DNA of 41,987 nucleotides from a virus. How positions within the stretch are numbered: the first letter of the stretch is position 1; the number at the start of each line of letters is the position of its first letter. This document shows, one piece after another, positions 1 through 41,987 of the stretch. The position numbers and the translations under genes are program-made. The notes beneath the pieces are model-generated. The model did not search any database. It saw nothing but the letters and a program-made list of their open reading frames with translations, and was not told the DNA's origin. The stretch lies in the IMG/VR virus record IMGVR_UViG_3300028802_000035, positions 1 through 41,987 of that record; one strand, written 5' to 3'.

Positions 1-561
1 GAGGAGCACTACCGCCACGACTATGCCCTCGACAAGGCCAACGACCTTGTCCTGCTCGGCGCGATCCTGACCCAGCAGCTCGCGCTCTTCCGCGCACAGC
101 AGGAGGTCAACGGGATGAAACCCGAGTTCGACGGCGCGAACCTCCCGACCGGGAAGTACAAACGGGTGGCCCTCAAACCGACCGAGCTGAAAGCGGCGCA
201 GGATGTCGTCATGCGGGCCTCGAAAGAGATTCGCGAGCTGGAGACGACCCTCGGCATCGACAAGAAGACTCGCGACTCCGGCGGCAAACAGACGACTGCC
301 GATTACATTGCCGAGCTGAAGCGGGCCGGACTCCAGTTCGGAGTTCACATCTCCAAACGGGTGCTGGCCTACGAAGCCTTCGCGATGGAGCTGCGGACCA
401 AGCTGCGCATCCTCGCCAACGCCGACGACGAGGACAAAGCCTACGAGGACGTGTCCGAGGAGAAAGTGTTGGAGTGGTCTCGCAACGAGCTGGCGAAACT
501 CGAACAGGTCGATAAGGACTTCGCGGATGAGAAGGGCAAAGTCTTTGTAGGGCGGCTCTGA
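1..561 (+). CDS. Probable terminase small subunit (5' truncated)
   Basis: The reading frame is open from base 1, so the gene begins upstream of the window; an internal ATG at 115 is unlikely to be the true start because the frame continues upstream without a stop. The visible 186 residues are mostly helical and rich in charged residues, with a long Lys/Glu-rich C-terminal half ending in VFVGRL. No catalytic motif is visible. The stop codon overlaps the start of the large terminase as TGATG (559-563), implying translational coupling. Small terminases recognise phage DNA and load it onto the large subunit, and they usually sit directly upstream of it. The call rests mainly on this position; another packaging-module protein is possible. 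Confidence 0.5.
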   Translation, partial: EEHYRHDYALDKANDLVLLGAILTQQLALFRAQQEVNGMKPEFDGANLPTGKYKRVALKPTELKAAQDVVMRASKEIRELETTLGIDKKTRDSGGKQTTADYIAELKRAGLQFGVHISKRVLAYEAFAMELRTKLRILANADDEDKAYEDVSEEKVLEWSRNELAKLEQVDKDFADEKGKVFVGRL

Positions 562-2339
562 TGGCAGCGGCGGAATCGAAGCTCTGTCACATCCACGGAT
601 GGGCCGAACAGCGCCGACACAAGTCGGGGACCGGGATGGCTACCGACCCGGTGATGATCAGCCAGGGTGCCTGGACCTTCAATGAAGAGGACCTGCTCCT
701 GCTCGCCCTGCTCCAGGACCCCATCTTCGCGCCCGAGTTGTGCTGGCGCGACCCCTCGAACCACGAGTTCGCCGGGTGCTACCGGGTCCGCGACTACCAG
801 TACCCGCTCTTCCGCGTCACCGATCCCTACGCCGGGTTCGCGTGCGCGCGATCGGTCGGCAAGACGGAGAGCATCAAGGCCCGCGCCTTCAGCCACGTCT
901 TCCGCCGCACCGCCGAGAACCTGCTCGTCACCGCGCCCGAGCTGATCCACCTGCTGCCGTTGACCGACGCGATCGAGGAGCGCCTTCAGGACACCCGGCT
1001 CACCCGCGAGTTCCTGGACACGCGCGGCGGCAAGACCGGCTTCACCCACCGCCCGTTCGGCGCCGAGTTCCTGGACGGCACGAAGATTGTCGGCCGCATT
1101 CCGAGGCTCACCGGGACCGGCGTCAAGGGCCAGCACCAGCCGGACCTGATGATTGACGAGGCCCAGGACTATCCCGAGCGAGGGTGGGTCGAGGTCCACG
1201 AGACCGTGATGAAGGATCACGTCGATCGTGAAGGAAATCCTGACTTCCGTTACATGTTCTACGGCGTTCACTCGGGTGCGCGCGACTCGGGCTTCTTCAA
1301 ACGGATCAACGACGGCTCGTTCAAGCTCGTCACCGTAACCGCGATCCAGCGGCCAGGCTGGGGGAAATCGGAGAAGGATGCGGCGAAGGCCGCCTATGGC
1401 GGAACCTCGAACCCCGACTACCGGCGGAACATCTACGGCGAGCCCGGAGCCGCCGCCTCGGCCTTCTTCGTCACCGCGCGCCTCATGGCCTGCGTGGACC
1501 AGGGTCCGCCTAACGGTCGCCCCGAGGACTCGAAATACAACTCGCTGGAGTACGTCAAGCAGGACCTTCGCTGGGAGGAGGTCGAGGACATGTTGCTGCC
1601 GATCAGCCAGATACTCGACCTCCCCGGCGACCACGGCCCCATCTTCATGGGCGCAGACCTCGGGCTCAACGACTCGCCGACGGTGATCTCTTGTTTCTCG
1701 CACGAGAAGGTCAAGAACGTCGATCGCCTCAAACTGATCCGGCTCTACAAACTCCACCGCTTCACTAGCCGCCGCATCCGCGAAACCTTCTACGCCCTCG
1801 GCTCACACTTCGGCGCGAAGCTGATGGCCAACGGCATCGACGCCACCGGGCTCGGCAACCCGATCTGGCAGGAGATGCAGGAGGACGAGGTTGCGCCCAA
1901 ACACCTGATCGACGTGACGCGCGGCTACTTCTTCAACGCGAAGGTGCCGGTTGGAATCGAGGCGGGCGCCGTTACCGAGGACACCCAGGGCAATCTTCGC
2001 GACCAGTACGGCTCGGCCGTGAAGAAAGAGACCGACGAGTGGGGCCAGGAGCGCTTCGTCGTGACGATGCCGATGATCGAGGCGGGCACTCGCTACCTGC
2101 GCGAATTCGTGGACAGCGGCTTCTTCATGTTGCCGTTCGACCCGGAGATCACCACCGACATGCAGGGCGAGACTCAGCAGCGGGTGAAATCGGTCGGCGA
2201 ACGAACCAAACTGCATAAGCCGAACGCCTTCCACATCCTCGATTCCTTCCGGGGGATGGCGATGGGCTTCAAAGCTGGTGAAGTCGAAGAGGCGATGGCC
2301 GTCGATCGCCCGGCTCCCGTCCTGGACCTCGCGCTGTGA
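561..2339 (+). CDS. terL: Terminase large subunit (packaging ATPase/nuclease)
   Basis: This is the motor that pumps DNA into the prohead and cuts it. Over 592 residues the expected two-domain layout is visible. The ATPase has a Walker A-like loop ARSVGKT near residues 96-102 and a Walker B DLMIDE at 195-200. The C-terminal RNase H-like nuclease has three acidic motifs: ADLGLND with D366, GIDATG with D427 and HILDSF with D561. Length is normal for siphophage terminases. The start overlaps the previous stop (TGATG) and the stop overlaps the next GTG (GTGA), so it lies within one operon. An alternative start at residue 26 is possible but would break the coupling. Confidence 0.95.
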   Translation: MAAAESKLCHIHGWAEQRRHKSGTGMATDPVMISQGAWTFNEEDLLLLALLQDPIFAPELCWRDPSNHEFAGCYRVRDYQYPLFRVTDPYAGFACARSVGKTESIKARAFSHVFRRTAENLLVTAPELIHLLPLTDAIEERLQDTRLTREFLDTRGGKTGFTHRPFGAEFLDGTKIVGRIPRLTGTGVKGQHQPDLMIDEAQDYPERGWVEVHETVMKDHVDREGNPDFRYMFYGVHSGARDSGFFKRINDGSFKLVTVTAIQRPGWGKSEKDAAKAAYGGTSNPDYRRNIYGEPGAAASAFFVTARLMACVDQGPPNGRPEDSKYNSLEYVKQDLRWEEVEDMLLPISQILDLPGDHGPIFMGADLGLNDSPTVISCFSHEKVKNVDRLKLIRLYKLHRFTSRRIRETFYALGSHFGAKLMANGIDATGLGNPIWQEMQEDEVAPKHLIDVTRGYFFNAKVPVGIEAGAVTEDTQGNLRDQYGSAVKKETDEWGQERFVVTMPMIEAGTRYLREFVDSGFFMLPFDPEITTDMQGETQQRVKSVGERTKLHKPNAFHILDSFRGMAMGFKAGEVEEAMAVDRPAPVLDLAL

Positions 2340-2749
2340 CCCCGAAGGAAGTCCGCGAACTCCTCTACCGCGTCGCCAAGATCATGGTGCCGCGCTTCAG
2401 GGGCCGCAAAGAGGAACCGACGGCCCGCGAAAAAATCGAGGAGATGGAGGACCACCTGTTCGTCATCGCGCGCTGGCGGTGCGCGTTGGATGAGGCCCGG
2501 CTCTGGATGAATGACGCCACCCGGCAGCTCGAAGACCAGTGGGAGGACATCGAGGGTTGGCAGACCGTCGCCGATGGCAAAACCAAGCAGGCCGTGGTCA
2601 CCGCGAAACGCACCCTGCGACCGGAGCTGTATGACGGCATCCGAGAGGGCAAGTTCCTGATCGAGCGCCTGGGTGAGCAGATCAGGCGACTGGAGCGAGA
2701 CGAGGAGCAGACGATCTCGCGCGCCTACACCCTGATCTCCGGCGGCTAG
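2336..2749 (+). CDS. Small helical phage protein of unknown function
   Basis: A GTG start at 2336 overlaps the terminase stop as GTGA, supporting co-translation with it. The 137-residue product is predicted by eye to be nearly all helical, with many charged residues and possible coiled-coil stretches (for example around IERLGEQIRRLERDEEQ near the C-terminus). I recognise no family. Its place between terminase and portal is where packaging accessories or head chaperones are often found, but that is only positional. The stop TAG (2747-2749) lies in a CTAG palindrome that also provides the stop of the opposing minus-strand gene. Confidence 0.75.
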   Translation: MTPKEVRELLYRVAKIMVPRFRGRKEEPTAREKIEEMEDHLFVIARWRCALDEARLWMNDATRQLEDQWEDIEGWQTVADGKTKQAVVTAKRTLRPELYDGIREGKFLIERLGEQIRRLERDEEQTISRAYTLISGG

Positions 2750-3414
2750 CCCGTCGCGATGAACTCGCGGTGTGCGGCAAAGTCCTCCAGGGACGGGTCA
2801 TAGTTCTCGACCAACGTCACTTCGCCACCGCTGTCGATCTGGAAGAGCGAGTAACCGCGCTCCACCACCAGCAGGTCCCAGAAGTCCTTGAGGAAGGTCC
2901 GGCTGTCGAGGTTGCACGAGTTGAACTCGAAGGCGATGCGCTTCACCCAATCCGGTCGCAGGAGGAAGCCAGCGCCCCGGAGGATCGCCAGCTCGTGACC
3001 CTCGGCGTCGAGCTTCAGTAGATCGACTTCGCCGCCGCCGAGGTATTCGGAGAGCGCTCTGATCTCGACGGTGACGATGTGCGGGTGAAGCTCGACTCCG
3101 GCGTAGGAGAGGTCGCGACGGTGGAGCGACGCCGACTCGTCGGGACCCCCGGCGAAGTGGAGCTTGGCGACGCCAGGCTCTTCGGAGAGGCCGCAGCCGT
3201 GGACTTGCACGTTCTCCATGTCGAACGTCTCTTCATCCAGGCGGCGGTAGGCCGCAGGGTTCGGCTCGAAGCAGATGATCCGGCTGTTCGGCCAGATGCG
3301 GCGGAAGAGCTTGGTCATGTCGCCGACATTCGCTCCCACGTCGAAGATCGTGGGCTTGGTGGTCCCGAGGTTCAGCTTCTCGTAGAAGGCGATGTCGTGA
3401 CCCTGGACGCTCAC
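2746..3414 (-). CDS. FkbM-family SAM-dependent methyltransferase
   Basis: The 222-residue protein has a Rossmann SAM-binding motif IFDVGANVG at residues 23-31, an acidic strand end at E50 (ICFEPNP) and the signature LLKLDAEGHELAILRGA at 132-148 that marks FkbM-type methyltransferases. These usually O-methylate sugars or natural products. It starts with GTG at 3414, overlapping the stop of the upstream minus-strand ATP-grasp gene (GTGA), so the two form one operon read against the structural genes. Its stop shares CTAG with the convergent plus-strand gene. The substrate is unknown; a virion or host glycan, or a product of the ATP-grasp partner, are reasonable guesses. Confidence 0.88.
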   Translation of the reverse strand: MSVQGHDIAFYEKLNLGTTKPTIFDVGANVGDMTKLFRRIWPNSRIICFEPNPAAYRRLDEETFDMENVQVHGCGLSEEPGVAKLHFAGGPDESASLHRRDLSYAGVELHPHIVTVEIRALSEYLGGGEVDLLKLDAEGHELAILRGAGFLLRPDWVKRIAFEFNSCNLDSRTFLKDFWDLLVVERGYSLFQIDSGGEVTLVENYDPSLEDFAAHREFIATG

Positions 3415-4223
3415 GAGTCGGCCCGGTCGTACTTGCTGGGATCGTGCGCCTGGGGCTCAGCGCCCTCGCCGGTCTCGGGGTTCCAGCGGAAGGACTCCTC
3501 GCCAAATGCCATGTCGGTGATCCACCAGCTCCCATAGTGATCGACCAGCAGGTCCACCGACCAGAAGCCCGGCACCGCCAGACTCGCCCGCTTCGCCAGC
3601 TCGTCGCAGGTGTCCAGGTCACGATCACTAAGCTCGGACGCGCGTCCGAGCCTTTCGCGCCAGTTGTCCGGCGTCGGCTGCCCCAGCTCGATCGCATCGG
3701 CCAGCGCTTCGGGTGGCCAGTACGGCTGGCGGTGAACGATCTCGCCGTCGAAGACGAAGAAGCGGAACTCGCGGGTGACCGGGAACTCGTCCCAGGCCGC
3801 AACTCGGAAGAGCGGATCGGTGCGCAGCATCTTTCTCACCGCCCAGACGTGAGTCGGCAACCCGATCGGGTGAACGACGTGGCTCCATTCGACCAGGGCG
3901 AGGATGTGACGGGCGACCTCATCGTCGCGATTGAGGCAGCACGTCTCGGCCCACTGGTGCTTGGCCGAGCCATGGCCGGTCCGCAGGAAGACCGGGTAAC
4001 CGAACTTCACAGCGGCATCACTGATCTCCATGCACAGCTCTTGATAGCCCTCCGGAGCTTTGCCGTCGAGTAGCGCCACCGGGTCGCGCTCGCCTTCGGC
4101 CTTGATGATCGTCGTCTCCGGAACGGGCAGCCCGGCAGCTTCAAGTTTCGGGAGCCAGAAGGAGATGCAGTTCTGATCGCTGAGCATCGCGCGAGCATAC
4201 CTGCTCATGTAGGACGCCCCCAC
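3411..4223 (-). CDS. ATP-grasp domain ligase
   Basis: The protein has 270 residues with ATP-grasp features: a nucleotide-binding segment PVFLRTGHGSAKHQW near residues 78-92, a central TREFRFFVFDGEIVH, and a C-terminal metal-binding-like stretch WSVDLLVDHYGSWWITDMAFG with SFRW following. ATP-grasp enzymes form an acyl-phosphate and join it to an amine or thiol. The layout resembles the phage/bacterial R2K-type amidoligases, from memory. The first start is GTG at 4223; an ATG at 4208 (MSRYARAML) is equally plausible because neither has a clear Shine-Dalgarno. It is coupled by GTGA to the FkbM methyltransferase, suggesting a two-step modification. The substrate is not evident. Confidence 0.8.
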   Translation of the reverse strand: MGASYMSRYARAMLSDQNCISFWLPKLEAAGLPVPETTIIKAEGERDPVALLDGKAPEGYQELCMEISDAAVKFGYPVFLRTGHGSAKHQWAETCCLNRDDEVARHILALVEWSHVVHPIGLPTHVWAVRKMLRTDPLFRVAAWDEFPVTREFRFFVFDGEIVHRQPYWPPEALADAIELGQPTPDNWRERLGRASELSDRDLDTCDELAKRASLAVPGFWSVDLLVDHYGSWWITDMAFGEESFRWNPETGEGAEPQAHDPSKYDRADS

Positions 4224-4254
4224 GGGAAGCCCGGAATTTCCGGTCCGAACCCCG

Positions 4255-4292
4255 CCCTAACCTTCGCCGCTCTGCGCGGCGCAAGGTTAGGG
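4255..4292. repeat. Hairpin (possible terminator or operator)
   Basis: The left arm is 4255-4270 and the right arm 4276-4292. Ten perfect outer pairs (CCCTAACCTT with AAGGTTAGGG) and five inner pairs flank a one-versus-two-base bulge. No T-run follows on either strand, so a classical intrinsic terminator is not certain. It lies just upstream of the minus-strand ATP-grasp gene. Confidence 0.6.
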
Positions 4293-4378
4293 TCGCGTGC
4301 AGCAACTTCACCCTTCATGAACCGTGAACGTCGGAGCTTGAAGGTGGCTGTACGTTAAGGGGGTGATGGGAATCCCGA

Positions 4379-4448
4379 AGCGCGCAGCAGGCTCTCGTCG
4401 CGAGCAAGTACCCGCCAGGGCCTTGCGCTGAACCTCCTGCTGCGCGCT
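4379..4448. repeat. 13-bp inverted repeat with 44-nt loop
   Basis: AGCGCGCAGCAGG at 4379-4391 is exactly complementary to CCTGCTGCGCGCT at 4436-4448. The long loop contains a smaller GCTC/GAGC pairing. It may fold as RNA or bind a dimeric protein; no function can be assigned. Confidence 0.6.
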
Positions 4449-4518
4449 CTCACCGCAAAACGACGAACGGCTCCCGAAGGAGCCGCATCGCCGGTATCCG
4501 CTGGCGATCGGAGTCGGT

Positions 4519-4532
4519 GGTGTCCGGACACC
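4519..4532. repeat. Perfect 14-bp palindrome
   Basis: GGTGTCCGGACACC reads the same on both strands. A gapless palindrome of this kind suits a dimeric DNA-binding protein. It lies between two hairpins in the region upstream of the portal. Confidence 0.6.
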
Positions 4533-4557
4533 CCATTCCTTCGACGGGCAGCATGAG

Positions 4558-4594
4558 CGGAAGGCATTGTATGCGATCGATACAATGCCTTCCG
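4558..4594. promoter_or_regulatory. 15-bp-arm perfect inverted repeat (operator-like)
   Basis: Arms 4558-4572 and 4580-4594 are perfectly complementary around a 7-nt GCGATCG centre. The inner part (ATTGTAT / ATACAAT) is AT-rich in an otherwise GC-rich genome, as in many repressor operators. An outer pair TTCGACGG (4540-4547) and CCGTCGAA (4592-4599) gives a competing pairing. A recombination site or RNA hairpin is also possible. Confidence 0.6.
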
Positions 4595-4628
4595 TCGAAG
4601 ATCGCGGCCTCGGTCGCGGGGTGGAGAT

Positions 4629-4665
4629 GGGGGGGAGGTCATCTCGCTGGGGCGTCCTCCCCCCC
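4629..4665. repeat. G-run/C-run hairpin
   Basis: GGGGGGGAGG (4629-4638) is exactly complementary to CCTCCCCCCC (4656-4665) across a 17-nt loop. It stands immediately before the 21-nt direct repeats. There is no downstream T-run on the plus strand. Confidence 0.55.
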
Positions 4666-4668
4666 GCA

Positions 4669-4741
4669 CTTATCCGCCCCCGCCCGTTGCTTATTCGCCG
4701 TCTCGGCACCCTTATTCGCCATCCCAGCATCCTTACCCGGC
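4669..4741 (+). repeat. Four iteron-like direct repeats, 21-nt period
   Basis: The decamers start at 4669 (CTTATCCGCC), 4690 (CTTATTCGCC), 4711 (CTTATTCGCC) and 4732 (CTTACCCGGC). The spacing is exactly 21 nt each time, about two turns of B-DNA, so the copies face the same side. The intervening 11 nt are not conserved. The array ends 10 nt before the portal promoter. It may be an activator array for the late promoter or an initiator-binding origin. Confidence 0.75.
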
Positions 4742-4750
4742 CGAGTTCGG

Positions 4751-4762
4751 TCGTAGATTAGG
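4751..4762 (+). promoter_or_regulatory. Phage late-type promoter before portal
   Basis: TCGTAGATTAGG matches the recurring intergenic element of this phage. The -10-like TAGATT (4754-4759) ends 8 nt before the portal GTG, which leaves no room for a ribosome site, so the transcript is probably leaderless or nearly so. Confidence 0.7.
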
Positions 4763-4767
4763 ACGCG

Positions 4768-7071
4768 GTGCCGGAGATCGAAACCCAGACGATCAGCGGG
4801 CTGTTCGTCCCCGCCATGTACAGCGATAGTCCGCGCGGGCGTGGGGCCTTCGCTGACGACGAGCATCTGCCGCCGGGGATGGGCACCGTCGTCAACGACA
4901 CCGGCCTCCCCGACGAGGTCGTGATGGGCGCCACGCGGACCTTCTTCGAGGAGCGCTCGGCGATGGCGATGGGCCAGAACGATTTCCAGATGTACAACAA
5001 CCGCTCGGGCTCCCTGCTGGCGCGGGCTGAGTATCAGGCCCCGACGAACATCATCGAGGAGATCAAACTCGCCCGCGATCTGGCCGAACGCGACGATGAC
5101 GTGCGGGAGACGATCGGCGCGATGATCGCGCTTGCCTTCAGCGAAGGCATGGAGAACTTCCACGAAGACGAGCGGAGCCGTGCCGCCTTCAACGCGATCT
5201 GCGAGTACTCGAACATGGACGGGCGGCTGAAAGAGATTTACCGCGAGTACCTGATCGCGGCTCAGTTCACCACGGCGATCCCCTTCACCCGGACCCAGCT
5301 CGACATCAACCCGAGCACCGGCAACCGGCGGCTCGGCCAGCCGATGCTGGCCCCCTATATCGGGGTGCTGCCGTCCGAGAACATCCGGGTGGTCGGCAAT
5401 GACATGTTCGGGAAAGCCCAGCTCGCCTATGACCCGCCGACCGAAAAACTGCGGATTTGGCTGGAAGAGTTCTTCGGCGAGGCGACCACCGCCGCGAGGA
5501 AAGCCGAGATGCGGCGGCAGGACCCGTTCTCGGCGGCGATGTTCGTCGGCGTCCACAACGTCGATCCCCTCGACCCCCGCGAGGATCAGCCTGGCGACTG
5601 GGGTCACTACAGGCTCTTCCTCCTCAACCCGAGGATGTGTCAGCGGACGACGATGCCGAAGGGCTCCTGGAAATACCCCCGCCCGATCCTCACCGCCAAC
5701 TTCGCCCTACTGGAGGCCAAGCGGCTGCTGAACATCATGGACTACGCCCTCCTCCAGGGTGGCTCGAACTTCATCGTCGTCGCCAAGAAGGGCTCCGACC
5801 AGCGCCCGGCCCAGCCGGAGGAGGTCGCCAACCTCCGCGAAGTCGTCCGACGCGCGTCTCGAACTGGAGTGATCGTCGGCGACCACCGGCTCGACTTCGA
5901 CATCATCACCCCGAAACTGGATGAGCTGCTGAACGAAAAGAAGCGGCGTCTGCTCGGCCGGAAGATCGCGATGACGATGCTCCGGGTTCCCGAGTCCGGC
6001 GATCAGGAGTCCGGCAGCAGCAGCGAATCGCTCGAAGCAGAGATCGCGCCGCGCGTCATCGAATCCGACCGGCGCGACATCAAGCGCCACGTCGAGGGGA
6101 ATATCTACCAGGAGATCGTCCGGCGCAATCCACGGCTCTTCGCCAAAGGTCGAGCGACGCTGTGGTTCCCGAAGATCATCCTCCAGGGCACTCGCTACTT
6201 CACCGACTACGTGCTCAAACTCCGTGACCGTGGTGACATCCCGCGTTCCTGGGCCGTCGCCGCTGCCGGGTTCAGTTGGGAGGCGGCTGTCCAGGTCCGC
6301 AAGGGCGAGCTGGCGCGCGGCGAGGACGAGATCATGCAGCCGGGCTCAGTCCCGCACTCCTCCGAAGAAGCCGGTCCCCAGGACAACAACGAAGGTCGGC
6401 CGAAAGGCTCGGGCGATGGCTCGGAAAAAGACAAGTTCGCCCCGAAGAAAACCATCACGAAAAACAAAGGCGAGACGGTCAAAGCCTGGTTCGATGAGGG
6501 GCTGAATCTCACTATCCGCGTCGGCGAGGTCACCTACGCGATCCTTGAGGAGTTTGTCGAGACGAAAAGCGAGGGCCGCGTCCAGGACTACGAGCGCGAA
6601 GCCATCGAAGCCGAAGAGGCCGTCCAGAAAGGTCCCGTCGCGATCGTCCCGGTCAACCTCGGCGTGCCCGTCGAGAACCTGAAGGCGGTCCGGCTGCGCG
6701 AGGGCCTGTCGATGATCGTCGGGGAGCGCACCTACGACGGCGCGATCATGGCGAAGGCGATCTGCTTCCGCGAGTCGGAGTTCACCGCCCGCGAGGCCGA
6801 GACGCGCGTCGCTCGTTGGGGCTTCCCGCTCGCGCTCCTTCCCGACGGCGAGGAGATCGCGGCTGTGCCGCCCGAGCCCGCCGATCCTCCGGAGCCTGCC
6901 GACCCGCCCGAGCCCGCGCAACCACTGGAGCTGCACATCCACACCGCCGCCGACGGCAAAGAGCCGCCGACGCGGAAGCTGAAGATCGTCCGCGACAAGG
7001 ACGATCGCATTGTCGCCGTCGAAGAGGTTGATCCCGACGAGCCCGAGCCCGAGCCGGACCCGAAGCCTTAG
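4768..7071 (+). CDS. Portal protein
   Basis: The portal is the dodecameric ring at the capsid vertex through which DNA is packaged and ejected. Evidence is its position directly after the terminase module and before protease, scaffold and capsid genes, plus long helical segments and tryptophan-rich core strands across the first 500 residues. At 767 residues it is long for a portal. The C-terminal extension contains a Lys-rich segment, a second globular region and a proline/glutamate tail with the repeat PPEPAD near residues 700-718, ending EPEPEPDPKP. The GTG start at 4768 lies 8 nt after a -10-like hexamer with no Shine-Dalgarno, consistent with leaderless translation. Confidence 0.8.
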   Translation: MPEIETQTISGLFVPAMYSDSPRGRGAFADDEHLPPGMGTVVNDTGLPDEVVMGATRTFFEERSAMAMGQNDFQMYNNRSGSLLARAEYQAPTNIIEEIKLARDLAERDDDVRETIGAMIALAFSEGMENFHEDERSRAAFNAICEYSNMDGRLKEIYREYLIAAQFTTAIPFTRTQLDINPSTGNRRLGQPMLAPYIGVLPSENIRVVGNDMFGKAQLAYDPPTEKLRIWLEEFFGEATTAARKAEMRRQDPFSAAMFVGVHNVDPLDPREDQPGDWGHYRLFLLNPRMCQRTTMPKGSWKYPRPILTANFALLEAKRLLNIMDYALLQGGSNFIVVAKKGSDQRPAQPEEVANLREVVRRASRTGVIVGDHRLDFDIITPKLDELLNEKKRRLLGRKIAMTMLRVPESGDQESGSSSESLEAEIAPRVIESDRRDIKRHVEGNIYQEIVRRNPRLFAKGRATLWFPKIILQGTRYFTDYVLKLRDRGDIPRSWAVAAAGFSWEAAVQVRKGELARGEDEIMQPGSVPHSSEEAGPQDNNEGRPKGSGDGSEKDKFAPKKTITKNKGETVKAWFDEGLNLTIRVGEVTYAILEEFVETKSEGRVQDYEREAIEAEEAVQKGPVAIVPVNLGVPVENLKAVRLREGLSMIVGERTYDGAIMAKAICFRESEFTAREAETRVARWGFPLALLPDGEEIAAVPPEPADPPEPADPPEPAQPLELHIHTAADGKEPPTRKLKIVRDKDDRIVAVEEVDPDEPEPEPDPKP

Positions 7072-7073
7072 TC

Positions 7074-7096
7074 GCCGACGCGCGTCGTAGATTAAG
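7074..7096 (+). promoter_or_regulatory. Phage late-type promoter before protease
   Basis: GCCGACGCGC is followed by TCGTAGATTAAG (7085-7096). The -10-like TAGATT (7088-7093) is 7 nt before the ATG at 7101, so transcription should begin at or very near the start codon. The GACGCGCGTC palindrome (7077-7086) overlaps the element. Confidence 0.7.
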
Positions 7097-7100
7097 CCGC

Positions 7101-8396
7101 ATGGGTGGTATCCAGCCGCAGGTCTTCGAGCGCGGGGACAAGATCTACTTCGTCGCGCCCGTCAGCCCCTTCACTCCGGGCGATGCCGACATCGAGAAAT
7201 TCGCCTTCGCCGAGGAGCTGAAGAAAGGCGTCCCGAATCCGAACTTCCTCTGGCTGAAGGGCAACTACGTCGAGGCCGACAACGCCAACTCCAACGGTGA
7301 CGAGTGGACCGCCGAGGAATTGTCGATCAAGTCGCTGACCCCGATGTACTGCCCGGTCACGGTGATGCACGATCCTCGGACCGCCGTCGGGCTGATCGCC
7401 GACACCAGGCTCCTCACCCCGGAGGCCGACAAAGTGCCGAGGGCTCGGATCGAGACCACGCTCGCGATCTGGGCTCATCGCTTCCGGGATATCGCCGAGG
7501 AGATCGCCCACAACTACGAGCAGGGAATGCTCATGCAGTCGATGGAGTGCATGGCTCCCTATTACGCCTGCAAGACCTGCGGCCAGAACTTCCACACGTT
7601 GCCCGATCAGGCCGAGCGGAAGAACTGGTGCAGCCACTTGGCGGAAAGTCCGAACGCTGGTCGTATATTAGGGGGCGTCACGTTCACGGGGACCGGGTTG
7701 ATCTTCGGAAGCCGGGGCGCGAAGGGGGCATACAGCGACGCGAATCTGGAGGTCTTCCAGGAAGAGGTAGTCGCAGCCCACCAGGAAACGCACCGAGAGT
7801 CTGGCAAGCGAAAGCACAGGAGAAGAACTTCAATGGGTGATCTGGACATCAGTCGCGAGGAGTACGCAGAGCTTCAGAAGCGTCCGACCCCGGAGGCTTT
7901 CGCCGCCGAGAAGAAACGTGCCGACGACGCCGAAGCCGCGAAAGTCGCCGCCGACAAGGCAGTCGAGGAGGCCGAGACCGCTCAGAAGAAAGCGGAGACC
8001 GAGAAAGCCGAGGCCGACAAAAAGGTCAAGGACTTCGAGGAGAAAGAGCGGCAGACCAAACTCGCCGGAGACCGCCTCGGGAAGCTCGGCAAGGGCTTCA
8101 AGGGCGCGATGGGCGAGAAGACCGCCGAGCGCGTCAAGGCCGACGCCGCCACCATGTCCGACGAGGACTGGACGGAGCGGGTCGCCGAGCTGGAGGAGAC
8201 GCTGGGCAAAAAGGCCGACGACGGCACCGAGCCCGGCGAGTCCACCGCTGGCGAGGAGACTTTCACCCCCGAGGAGATCACCGCCTCGCACACCGGCTCG
8301 GGGACGAGCGGTGCCGCGAGCGGGGAGCCCACCGAGGAGGCCCGCTCCGCCGTCATGGGCAACCTGCTCGGCGGCGGGTCGAGCAGCGACAAGTAA
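7101..8396 (+). CDS. Head maturation protease with C-terminal scaffold domain
   Basis: This 431-residue protein appears to fuse a protease with a scaffold. Residues 1-240 contain the NANSNGDEW segment (61-69), the VMHDPRTAVGLI segment with H90, and LMQSMEC with S147; H90 and S147 are candidate catalytic residues by analogy with assemblin-type proteases, which I infer. A possible zinc site is formed by C157, C160, C177 and H179. From M245 on the protein is a highly charged Ala/Lys/Glu coiled coil typical of scaffolds. The ATG sits 7 nt after a -10-like hexamer without a ribosome site, so translation is probably leaderless. Location between portal and capsid genes supports the call. Confidence 0.7.
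   Translation: MGGIQPQVFERGDKIYFVAPVSPFTPGDADIEKFAFAEELKKGVPNPNFLWLKGNYVEADNANSNGDEWTAEELSIKSLTPMYCPVTVMHDPRTAVGLIADTRLLTPEADKVPRARIETTLAIWAHRFRDIAEEIAHNYEQGMLMQSMECMAPYYACKTCGQNFHTLPDQAERKNWCSHLAESPNAGRILGGVTFTGTGLIFGSRGAKGAYSDANLEVFQEEVVAAHQETHRESGKRKHRRRTSMGDLDISREEYAELQKRPTPEAFAAEKKRADDAEAAKVAADKAVEEAETAQKKAETEKAEADKKVKDFEEKERQTKLAGDRLGKLGKGFKGAMGEKTAERVKADAATMSDEDWTERVAELEETLGKKADDGTEPGESTAGEETFTPEEITASHTGSGTSGAASGEPTEEARSAVMGNLLGGGSSSDK
7649..7672 (+). promoter_or_regulatory. Internal promoter inside protease gene
   Basis: TCCGAACGC (7649-7657) followed by TCGTATATTAGG (7661-7672) is the best-conserved copy of the phage promoter, with a -10-like TATATT, yet it lies within the protease coding frame. 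It is placed to transcribe the nested scaffold start at 7833. Confidence 0.65.
7833..8396 (+). CDS. Nested in-frame scaffold protein
   Basis: An internal ATG at 7833 in the protease frame is preceded by a good ribosome site (AGGAGAAG, 7818-7825) and by a promoter copy 160 nt upstream. It would yield a 187-residue protein starting MGDLDISREEY, dominated by heptad-like Ala/Glu/Lys repeats up to about residue 80, with an acidic Gly/Ser/Thr-rich C-terminus. Scaffold proteins line the prohead and are removed before packaging. Independent expression of the scaffold from within the protease gene is the arrangement known for lambda C and Nu3. Expression here is inferred from the signals, not shown. 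Confidence 0.65.
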   Translation: MGDLDISREEYAELQKRPTPEAFAAEKKRADDAEAAKVAADKAVEEAETAQKKAETEKAEADKKVKDFEEKERQTKLAGDRLGKLGKGFKGAMGEKTAERVKADAATMSDEDWTERVAELEETLGKKADDGTEPGESTAGEETFTPEEITASHTGSGTSGAASGEPTEEARSAVMGNLLGGGSSSDK

Positions 8397-8430
8397 ACGG
8401 CTATACGGATAGCAAGGAGACAGATCAGAA

Positions 8431-8976
8431 ATGCCAGAGCACGGTTCTTTCCCGCTTACCGGCGTAGCCAAGCTGCCGAACGTTTCGGTCGCGTTCAACG
8501 GCGAGCATTGGTCCGATCGCAAGGCATCCGGTTCCATCGTTCCGGGTGAGGCGATCGTCCCGGTCGCTTCGGCGGGCAAGTCGCTCTGGCGGGTCGCCGA
8601 GGCGGGCGACTCCATCACCCAGCTCTGCATCGCTCTTCGGACGGTCGATGTTCCGGACCCAAATACGGGTCCTGCCGAACTTGGCCCGAACGAGATCAGG
8701 AACCGGACGATCGAGGACGGCGAGTACGTCCACCGCTACCGCAGCGGCGTCTTCCACTTGACCCTCGTTGACCCCCGCCGCACCTACGAAGAGGGCACCC
8801 TCATCGGCTGGGACGCGGACGGCGAGCGGCCGGAAGGCAAGGCCGAAGGGGTCGGGTCCTGGGCTCCCAACGCGAACGCGGACATCGACTCGGTGTTCGA
8901 GGTTCAGGAAGTCCGGAAAGTTGGAGCCGACGGGGACGTGATCCTGACGGTGGCAAGCCTCAGAGGCCAGTTCTAG
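8431..8976 (+). CDS. Probable head decoration protein
   Basis: This 181-residue protein is predicted by eye to be rich in beta strands and turns (for example EYVHRYRSGVFHLTLVD). It starts with ATG after a clear AAGGAG ribosome site (8414-8419). It sits between the scaffold/protease gene and the major capsid gene, the usual slot for capsid-stabilising decoration proteins such as lambda gpD. I recognise no diagnostic motif, so the function is positional. An alternative is a second minor capsid component. Confidence 0.55.
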   Translation: MPEHGSFPLTGVAKLPNVSVAFNGEHWSDRKASGSIVPGEAIVPVASAGKSLWRVAEAGDSITQLCIALRTVDVPDPNTGPAELGPNEIRNRTIEDGEYVHRYRSGVFHLTLVDPRRTYEEGTLIGWDADGERPEGKAEGVGSWAPNANADIDSVFEVQEVRKVGADGDVILTVASLRGQF

Positions 8977-8997
8977 AAACGGAGGAAGACGAGCACT

Positions 8998-9936
8998 ATG
9001 CACCCAGAGATTCACGCAATTCTCCGTCAGTGTGGCGCTGAGAAAGACGCCGAGAAACTGGCTGTCCTCAAAGCCAAAACGAACGACCGGTTGGCCCGCC
9101 ACTTCGAGCGGACCCCGGCGGACCTGGAGGAGCTGGCGTTCGACCTGCTGAACCGGGTCTGGGCCGATGCGATGAAAGAGGACATCGTTCCTCGGATCAT
9201 CCAGGTCAAAAACGTCGGCCTCGCCGAGCCCGACTACATCGAAGAAGACCTGCGCGGGATGAAGGCGTACTGGCAGGGCAAAGGCGGCCAGATTCGCTCG
9301 GACATCATCCGCTACGAGCGGGCTCAGATGCCCCGCGAGGAGATGGTCGCCGCCATCGACCTGCACGCCGACGAGATCGCCACGAACTTCTGGGGGACGT
9401 TCGAGAAGCTGGTGGCGCAGGCCCGCGAGAAGCTGGGCCAGCTCCCGACGGAACGGCTCCTCGAACTGATCCAGACCCTCCTGGTCTCCGGGGACACCTT
9501 CGGGCAGTTCCCGGCCAGCGGCCTGACCGACGATCAGATCGACCCGATCATCGAGGAAGTTGCCCTGCGGTCCAAAGGCAACGCCACCCTGATCGGTACC
9601 CGTCCGGCGCTCCGGCACCTGGCGGGCATCGGGTTGGAGTTCGGCAACAACGTCGCCGAAAAGATCTTCAACACGGGCCAGATCGGGGTCTACAAGGGCT
9701 ACCAGGTCCTCCAGATCGAAAATCACGAGGACTTCATCGGGGACTTCGTGATCCCGAACGACGAGATCATGGTCGTCGGGCAGAACTGCGGTCGCCTCAC
9801 CTACTACGGTGACAACGCCAAGGTCCAGATTCTCAAGCAGCCGTCCTTCATGCAGCGCTGGGAGACGGCCCGCGACGCCGGGATGCTGCTCTTCGGAGTG
9901 GACAAGGGCCGCCTCGGCCGCATCCGCCTCACCTAG
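8998..9936 (+). CDS. Major capsid protein
   Basis: The 312-residue protein builds the icosahedral shell, most likely with the HK97 fold. It follows the scaffold and decoration genes and has a strong GGAGG ribosome site (8982-8986). The N-terminal part is helical (AEKDAEKLAVLKAKTNDRLA), followed by a mixed core and C-terminal strands such as GVYKGYQVLQIENHEDF and MLLFGVDKGRLGRIRL. Length and order fit, but I see no motif that proves the fold. A strong hairpin follows about 30 nt after the stop, suggesting that transcription partly ends after this gene. Confidence 0.8.
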   Translation: MHPEIHAILRQCGAEKDAEKLAVLKAKTNDRLARHFERTPADLEELAFDLLNRVWADAMKEDIVPRIIQVKNVGLAEPDYIEEDLRGMKAYWQGKGGQIRSDIIRYERAQMPREEMVAAIDLHADEIATNFWGTFEKLVAQAREKLGQLPTERLLELIQTLLVSGDTFGQFPASGLTDDQIDPIIEEVALRSKGNATLIGTRPALRHLAGIGLEFGNNVAEKIFNTGQIGVYKGYQVLQIENHEDFIGDFVIPNDEIMVVGQNCGRLTYYGDNAKVQILKQPSFMQRWETARDAGMLLFGVDKGRLGRIRLT

Positions 9937-9965
9937 CTCTTCTCCGCGTCTCTGCGGATTCCCAG

Positions 9966-9993
9966 ACGGGGGTCGGATTCGTCCGACTCCCGT
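9966..9993 (+). terminator. UUCG-loop hairpin after capsid gene
   Basis: A 12-bp stem (ACGGGGGTCGGA with TCCGACTCCCGT, one G-T pair) closes on a TTCG tetraloop. Only a weak T-rich tail follows (GTAGTTTCTG), so termination may be partial. Its right arm is also the start of a promoter-like element. Confidence 0.65.
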
Positions 9994-10024
9994 CGTAGTT
10001 TCTGTGCGGTCGTCGTACATTAGG
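9982..10024 (+). promoter_or_regulatory. Tandem phage promoters before the 10060 gene
   Basis: TCCGACTCCCGTCGTAGTTT (9982-10001) resembles the element at 7074. A second, better core TCGTACATTAGG lies at 10013-10024. The first overlaps the right arm of the preceding hairpin. Together they would restart transcription for the neck genes. Confidence 0.6.
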
Positions 10025-10059
10025 TAGCACCACCGGAACCGGAGAAAGGGAACAGGAAA

Positions 10060-10656
10060 ATGGCCACCGAGAAGAGCGAGTTCGAAAACGTCAGTGGGGG
10101 CTGGATCGGAGTTCAGGTCCGCGACGACACCCGCCGCAGCGGCTTCAAGGGCATCGGACTCGGTCCCGGCGCCCGCGTCTGGCTCGATGAGGACGAGCAG
10201 ACGGTCACGGCCAACCGGCCCCGTAACCCGGAGGACAATCCCTTCATCAACGGCCACCTGAAGCTGACCGCCTCCAAGCAGGAGATGCAGAACAGGCGGC
10301 CGATCGGGGACAGCATGGAGCCCCAGGCTCCAACCCCCCCGGAGACGCCGCCGGAGGCCCCCCAGGGCGACGGCCAGCCCGAGGGTGCCCCAGAGGGCGA
10401 GACGCCCCCTACCGAGCCCGAGGCCCCGGCCACGCCGCCCCAGAAATCGGAGGAGGACATGACCGCCGAGGAGATCACGGCCGCCAACGCCAAGGCCGCC
10501 GCCGCCCGCGCCATCCCGACGAAACAGCCGCCCGCGCCGGAGCCGACGCCCGAGCGGGTCGCCACCCCCGAGGCCGTCGCCGCCGCCGGGGCCAAGCCCG
10601 AGGGCAAGCGCGGACCCACCGAGCAGGTCGGGACGCCTTCCGCTCAGAAAAAGTAG
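10060..10656 (+). CDS. Pro/Glu/Ala-rich phage structural-region protein
   Basis: The 198-residue protein has an N-terminal globular part of about 75 residues (GGWIGVQVRDD, GLGPGARVWLDEDE) and then a long disordered tail of Pro, Glu and Ala ending in AQKK. A GGAG-type ribosome site and a promoter precede it. The N-terminal part looks like a short beta domain, perhaps an anchor to the capsid or neck; the tail may be surface-exposed. I recognise no family. It could be a head fibre or decoration protein, given its position after the major capsid gene. Confidence 0.65.
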   Translation: MATEKSEFENVSGGWIGVQVRDDTRRSGFKGIGLGPGARVWLDEDEQTVTANRPRNPEDNPFINGHLKLTASKQEMQNRRPIGDSMEPQAPTPPETPPEAPQGDGQPEGAPEGETPPTEPEAPATPPQKSEEDMTAEEITAANAKAAAARAIPTKQPPAPEPTPERVATPEAVAAAGAKPEGKRGPTEQVGTPSAQKK

Positions 10657-10660
10657 GCGC

Positions 10661-11314
10661 ATGGGCGTCGCCTGTTTCCTCATCAGGCAGGGACCGCAGG
10701 CGAAGCGCAGCCTCCGCCGGTTTCACTTCGCCGAGGAGGGCGAGGAGAACTGTCCCGGCACTGAGCGCAGCTACCACAGCGCCTCGATCGAGATCGGGAC
10801 CGTCCCGCTCATCCTCGCCGAGCACGGCATGATCGCCTCGCTCGACCCCTCGGACTATGCCGAGGATGAGCGCTGGCCGGTCACCTGCGAGAAGTGCCCC
10901 TACGTCTTCACCAGCGAGGACCAATGGCAGGTCAACCAGGACCCGATCTACCGTGCCGAGGATGGCCGCGAGATGACGCTGCGGGAGGCGCCGCCCGGTG
11001 CGATCTGGGAGGCGACCTGGATGACCCGCCAGCATTGGGGTGTCAACGGCGGCACCGGCCCTGCCTTCATCATCAAGCTGCCCAATGGGGCCGACTTCAT
11101 CCCCGGCTCGGAGGCCACCAACTGCGACCGCAAAGGCGAGGACCACGACTGCTGGTGCGTCCACGGAGAGGCGCCCAACCTCACGATCGATAAGACGCCT
11201 GAGCCGGGCCGCTCAACCTGCTCGGCGGGCGGCGGCTCGATCTGGAGTGGCCAGGGCAACGGTCCCGGCAAGGAGTGGCACGGCTTCATCACCAACGGGG
11301 AGCTGGTCGGATGA
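10661..11314 (+). CDS. Cys-rich conserved phage protein, head-neck region
   Basis: The 217-residue protein contains CEKCPYVF and several later Cys/His pairs (ATNCDRKGEDHDCWCVHGE), suggesting a zinc-stabilised fold. Aromatic segments such as WEATWMTRQHWG and FIIKLPNGADFIPG follow a pattern I associate with an uncharacterised actinophage family, from memory. The gene begins 5 nt after the previous stop and its stop overlaps the next ATG (ATGA). No enzymatic motif is visible. A structural or assembly role in the head-neck region is inferred from position. Confidence 0.7.
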   Translation: MGVACFLIRQGPQAKRSLRRFHFAEEGEENCPGTERSYHSASIEIGTVPLILAEHGMIASLDPSDYAEDERWPVTCEKCPYVFTSEDQWQVNQDPIYRAEDGREMTLREAPPGAIWEATWMTRQHWGVNGGTGPAFIIKLPNGADFIPGSEATNCDRKGEDHDCWCVHGEAPNLTIDKTPEPGRSTCSAGGGSIWSGQGNGPGKEWHGFITNGELVG

Positions 11315-11898
11315 GCGATGTAACCGACCTCCGCGACACCCGAGTGATGATCCCGCGCGTCCGGCGCGGGCTTGAGGGCGCTCTCGGCACGGGCTCGGCG
11401 AACGTCGCCAAATCGCAGTTCACCGACGATGAGGCGAACGCCCTGATCGCCGACGCGATCGCCGACTGCATCCTCTACACGGGCGGGCTCTTCGGCCACA
11501 ATCTCGTCGTCACCGCCCGCGAAGACGGCGGCTACATGGCCCCGATCGCCTGGTTCGTGGAACCCGAGCTGCGGGAGGACGAGATCAGCATCATCGTCGC
11601 CCAGGCCCAGCTCAACTACTTCTTCTTCATGCTGAAGGGGCTGAAGGTCCAGGAGACGATCCGCGACGAGGCGACGGAGTGGAGCTACCAGCTCTCCGCC
11701 AACGCGCTGACCGAATACCTGAAGAATCTGCGCAAAACCCGCGACGAAGCGCTGGCGCGGGTGACCGAGGGCGCGGCGCCGGTCGAGGCGTGGGAGAGCT
11801 TCCTGTCGGTGCGCGACACCTGGACGGCATCGGTGATCGAGCCCTGGACCGACCCCGGTCGCGGCCTGGGCGGCCTCGAACTCGAACCGAGGCGTTAG
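11311..11898 (+). CDS. Probable head-tail adaptor protein
   Basis: The start chosen is ATG 11311, which overlaps the previous stop as ATGA; an in-frame ATG 36 nt upstream would overlap the neighbour more. The 195-residue product is mainly helical (FTDDEANALIADAIADC, SANALTEYLKNLRKTRDEAL) with a C-terminal segment rich in Trp and Pro. The size, helical content and place after the capsid gene suit the connector that docks beneath the portal (HK97 gp6-like adaptors). No signature motif is certain. Confidence 0.55.
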   Translation: MSDVTDLRDTRVMIPRVRRGLEGALGTGSANVAKSQFTDDEANALIADAIADCILYTGGLFGHNLVVTAREDGGYMAPIAWFVEPELREDEISIIVAQAQLNYFFFMLKGLKVQETIRDEATEWSYQLSANALTEYLKNLRKTRDEALARVTEGAAPVEAWESFLSVRDTWTASVIEPWTDPGRGLGGLELEPRR

Positions 11899-11907
11899 CG
11901 TTGAACT

Positions 11908-11930
11908 TCCGACGCGCGTCTCGAATTAGG
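11908..11930 (+). promoter_or_regulatory. Phage late-type promoter before winged-helix gene
   Basis: TCCGACGCGC precedes TCTCGAATTAGG (11919-11930), a divergent copy of the core in which the -10-like hexamer is degenerate. Upstream GAACTTCCGACG is shared with the element at 16071-16082. The following GTG start lies 8 nt downstream. Confidence 0.6.
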
Positions 11931-11938
11931 GGCTAGGG

Positions 11939-12292
11939 GTGGCCCGCAAACTAACCATGCGCCAGCAGGCGATCCTGATCTGGCTCCGGGACCATCCCGG
12001 CGCGACGATGCAGCAGATCGCCGACGGTTCGCCGATCGACCTGGAGGAAAGCGAGCGCTGGAACGAAGAAGGCCGTGAACGCGGTGACGATCGAGAGTGG
12101 CAGCTTCCCTCGATCTCCTACCCGACCGTTCAGCAGTCGATGACGAAGCTCATCCCCCTCGGTCACGTCCGTCGGGAGCCCGAGGTTCGTGGCTCGACCG
12201 ACCCGCCCTACCAGCACTACTTCGTCTCGATGCCGGAGTCCGAGGATGAGCTGGAGCAGGCGTTCGCCCTGGAAGCGGTGGAGCACAAGTGA
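11939..12292 (+). CDS. Winged-helix DNA-binding protein in the neck module
   Basis: The 117-residue protein has a winged helix-turn-helix pattern: an opening helix MRQQAILIWLRDHPG, a second helix TMQQIADGSPI, a recognition-like helix SYPTVQQSMTKLIPLGHV, and a wing with paired strands RREPEVRG and YQHYFVSM. It begins with GTG 8 nt after a promoter copy and without a ribosome site. Its end overlaps the next gene (GTGA). A DNA-binding protein among neck genes is unusual and it may regulate the late genes or bind packaged DNA. The structural motif is fairly clear; the role is inference. Confidence 0.65.
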   Translation: MARKLTMRQQAILIWLRDHPGATMQQIADGSPIDLEESERWNEEGRERGDDREWQLPSISYPTVQQSMTKLIPLGHVRREPEVRGSTDPPYQHYFVSMPESEDELEQAFALEAVEHK

Positions 12293-12732
12293 CCGACGGC
12301 CCCGATCTCGCGGGGATGGCGGACGCCCAGGCCCGCCTCCGCAAATTCACCGGGGAGGACGTGATCTTCTACACGCCGACCGGCACTGAGTGGCCCCCCG
12401 ACGCGGTACTCGACCCGCAGACCGGCAGGCCGTTCGACCCGCTGATCGAGCCGATCGCCTCCGGCTTCTCCTCGGCCGCCGTGCGCTGCAACATCGCCTC
12501 TCGGCCGGTCAGCGGCCTGAACGACCAGACGGCCGAGACGCCGATCGGCAACATCGAGCTGGGCGGTGTCGTCCTCATCATGGGCGTGGACGACAAACCG
12601 ATCATCGCCGACGCCACGGAGTTCGACGCGAAGGGCGACCACTTCAAGATCACCCAGACCAAGGACGACGGCATCGGCTCGAACTACCGAACGCTCGTCT
12701 GGGGCGAGCGGATGATGGATTCCTGGACGTGA
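12289..12732 (+). CDS. Probable head closure protein
   Basis: The 147-residue protein begins at GTG 12289, overlapping the previous stop as GTGA, and ends overlapping the next GTG in the same way. The sequence suggests a beta-rich fold (GEDVIFYTPTG, NIELGGVVLIMGVDDKPI, SNYRTLVWGERMM). This size, fold and place after the adaptor fit the stopper that seals the filled head (SPP1 gp16-like). The call depends largely on gene order. Confidence 0.55.
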   Translation: MTDGPDLAGMADAQARLRKFTGEDVIFYTPTGTEWPPDAVLDPQTGRPFDPLIEPIASGFSSAAVRCNIASRPVSGLNDQTAETPIGNIELGGVVLIMGVDDKPIIADATEFDAKGDHFKITQTKDDGIGSNYRTLVWGERMMDSWT

Positions 12733-13436
12733 GCACCTGCCTCCTCGTCACGACGATGGACCGGGGGCCGCTGCTGCGGCAGAGCCTCGCCGTGCTGGCG
12801 GACGGAGACTTCACGCTTCCCGACGAGATCCTTGTGATCGATGACGGCGGCACCGACGACACCGAGCAGGTCTGCCGCGAGGCCGCCGAGCACCTGCCGG
12901 TCCGCTACATCTACCACCACAATCCCGGCGCCACCCTGTGCAGCGAGGCCCGGAACGTCGGCCTGAAACTCACCGCCGCTGACATCGTCATCACCTGCGA
13001 GCCCGAGGTCTACTTCCAGACCGACGTGATCGCGCAGATGCTCGCGCTGCACGAGGAGTTCCCCGACCTGCTCATCAACGCAGGGACGGTCCACAAGATG
13101 CGCAACGGCGGCGGCCAGGAGACTCTGGTCGAATGGTGGGCGACCCACTGCTGCCTCTACCGGCGCGACTGGCTCCTGGAGGTCGGCGGCTGGGACGAGA
13201 GCTTCCCCGACAACTGGGGCTGGGACGACACCGACCTGGTGACGCGGCTCAGCAACATCGGCCACAAGGGGAAGAACGATCCGAGCATCGTCGTCGTCCA
13301 CCAGTGGCATCCTGAAACGACGATCGATCAGGGGCCGAACTCGAAGCACTTCCTCGACAAGAAGCTCGACCACGGCGACGAGCACGTCGTCGCCAACAAG
13401 GGAACCGCATGGGGCCAACACCGCCCACGTTCGTAG
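12729..13436 (+). CDS. Family 2 glycosyltransferase
   Basis: The frame is open upstream of the gene, but the GTG at 12729 overlaps the preceding stop (GTGA) and gives a 235-residue GT-A protein beginning STCLLVTTMDRG. Motifs include VIDDGGTDDT (36-45), SEARNVGLKLTAADIVI, a CEPE segment (90-93) in the place of the usual DXD, and WGWDDTDLVTRL (163-174), typical of an acceptor-side acidic motif. It transfers a sugar from a nucleotide donor to an unknown acceptor. Lying within the neck genes, it may glycosylate virion proteins. It overlaps the next gene by 28 nt. Confidence 0.88.
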   Translation: MSTCLLVTTMDRGPLLRQSLAVLADGDFTLPDEILVIDDGGTDDTEQVCREAAEHLPVRYIYHHNPGATLCSEARNVGLKLTAADIVITCEPEVYFQTDVIAQMLALHEEFPDLLINAGTVHKMRNGGGQETLVEWWATHCCLYRRDWLLEVGGWDESFPDNWGWDDTDLVTRLSNIGHKGKNDPSIVVVHQWHPETTIDQGPNSKHFLDKKLDHGDEHVVANKGTAWGQHRPRS

Positions 13437-14065
13437 ACCGCGACGCCGAGGAGGCAAAGACCTGGTGCATCGCCGATGACCGGCGGCGGCACGAGAAGGT
13501 CCAGCGCGAGCGCATCCGCCACCACAAGCTGATCCGCGACCTGCTCCTCGACCAGCTCGACACGCACCTGATGGACGTGCTGGAGATCGGCGGTGGCCCG
13601 ATCCCGCTCAGCGACCTGCTGCCCTTCGCCTCGCGCTGGGTGGTCGATCCCTGCACCGAGGACTACCGCGAGTTCTTCCCCTGCCCCGACCACCTGGCGA
13701 TGAAGGCCGAGGAGATGGGCGACGAGTTCGAGGAGCGCTTCGACCTGGTGGTCTGCACGAATGCGCTCGACCACGTCGCCGAAGACATGGTGCCCGCCGT
13801 CTTCGACACGATCCGCAAGGTCCTGCGGCCCGGTGGCTTCGCCGCGATCATGTGCGCCGAGAACAACGCCCTGACCAACCCCCATCCCTGCCACGCCGTC
13901 AACCTCGACGCCGCCCGCGTTCACCGCGCCCTCGACCCCGAGTTCGAGACGGTCTGGGAGCTGACCTTCGCCGCCGACGGCTACCGCTACGGCTGGGCCA
14001 CCTACCAGGGGAAGATCGGCCAACCTGCGTTCGCACTTCTGATGCGCAAAGCTGTGGGGTACTGA
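13409..14065 (+). CDS. Class I SAM-dependent methyltransferase
   Basis: The 218-residue protein has motif I VLEIGGG (57-63), the acidic end of strand 2 at D80, the post-I stretch FDLVVCTNALDHVAED and VLRPGGFAAIMCAE, as in Methyltransf_11/23-type enzymes. The substrate is not readable from sequence. It overlaps the glycosyltransferase gene by 28 nt, so the two are likely co-expressed and could act on the same glycan. Its stop overlaps the next gene as TGATG. Confidence 0.85.
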   Translation: MGPTPPTFVDRDAEEAKTWCIADDRRRHEKVQRERIRHHKLIRDLLLDQLDTHLMDVLEIGGGPIPLSDLLPFASRWVVDPCTEDYREFFPCPDHLAMKAEEMGDEFEERFDLVVCTNALDHVAEDMVPAVFDTIRKVLRPGGFAAIMCAENNALTNPHPCHAVNLDAARVHRALDPEFETVWELTFAADGYRYGWATYQGKIGQPAFALLMRKAVGY

Positions 14066-14547
14066 TGGCGATCACGCGCGAGGCGAAAGTCGAACAGAGC
14101 GTCCAGGACCACGCGACCAAAGTGCTGCGCGACAAGGGCTGGAGCGAGGAGCGGCTGTCGATCCTGGACGAGTTCCCCTATGAGAAGTTCGAAGGTAGAC
14201 TCGACAAGAGCTATGTCGCCTTCGGGTTCAACTTCGATGACGAAGGCAAAGCGGCCGAGATGGGTTCTGACCTGAAGAAGCGCATCTACACCCTGGAGTT
14301 CTTCGTCTTCGGCCGCAGCCCCCTGGAGGCGAAAGCGATCGCCAACCAGATCAAGTTTGCGCTCGACGCCGAAGAGGTCGTGCCGCTGAAGGACATCGGC
14401 GAGATCGGTGCCCCCGTGATCGACTCCCTGATCGTGGACGGCTGCAAGGCGGAGAAGATGGTGGTGCCGGACCCCGCGCCCTACCAAGAGGCGGTCTGGC
14501 TCACGACCTGCCGCGTCGAAGACGTTTACTACTCCTCGCTGGCGTAG
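14065..14547 (+). CDS. Probable tail terminator protein
   Basis: The start ATG 14065 overlaps the previous stop as TGATG, giving 160 residues. The sequence alternates helices and strands in a pattern like tail terminators (YTLEFFVFGRSPLEAKAIANQIKFALD, then ending QEAVWLTTCRVEDVYY). Such proteins cap the tail tube and join it to the head. The neighbouring neck genes and the tube gene downstream support this. A longer open frame upstream is an artefact inside the methyltransferase gene. Confidence 0.6.
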   Translation: MAITREAKVEQSVQDHATKVLRDKGWSEERLSILDEFPYEKFEGRLDKSYVAFGFNFDDEGKAAEMGSDLKKRIYTLEFFVFGRSPLEAKAIANQIKFALDAEEVVPLKDIGEIGAPVIDSLIVDGCKAEKMVVPDPAPYQEAVWLTTCRVEDVYYSSLA

Positions 14548-14613
14548 AGCTTCCCCGTCCCGGCGGCGAGCCTTACCTGTACGAGCGTAATCGGCGTGTC
14601 AAGGGTAAGTAAG

Positions 14614-14631
14614 TCCTGACGCGCGTCAGGA
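14614..14631. repeat. Perfect 18-bp palindrome
   Basis: TCCTGACGCGCGTCAGGA is self-complementary over all 18 bases and lies in the gap between the tail terminator and acyltransferase genes. Its GACGCGCGTC core recurs at 5849, 6801, 7077, 11911, 31391 and 40554. It may be a protein-binding site. Confidence 0.65.
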
Positions 14632-14672
14632 GCGCATTTGAGCATCTACTGGTAAACACTCCATTCGGGGTG

Positions 14673-14703
14673 AAAAAGTTATAGTCTGCGACTATCACTT
14701 TTT
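14673..14703. terminator. Bidirectional intrinsic terminator
   Basis: AAAAAGTTATAGTC (14673-14686) pairs with GACTATCACTTTTT (14690-14703) with one mismatch and a 3-nt loop. The A-tract and T-tract let it act on both strands. It is an AT-rich island in a GC-rich genome. An operator is an alternative. Confidence 0.7.
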
Positions 14704-14718
14704 GGAGCGATCGCCTTC

Positions 14719-14733
14719 ATGAGCAAACCGTGA
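14719..14733 (+). CDS. Possible four-residue leader ORF (MSKP)
   Basis: ATG AGC AAA CCG TGA lies downstream of GGAG (14704-14707) and ends 4 nt before the acyltransferase ATG. It could couple translation to that gene, whose own ribosome site is weak. It is tiny and could be chance. Confidence 0.25.
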   Translation: MSKP

Positions 14734-14737
14734 GCGG

Positions 14738-15223
14738 ATGACCGTCTCGCCGGGCCGCCACACTCTCGTCCCCGCCGACCTGAACTGCTTCATCGACCTG
14801 GAGATCGGGTCGTTCTGCTCGATCGCTTCGGGCCTCACGATCGTCTCGGGCCAGCACCCCGGCGTCGCCTTCCCCTGCGTCTCTCACTTCCCGTTCCGCG
14901 AACACGGCTGGGGCGAGTACCCGCCCTCGCGCCACGACGGCGAGGTCGTGATCGGCAACGACGTGTGGATCGGCCAGGGCGTCACCATCATGGAGGGAGT
15001 GCGGGTCGGCGACGGCGCGGTGCTCGCCGCCTCGGCCGTCGTCGTCAAGGACGTGCCGCCCTACGCGATGGTTGCTGGCAACCCCGGCGTCGTGAAGAAG
15101 CTTCGATTCAGCCAGGACCAGATCGAGCGCCTGCTCGCGATCGCCTGGTGGGAGTGGCCTGACGAGAAAATCAGGGCGGCCCTTCCGAAGATGGCGGACA
15201 TCGAGGGCTTCCTGGGGCGGTAA
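14738..15223 (+). CDS. CatB/XAT-like O-acyltransferase
   Basis: The 161-residue protein shows the left-handed beta-helix hexapeptide pattern (IGSFCSIASGLTI, VVIGNDVWIGQGVTIMEGVRVGDGAVLAASAVVVKDV) and the C-terminal AWWEWPDEKI found in the CatB/xenobiotic acetyltransferase family. H40 in SGQHP is the likely catalytic base by position. These trimers transfer acetyl groups from CoA to hydroxyls of sugars or small molecules. In this setting acetylation of a virion or host glycan is the best guess; antibiotic modification seems less likely in a neck module. It appears to be a separate unit flanked by a terminator and gaps. Confidence 0.88.
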   Translation: MTVSPGRHTLVPADLNCFIDLEIGSFCSIASGLTIVSGQHPGVAFPCVSHFPFREHGWGEYPPSRHDGEVVIGNDVWIGQGVTIMEGVRVGDGAVLAASAVVVKDVPPYAMVAGNPGVVKKLRFSQDQIERLLAIAWWEWPDEKIRAALPKMADIEGFLGR

Positions 15224-15243
15224 GTTTCCCGACTGGAAACTTA
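15221..15243. repeat. Hairpin overlapping acyltransferase stop
   Basis: TAAGTTTCC (15221-15229) pairs perfectly with GGAAACTTA (15235-15243) around CGACT, and the stop TAA is part of the left arm. There is no T-run, so it may protect the mRNA end or act as a weak terminator. Confidence 0.5.
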
Positions 15244-15321
15244 GAGACGGGGGACCGGCGGTGTGGGTAGCGGGCCGGTCGGGGCGGAAGTGGAGGGTGA
15301 GGCCGTCGTTATCCTGGGCGA

Positions 15322-16071
15322 GTGCCGTTGATCCCGCCTCCCTATGAAGAGGTCGCCCCCGACGGCCGCGCCTACTTCAAGGTCCTCGGTGTCCCGCCTC
15401 ACCTGATCCGGATGTACGAGCTGCTGTTGCGGGCGAGTGAGCTAGCGCGGGTCCGGCCCGACCTCAGCGGGAAAGCACAGGCCCAGCAGATCGACGCGCT
15501 CATCCTCGCGACCAAAAACCGCGTGGACCTCGACGCGCGCGCCACGGCGCTGGAGGCCGATCGGCTCATCCGGGCTCGGATCGAAGCGACGCGGGTGAGA
15601 CCCCCGACGCTCGGCGTCAAGAACAGCCAGTCCTCCCTGATCGGTGGCATCGAGTCGCGGCCAGTGCCATCGGTGCTCCCCGGCGGCGGCGCGGTCGGCA
15701 TCGCCGAGATCGACCGGCTGATCAAGGCCACCCTGCGGCCATCGGTGAACTCGAAGACGCCCTACTACTGGCGCGCGCAGGAGTTTGGCTCGACGCACAA
15801 CGTCGGCCGGGTCATCCTCGGCGTCTTCCAGCCCGGCGGCGTCGCCCCCGACGGCGGCCAGAGCCGGGTCCACCCCGTCTTCGAAACGCGCAGCAGCACC
15901 GAGGGTGCCTACCCGATGCGGATCACCCGGCCGATCCCCGAGCGTGCCTTCCTCCGGCAGGGCGCTTGGGACGCCTACCTCTACCGGCGGCGTCGCTTTG
16001 AGGCGACCGAGACGGTGGCCGTCGATCGGATGCGGCAGATCGCGGCGATTACCGGCTCGCGGCGCCGTTAG
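15322..16071 (+). CDS. Probable neck or tail-completion protein (gp10-like)
   Basis: The GTG start at 15322 gives 249 residues. After a helical N-terminal half there is a segment TPYYWRAQEFGSTHN and later PERAFLRQGAWDAYLY, a pattern like the HK97 gp10-type tail component (aromatic Y/W, E-x-G, then RxFLR). It is longer than usual for that family. Position ahead of the tail tube gene agrees. An A/G-rich stretch upstream offers only a weak ribosome site. Confidence 0.55.
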   Translation: MPLIPPPYEEVAPDGRAYFKVLGVPPHLIRMYELLLRASELARVRPDLSGKAQAQQIDALILATKNRVDLDARATALEADRLIRARIEATRVRPPTLGVKNSQSSLIGGIESRPVPSVLPGGGAVGIAEIDRLIKATLRPSVNSKTPYYWRAQEFGSTHNVGRVILGVFQPGGVAPDGGQSRVHPVFETRSSTEGAYPMRITRPIPERAFLRQGAWDAYLYRRRRFEATETVAVDRMRQIAAITGSRRR

Positions 16072-16075
16072 AACT

Positions 16076-16098
16076 TCCGACGCCGGTCGTATATTAGG
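16076..16098 (+). promoter_or_regulatory. Phage late-type promoter before tail genes
   Basis: TCCGACGCCGG is followed by TCGTATATTAGG (16087-16098) with a -10-like TATATT at 16090-16095. It starts just after the stop at 16071 and would drive the tail operon. Confidence 0.7.
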
Positions 16099-16126
16099 GC
16101 CACAGGCACGGCGAAGTAAGACAGGC

Positions 16127-16393
16127 ATGGATCAATTCGATTTTGTCCGCACCAGGAGAGGCCGTTACATGGGCCAAACCCTGCGGGAGTTCGAGGAGAA
16201 GATAGAGCCCCGAATTCCGCAGGACGTAGCCGATGAATTCAAGGTCTTCGTCAGAAGGAAATTTGGGGCACTAGCAGCGGACGCCATCGACATCATGAAG
16301 CTGAAACCAGACACGGAGATCAACGGGGCCGCAGTCGCGGTGCGCGACTCAATCTACCCCGACGAGTCCCCGCCCCGGATCGAGGAGAGATAG
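16127..16393 (+). CDS. Small protein upstream of tail tube
   Basis: ATG 16127 opens an 88-residue frame beginning MDQFDFVRTRRG and ending PPRIEER. It is the first gene after the 16087 promoter, with a leader of about 30 nt. The middle is probably helical (EFKVFVRRKFGALAADAIDIMKL). The stop abuts the tail tube ATG. I recognise no family; it may be a tail assembly or structural accessory. Codon use is less GC-biased in places than its neighbours. Confidence 0.65.
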   Translation: MDQFDFVRTRRGRYMGQTLREFEEKIEPRIPQDVADEFKVFVRRKFGALAADAIDIMKLKPDTEINGAAVAVRDSIYPDESPPRIEER

Positions 16394-17632
16394 ATGAGCG
16401 TTCACGCCGGTTCCATCATCCACGTTGGCGGCAACAGCGTTGTCGATCGCATCCAGTCCGCCGGTCTGGGAGACGTGCGTCTGCCGATCGAGATCATCCG
16501 CGAGACCGGCAACCGCGAGATCGTGGACAAGGTTCCCGGCGAGCCCGACTTCACGTTCACCCTCGAATCCTTCGATGTCGGCGTTGACACGATGGCCTGG
16601 CTGACTGGCAAAGTCGCCGCCTCGCTCAGCGCCTCTGCCGCCGCCCCCGGTGCCGCCGACCCGGACGGCACGCAGTACTCCTGGCTCGACTGCATCTTCG
16701 TCAACATCGCCTCGCCCTGGACCGATCCGAAGTCGGGGTCCGCCGGGGTCGTGGAGGCCGGGCACCTGATCCCCTCCTACTACCCGACCCGCATGACCCA
16801 GCGCTACGGGGTCACCGACAACGCGCAGTACACCGTCGAGCTGTCGGGCGGCGCGTTCTTCTACGGCAAGTTCGCGCCGGTCGAGGAGTACGCCACCGGC
16901 AACGGCAGCACCACCGACTTCGAAACCGACGACAACGCGATCAAATACCGCGAGGGCGGCGTGGAGGGCACGACCTTCCAGAGCGTCTTCGGTGTGATCG
17001 TGGATGGCGAGCTTCAGGTCGCCGACGAAGACTTCGAAGTTACCGGCGGCGAAGGCGCCCCGGCCATCATCAAATTCACCGAAGCGCCGGAGAGCGGCGC
17101 GGTCGTCAAGTTCTGCTACTTCACGGATGCCGCGCGGGCCTTCCCGCAGCCGGTCCACCCCTCGACGGTCACCAAGCCGGGCGCAGTCCGAGGCCGGAAC
17201 ATCAAGATCGAAATCGATGACGAGCGGATCACGGGCGGCCAGACCTTCGAGCTGGAAGCCAGCGTCGAAGGCGAAGTCGAGCGCGAACTCGGCAACACCG
17301 ACATCACCGGCCGTTCGGTCAGCGGCACGGATGCGAAAGGCACGTTCACGGTCCGCTCGAAGGACTCGGACGCCTTCTTCAAACTGCTGACCAAAGTGAC
17401 CGGCGTCTCCGAATCGGAGATCTACGGCTGGTTCAACAACAACACGGTGAAGCTAGCCGTGAAGATCGAGAACCCGAAGAACCCCGGCGAAATCATCAAG
17501 ACGATCCTGGTCGAAGACGCCAAGTTCCAGCCCCCGGGGACCCCGGCTCGGGTCAACCAGCCGACGGACTTCGCGATGGGCTGGGAGTCGATCAGCGGAA
17601 ACTTCGTAGAGGTCAAGGGCGAGCCCGCCTAG
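16394..17632 (+). CDS. Major tail tube protein
   Basis: The 412-residue protein follows the small 16127 gene immediately and has a GGAGAG ribosome site. It is rich in beta strands (NIKIEIDDERITGGQTFELEA, FAMGWESISGNFVEV), and the order before the frameshifted chaperone and tape measure genes identifies it as the tail tube subunit. It is longer than simple tube proteins; residues about 165-235 may form an inserted domain (FETDDNAIKY, GVIVDGELQVADEDF) exposed on the tail surface. Confidence 0.82.
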   Translation: MSVHAGSIIHVGGNSVVDRIQSAGLGDVRLPIEIIRETGNREIVDKVPGEPDFTFTLESFDVGVDTMAWLTGKVAASLSASAAAPGAADPDGTQYSWLDCIFVNIASPWTDPKSGSAGVVEAGHLIPSYYPTRMTQRYGVTDNAQYTVELSGGAFFYGKFAPVEEYATGNGSTTDFETDDNAIKYREGGVEGTTFQSVFGVIVDGELQVADEDFEVTGGEGAPAIIKFTEAPESGAVVKFCYFTDAARAFPQPVHPSTVTKPGAVRGRNIKIEIDDERITGGQTFELEASVEGEVERELGNTDITGRSVSGTDAKGTFTVRSKDSDAFFKLLTKVTGVSESEIYGWFNNNTVKLAVKIENPKNPGEIIKTILVEDAKFQPPGTPARVNQPTDFAMGWESISGNFVEVKGEPA

Positions 17633-17735
17633 GACCAACTCGCAGCAGACATAGCGGGGCTCTCGCCTCGCGCCCGATCGGACTCGGTGCTCCAGTGGAG
17701 CGGAACAGGCAAAGGCGAAGTAGACAGGAGATGGA

Positions 17736-18713
17736 ATGAGCGACGCACCGGCAGCAGCAAAACAGCCCGACGAGAGCGCGACGCAGGAGCAGCCGCAAGG
17801 CGATGCCGCGCCGACGCCGGAGAGCGATGTAGATGCGACTCCTCCGGCCTCGGAGGAAAACACGACGCAGGTCCCGACTTCCCAGGTAGACGGCCGTGCC
17901 GCCGAGCGGATGTTCCGCTACAGCGGCTACGTCCACGTCGGCCCCGGCGCGGCGGATTGCGAGGACGGCGAGGACGGCACCTGCGGCGACCCGCTGCACT
18001 TCCACGCCTGGTGCCGCCTCCCGAACAAATTCCAGATGGCGGCCATCCGCACCAAGTCGCAGGCCGCGAAAGCTCGGGCGATCCGGCGGCTGAAGGACCC
18101 CGAGGCCGACCAGCACGCGATCCTGGAGGGCGACCTCGAATCGATCCGCGATGCAGGCAAGGAGGCGTTGGTCGAAGAGGTCCTGTCTCGGACCTATTGG
18201 CGCGACCACCTGGCGGCGATGAAAGAGCTGGCCGAGCCCGAGGACGATCAGGACGAGAGCCCCTTCGCCACGATCGAACAGGATCAGCTCCGCTTCAAAG
18301 AGCTGACCGAAATGTCGGAGGAGGAGCGGCCCAAAGACGAGTACGACGAGCTGGTCCGTCATCTCGACAAATGGAACGAGGAAGTCGATCGCGTCCGCGA
18401 GGAGCACCAGCGTCCCCAGCGCGAAAGCCTGGAGGCCCGCAGCGAGGACGACCTGATCGACTTGATCCGTGACGAACGGATCAAGACCGAAGCCGACCAG
18501 GAGTACATGCTTATCTACTCGGCCGAGGAGTGGGCGGCCTGCACCCTTCGGCCGCGCCCGAAAGACAAGGGCGTGCCGAACGAGAAGTGCTTCGGCTCCG
18601 TCGAGCAGATGAAACAGGAAGCCCCCGAGGTCGTCGTGGCGCTGGAGGCGATGTTCACCGAGCTGGAGGGTGAATTCGCCAACCGGGCAGCCGTGAGGGC
18701 GGAGGGAAACTAG
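17736..18713 (+). CDS. Tail assembly chaperone, upstream product (gpG-like)
   Basis: The 325-residue protein has a disordered Ala/Pro/Glu N-terminal tail of about 60 residues, then a region with CEDGEDGTCGDPLHFHAWC and a helical charged C-terminal half. It lies between the tube and tape measure genes, the fixed location of the chaperone pair that wraps the tape measure. Its last codons are GAG GGA AAC followed by TAG, in which GGGAAAC (18704-18710) is a canonical -1 slippery heptamer. Some ribosomes should shift here and extend the protein to 19048. The ATG is preceded by AGGAG. Confidence 0.8.
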   Translation: MSDAPAAAKQPDESATQEQPQGDAAPTPESDVDATPPASEENTTQVPTSQVDGRAAERMFRYSGYVHVGPGAADCEDGEDGTCGDPLHFHAWCRLPNKFQMAAIRTKSQAAKARAIRRLKDPEADQHAILEGDLESIRDAGKEALVEEVLSRTYWRDHLAAMKELAEPEDDQDESPFATIEQDQLRFKELTEMSEEERPKDEYDELVRHLDKWNEEVDRVREEHQRPQRESLEARSEDDLIDLIRDERIKTEADQEYMLIYSAEEWAACTLRPRPKDKGVPNEKCFGSVEQMKQEAPEVVVALEAMFTELEGEFANRAAVRAEGN

Positions 18714-18776
18714 TCACGAGCGATGAGTGGCTTGACACTGTCCGCATCGCTCGTGACCTCGGCGACGTGTCAAGCC
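18704..18776 (+). promoter_or_regulatory. Programmed -1 frameshift signal with H-type pseudoknot
   Basis: The slippery heptamer GGGAAAC is 18704-18710. Stem 1 pairs 18713-18725 with 18745-18757 over 13 perfect base pairs. Its loop contains 18729-18738 (GGCTTGACAC), exactly complementary to 18767-18776 (GTGTCAAGCC), forming a 10-bp stem 2. Loops are 3, 6 and 9 nt. The 2-nt gap between heptamer and stem 1 is shorter than usual, so the base of stem 1 probably melts. Confidence 0.85.
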
Positions 18777-19048
18777 TCTTCCCGAGAGGTATCACGTCGC
18801 TCGGTGATCTCCCATACCACCTGCACGACGCCATCGTCATGGGGCTCCAGTTCCTTCGCTTCGAGGAACTGCCGAAGGAAGATCGGCCCCGGCGCGGGAT
18901 ATGGCTCAATGACGAAAAACTACGCGCTCACTTCGATGCCGTCGAAAAGCGGCAGGAAGAAAAATACAAGTACGACGAGAAAGGTCAGTCTCAGGCCATC
19001 GAGGACCCGGTGGAGAACCCGGCGGCCAAGATGCTGATGGCGGAGTAG
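18710..19048 (+). CDS. Tail assembly chaperone, frameshift extension (gpT-like)
   Basis: This reading frame has no stop back through the slippery site, so after a -1 shift at GGGAAAC translation runs on as LVTSDEWLDTVRIARDL for 112 residues to the stop at 19048, fused to the upstream chaperone (about 437 residues in total). A GTG at 18767 could give a shorter separate product, but the frameshift explains the upstream conserved-looking residues. The charged C-terminal half (VEKRQEEKYKYDEK) suits a tape-measure chaperone. The stop is directly followed by the tape measure ATG. Confidence 0.78.
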   Translation, partial: LVTSDEWLDTVRIARDLGDVSSLFPRGITSLGDLPYHLHDAIVMGLQFLRFEELPKEDRPRRGIWLNDEKLRAHFDAVEKRQEEKYKYDEKGQSQAIEDPVENPAAKMLMAE

Positions 19049-22000
19049 ATGGCCGACGGATTCGACAGCGATTTCGCGAAAGGCGAGCGCGAAGCTGCGC
19101 GGCTAGTCAGCCGCATGGAGCAGGCCCTTAAACGGGCCGAGGAATTCGAGCGCCAGGCCGCCCGCGAGCGCCAGCTTGCCCGCCGGTCGGGGCGCGGCGG
19201 CGAGCCGGGTTCCGGTGAGGCTGGAACCTCCGATCGCGTCAGCCGCCGTCTCGATGACGAGAAAGCGATCACCAACCAGAGCCGCGAACGCGAGAGGCTG
19301 ATCCAGCGGGAGACCCAGGCCCTCTCGGCACAGGAGCGGATGATCCGCCGCATCCGCGCCGTCGGCCCCGCCGCCTTCACCGAGGCGACGCTCGCCGGTC
19401 CCGGCAGCGTCCCGCCCAATCGCCGTCTCCCACCCGGCCCGCCCGGTGGCTACTACGAGTACCCTGGCCAGCGCCAGCTCCCGCCCGGGCCGCCGCCGCC
19501 GCTACAGCTCGGCCCCGGCGCTCGGCCTCCGCTCGGCCTGCCTTCGCCGGGCGAGACGGTCGGCGGCAGCCGCTACCTGGAGGAAGAGGCGAAACAGGCC
19601 GCCAGCGCCTCGCGCGGCTACGACCAATACCAGCGCTCCCAGCGCGCCGCCGCCGACTCGAATGTCCGCTTCGGCCGCAGCCTCGGCGAGAACCTGTTCA
19701 TCCAGCAACAGGCCAACACGCAGTTCTCTCGCTACGGCGCGCTCAGCACCGAGTGGATTGCGGCCACGGCGCGCGGCTCGACCACCATCCAGGAGCTTGG
19801 CCGCCAGACGACGGCGACGATCGGGAAGTTCGGCGGCTGGCTCGCGGCAGGCTCCCTCCTCTACACCGCCCTCGGCGCGGTTCAGGCAATCGGCCACGGC
19901 GCGATCGAATCTGCGAGCGGCGTCAACCAGCTCCAGCGTGTCATCAACAACGTGGACCCTGGCACCGCCCAGGCCGGGTTCCGCCAGTACAGCCAGCAGT
20001 TCAACCTGCCGATCGGCGATGTGGCGAGCGCTGCCTACGAAATGGGCAAAATCTTCCACGATCAGAACGAAGCGCTGGAGGCTTCCAAAGCCGTCCTGTA
20101 CTCCGTCAAAGTCGGCGAGCTGGACACCGCCACGGCGTCGCGTTACCTGATCGCGATCATCAACGGCTTCCACCTTCCGGCGAGCCAGATGGTCACCGTC
20201 TTCGACCAGCTCAACGGCGCGCAGAACAAGTTCGGCATCTCGATCAACGATGTCGAGGCCGGGCTCGCCAAGGCGTCCGGTGCCTTCAACGCCGCGACGA
20301 CGAAGGGCAGCCCGCTGGAGAAATACCACGAGCTGCTGGCCCTCATCACCACCGCGCAGAAGGCGACCGGCCAGACGGGTCAGGTCGTCGGTACCGCGAT
20401 CCAGCGCGCGCCGAACTTCCTCAAACAGGCCAACAACCAGGCCGTCCTCAAAAAATACGGAATCGATGCTGGCGGCGACCTGAACCAGATCATCAACGAA
20501 GCGTTCAAAGTCGCGCAGGGGTTGAGCGGCCACCAGATCGGCGAGCTGGCCTCGGCCATCTTCGGCCCGCAGTACGGAGCCCGGATCGGTACCCCACTCC
20601 TCCAACAGTACGACCTCTACAAAAAAGTCTTCGCTGGAACGAGCAAAGAGAAAACCCGCAACTCGGGCCAGCGAGAGCTGAACACCCTGCTCGCCTCGAT
20701 GAGCGAGGAGCTGTCACGGGTCATCACCCAGATCGAAATCATCGGGTCGGGGCTCGCCCAGGCTGGCTTCCTCGACATCTTCGGGGAGAGCGTCATCGTC
20801 CTCAACCAGCTCCTCAGCGGTGTCAACGACCTGCTCGAACTCTTCAACAAGCTTCCGGCTCCGCTCACCCACACCCTCGCGATCATGCTGGAGCTGTACG
20901 GCGTCGTCGCGGTGCTGCGGAAGTTCAACCTCGGCGACTCCTTCGCCGCCGGTTCGCTTGGCCGCCGGGTCCTCTCTGGCCCGAACCGCGACAAGCGGCT
21001 GCTCGATGAGAGCTACACCGGCCAGGTCGGCTTCCTGACCCAGGAGCGCGACCGCTCCGCCACCCAGGCGAGCCGGGCCACGACCGGCGTTCGCGTCGCC
21101 AACGCTCGGGTCTTGCAGGAAGAGGAGAAGCTGGCAGCGCTCAAGGTGTCCCAGGGCGCGACGGCCGAGGCGGTCCTCGCCCAGGAACGCAACATCGTCA
21201 GGGCCGAAACGCAGCGCAACGCGGCGATGGAGCGCAAGCTCGCCGCCGAGCTGGCCGAGGAAGAGCTGCTGCTCACCCAGATCGCCGTCGAAGACAAGAA
21301 GGCCGCGCTGGTCGCCGCCCGCAACGACGCCGAGGCGCGGGTCCTTGCGGCGCGCTACGGCGACATCGTGCCGACCAGCTTCGACCAGGGGGCCGCCGTC
21401 AGCGGGCGTCAGGCCGCCGAGGCGCGCGGCTACGCCGTGGTCACGAACCCCGACGGTTCCTACGGCCTCTCGCGGTCCGGCGCTGGTCCCTCGGCGGCGG
21501 CGGGCGCGGCGGTAGCGGCAGAGGCGGACCGAAGCGCCCGCGCCGCGCAGTCGGGCCTGCGCGGCGCGGGCGGGGCCTGGCGCAATCTTGCGCTGACGGA
21601 GATCAGCCTGGCGCAGCCCGGCGCCTCCTATCGCGATGCCGTCGGGCGGGCAGGAACGGCGTTGTCCGCGAGCAGCAAAACGGTCAGCTCCGCTGTGCTC
21701 GGGGTCTCCCGGCTTGGACCGGCGTTGGCGACTGCCGGAGCCCGGATGGCCTCCCTCGGACGTGGTTTCTACGGGCTGATCGGCGGTCCGCTCGGGGCGC
21801 TGCTGATCGGCTCCTATCTGGCGATCGAGTACGGCGACGACCTTGGCCGGGCGCTGGCGGGCGGCCAGAACGTCATCGACAAGATGAACTCCTTCGAAAC
21901 GGAGCACGTCACCACGGGCGCCCAGAACAAAGGCTTCCTTCACCAGTACGAACGGCTCGCAGAGGAGGCCGGGCTCAGCCTGAAACAGCTTCAGACGCAG

Positions 22001-23938
22001 CTCCCAACGCTTCACCTGGATGGGCTGCCCGAGTATTTCGATGCCGAAGAGGCATATCTACAGCAGCTCGAAAGTCGCAACCAGAAGATCGCACACCGAC
22101 AAGGGCGGGCAGGCAAAAACCTCTTCCCCGACCAGCTCCGCAACCAGGTTCAGGGGCTCAGCGATTACCAGGCTGGCACCGGCAAATTCAACCAGGAATT
22201 CCGTCGGGTCCAGGAGGAGCTGCGCTACGCCAATAGCGCCAGCGACCCGAAGGAACTGAAAAGTGTCAAACGCGAACTCGAACTCGTTGGCGCGAAAGCT
22301 CTAAATAGTTCGACGCAGGTCACGGGTTTCTTCAGCCAATTCCAGGCGCTCGCGGACAAGCTGCTGGAAAAACAGATCAAAAACCTCAGTTCCCTCGTTC
22401 AGGGTGGCCCGACCTTCGGCTCTCGCAAAGACGTGGGTGCGCTCGTGCGGGCGAGCCTGGTGCGCGGCATCCGCGATCTTCAGTCCCCGAAGGCGAGCGT
22501 CCAGGCCAAAGGGGCGCAAACCCTCACCGAACTCCCCGACGCGCTGGAGGCTTACGGGCAGGAGGAATTGAAGACCAGCCTCGACCTGGCCCGGACCCAG
22601 GACCAGCGCTATGCCGCCTACCAGCGGTACATCAGTTTGCTTCGTGGTTCGGCCAAACAGCTCCAACATTCCTTTGGGAGCAACCGTCAACACCTGACCA
22701 ACCAGCTCCAGAAAACCGAAGAGGACCTGCGCAAGGCATACGCCGAAGGCAAAGGCCGCCAACAGAGCGACTACACGGGAGGCCCCTCCTTCGGGGTCGA
22801 GCCTTCACGCGGCCCCGACCCCGTCATCGCCCGGCTCAAGGAACGAGCGGCTGCCCTGCGCAAAGCGATCGGCAACCTCTCGAAAACCCAGAAATACGAG
22901 CTGCGCCAGATCAGGGCTCTCATCGCCGCACAGGAACGCGAACGCCTCCAGGAAGAAGTCAGCGCGATCCAGGAAACCAGCCAAATCAAATCGGCACGGA
23001 TCGGCGACACTGATCCGGTCGGTCAGGCTCAGGTCGGTCTTCGCGCGGCCGAGCGGGTTCTTTCCCTGGTTCGCAGCAAAAGCGGAACCCCCCAGGAAGT
23101 CCGGCAGGCTCTCCTCGCAGTTCTTAACGCGCGTCAGGAGTTGACCGACGCAGTCCGCCAGGAAGCGAGTGAGCTAGCCGATGCCACCCAGCAGCTCGCG
23201 AAGGCGAAGGCCCAGGGTGACCCGATCGCCCAGGCCCAGGCTGACATCGCCCGCGCCCAGGCCCAGTTGAGCGCCGCCCGCACCGTCGCCGAGCGCCGCT
23301 CCGCCCTGGCCGAGCTGATCGAAGCACAGAACAACCTCGACAAGGCATATGCGGAAATCGCGCTGGCGCGACTCGCCCTCAAGGCGGCGCAGACCGACGA
23401 TCCAATCGCGCAGGCCCGGATCAAATTGCGCGAGGCCGAAGTGCAGCTCAAATACGCCAAGGGTCCACTCGAACGACTCGAAGGACAGGCCGCGAAACAG
23501 CAGGCGATCCGCGATAAGCGCGATGCAGTCGCTCAGACCCGGATCGAAGACATCCAGTTCCAGGCCGACATCGGCAAAATCAGCCACGAGCAGGAGATCG
23601 CCGCCTACGAACGCCTCCTCCACACGCTCACGCTAAGTCGTGACACGCGTCGCGAGTTAAGGCGAAAGCTTCACGACCTGCGCGCGGAAGACGCCGAAAC
23701 CGGGGACTTCGAGCTGACCGTTGGGGATATCCAGCTCCCTACGATCTACGACATCCGGCGAGCGATCGGCGGCAGCGCGGGGCCGAACCGATCGCAGTAC
23801 AACGATCAGTCCACCACCACGGTCCATATCACCGTCAATGGTGGCGAGCGGAATGCTCTGTTCCGGGAAGTGGACAATGCCCTCAACCGTGGCAACAAGA
23901 GCGCCCGACGCTCGGCAGGCCACATCCCAACGCGATGA
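19049..23938 (+). CDS. Tape measure protein
   Basis: At 1629 residues this is the longest gene and follows the chaperones. Three hydrophobic segments lie near residues 259-286, 605-627 and 905-932, fitting a protein that enters the host membrane during ejection. A segment near 440-520 (GQVVGTAIQRAPNFLKQ, LASAIFGPQYGARIG) is typical of TP901-type tape measures. The C-terminal third is helical, with three related repeats beginning DPVGQAQ (about 1321), DPIAQAQ (about 1390) and DPIAQAR (about 1450). Using about 1.5 angstrom per residue, the tail should be roughly 240 nm. No lytic domain is evident. Confidence 0.93.
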   Translation: MADGFDSDFAKGEREAARLVSRMEQALKRAEEFERQAARERQLARRSGRGGEPGSGEAGTSDRVSRRLDDEKAITNQSRERERLIQRETQALSAQERMIRRIRAVGPAAFTEATLAGPGSVPPNRRLPPGPPGGYYEYPGQRQLPPGPPPPLQLGPGARPPLGLPSPGETVGGSRYLEEEAKQAASASRGYDQYQRSQRAAADSNVRFGRSLGENLFIQQQANTQFSRYGALSTEWIAATARGSTTIQELGRQTTATIGKFGGWLAAGSLLYTALGAVQAIGHGAIESASGVNQLQRVINNVDPGTAQAGFRQYSQQFNLPIGDVASAAYEMGKIFHDQNEALEASKAVLYSVKVGELDTATASRYLIAIINGFHLPASQMVTVFDQLNGAQNKFGISINDVEAGLAKASGAFNAATTKGSPLEKYHELLALITTAQKATGQTGQVVGTAIQRAPNFLKQANNQAVLKKYGIDAGGDLNQIINEAFKVAQGLSGHQIGELASAIFGPQYGARIGTPLLQQYDLYKKVFAGTSKEKTRNSGQRELNTLLASMSEELSRVITQIEIIGSGLAQAGFLDIFGESVIVLNQLLSGVNDLLELFNKLPAPLTHTLAIMLELYGVVAVLRKFNLGDSFAAGSLGRRVLSGPNRDKRLLDESYTGQVGFLTQERDRSATQASRATTGVRVANARVLQEEEKLAALKVSQGATAEAVLAQERNIVRAETQRNAAMERKLAAELAEEELLLTQIAVEDKKAALVAARNDAEARVLAARYGDIVPTSFDQGAAVSGRQAAEARGYAVVTNPDGSYGLSRSGAGPSAAAGAAVAAEADRSARAAQSGLRGAGGAWRNLALTEISLAQPGASYRDAVGRAGTALSASSKTVSSAVLGVSRLGPALATAGARMASLGRGFYGLIGGPLGALLIGSYLAIEYGDDLGRALAGGQNVIDKMNSFETEHVTTGAQNKGFLHQYERLAEEAGLSLKQLQTQLPTLHLDGLPEYFDAEEAYLQQLESRNQKIAHRQGRAGKNLFPDQLRNQVQGLSDYQAGTGKFNQEFRRVQEELRYANSASDPKELKSVKRELELVGAKALNSSTQVTGFFSQFQALADKLLEKQIKNLSSLVQGGPTFGSRKDVGALVRASLVRGIRDLQSPKASVQAKGAQTLTELPDALEAYGQEELKTSLDLARTQDQRYAAYQRYISLLRGSAKQLQHSFGSNRQHLTNQLQKTEEDLRKAYAEGKGRQQSDYTGGPSFGVEPSRGPDPVIARLKERAAALRKAIGNLSKTQKYELRQIRALIAAQERERLQEEVSAIQETSQIKSARIGDTDPVGQAQVGLRAAERVLSLVRSKSGTPQEVRQALLAVLNARQELTDAVRQEASELADATQQLAKAKAQGDPIAQAQADIARAQAQLSAARTVAERRSALAELIEAQNNLDKAYAEIALARLALKAAQTDDPIAQARIKLREAEVQLKYAKGPLERLEGQAAKQQAIRDKRDAVAQTRIEDIQFQADIGKISHEQEIAAYERLLHTLTLSRDTRRELRRKLHDLRAEDAETGDFELTVGDIQLPTIYDIRRAIGGSAGPNRSQYNDQSTTTVHITVNGGERNALFREVDNALNRGNKSARRSAGHIPTR

Positions 23939-24363
23939 GAACTCCAAACGAATTCATCGATCCGAAAACGGCCGACAAATATCCCTGGCCGGTTAATCAC
24001 TCCGAGGAGAATGAGACGGGCGTCGCGCGTTCGGTCCAGCACGGTGCGAAGACCGGCGGCGGGCTGGTGCGCCAGCAGGCCGATGACCAGCCACTCACCT
24101 TCAAATACACCGGCACGATCTTCCACAAGGATCAGGTGACGGAGATGATCGGCTGGTACAACCTCTGCTCCACCCAAACGATCTACTTCAAGGACTTCGC
24201 CGGGGACGAATATGAGGTCCTGATTACCTCCTTCAAACCGATCCGGCACCGGACGATCCGTAACCCTCGCGACTTCAAAAACGCGCCGCTCTGGTACTGG
24301 ACCTATGAAATCGAGATGGAAGTCGTGAACGTGCGCTCGGGCATCTGGACCGGGGTGGTGTAG
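23935..24363 (+). CDS. Probable distal tail protein
   Basis: The ATG overlaps the tape measure stop as ATGA. The 142-residue product is beta-rich, with FKYTGTIFHKDQVTEMIGWYN and QTIYFKDFAGDEYEVLITSFKP resembling small distal tail or tail-tip hub subunits. It is followed directly by a large tail-associated gene. The role as the hub connecting tube to tip is inferred from gene order. Confidence 0.65.
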   Translation: MRTPNEFIDPKTADKYPWPVNHSEENETGVARSVQHGAKTGGGLVRQQADDQPLTFKYTGTIFHKDQVTEMIGWYNLCSTQTIYFKDFAGDEYEVLITSFKPIRHRTIRNPRDFKNAPLWYWTYEIEMEVVNVRSGIWTGVV

Positions 24364-26481
24364 ATGTCGAGCCTGGCCGAGCAGGAGCAGCGCTGGTTCT
24401 CAGGTGACCACGTCGGAGTGGCGAAGCCGACCATGCGTGCCTTCGTCCGCCGGGGCCATATGGAGCGCCGATACAAAAACCTTCCCGACGATGAAGTCTT
24501 CTCCTTCGTCCCCGGCCTGCTCGGGCCGAACGCGGTCTGGTACGGCGAATGGGTGCCCGACGAGGACTACATGGAGGTACCCAATCTCCTCTCGGCGAAA
24601 GGCGATCAGGACTTCGAGCAGAAAGGGGTCGAGCAGCTTTCGGTCGAGATCGACAACGTTGTGATGGAGGAACAGTCCGGACTCGCGGGCGTCTTTCACT
24701 CGATCGAGCGAGGCTTCATGGCGCCGCTGCGCGGGGACTCCGGCTTCAACAATCTGACCACGGGGCTCCAGAATGCCTGGCACAACGTCTGGAAGGACCA
24801 GGCCGCCCAGATCATGGTGATGGGCGGCTACGGAGAGGCGTACTTCCCTGTCTTCCTCGGCCTGCTCGATGACGCCGACCTGACCTCCCAGCCAGACCGC
24901 ATCACCGTGACGGCACGCAACATGGGCAAGTTCGTGAGCGACCAGCACACCTTCATGGATGCCAAGCACCTGTTCGTCAAAGACCCAATCACCTTCTGCG
25001 ATCGCCAGGTGGCCGACGAAGTGACTGATGTCGGCAGGGGGGCCGAGGCAAAGTCAAGCGACGGCTCGCACATCCCTCGCTTCGTCCTCGACCAGGATGA
25101 CACCACCACCTGGCTCTCTGCGGGCCACGACGGCCCCGATGAGTTGGAGTGGATCGAAGTTCATGTCCCGCCGAGCCGGATAGAGGACCTTCAGCTTCTC
25201 CCCGCCTTCGGCGGCCTGGAGATGTATATCTCGGTCTACGCCACCAACACCAACGTCCAGAACGGCGGCCCGGCACGGCGCACCAGTGGCGAGAGCCTAG
25301 GAGGGGGCTGGATTAACGAGGGACTTGGCCAGGTGCCCGGAACGACGATTCCCTACACCAGGAAAATCCCGACGATCAAGGAGAAAACGGTCCGCTATGC
25401 GATCCGTGACGGCGGCGGTGGCTACGTCATCGGTGATGACTCCCGTGTTCGCATCTGGTTCAGGAACCTGAAGAAAATCCCGGCTCAGAAGAGCTGGCTC
25501 TACCAGGCCGGGGTCAAGACTCTCGAAGTGCTCGACCGCAACCGGAAAGAGGATGCGGTGAAAAGCCACTGGATTCTGGTAGATGATGTGAGCGACATCG
25601 TCAAAACGGTGCTCCAGTGGGTCGGGATTAAAGACTGGGAGATCGAGTCCGTTGGCGCACGGTTGAAGAGGCCCATCTCCTTCGATCGCCAGACCTTCCT
25701 GGTGGACATCATCGAACACGTCGCCAAACTGACTTCCCACATCTTCTACGTAAAGCCGCCGGAATCGTTCGACATGGACGACCTCGCAGTCGGGAACGAA
25801 GCGAACCTCTCCCTCGGCATCGCGATCTTCCGCCAGAACAATGCGATGAAGGAGCGGCCGCTCGACAAGCGCTATCTCGTCCGTGACACCGATCTGCTCA
25901 CCGGCATCCAGCCGCAGTTCTCGGGTGAGCCTCTGGCGCAATCGATCAGGGCAAGGGGCCGTCTCAAAAACGAAAAGAGCCCGAGCGTCGGTCCCAGCGT
26001 CACCGTCAAATCGGGGGCGGCCGGGATGGAGCGCTACTTTTACAACTACCGGCCGGTCTGGGCGCGAGAAAACTCCTCACGCGCGGCAGGACTTCGCAAG
26101 CACGCGGTCCACTACGACGACTCGATCGTCTCCAACTACGAGGCAAAGGTCGCCTGCCTCTACATCGCCTTCCGCGAGGCGCTGGAGTCAGCGAAGGCTC
26201 AGATTCAGGTGCCGTTCTTCCCGCCCATTGCCCTGGATCACCAGATCGGCGTGTACGACGTGGGCAGCGGGACCAGTACCCGTATCTGGATCGCGAGCCG
26301 CCAGTGGGAATTCCGCTCGGGCGAAGATCGCCAGTTCTCGATGACGCTGAGCGGGTCGATGATCGACATCGACCATGTGCGCGATACCCGCGAGGAGCTG
26401 CGTCGCGTCCTCAACGATCGCGGCTTCAATCCCGCGCCGATCGCGCGCGGCCCCTGGACCGAACCCCACTTCTTCCCCTGA
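24364..26481 (+). CDS. Tail-associated protein with discoidin-like insert
   Basis: The 705-residue protein probably forms the tail-tip hub. The N-terminal 200 residues resemble baseplate hub strands (VEQLSVEIDN, DRITVTARNMGKFVSDQ). Near residues 238-310 the sequence FVLDQDDTTTWLSAGHD followed by LEWIEVHVP has the pattern of an F5/8 type C (discoidin) carbohydrate-binding domain. The C-terminal half (FLVDIIEHVAKLTSHIFY, and WIASRQWEFRSGEDRQFSMTLSG) is again hub-like. It may contact surface glycans. The stop overlaps the next start as TGATG. Confidence 0.75.
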   Translation: MSSLAEQEQRWFSGDHVGVAKPTMRAFVRRGHMERRYKNLPDDEVFSFVPGLLGPNAVWYGEWVPDEDYMEVPNLLSAKGDQDFEQKGVEQLSVEIDNVVMEEQSGLAGVFHSIERGFMAPLRGDSGFNNLTTGLQNAWHNVWKDQAAQIMVMGGYGEAYFPVFLGLLDDADLTSQPDRITVTARNMGKFVSDQHTFMDAKHLFVKDPITFCDRQVADEVTDVGRGAEAKSSDGSHIPRFVLDQDDTTTWLSAGHDGPDELEWIEVHVPPSRIEDLQLLPAFGGLEMYISVYATNTNVQNGGPARRTSGESLGGGWINEGLGQVPGTTIPYTRKIPTIKEKTVRYAIRDGGGGYVIGDDSRVRIWFRNLKKIPAQKSWLYQAGVKTLEVLDRNRKEDAVKSHWILVDDVSDIVKTVLQWVGIKDWEIESVGARLKRPISFDRQTFLVDIIEHVAKLTSHIFYVKPPESFDMDDLAVGNEANLSLGIAIFRQNNAMKERPLDKRYLVRDTDLLTGIQPQFSGEPLAQSIRARGRLKNEKSPSVGPSVTVKSGAAGMERYFYNYRPVWARENSSRAAGLRKHAVHYDDSIVSNYEAKVACLYIAFREALESAKAQIQVPFFPPIALDHQIGVYDVGSGTSTRIWIASRQWEFRSGEDRQFSMTLSGSMIDIDHVRDTREELRRVLNDRGFNPAPIARGPWTEPHFFP

Positions 26482-26951
26482 TGGCGCGGCAGTCAGACGC
26501 AGACCGACTTGGCAAGGCCCTTCAGGGATTAACGATCGGCGTCATCAACGATTTCCAGGATTTCGAGGAGCTGCGTCAGAAGGACGGGCTCCGCGAGGTC
26601 GAACAGCAGTTCTGGCTCGACTTCAGCGGCGTCGCCCAGGAGTTCGCTCAGTGGCAGGAAGCGGAACTCATGTTCGACCAGTTCTTCGTGGACGCCACTG
26701 GCCAACGCGACTCCCCGTTCGACCGGCCGCACTTCACTTATGGGGTAGTGCTCGATACTCCGACGCCCGTCGGGGTTTTGGCGGCGGTGATGAGGTACCG
26801 CATCAACGAACGGGGCGAAACCGTCGGCGTGATTGTTGCCGTCGGGATTCTCTCGACCGACCAGGCCGTCAAAGTACGCGGCCGAGTCAACTTGACCTTC
26901 CAGGGCTACGGACAGGCCCCGGCGAACACTCCCGAGGACATCGGGGAATGA
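26481..26951 (+). CDS. Tail-region protein of unknown function
   Basis: ATG 26481 overlaps the previous stop (TGATG), giving 156 residues. The first half is helical (FEELRQKDGLREVEQQFWLD, FAQWQEAELMFDQFF) and the second half beta-rich (VIVAVGILSTDQAVKVRGRVNLTFQGYG). The C-terminal part could be a jelly-roll-like tail domain. I recognise no family. It lies between the hub and fibre genes and is most likely a minor tail protein. An open frame starting further upstream lies inside the previous gene. Confidence 0.65.
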   Translation: MARQSDADRLGKALQGLTIGVINDFQDFEELRQKDGLREVEQQFWLDFSGVAQEFAQWQEAELMFDQFFVDATGQRDSPFDRPHFTYGVVLDTPTPVGVLAAVMRYRINERGETVGVIVAVGILSTDQAVKVRGRVNLTFQGYGQAPANTPEDIGE

Positions 26952-26961
26952 GGAGTAGACG

Positions 26962-28497
26962 ATGAGAAAGACGACGTTCTCGGGCCTGACGGTCCTGGGT
27001 CCAGAAGACTCGATCTTCGCCGACGGGGCAGCGTTCACCACCCGCGATCGGGACGAGATCGATCGCGGCCTGAAAATCGGCATCAAGACGCACCGGCACA
27101 CCGGCCTAGCCGGGCTTGTGGACCCGACCAAAGCGCCCAGCGCCGCGATCATCGCCTCCGGCGGCACGATCGACTCGGGCGTCTCGATCACGGTGGGCTA
27201 CACGCTGGAGGATGCCGCTGGCGGGGAGACGCTGATCTCGCCACTGGCCGTCGCCTCGACTCCCGTGCCGCTCGACGTGCCGTTGAATGCCCCAGTGGCC
27301 GTCCCCAACTACACCGAAGGCAGCCTTCTCATCGACAGCTACACCTACGGCATCACCTACGTCGATGGCGAGGGCGGGGAGACGCCGCTGGGGCCGACGA
27401 CCCTTATCACCAGAGACCCTGGCTTCGCCAACGCGCAGATGGAACTCTCTGGACTGACCACCGGGCTCGAAGAAGCCGGGGCAACTGGCTGGCGCCTCTT
27501 CCGGGCGCGAGGCGGCGGGGAGTTCGTGCTGCTGGCGACGGGAGATGGAAGCGAAGACACGTTCACCGACGACGGCTCGGTCTCTCCGGACTGCGACACG
27601 CATCCACCGACCGACAACGTGAACACCACGAACAAGATCAACACGCTTCAGGTGACGATCCCCAGCGGGCTCACCAGCGATGCGACCTTCATAAACGTCT
27701 ATGCGACGACCACCGGCAGCTTTGCCGAATCATCCCTACTGGCGCAATACCCGATCGCGAGCGCCGGGGCCGCCCCGGTATTCCAGTCGCTCGAATTCCT
27801 CGACAGCCAGCCCCCGGATGTGAACCGCTCCTATGGTGGCGCTGACAAAATCGATCCCGAAGACGAGCTGCTGGACTTCCACTGGAGGCGACCGGTAGCT
27901 GGCTCTGGGTTGCTGGGGTCCGGCAGCCTGGGAGACGTGAAGCTCACCACTGACACGGGCGAGCTGTTCGGTGTCCTCTCACCACTTGCATCGGCGGCCG
28001 GGCCATCCGAATGGACGCGGCTTGTGATGGAATCGCCTCCGGTGTTGATCGCGAGTGCTGCGAGTGGGAATCCCGGCTCCGTCAATGAAGTCGAGAAGCT
28101 GACCTTTGTCGGCTCGGGCAACATTCAGGTGACTCTCGCGAAACCAACTCCGGGAGAGGCGCGGATAACCATCATGGCCAGTGGTCTCTCCCCCATCACG
28201 ATCTTCGGCAGCGGCTCCGCTGCGGCCGGGGCATCCGTGGCCGCGATCGAGAAACTTGAACTCATCGGTTCGGCCGGAGTGAACGTCAAAGAGACCGAAC
28301 CATCCGGTAAAAACGCCAAGGTCGTCTTGGAGGGTCAGGCCGTCACTCTCTCCAATGAGGGGATGGGCGTGCTGATCTGCAAAACGTCTGAAAAGGGGCG
28401 GGCACGACCGAAAGCGTTCAAGCAGTACACCTGGTACTGCAAAGAAAAACCGACGAACATGGCTGAATTCGACATCTGGATCGAAGAAGGGCCATAA
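26962..28497 (+). CDS. Minor tail or tail fibre protein
   Basis: The 511-residue protein has a GAGGAG ribosome site and a sequence rich in Gly, Ser, Thr and beta strands. Residues from about 110 to 210 (YTYGITYVDGEGGETPLGP, TGWRLFRARGGGEFVLLATG) look like a fibronectin III-type or similar sandwich domain. Later segments repeat the pattern GS(G/A) with VEKLTFVGSGNIQVTL and IEKLELIGSAGVNVKE, resembling short repeated fibre units. The C-terminus (KQYTWYCKEKPTNMAEFDIWIEEG) may be a tip domain. A receptor-contacting role is inferred. Confidence 0.7.
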   Translation: MRKTTFSGLTVLGPEDSIFADGAAFTTRDRDEIDRGLKIGIKTHRHTGLAGLVDPTKAPSAAIIASGGTIDSGVSITVGYTLEDAAGGETLISPLAVASTPVPLDVPLNAPVAVPNYTEGSLLIDSYTYGITYVDGEGGETPLGPTTLITRDPGFANAQMELSGLTTGLEEAGATGWRLFRARGGGEFVLLATGDGSEDTFTDDGSVSPDCDTHPPTDNVNTTNKINTLQVTIPSGLTSDATFINVYATTTGSFAESSLLAQYPIASAGAAPVFQSLEFLDSQPPDVNRSYGGADKIDPEDELLDFHWRRPVAGSGLLGSGSLGDVKLTTDTGELFGVLSPLASAAGPSEWTRLVMESPPVLIASAASGNPGSVNEVEKLTFVGSGNIQVTLAKPTPGEARITIMASGLSPITIFGSGSAAAGASVAAIEKLELIGSAGVNVKETEPSGKNAKVVLEGQAVTLSNEGMGVLICKTSEKGRARPKAFKQYTWYCKEKPTNMAEFDIWIEEGP

Positions 28498-28500
28498 CGC

Positions 28501-29253
28501 ATGGCCGAATTTACTCGGCAGTTCACCAATACTCCAGCGTCACAAATTCTCACCAGCATCGGAAGCCTTGTCGAAGGCGCCCACACTCTTGTTGCGATCA
28601 TTAAGTACGAAGGAAACGGCAACATCATCAGAACGCTGAATGCGCTCGATGAAGAGCTAGCCGGGCCAACAATGGCGATCAATGGTGGCACTCTGCTGGG
28701 TTGGGGAGGGTTTGCTACTGAAGAAATCCTGCCGCCATCGGGGAGCTGGAGTCTTGTCGCAGTTGGCAAGGGAGCGGGGACTGTTAAACCACGCCAGCAT
28801 CTATACAACTTTCTAACGAAAGTCTTCACGCATAGGGACCAGAACGAAAACAAAGGGGAAGGCAGTAAAGCTAATTGGTCGAAATACCGGCTCGGCGGCA
28901 AACTCAACGCGATCGGACCATATAAAGGCGCCATCGCTGCGATCGCTGTATTCGCCCAAAATCTCACTGATAAACAGATCGAAGAACTGGTAAGCGCTGG
29001 AAGCATTGGAGCATGGCTTACGATGTCCCCTGCTCCGATTGCATTGTGGGAGTTCAAGCAGGCGAGTGTCGCTGAAGAACTGCTGGACCTCGTTGGCACG
29101 GCGAACCAGACCGAACGCAAAGAAACGTCTGTCCTTGAAGAAGCACCGCCAATTCCCTATCTGAGCGGGAAATTCGTCAAGGTGCTGATCGGTGGAGTGG
29201 TTAAAGAAGTGAAACGCTGGATTCTGGTCAAAGGCGAACTGCTCTCGAAATGA
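28501..29253 (+). CDS. LamG/concanavalin-like tail protein
   Basis: The 250-residue protein carries a LamG-like signature near residues 130-165: GPYKGAIAAIAVFAQNLTDKQIEELVSAG, as in concanavalin A-like jelly rolls. Upstream strands (HTLVAIIKYEG, SWSLVAVGKG) fit the same fold. Such domains bind sugars, so this is a candidate receptor-binding protein. The C-terminal GKFVKVLIGGVVKEVKRWILVKGELL is a short repeat-like tail seen on many fibre proteins. Codons are visibly less GC-biased than in the rest of the phage, suggesting recent exchange. The stop overlaps the next ATG (ATGA). Confidence 0.72.
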   Translation: MAEFTRQFTNTPASQILTSIGSLVEGAHTLVAIIKYEGNGNIIRTLNALDEELAGPTMAINGGTLLGWGGFATEEILPPSGSWSLVAVGKGAGTVKPRQHLYNFLTKVFTHRDQNENKGEGSKANWSKYRLGGKLNAIGPYKGAIAAIAVFAQNLTDKQIEELVSAGSIGAWLTMSPAPIALWEFKQASVAEELLDLVGTANQTERKETSVLEEAPPIPYLSGKFVKVLIGGVVKEVKRWILVKGELLSK

Positions 29254-30674
29254 AACTGACGTTCGCTAATGGGACCAGTCGCCAACAGACCCAGTGGCGA
29301 CAGGCCATTCAGCATCTACTTTCGCTCCCGATGGATTCGATGCCGCTCAGCATTGAAGTCAGCTTCGTGGAGCCGAGCGAAGTCACTGGCCACGGTCATA
29401 CTGATCTCGCAGCGACCACCTGGGAATACGATTCAACGTCGTCAACGACGAAGGTCAGAAACGACGCTCCTGGCTATGACGGCCAGCGGAAAACGCTTGA
29501 AGCACTTGCTGCCTCGATGGGGCTCAAATACAACGCCGACATTCACTACAACGAGACTGCGGCTCACGAGCTTGGTCACTCGCTCTTCGCGGCGCTGCCG
29601 CAGGAAGCGCGGATTGCGATCGCGGCACTATTCGGCGCGAAAAGCGATGACATCTCAGAACTCAGTCCCGATAGTCAGCCCTGGGAGGACAGGATCATCG
29701 AGGGCATTGCAGAGACGTTCAAGGAGGCATTCCTACCGCGTCGTCATCGGGTCTTTCCGAATCGCACCCAGAAACGAATTCCCTATAGCGCCTTCCCCGA
29801 GTTCAGGCGCCTCTTCCGGGCGGCGATCCCTGAAGTCGAAGTCAGCGAAGAACTCGGAGAAGGCGAAGAAGAGGTTCCCGGCCTTTCCAGCCTCGACATC
29901 TTCGCCCAGGGCGAGCCCTTCGCTCCGCCTGCCAAAGGCGTCCTGAACTACTTGGCGGGGTCATTGGGTCGTCATGGCATCTGGTCCACGTCGTTCGCCA
30001 ATATCGCAGGCGATGTGCCCGAAGCGCATGACAGCTTTGCGTTCGACGCCTCACTCTTCGAGGGGTGGTTGAAAGACGGCACTGTTCTCAGCTACGAGTT
30101 TACGGTCACCGCAGACTTGTTTACGCCGCCGTATTTCGCGCCGAAATCATTCCTCAGCCAATACCACGATTCCGTCATTAGCTGGTTGCTCATCAAGAAA
30201 AAAGCGCCCGGTGGCGTGGAAGAAGTTCTGGTGAATCCGGCATGGGACAAGACCGTGATGTCGCCAGAAATCGTTGAAGCCTTCGGAGGGGAACCAGTCG
30301 GGGAATATGGCCTGTATGACGCAGCAAAAGGCGGTGGCGCTCCACCGGTCACGTTCAAAGGCTCGGTCACCGTCAACGCCGCGAACTTCTCGAAAACCCG
30401 CAAATGCAAAGGCGTGACCTATCGCTTCGTGACCCTGATCGCACAGACCAGCGTGACGCTAACGGAACAGTTCCCCGAAACCGTCGCAGAACACGAACGG
30501 CTTCGCGAGTTCTACCTCTATCGATGGAACCCAACACTCGTGATTACCCAGCTCGCTTGCAATGGCGGCACTGGAGAAAGAGGCCAGGAGATCGACGTGC
30601 CTCCGGGGATCGTCGTTCCGGGGAGTTTTCGAGTCGGCTCCCACCCGAGCCGCCGTCCAGTCGTCGGCCGCTGA
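29250..30674 (+). CDS. Tail-tip protein with zinc metalloprotease domain
   Basis: The 474-residue protein has a clear zincin motif ETAAHELGHSLFAAL (HELGH at residues 106-110). E155 in GIAETFKEAF is a likely third ligand, so the catalytic N-terminal domain spans roughly residues 1-200. The rest is beta-rich (FDASLFEGWLKDGTVLSYEFTV, GVTYRFVTLIAQTSVTLTEQFPE), perhaps a binding domain. No signal peptide is visible. It overlaps the LamG gene by 4 nt and lies at the end of the tail operon. It may cleave a host surface protein, or process virion proteins, during adsorption. Metalloprotease function is inferred from the motif only. Confidence 0.75.
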   Translation: MKLTFANGTSRQQTQWRQAIQHLLSLPMDSMPLSIEVSFVEPSEVTGHGHTDLAATTWEYDSTSSTTKVRNDAPGYDGQRKTLEALAASMGLKYNADIHYNETAAHELGHSLFAALPQEARIAIAALFGAKSDDISELSPDSQPWEDRIIEGIAETFKEAFLPRRHRVFPNRTQKRIPYSAFPEFRRLFRAAIPEVEVSEELGEGEEEVPGLSSLDIFAQGEPFAPPAKGVLNYLAGSLGRHGIWSTSFANIAGDVPEAHDSFAFDASLFEGWLKDGTVLSYEFTVTADLFTPPYFAPKSFLSQYHDSVISWLLIKKKAPGGVEEVLVNPAWDKTVMSPEIVEAFGGEPVGEYGLYDAAKGGGAPPVTFKGSVTVNAANFSKTRKCKGVTYRFVTLIAQTSVTLTEQFPETVAEHERLREFYLYRWNPTLVITQLACNGGTGERGQEIDVPPGIVVPGSFRVGSHPSRRPVVGR

Positions 30675-30676
30675 AC

Positions 30677-30712
30677 AAAAAAGAGGGGGAGCGGCCGAAG
30701 CCACCCCCCCTC
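30677..30712 (-). terminator. Intrinsic terminator for minus-strand gene
   Basis: On the minus strand a GAGGGGG arm (within 30704-30712) pairs with CCCCCTC (30683-30689) and is followed by six Ts (30682-30677). The inner GGC/GCC pairs extend the stem. It begins just after the plus-strand tail operon ends and may also mark that end. Confidence 0.8.
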
Positions 30713-30735
30713 GGGCGCTGCTGGTGCGACAGGCG

Positions 30736-31014
30736 CTACTCGGTGCTGCCGGGCTCCTCGCCGGGCTGGGCCTCGCCGGGCTCCTCGCCCTGGCCGGTCT
30801 CGGCCTTGTCGCCCTGCTCGCCCTCGGCCGCATCGGCCGCCGTCGGGACGACCGCGCCGACCAGGATGTCGCCCGGCTCATGGGCGGTGCTCGCGGTGAG
30901 GACGACCTCTTCGCCGACGTTCACATCCGTCGAGCTGATCGTCTCGCCGGTCGCCGGGTTGTGGACCTCGACCCTGGCTGGGCCATCCTCGATCCGCGTG
31001 ACCTTGATCTCCAT
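30736..31014 (-). CDS. Small acidic minus-strand protein
   Basis: The 92-residue protein has a strong AAAGGAGA ribosome site 6 nt before its ATG, so it is very likely expressed. The first 55 residues look like a small beta-sandwich (MEIKVTRIEDGPARVEVHNP, VGEEVVLTASTAHEPGDILVG), and the last 35 are Gly/Glu/Pro-rich and acidic. It has its own terminator and faces away from the early genes. No family is recognised. It may be a surface or decoration protein, since similar isolated phage genes encode head fibres, but this is only a guess. Confidence 0.8.
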   Translation of the reverse strand: MEIKVTRIEDGPARVEVHNPATGETISSTDVNVGEEVVLTASTAHEPGDILVGAVVPTAADAAEGEQGDKAETGQGEEPGEAQPGEEPGSTE

Positions 31015-31121
31015 CTGTATCTCCTTTACTCGGTGATTGGACTAGTCCGGCGGCCACTCTACCGTCCGGCACCGGACCTAGTCTGTCTGATGATCGAACA
31101 CACATCGGAAGGACCGAGAAA
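31015..31121. promoter_or_regulatory. Divergent promoter/operator region
   Basis: The gap separates a minus-strand gene from the start of the early/DNA-metabolism operon. GACTAGTCCGG (31040-31050) and CCGGACCTAGTC (31072-31083) form an inverted repeat with one extra base and a 21-nt spacer, and GGACTAGTCC is itself palindromic. It probably controls both directions. No clear -35/-10 pair could be assigned. Confidence 0.5.
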
Positions 31122-32162
31122 ATGGCGGAGCAGACGGCACAGGGGACGAAGCGGCAGGGCCAGGAGGGCGGTCGCTGGGTGAACGAACGACCGAGTGGCG
31201 AGGATGTCGCCGCCTGGTTCGAGAAGAACGTGCAGGTCGCCGAGGGCCTGGACATCGTCAACTACGTCTCTGGCCTGACGCTGATCTCCAGCACCGAAAA
31301 GGTGAAGGAAGCGATCGGCTTCCGCGAGAACGGATCGCCGATCCTCCAGGAGATGGAGCACTCGATCTTCGTGCCTTATGTCAAGGTCGAGACGCGCGTC
31401 AAATATTTCCACGACCTGATGGGCCAGAACCGCGAGGAGTGGGTCGGCTTCATCGAGCCGGTCGTGCCCGAGGAGCCCAACCCTTCCCTGCCCCCCGGCT
31501 TCTTCCGCATGATGGTCAAACAGAAGAACGGCGAAGAGATCACCTACGTCTGCTGCTCGATGAAGGTCACCGTCTACAAGAAGGGGACCGTCAAAGAGGA
31601 GCGCGTCGCGATCGATACCCGGAACGGGCTCTATGAAACCCGGCGCATCGGGGAGGTCATCATCGACGGTGCTCCCGCCGTGAAGGCCGTGCCGCTGCTC
31701 ACCCGCCAGGGCTGGTCCGACCCGAACGCCGTGATGAAGGCCGAGACGGGCGCGGTCGGCCGCGCGCTCGGGTTCGCCGGGATGCTCGTCGCGCCGGGCT
31801 CTGGCGTCGCCACCGCCGAGGACATGGAAGAGGCGCAGGGCTTGGAGGGCACCGTTCCCGTCGGCGAGAGCCCTCAGGCGGCCCTGCCGGGAGTCGCGAC
31901 CAGCGCCGTCCAGTCGGCGACGCCGGAGGAGTTGCGTCCGCGCGCCGTCGCGCTCATCAAAGAGCTTGAAGAAGAGTTCCCCGACCGGCATAAGGCATTC
32001 CTCGCCTGGTGTCAGGAGCGCAAATTCGCGAAAGTCAGCGAGCTGGATGAGGCAGCCCTGAAGGGCATCATCCGCAAGGTCGAGAAGGAACTCGATGAAG
32101 CGCGGAAAGCCGCCACCGTCGTCGCCGCCGGGGCCGCTGCGCCACCGAAGCAGGATGAGTAG
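31122..32162 (+). CDS. Putative single-strand annealing protein
   Basis: The 346-residue protein begins after GGAAGGACC and opens the DNA-metabolism operon. A central segment NAVMKAETGAVGRALGFAGMLVAPG resembles the conserved helix of Erf/Rad52-type phage recombinases, which anneal complementary single strands. The C-terminal region is helical and charged (LIKELEEEFPDRHKAFLAW, LKGIIRKVEKELDEARK) with an Ala/Pro tail. A RusA resolvase and a RecB-like nuclease follow, which fits a recombination set. The family assignment is tentative; an unrelated phage DNA-binding protein remains possible. Confidence 0.55.
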   Translation: MAEQTAQGTKRQGQEGGRWVNERPSGEDVAAWFEKNVQVAEGLDIVNYVSGLTLISSTEKVKEAIGFRENGSPILQEMEHSIFVPYVKVETRVKYFHDLMGQNREEWVGFIEPVVPEEPNPSLPPGFFRMMVKQKNGEEITYVCCSMKVTVYKKGTVKEERVAIDTRNGLYETRRIGEVIIDGAPAVKAVPLLTRQGWSDPNAVMKAETGAVGRALGFAGMLVAPGSGVATAEDMEEAQGLEGTVPVGESPQAALPGVATSAVQSATPEELRPRAVALIKELEEEFPDRHKAFLAWCQERKFAKVSELDEAALKGIIRKVEKELDEARKAATVVAAGAAAPPKQDE

Positions 32163-32517
32163 GGGCGGGGGCCGAGAGCCGGGCACCTGGATGTGCCGCT
32201 CCTGCCGCCGGTTCAACCGGCCGGGGATGGAGAGCTGCCGCGAGTGCGGCGCGGACAAGCCTGAGCCGAAGCCCAAACCGAAGCCTCGACCTCGACCGGC
32301 CCAAAAGCCGAAGCTCGCAGCGCGATCGGCGAGCAAGAAGGCCGCCGAGAAAGCCTCCGGCGTCGGCTCCAACGGCATCCCCAGGGGCGCCAGCGCTGCG
32401 CAGCGGCACCGCGCGAAGGGTCGAGCCCTTGCCAGCACGCCGCTGGCCAACCGCCTGGAGCGTCGCGTTCGCGAACGTCTAGAGCGCGCCGCCGAGGAAG
32501 AGGCCGCCGATGCCTGA
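32155..32517 (+). CDS. RanBP2-type zinc finger protein
   Basis: ATG 32155 overlaps the previous gene by 8 nt, giving 120 residues. Near the N-terminus W-x-C-x2-C-x3-N-x6-C-x2-C (WMCRSCRRFNRPGMESCRECG, written here in part as CRSC and CREC) matches the RanBP2-type zinc finger that binds RNA or ubiquitin in eukaryotes. A basic KPKPKPRPRP stretch and an Arg/Lys-rich helical tail follow, suggesting nucleic-acid binding. It overlaps the RusA gene by 8 nt. The role in the phage is unknown. Confidence 0.7.
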   Translation: MSRGGGREPGTWMCRSCRRFNRPGMESCRECGADKPEPKPKPKPRPRPAQKPKLAARSASKKAAEKASGVGSNGIPRGASAAQRHRAKGRALASTPLANRLERRVRERLERAAEEEAADA

Positions 32518-32893
32518 CGCGGTCTACGAGATCACCCTCCCCGGCACCCCGCCGTCGTTCAACGATGTCGGCCACACCGGCAACCGCTGGAACTGGAGCC
32601 GCGCCAAGCGCCTCTGGGACGGCTACTTCACCGTCGCCCTGCTGGAGGCCAAGGTCCCGAAGGGCAAGCTCTCCTTCGTCAGCGCCTCGGCGACGCTCTT
32701 CTTCACCACGAACCGCAAACGCGATGTCGGCAACTACCGGACGATCCTGGAGAAGTGCTGCGGCGACGCCTTGCAGCTCGGCTGGCTCGATGACGACGAT
32801 CCCGAGCACTACGAATTCGGCGCCGTCACCTTCGAGAAGATCGCGAAAGGGAAGCCCCCGAAGACCATCGTGCGGCTAGAGGTCACCAAATGA
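32510..32893 (+). CDS. rusA: RusA-like Holliday junction resolvase
   Basis: The 127-residue protein shows the RusA layout: an N-terminal strand EITLPGTPPSFND, an acidic cluster RDVGNYRTILEKCCGDAL with D72, N75 and D86, and DDDD at 94-97. RusA dimers cut four-way junctions formed during recombination or replication. Length matches the family. It follows the zinc finger gene with an 8-nt overlap, and a strong terminator starts at its stop. Confidence 0.85.
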   Translation: MPDAVYEITLPGTPPSFNDVGHTGNRWNWSRAKRLWDGYFTVALLEAKVPKGKLSFVSASATLFFTTNRKRDVGNYRTILEKCCGDALQLGWLDDDDPEHYEFGAVTFEKIAKGKPPKTIVRLEVTK

Positions 32894-32925
32894 AAGGGCC
32901 GCCCTGGCTGGTAGGCGGCCCTTTC
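32892..32925. terminator. Strong intrinsic terminator after rusA
   Basis: GAAAGGGCCGCC (32892-32903) pairs perfectly with GGCGGCCCTTTC (32914-32925) around a 10-nt loop. The short T-run lies inside the right arm. The stop codon of rusA overlaps its first base. Confidence 0.8.
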
Positions 32926-33001
32926 GATGACTTCTCCGCGTCCAAAGGTTCTGGGGAGAATTCCGAACGCACGTCAGAAGGTAGCAAAGGGGACGGATGA
33001 A

Positions 33002-34168
33002 ATGCAGCTTCCGAACGACTCCATAGGCATCTCTGACATCAACGCATGGAGAGATTGCGGGCGCCGCATGAGCTTCAGCATGAAACGACACACCGAGGAG
33101 GGCGAGCCGCCTGAGGCTGCGATCGAGCACGCTTATGGCTCCTGCATCCACGACGTGTTCCAGGCGATCGAGGAAAACGGGCTCAGCGACGAACTTGCCG
33201 TTCAGGCCGCCTTCGACAAGTGGGCCTGGGCGCTGGAGCCCGACGACCTGGAGCAGTTGAAGAAGGACATCCAGACCTATCGCGAACGCGACTTCATCGG
33301 CGTCCGCACGCTCGCCGTCGAGCAGGAATTCCGCGTCCCCCTGCTCCAACATGAAGGCAGGACGATTTACTTCCGCTTCAAGCTGGACCGCCTTTACCAG
33401 CGCATCGACAACGCGTCGGTCTTCCTGCACGTCGATTACAAGTCCTCCAAGCACCGCAAGAGCGAGGCCGAAGTCCACAAAGACACCCAGATGTGGGCCT
33501 ATAACTGGGGCATCCACAGCTTCTTCCCGGAGTGCGCGACGCTGATCCAGCATTACGACCAGCTCCGCTTCGGCGCGATCACGACGCGCAAGTCCGAGGA
33601 ACAGCGGGAAGCCGTCGCAGAGTGGCTGCGCGAACAGGTCCGCGCCATCCTCGCCGACGAATCGTTTCAGGCCGACGGGCTGCTCAAGCCGCGCTTCAAC
33701 CAGTGGTGCCCCTACTGCCCGATCCTGGGCTCGTGCTCTGTCGTTGACGATCTGTCGGACTTTGCACGGTCGGAGATCGCCGTGCTCACCCCGAGCAAGG
33801 AGGACGCCGCTAAGGTCGGCCTCGATGCCACCCCGTTCGAAACCTATGTCGAGAAACTGTCCTCCGTCGAGGACGCCGAAAAGGCGCTCGAAGAGTTCCG
33901 AGACCGGGTGCGGGGCATCATCAAGAAGCTCCCGACTTCAGAGCGCGAGCGAATGGGCTTCAAGCTCTCCTCGCGCAATTCCGACGTATTCACGCCGGAG
34001 GCGATGCGCCAGATGCACGAGCTGCTGGGAGAGGAGTTCTACCTGCTCGTCGGCATCACGAAGAAACGTCTCGATGAACTCTTCGATGACGATCCTCGCC
34101 TCGGCCAGGTCAAGGCGCTCGCGCGGAAGGAGGAGACAGGCACGCAGTTGAGACGAACGAACGGCTAG
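33002..34168 (+). CDS. Cas4/RecB-like PD-(D/E)XK nuclease
   Basis: The start chosen is ATG 33002, which has AAAGGGG about 10 nt upstream; an ATG at 32927 falls just after the terminator and has no ribosome site. The 388-residue protein has SDINAWRDCGRRMSF with C19, AYGSCIHDVF with H50, FRFKLDR with D129 and the core VDYKSSK with D145 and K147. C236, C239 and C245 in CPYCPILGSC plus C19 could hold a 4Fe-4S cluster as in Cas4 and AddB. It is probably an exonuclease for recombination. The C-terminal 130 residues are helical and without known motifs. Confidence 0.85.
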   Translation: MQLPNDSIGISDINAWRDCGRRMSFSMKRHTEEGEPPEAAIEHAYGSCIHDVFQAIEENGLSDELAVQAAFDKWAWALEPDDLEQLKKDIQTYRERDFIGVRTLAVEQEFRVPLLQHEGRTIYFRFKLDRLYQRIDNASVFLHVDYKSSKHRKSEAEVHKDTQMWAYNWGIHSFFPECATLIQHYDQLRFGAITTRKSEEQREAVAEWLREQVRAILADESFQADGLLKPRFNQWCPYCPILGSCSVVDDLSDFARSEIAVLTPSKEDAAKVGLDATPFETYVEKLSSVEDAEKALEEFRDRVRGIIKKLPTSERERMGFKLSSRNSDVFTPEAMRQMHELLGEEFYLLVGITKKRLDELFDDDPRLGQVKALARKEETGTQLRRTNG

Positions 34169-34324
34169 GAGACCCCCTCTTCCTTTGGCTGGTAGCGGAG
34201 GCCCTGTCTAGCCGTCTGTCAATCGCATTGGTCCCTCTTTGGAAGCGCGGCACTGGCGACATGACGAACGCTTCACTGGGAGAAACCGAGACAGGTAGCG
34301 AAAGTAGCACAGCTCTGTAGGAAG
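34169..34324. other. Intergenic gap before replication genes
   Basis: These 156 nt contain no gene. The stretch TGGCTGGTAG...GGCCCT at 34187-34204 resembles the loop and right arm of the rusA terminator. GGTAGCGAAAGTAGC (34287-34301) is a short GTAGC repeat. The sequence is less GC-rich than the surroundings and probably contains a promoter, but I cannot place one. Confidence 0.5.
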
Positions 34325-35221
34325 GTGCAACAAATCGTGGCGAAAACTCGGCGACCTAAAAATCCTGCGCAGGCACAATTCTTCGACCTCGCGCTCGCAA
34401 AAGGCTGGTCCCTCACCAGTCGAGGGTGGCCTACCTTTTTTGCCCAACGTGCGGACAAAATGATCGCGGTCGAGGTCCTTGCTTCGGCTGGCCGCAATTT
34501 GCGGACGGACAAGGAGTTCGTCATGGGCGTCCTAGAGACGCTTGGCATCGAGTGTTACACCTGGTCGCCCGAAAAAGGCTTCACGCGATTCCAGGCGTCT
34601 GATAACCTCGCCGCCGCCTCGGGGGGAAAGGGGGGGGATGTTACCTCTCCCACCGAAGGGGGTTCCAGGGGGAACGAGCCCTTCGACTCCCCGCCCCTCC
34701 CTGCGTCTCGCGGCAACCAGGCCGTCCGCGAGCAGGTCGATCGCATCTGGGCCGCGTTCGTTAAGCACATGGAGCCGACCGCGACCATCGCGGGCGAAGA
34801 GGAACGGAAGATCATCCGGGCCGCCCTCAAAGTCGCGAGCGAGGACGAGTGCTGCCACGCGATCGAAGGGTGCCGTCTCTCCAACTACCACATGGGCGAA
34901 AACCCGCAGGGCAGGAAGTACAACACGATCAGCCACATCCTCCGGGGCAAGCGCGGTAAAAAGACGACGCGCGAGCAGATCGACATGTTCCTCGACATCC
35001 GAGGGAAAGCGATCGCATCTGGACGCTCCGTCTCCTCCAGCGCGGACCCGGCGATCGTCGGCCAGAAAAAGGACGAAGTGCGTCGCGGTCACCGGCTCAA
35101 AGGCTCTCCCGAAGCTCAGCGGAATGCAAAAGCCGCCGAGAAATGGCTGGCCGAACAGGGCATCGTCACGCAGCGCAAACCAGACGGCTATCCGATCTGG
35201 CCGAGTGGAGGAAATGGCTGA
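34325..35221 (+). CDS. Replisome organiser-like protein with nuclease-like N-terminus
   Basis: Two GTG starts are possible: 34325 (298 residues) and 34337 (MAKTRRPK), the latter with AGGAAGG at better spacing. The N-terminal 80 residues (FFDLALAKGWSLTSRGWPTFFAQ, DKMIAVEV, TDKEFVMGVLETLGIECYTW) resemble a VRR-NUC-type fold, but a normal catalytic lysine is not obvious. After a Gly/Ser/Pro linker, residues 135-230 (IIRAALKVASEDECCHAIEG, SNYHMGENPQGRKYNTISHILRG) match the C-terminal domain of phage replisome organisers. It probably loads the DnaB-type helicase encoded downstream. The assignment is from pattern recognition. Confidence 0.6.
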   Translation: MQQIVAKTRRPKNPAQAQFFDLALAKGWSLTSRGWPTFFAQRADKMIAVEVLASAGRNLRTDKEFVMGVLETLGIECYTWSPEKGFTRFQASDNLAAASGGKGGDVTSPTEGGSRGNEPFDSPPLPASRGNQAVREQVDRIWAAFVKHMEPTATIAGEEERKIIRAALKVASEDECCHAIEGCRLSNYHMGENPQGRKYNTISHILRGKRGKKTTREQIDMFLDIRGKAIASGRSVSSSADPAIVGQKKDEVRRGHRLKGSPEAQRNAKAAEKWLAEQGIVTQRKPDGYPIWPSGGNG

Positions 35222-35406
35222 TGGCGCGGTCGGGGCCGATGCGTTGGCGAGGATGGCGGACTTCACAGGGCGGCGCCGACGTTTCGGGGCTCGGCCCCCG
35301 TCGTTGCCGTAGGTGTAAACGCACGTTCCGACCTCGAAAGGCCAAACACCGGGTCTGTCCGAGCTGCATCGTCAAAGCACAAGAGAGGAAGCGGGCGAAG
35401 CCATGA
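35221..35406 (+). CDS. Small Cys4 zinc-ribbon protein
   Basis: ATG 35221 overlaps the preceding stop (TGATG) and gives 61 residues. CRRCKRTFRPRKAKHRVCPSC is a C-x2-C...C-x2-C zinc ribbon, surrounded by Arg and Lys. It is likely to bind nucleic acid. Its end overlaps the next ATG (ATGA). No family is recognised. Confidence 0.7.
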   Translation: MARSGPMRWRGWRTSQGGADVSGLGPRRCRRCKRTFRPRKAKHRVCPSCIVKAQERKRAKP

Positions 35407-35885
35407 AGAGAGACGCAGTGATCTCCTCCGACGGGGTCTACCGGTACCTGCTGACCAGGGAGTGGTCGCTGGGCGGCGATCAACTCGGCTTCATCATGCT
35501 CAACCCCTCGACCGCCGATCATCGCGAGGATGATCCCACCATTCGTCGCTGCATCGGCTTCGCTCAGCACTGGGGTTACGGGCGCATCGCGGTGGCAAAT
35601 CTCTTTGCCCTTCGAGCCACCGATCCGAAGGCGTTGAAGGCGGCGGACGAGCCGATCGGCGCGGTGAACGACGGCTGGCTCGACAAGGTGATCCGGGAGT
35701 CGAAGGTCTGCATCGCAGCCTGGGGCGCACATTCTTTTGCCGCAGCACGCGCGAAGGAAGTCGGCGAACGATTTGGCGATCAGCTTTTCTGCCTCGGCAC
35801 TACTAAAGCGGGTCATCCAAAGCACCCGCTCTACCTGCGTTCTGACACGCAGCCCGAGAAGTTCGACTCGAAGGGAATCCGATGA
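35403..35885 (+). CDS. DUF1643 family protein
   Basis: The 160-residue protein carries the family pattern GFIMLNPSTADHREDDPTIRRC, then YGRIAVANLFALRATDPKAL and CLGTTKAGHPKHPLYL, with a normal full length. DUF1643 proteins are common in phages and bacteria and have no established function; the fold has been likened to uracil-DNA glycosylases, as I recall. It sits in an operon with replication genes and overlaps both neighbours (ATGA). Confidence 0.88.
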   Translation: MKRDAVISSDGVYRYLLTREWSLGGDQLGFIMLNPSTADHREDDPTIRRCIGFAQHWGYGRIAVANLFALRATDPKALKAADEPIGAVNDGWLDKVIRESKVCIAAWGAHSFAAARAKEVGERFGDQLFCLGTTKAGHPKHPLYLRSDTQPEKFDSKGIR

Positions 35886-36427
35886 TCCGACGCGCGTTGC
35901 GAATTCTGCTGGAACGATTTTGGGTGACCGAGGTCATCGGCCAGGAGGCGTGCCCGCTGATGCGGCGGTGGACGATCGTCAAGTTCCCGTTCGGCCTGGG
36001 CAAGCTGCTGGTCCATCACTTCCCGCCGAACGTCAGCGACCGAGACCCGCACGATCACCCCTCGCCCTTCATCTCCCTGATCGTCAAGGGCGGCTACTTG
36101 AACACGGAATGGGCGAAGATCGATCTCCCCGGCCAGGAGTTCATGCTGAATATCGAGTGGCTGGGCCGGGGCAGGCTCGTCTTCCGCAGCGCCAAGCACA
36201 TGCACATCACCGAGACGGGCGATCGGGGCGCTTGGACTGTCGTGCTCATGGGGCCGAAGACCGGGCGCGACTGGGGCTTCCTGCGGATCGCGGATGGGTC
36301 TTGGTGGGAGTGGAAAAAGTACGTGGAGCGGTTCGGTGGCGTTGTCCGCTGCGACGCCGAGCCCGACTTCATGGGCCAGGAGAAGGAACCGATCTATCGG
36401 ACCTACAAGGGGACGCACCCCGGATGA
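35882..36427 (+). CDS. Phage cupin-domain protein
   Basis: The 181-residue protein has a cupin barrel signature: LVHHFPPNVSDRDPHDHPSPFISLIVKGGY and later SAKHMHITETG. The histidines of DPHDHP and KHMH probably bind a metal. Similar cupins are frequent in phage genomes, but their substrate is unknown. The ATG overlaps the DUF1643 stop and the stop overlaps the helicase start (both ATGA). A sequence resembling the late promoter lies at the gene start (35886-35905). Confidence 0.82.
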   Translation: MIRRALRILLERFWVTEVIGQEACPLMRRWTIVKFPFGLGKLLVHHFPPNVSDRDPHDHPSPFISLIVKGGYLNTEWAKIDLPGQEFMLNIEWLGRGRLVFRSAKHMHITETGDRGAWTVVLMGPKTGRDWGFLRIADGSWWEWKKYVERFGGVVRCDAEPDFMGQEKEPIYRTYKGTHPG

Positions 36428-37809
36428 CGATGCAGGCCCCGCCCAATACCCCCGAGGCCGAGCGCTCTGTGCTCGGGCAGATCATGGCGGGCGGCCCGAA
36501 AGTTGCGGGCGGCGTCATCGGGACCCTTCTCGAACCGGGCGACTTCTACTCCTCCGGCCACCGTGCCATCTTCGAAAAACTGGTCGAGCACTACTACGCC
36601 GACGAGCCTGTCGATCCGATCGTTATCGGGGAGGCGTGCGGCAAGCGGCTGACGAAGCTCTGGAACTGCGACGAGGACGCCGCGATCATCCGCGTGCGCG
36701 ACATGGCGATCGGGACGAAGTTCAGTGGCAAGGTCTCCGACCACGCGAAGATCATCAAGGAAGATTCAGACCGGCGCGCTCTCCTTCAGGTCGCCGCATC
36801 GATCGAGACGGCCGTCGCCGCCGACGAGGACACCCCGCAGGAGATCGGCGCGTCAGCCTCCCAGGAGGCGATGCGGATCGCCACCAACACTCTCCTCACC
36901 AGCGAGATTCTTTCCTTCGGGGACATTGGCCGCCGCTACATCCGCGAGGCCGAACGGGAAATGATGGCCCGCAAACAGGGCATCGAGCTGGGGGCCTACT
37001 TCGGGGTGGACTTCATGGACAACTTCCTGCGCGGCCTCCGCCCCACCGAGCTGTGGATTTGCGGCGGCGAGCCCGGCGCCGGGAAGTCGGCCGTATGTTG
37101 GGACGCAGGTCGCAGGTTCGCCGAGCGGCAGTTCGCGAAAAACCCGCCGGACCGCCGCGTCGGCGCGTTCGTCCTCTCGCTGGAGATGGGCGAGTTGGAC
37201 TCCGAGGTCAGGATCGCCCAGGCGCTCACCAAAATCGATGGTGGCACGCTGCGCGAGGCGAAACAGAGCCGCACCGAGCTGGCGAAGATCATCAACGAGT
37301 GGGGCAGGCGCAAGGAGATTCCACTCTGGTTCAACTTCGCCTCCAATCTTCGCGCCTCCCAGCTTCGCGCCCTGATCGTGGAGGCGATCCGCAGACACAA
37401 CGTCGGCTTGGTCATCATCGACCACTTCCGCTACTTCGATCTCGATCGCCGCGTCCGCGACCCGATCCAGGAAGACGAGGAAAAGGCGCGCTTCCTGAAG
37501 GAGGACATCGCGAAGGACTTGAACGTCGCGGTGATCTGCCTCGCGCACACCACGAAGGGGATCGAGTCAAGTGCTGACCGGCGTCCAACTTTGTCGCATC
37601 TGCGAGGCTCGGGTCTCGTGGCGGCGCACGCAGATTTCGTCAGCTTCGTCTATCGGCCGTTCATGTATGCGACCGACCAGGCGAAAAACGGCGGCCAGGT
37701 TTACGAAACCGACGCCGAGATGATCTGGCGGAAGAACCGGCATAGCCACGATGGCATAGCCACCTTTCACTTTGAACCCCAAACGATGACGGTCACCGAT
37801 CGAATGTGA
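36424..37809 (+). CDS. DnaB-like replicative helicase
   Basis: The 461-residue protein begins with an N-terminal helicase domain (TPEAERSVLGQIMAGG, GDFYSSGHRAIFEKL) like DnaB. The RecA-like core has Walker A GGEPGAGKS (214-222), LSLEMGELDS for motif H1a, a Walker B VGLVIID (327-333), CLAHTTKG, and an arginine-finger region LRGSGLVAAHADFVSFVYR. It unwinds the phage replication fork. The start ATG 36424 overlaps the cupin stop; a longer open frame upstream covers two genes and is not real. Confidence 0.92.
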   Translation: MTMQAPPNTPEAERSVLGQIMAGGPKVAGGVIGTLLEPGDFYSSGHRAIFEKLVEHYYADEPVDPIVIGEACGKRLTKLWNCDEDAAIIRVRDMAIGTKFSGKVSDHAKIIKEDSDRRALLQVAASIETAVAADEDTPQEIGASASQEAMRIATNTLLTSEILSFGDIGRRYIREAEREMMARKQGIELGAYFGVDFMDNFLRGLRPTELWICGGEPGAGKSAVCWDAGRRFAERQFAKNPPDRRVGAFVLSLEMGELDSEVRIAQALTKIDGGTLREAKQSRTELAKIINEWGRRKEIPLWFNFASNLRASQLRALIVEAIRRHNVGLVIIDHFRYFDLDRRVRDPIQEDEEKARFLKEDIAKDLNVAVICLAHTTKGIESSADRRPTLSHLRGSGLVAAHADFVSFVYRPFMYATDQAKNGGQVYETDAEMIWRKNRHSHDGIATFHFEPQTMTVTDRM

Positions 37810-37830
37810 TTGTCCGGAAGGAGTACCTGA

Positions 37831-38421
37831 ATGAACGATGAGCAACGAAGCGACGATCTCGATCTCGGTGGCGGAGAGGCTGCGGCCACTGGGGCCGAGG
37901 ACCCACTAGCCGGAATCCCGGCCGAGCCGATCGAAGACGTGAGCGCCGCCCCGGAGGAGGAGCGCTTGGGTGGCGAGGGCGCGGAGATCGGCGAGCCCGG
38001 ACCAGGAGAGGTCTTGGAGGAACCGGAGGAGCCGGATCTCGCCGAGCCCCTGGCGGAGGAGGACGCCGAGAAGACGGCCGAGCCCGACGAGGAGCCGCCC
38101 GCCGAAAAAACGGCCGAACAGCCACCGGTAACGCCACCGGTAGAGGAGCCGAAAAAACCGGCGAAAAAATCCGGCAAAAAAGCCCCGAAAACCCAGTCCC
38201 GTGAATACGAAATCATCCGCATCGATGGCGACGCTCTCGCGCTGCCGCTGAAAGCTCCGGTCAAGGCGCGGAATGGTGACGATGCGATCAAGGAGGCGTA
38301 CAAGGCCCTCGCCGAGTCGGCCGAGGAGACCATGACGCTGGTCGCAGTCCCGACGGGTTACTGGAACCCGAAGGAGGTCAAGGGGCGGAAAAAAGAAGAC
38401 TATGCCGTCGAGGTCGGCTAA
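37831..38421 (+). CDS. Acidic protein with conserved C-terminal domain
   Basis: A very strong GGAAGGAG ribosome site precedes the ATG. The 196-residue protein has an acidic Glu/Pro-rich N-terminal 95 residues, then a Lys-rich linker (KKPAKKSGKKAPK), and a C-terminal domain of about 70 residues (REYEIIRIDGDALALPL, DDAIKEAYKALAES, TMTLVAVPTGYWNPKEV). I recognise no family. The charged layout suggests an interaction partner of DNA or the replication machinery. Confidence 0.7.
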   Translation: MNDEQRSDDLDLGGGEAAATGAEDPLAGIPAEPIEDVSAAPEEERLGGEGAEIGEPGPGEVLEEPEEPDLAEPLAEEDAEKTAEPDEEPPAEKTAEQPPVTPPVEEPKKPAKKSGKKAPKTQSREYEIIRIDGDALALPLKAPVKARNGDDAIKEAYKALAESAEETMTLVAVPTGYWNPKEVKGRKKEDYAVEVG

Positions 38422-38467
38422 CGATCCCGAGCGGTTCAAGGGACAGACCCGGATCGAGGGAGACAGA

Positions 38468-38671
38468 GTGGAGGGCGGAGATATCACCGACCAGAATTGC
38501 GAGTGGTGCCCCGACCCTGCCACCTGCTCCTTCGAGTTCCAACGCAGGATCAAAGGCGGCAGGGGAGGAGCGACCTGGGGGACCGGCCAGTTCATCTTCG
38601 CCTGCGACAACCACAGAGAGATCGCGAAACGGATGGCCGGGGACCCTCGCGATTCGATCCGGAAACGTTGA
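38468..38671 (+). CDS. Small Cys-rich protein
   Basis: GTG 38468 has a good AGGGAG site 5 nt upstream. An in-frame ATG at 38402 would extend it by 22 residues and overlap the previous gene by 20 nt, so the start is not certain. The 67-residue product contains CEWCPDPATC and later FACDNH, a possible zinc site, with a basic C-terminus. The stop overlaps the next ATG (TGATG). The function is unknown. Confidence 0.55.
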   Translation: MEGGDITDQNCEWCPDPATCSFEFQRRIKGGRGGATWGTGQFIFACDNHREIAKRMAGDPRDSIRKR

Positions 38672-39186
38672 TGGCCGATTCAGGAAAAAGGGTGCTGATC
38701 GTTACGGGTCAGAAGCCGATCGCTCAGGTCGGTCAGAAAAGCGGCGGCTCCTCGACGCTCTATGAGGTCTATGCGACCGACGAGAACGGAGAGACGATCG
38801 AGGAGCCGCTGCGCACCTTCGCCGAGCTGGAGGAGGGGGTGGCGATCGAGTACGACATCACTCGCTACAACCACCCGCAGTACGGCACCAGCTACACCCT
38901 GACGCCGCCGAAGCGCAACTCTTTCAAACGCCTGCGCGAGCTGGAGGAGCAGATGGAGGACCTGCTCGCCTGGGCGCTGACCCAGGGCTACAAACCGATG
39001 CCGTCGCTGAACTTCAAACTGCCTGACGAGGAGGGTGAGAAGCCCGAGCCCGCCGCGCCGCCGCCAGCTTCACCGACCGAATCGATCCCCGCGCCGGAGA
39101 ACGCGGAGCTGGATGAGCGATTCGGCAAGGAAGCACCCTGGACCGATGATGACCTTGATCTCACGCCACCGGGGAGCGGGGGATGA
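38671..39186 (+). CDS. Possible single-stranded DNA-binding protein
   Basis: ATG 38671 overlaps the previous stop and gives 171 residues. The first 80 are beta-rich (KRVLIVTGQKPIAQVGQ, LYEVYATDENG, GVAIEYDITRYN, GTSYTLTPP), which could form an OB fold. A helix and a Pro-rich linker follow, then an acidic end WTDDDLDLTPPG that recalls the protein-interaction tail of SSB proteins, though the terminal F is missing. Location among replication genes fits. The call is tentative. Confidence 0.4.
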   Translation: MADSGKRVLIVTGQKPIAQVGQKSGGSSTLYEVYATDENGETIEEPLRTFAELEEGVAIEYDITRYNHPQYGTSYTLTPPKRNSFKRLRELEEQMEDLLAWALTQGYKPMPSLNFKLPDEEGEKPEPAAPPPASPTESIPAPENAELDERFGKEAPWTDDDLDLTPPGSGG

Positions 39187-39401
39187 GCGATCGTAAGAAG
39201 GCGATCGAGGATGCGCTGTACGGTCGGAAGACGCATGAACAATGCGTTGAGTGGCTGGGCCACGCGCTCAGGTGTGGTTGTAAGGAGTGCAAAGCCTATG
39301 TCGCAGATTTCGAGAAGTATGCAGGTGGCATTGATGTCCACATCGAGTGGATCGGCAAATACGAAAACATCCTCGCCTGTCTGCGGGAGAACGGAGACTG
39401 A
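39183..39401 (+). CDS. Small protein with Cys pairs
   Basis: The 72-residue protein starts with ATGA overlap of the previous stop and ends with TGATG overlap of the next gene. HALRCGCKECKAY has three cysteines, perhaps binding zinc with others (C21, C66). It is otherwise helical and is not recognised. Confidence 0.7.
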   Translation: MSDRKKAIEDALYGRKTHEQCVEWLGHALRCGCKECKAYVADFEKYAGGIDVHIEWIGKYENILACLRENGD

Positions 39402-41101
39402 TGGGCTTGCTTGAACTGGCACCCCCGAAAATCCGGCTGAAGCCGGAGCAGGCGCTTCAGCGCTTCGGCATCCTCGCTATGTCCGGGGCGGGAAAGAGCA
39501 ACACCGCCGTCGTCATGGCCGAGGAGCTGTTCGAGAACAGCGTCCCCTGGGTCGCGATCGATCCAAAGGGGGACTGGTGGGGCATCCGGTCCTCGTCTGA
39601 TGGCAAGGGTCCTGGGCTGGCGGTGCCGGTGTTCGGCGGTCTGCAAGGTGACCTTCCCCTGCTGGAGACGGCGGGCAAGGAGGTCGCAGAGCTGATTGCG
39701 GACACCCGCCTCACCTGCATCCTCGACGTGAGCGAGTTTTCCTCTAAGGCGGCGCAGCTTCGCTTCCTCACCGACTTCGCCGAGACGCTGCTGAAGAAGA
39801 ACCGCGACCCGCTCATGGTCTTCTGCGAGGAGGCCGACGACTACCTGCCCCAACGAGTTATGTCGTCAGAGGCGAAGTGTGTCGGGGCCTGGACGAAGCT
39901 GGTCAAGCGCGGTCGATTCCGGGGCGTCTTCGTCACCCTGATCTCGCAGCGCTCGGCCGCTCTGAACAAGGATGCGCTGAACCAGATCGACACCCTGATC
40001 CCGATGAGGATCACCGCGCCTCGCGATCGCAAGGCGATCGAGGAATGGGTGATGGCGCATGGAATTGGGAAAGAGCTGATCGACTCGTTGAACACGCTCG
40101 AAGACGGCGAAGGCTGGCTCTGGTCGCCACAGAAGTTGAAGCTCATGGAACGCCTGCGCTTCCGCCGCCGCAAGACCTACGACTCCGGTGAAACCCCGAC
40201 GCTGAAAGGCTCGCGCCCCGCCGCCAAGCTCGCTGACGTAGACCTGGCGGCCGTCGAGGAGAGGATGGCCAAGGCGGTCGAAAAGGCCAAGCAGGAGGAC
40301 CCGGAGGAGCTACGCAAAGAGATCGCCGCGCTCCGCAAGCAGCTCGCAGAGCGACCGGATCAACCCGAGCCCAGGGTGGTCGAGGTTCCCGTCGAGGTCC
40401 CGGTCTTCCCCGACGAATTGAAGGAGCGCGTCCTCACCATGCTCCGCCGCATCTCCACCGCCGCCGAGCCTCTGATAGCGGAAATCGAGAACGGCACCTT
40501 CGATCCTGCCCCAGGAAAAATTCGCCACCCCCCCTCCGCAACTCCTAAGTCTGGACGCGCGTCAGGAGATAGCCCGTCTCCGGCTCCGGCCCCGGAAAAA
40601 CCCAGGGACAACCCAGGGACGAGCGAATTGCCGAAGGGTGCAGCCAAAATGTTGCGGACTCTGGTGCAGCGGCATCCGATGAAGCTGAGCCGGAGCCAGC
40701 TCGCCACGCTGTCGGGCTACTCCGTCAAGTCGAGCACCGTCTCTGTGTCGCTGACGGCGATGCGCAACGCCGGGGTGATCGAAGAAGGGGATGGCCTCTT
40801 CTGGCCGAGCCAGGCCGGATTCGATGAGATCGGTGAAGTGCCGCCACCACCGGGGCCGGGCGAGCTGGTCGCCACCTGGCGCAGGGCTCTCAGCGGCGCG
40901 GCGCTGGCGTTCTTCGACGTACTCGCCGAGCGCAACCCCCAGCCGCTCTCCCGAGAAGTCCTAGCCCGCGAGGCGGGCTACTCCATCAACAGCTCGACCG
41001 TCTCAGTGTCGCTGACCACCCTGCGACGGAACGGCCTCCTGAAGGAGTGGGATGAAGGCGGCGTGATGGTCATCGGTCTGGTCGAGGAGCTGTTCGCATG
41101 A
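39401..41101 (+). CDS. HerA/FtsK-like ATPase with two winged-helix domains
   Basis: ATG 39401 overlaps the preceding stop (TGATG), giving 566 residues. The HerA-type P-loop core has Walker A MSGAGKSNT (27-35), VAIDPKGDW, a Walker B LMVFCEEAD (138-146) and sensor-like LISQRSAALNKDALNQIDTLI. After a coiled coil (283-320) and a Pro-rich linker come two similar winged-helix domains, about 413-470 and 500-560, sharing GYS(V/I) and SSTVSVSLT. HerA-type ATPases translocate DNA. The two domains arose by duplication and may bind DNA sequence-specifically. The stop overlaps RNase H (ATGA). Confidence 0.85.
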   Translation: MGLLELAPPKIRLKPEQALQRFGILAMSGAGKSNTAVVMAEELFENSVPWVAIDPKGDWWGIRSSSDGKGPGLAVPVFGGLQGDLPLLETAGKEVAELIADTRLTCILDVSEFSSKAAQLRFLTDFAETLLKKNRDPLMVFCEEADDYLPQRVMSSEAKCVGAWTKLVKRGRFRGVFVTLISQRSAALNKDALNQIDTLIPMRITAPRDRKAIEEWVMAHGIGKELIDSLNTLEDGEGWLWSPQKLKLMERLRFRRRKTYDSGETPTLKGSRPAAKLADVDLAAVEERMAKAVEKAKQEDPEELRKEIAALRKQLAERPDQPEPRVVEVPVEVPVFPDELKERVLTMLRRISTAAEPLIAEIENGTFDPAPGKIRHPPSATPKSGRASGDSPSPAPAPEKPRDNPGTSELPKGAAKMLRTLVQRHPMKLSRSQLATLSGYSVKSSTVSVSLTAMRNAGVIEEGDGLFWPSQAGFDEIGEVPPPPGPGELVATWRRALSGAALAFFDVLAERNPQPLSREVLAREAGYSINSSTVSVSLTTLRRNGLLKEWDEGGVMVIGLVEELFA

Positions 41102-41565
41102 TCGAGTTGTGGACTGATGGCTGCTGCATCAAGCGCGCGACCCCGAAAGCGAAGGGTGTCGGCGGCTGGGCCTATGTCGCTGTGGCGCGCGGCAAAGTGA
41201 TCGCGAAAGCGGCGGGGGCCGAGCCGAAGACCACGAACAATCGCATGGAGATGATGGCAGCGATCGAGGCGCTGTCCGCCTTCCCGGAGGTCGATGTCAC
41301 GGTGATCTCCGACTCGCGCTATGTAGTCGAAGGCGCAATGCATTGGATGCAGAAGTGGCGAAACAACGGCTGGGTGCGCAAGGGTCGTAACGGCAAGGCG
41401 CGCGAGGTCGCGAACCGCAAGCTCTGGAAAGAGATCGCTCGCCTCATGGAGGATCGGAAGGTCGTCTTCAAGTGGGTGAAAGGCCACAATGGGAGCACCT
41501 ACAACGAAATGGCCGACTTCCTGGCGGGAGAGGCAGCGGAGGGGATTGCAGCCGATGTCCACTGA
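41098..41565 (+). CDS. rnhA: Ribonuclease H
   Basis: The 155-residue protein has all type 1 RNase H active-site residues: D7 (LWTDGCC), E51 (NNRMEM), D72 (ISDSRYV) and D140 (NEMADFLA), with H130 in KWVKGHNG. It degrades RNA in RNA-DNA hybrids, removing primers during replication. The ATG overlaps the HerA-like gene stop (ATGA). Length is standard. Confidence 0.95.
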   Translation: MIELWTDGCCIKRATPKAKGVGGWAYVAVARGKVIAKAAGAEPKTTNNRMEMMAAIEALSAFPEVDVTVISDSRYVVEGAMHWMQKWRNNGWVRKGRNGKAREVANRKLWKEIARLMEDRKVVFKWVKGHNGSTYNEMADFLAGEAAEGIAADVH

Positions 41566-41987
41566 GCCGCTGGTCGTGATCCCGAACTATTCGACGGAGC
41601 CCGATGACGTGAAGACGCTGGTCGATGCGCTGGAGTCGATCGAGAAAACCGCGAGTGGCCAAGTCAAGACGCTGGTCGTTGACGACTGCTCGCCGAAGTC
41701 CGAGCTGGTCGATGAGATAGAGGCGTTGCAGGAGGGTCTGAATTTCCACCTGATTCGTAGGGAAAAGAACGAAGGCTTCAGCCGAACTGTGAACGTGGGT
41801 CTGGAGATCGCGCTCGCCGAGGGGCGCGACGCGGTGTTGATGAACGCCGACGTGGAGATCGACACCGAGGATTGGGTCGCCAAGTTCCAGGGCACCCAGG
41901 ACAGCTTCGGTAACCCGGCTGCTGTGGTCGGCGCGCTGCTGCTCTATCCGAACGGGCTGATCCAGCATGGCGGCATCTACTTCTCCC
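41555..41987 (+). CDS. Family 2 glycosyltransferase (3' truncated)
   Basis: ATG 41555 overlaps the RNase H end by 11 nt, with GAGGGG upstream. The 144 visible residues have GT-A motifs: TLVVDDCSPKSE, REKNEGFSRTVNVGLEIA and AVLMNADVEIDTEDW (the DXD-like metal site). The reading frame is open to the window end. The arrangement is like GT2 rhamnosyl- or galactofuranosyltransferases. It is a second glycosyltransferase of this phage, distinct from the one at 12729. Confidence 0.85.
   Translation, partial: MSTEPLVVIPNYSTEPDDVKTLVDALESIEKTASGQVKTLVVDDCSPKSELVDEIEALQEGLNFHLIRREKNEGFSRTVNVGLEIALAEGRDAVLMNADVEIDTEDWVAKFQGTQDSFGNPAAVVGALLLYPNGLIQHGGIYFS

Follow-up and report, generated by a model that had tools for sequence, protein, structure and literature searches.

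The uncultured tailed phage studied here very probably produces its tail assembly chaperones by a programmed -1 ribosomal frameshift of the G/GT kind, with a 13-bp stem and an H-type pseudoknot downstream of the slippery sequence. The probability of this reading may be put at about 0.85. The stretch of DNA that was analysed, hereafter the window, is 42 kb long (positions 1-41987), and the frameshift region described below is on its + strand. Two overlapping frames lie there between the tail tube and the tape measure genes. The first one, G (17736-18713), encodes a protein of 325 amino acids, ends with TAG at 18711-18713 and has homologues at the same place in 17 relatives. Its name comes from its position and from the frameshift, without a Pfam or PHROG match. 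The 3′ end of G reads ...GCG GAG GGA AAC TAG. It contains a heptamer of the X_XXY_YYZ type, G_GGA_AAC (18704-18710), in phase for tandem -1 slippage and directly followed by the stop codon; GGGAAAC or GGGAAAA is found at the same place in nine of the 17 relatives. The -1 frame, T (18704-19048), is open from GGG AAA up to a TAG ending at 19048. Its 114 residues are predicted to be made only as the extension of a G-T fusion. An SD-like GAGGG is present at 18695-18699, 4 nt before the heptamer, as well as in the relative L008, and similar sequences occur in L009 and L006. It was rejected as a -1 stimulator, since internal SD sequences that stimulate such shifts are reported at a spacing of 9-14 nt (PMC5009743).

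The gene order on the + strand, tail tube, G, T and tape measure, is that of lambda. The upstream neighbour (16394-17632) is a major tail tube protein of 412 amino acids, as assessed from its predicted model; it is conserved, with 53-64% identity in the relatives. The model is of modest quality (mean pLDDT 61); its best match is the tail tube of P74-26 (E 2.5e-5), and structure comparison shows that the T5 and DT57C tubes also resemble it. The downstream neighbour (19049-23938) begins directly after the stop codon of T. It encodes a tape measure protein of 1629 amino acids that matches six PHROG tape-measure families, the best with E 3.9e-21. In profile searches, G and T gave no PHROG or Pfam match and are thus not tied by homology to known G or T families. 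This absence does not define the kind of element, because known chaperones share low sequence similarity with one another (PMC5009743). Most of the structural proteins tested had no PHROG or Pfam match either, annotated phage records gave no near DNA match to the window and no match to the G protein, and no Rfam family was matched at curated thresholds. The virus seems to represent a group of tailed viruses that has yet to be described; its relatives are on contigs as long as 88 kb. A family 2 glycosyltransferase (Pfam PF00535) is encoded at 12390-13436, between the capsid and the tail genes.

All 17 relatives are IMG/VR contigs. Two of them were reached from the capsid protein and the others from tail tube and T proteins. 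Queries with G, T and the tape measure protein of the window found nothing in viral contigs; in genome contigs, neither G nor the tail tube protein found any relative. Identity of the T proteins to that of the window ranges from about 36 to 64%. Every one of the 17 relatives encodes a homologous T in a frame other than that of G, and the shift is therefore conserved. In the window and in all the relatives, T becomes conserved from the shift site onwards, a point that has no start codon.

The two-stem fold follows the heptamer. Stem 1 is formed by GTCACGAGCGATG (18713-18725) and CATCGCTCGTGAC (18745-18757), with 13 of 13 positions paired. Within its loop, GGCTTGACAC (18729-18738) is complementary over 10 of 10 positions to the downstream GTGTCAAGCC (18767-18776), giving stem 2 of an H-type arrangement with loops L1, L2 and L3 of 3, 6 and 9 nt. 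The first-pass annotation had given the same 13 and 10 perfect pairs, as well as GGGAAAC in the correct -1 phase directly before TAG with the -1 frame open to 19048, and on all these points the letters agree with it exactly. A perfect H-type fold of 13 + 10 bp occurs only once on the + strand of the window, and even 10 + 8 bp is reached only there; the reverse strand carries the same repeat as the complement of this fold. Sixty simulated sequences of equal length, drawn from a first-order Markov model, contained no such fold.

It may be asked whether the complementarity is a matter of chance or a coding artefact, the T peptide and a GC-rich codon bias sufficing to produce it. When the T peptide was recoded with the phages' own codon usage (5000 variants), peptide and codon bias alone indeed gave on average 8.5 of 13 pairs in stem 1 and 6.5 of 10 in stem 2. 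However, 13 pairs in stem 1 were reached by 0 of the 5000 variants. Stem 1 in the window is thus well beyond chance; for this stem the chance explanation is refuted, and with the single occurrence of the fold and the comparative evidence given below its overall probability becomes negligible. Ten pairs in stem 2 were reached at the same columns in 3% of the variants (P = 0.03). Taken alone, stem 2 is only moderately beyond chance because the peptide DTV ... DVS already favours GACAC/GTGTC. With stem 1 held fixed, the energy of stem 2 has P = 0.021 in the window, 0.076 in L008 and 0.0047 in L009. The window alone is therefore insufficient to establish stem 2, and relatives are needed to support it. 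The two stems together were scored by adding up stacking energies, loops carrying no penalty, and such scores serve here only for comparison with the synonymous null. In each of the window, L008 and L009, the score exceeds those of all 60 synonymous variants.

Five sequences are gapless in this stretch, those of the window, L008, L009, L006 and L007, and they were used for the stem alignment. The pairing cells are filled at 95% for stem 1 and 78% for stem 2. Compensatory changes, which the first-pass annotation had proposed to look for in homologues, were found in both stems, two pairs in stem 1 and four in stem 2 being changed on both sides. In stem 1, A-U is replaced by G-C and U-A by A-U. 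In stem 2, U-A becomes G-C in L009, and the core TTGACA/TGTCAA becomes TCTCGA/TTGAGA in L006. Covariation scores 0.300, whereas shuffles give 0.177 (0/500) and sliding the partner yields no more than 0.109; the five sequences being kin, these shuffle counts are not probabilities. With a codon-aware null, which keeps the peptide and not the phylogeny, stem 1 has 62 of 65 pairs in the five sequences (null 44.9 +/- 2.8, 0/4000). By the same null, stem 2 has 28 of 30 pairs in the window, L008 and L009 (null 19.3 +/- 2.6, 0/4000) and 39 of 50 over all five sequences (P = 0.001).

Another possibility would be that the shift is real and that its stimulator is only the stem 1 hairpin, the complementarity of stem 2 following for the most part from the conserved T peptide. 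The 6.5 pairs out of 10 obtained by synonymous recoding point this way, as do the hairpin-like structures found in most GGGAAAA relatives and the lack of significance of stem 2, taken alone, in L006 and L007. Set against this are the P values of stem 2 given stem 1 in the window and its two closest partners, the pooled 28 of 30 pairs and the four pairs changed on both sides. Such a hairpin-only stimulator is thus considered unlikely, while keeping appreciable weight. For the preferred two-stem reading, the scope of stem 2 has to be specified. It is absent from its columns in L004, L010, L011 and L026, and the idea that it is conserved family-wide was rejected on this ground together with the results for L006 and L007. 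Stem 2 is secure only for the three members with GGGAAAC, namely the window, L008 and L009. Within that scope, structure, neighbouring genes and compensatory changes together uphold the earlier description of a strong, structured frameshift element.

Outside these three, the stimulator of the family looks mostly like a hairpin, differently placed near the heptamer. In L010, L011 and L026/L027, which have GGGAAAA, extended hairpins start 6 nt after the heptamer, and in L004, also with GGGAAAA, a 12-bp stem starts 3 nt after it. In all of these, the minimum free energy of the 60 nt is below the synonymous expectation (z -2.6 to -4.0). Clades with other shift sites serve as a negative control, stem 1 being missing there from these columns.

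The spacer between heptamer and stem 1 is formally of 2 nt in the window (18711-18712), as had been remarked beforehand. The shortness is real on paper, but it is probably not a special feature of the element. A ribosome occupying the heptamer would open the lowest pairs of the stem, and in relatives the stem lies 2-8 nt from the heptamer: the same stem starts 8 nt after it in L006, a continuous stem core starts 5 nt after it in L007, and the outermost pair of the stem is lost in L009. For these reasons the 2-nt gap is probably not functional as such, and the arrangement would correspond to an ordinary spacer followed by an over-long stem. Opening of the lowest 3-5 bp of stem 1 would give a spacer of 5-7 nt, compared with about 5-9 nt for frameshift pseudoknots, and would leave a hairpin of -11.5 to -14.9 kcal/mol.

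Considering these features, the following mechanism may be envisaged. A ribosome holding GGA in its P site and AAC in its A site would be stalled by the very stable 13-bp stem, whose loop would pair with the downstream sequence, so that the ribosome would meet a pseudoknot rather than a hairpin alone. A minority of the ribosomes would re-pair one base back on GGG AAA, bypass the TAG and read T to give the G-T fusion. The remaining ones would terminate at the TAG and release G. By analogy with lambda, G would coat the tape measure protein and GT would recruit tail tube subunits, and the rate of shifting would set the G:GT ratio. The last position of the heptamer, Z = C, would make a weak slip codon for bacterial ribosomes. 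As the strongest folds accompany GGGAAAC and weaker ones GGGAAAA (three versus six distinct sequences), it is tempting to imagine that the fold compensates for a poor slip codon.

In tail frameshifts of the lambda type, a heptamer functions with no strong fold. The lambda G/GT site, G_GGA_AAG, shares with the window the gene order, the -1 shift at G_GGA_AAZ just before the stop codon of G and the fusion protein, the latter being a prediction in the window. Z is G in lambda and C in the window, and the G and T proteins of the two phages are not recognisably similar in sequence. No notable structure was found downstream of the lambda site, and its two-stem score is not above that of synonymous variants. 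The haloarchaeal virus HCTV-1 uses the same heptamer as the window, G_GGA_AAC, for its g-t frameshift in a tail assembly chaperone gene (PMC5009743); no two-stem structure was found at this site, where the score is again not above synonymous variants. HK97 has no notable fold (z = -0.8). A precedent is that of corynephage phi16, for which a -1 tail-assembly frameshift with an H-type pseudoknot was predicted (PMC5506516). It likewise has a tail tube gene upstream and a tape measure gene downstream; it differs by its heptamer, GGGGGAA, and by an internal SD, the prediction coming from one genome. By the score applied to the window, the two-stem fold of phi16 is not better than its synonymous variants. 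The statement that such pseudoknots are rarely described for phage chaperones is hence right as far as rarity goes, but calling the present one unprecedented would be wrong, and the window element is a strong, comparatively supported variant of an already proposed kind. Pseudoknot stimulators do act on bacterial ribosomes, as in Lactobacillus phage A2, IS3 and Listeria phage PSA (reviewed in PMC5009743), in other genes or unrelated chaperones and at other sites.

The recoding signal itself varies within the family. In L005, L012, L018, L020 and L029, T is still in the -1 frame, and CTA AAA GGY stands instead of the canonical heptamer, CTAAAAGG at L005:12294-12301 and at the same place in the four others. 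At this site a single-tRNA slip on A_AAA would seem to be needed. GGAGG or GAGG occurs 13 nt before AAAA in two of the five, L005 and L029, a distance that falls in the range reported for stimulation of -1 shifts. The first 60 nt of this clade are less structured than expected (z +2.1 to +3.7). About 50 nt after the site, a hairpin of 10-12 bp is found in four of the five members (P 0.002 or lower), that of L029 being weaker (P = 0.024). It is located at L003:17803-17826 (L003 and L005 are one contig) and in the same columns of L012, L018 and L020, with base pairs changed between members. This hairpin is too far downstream for an ordinary stimulator. This distance would suit the view that the inverted repeats have another role, ending transcription, stabilising the mRNA as a hairpin or controlling translation of the tape measure gene, with the heptamer incidental; a stable hairpin close to the junction of two genes could work in such a way. 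However, no U tract follows the stems in the window, the stems are inside the conserved T coding sequence, and T lacks its own start codon where its conservation begins. Moreover, the GGGAAA members keep a structure 2-8 nt from the heptamer, and the clades with other sites are devoid of stem 1. Such other functions appear very improbable, and the frameshift reading is retained.

In L014, L017 and L023, T is in the +1 frame. These three share GGG AGG TCN CTT CAA (L014:9630-9644, L017:10271-10285, L023:10234-10248), a putative RF2-like +1 site in homologous G/T genes that replaces the -1 heptamer. The layout, an SD-like hexamer, 3 nt and then CTT C, is that of the prfB +1 site, for which a 3-nt spacing has been reported (PMC5009743). 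The likeness to prfB concerns this branch only, and the two differ in having CTT C AA versus CTT TGA C, in the absence of a stop codon at the shift, and in the gene, a tail chaperone rather than a release factor. The motif GGGAGGNNNCTTCAA was found nowhere else in the loci examined, where AGG, CTT and CAA are minority codons. If CTT is read and C skipped, the next codon is AAG or AAA, which leads to the conserved start of T. Judging from frame and motif, a +1 shift would thus be used in these three. In the tail tube and G+T trees, which are unrooted, the members with CTAAAAGG form one clade and those with T in the +1 frame another, both with strong support. The two lie together, apart from the GGGAAA members, which form no single group.

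It is thus rather likely that within one chaperone family the entire recoding mechanism has been exchanged and the fusion protein retained, the versions being GGGAAAC with a pseudoknot, GGGAAAA with a hairpin, a lone A_AAA before GGY with no nearby structure, and a +1 site of the form GGGAGG-N3-CTT-CAA. For a phage coat gene of Listeria, both -1 and +1 versions exist (PMC5009743). A change of direction within one chaperone family was not found described in the papers searched, a set that lacked the founding survey of 2004 and most other subscription papers. If the proposal is true, selection would preserve the fusion and the ratio of the products rather than the signal, or indeed the direction of shifting. 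The family has diverged sufficiently for covariation of a pseudoknot with long stems to be seen at a tail frameshift site, and on the resolved part of its tree it offers natural replacements of the signal, including the apparent change of direction. It therefore opens direct tests of what sets the G:GT ratio, and of whether weak slip codons are offset by stronger stimulators.
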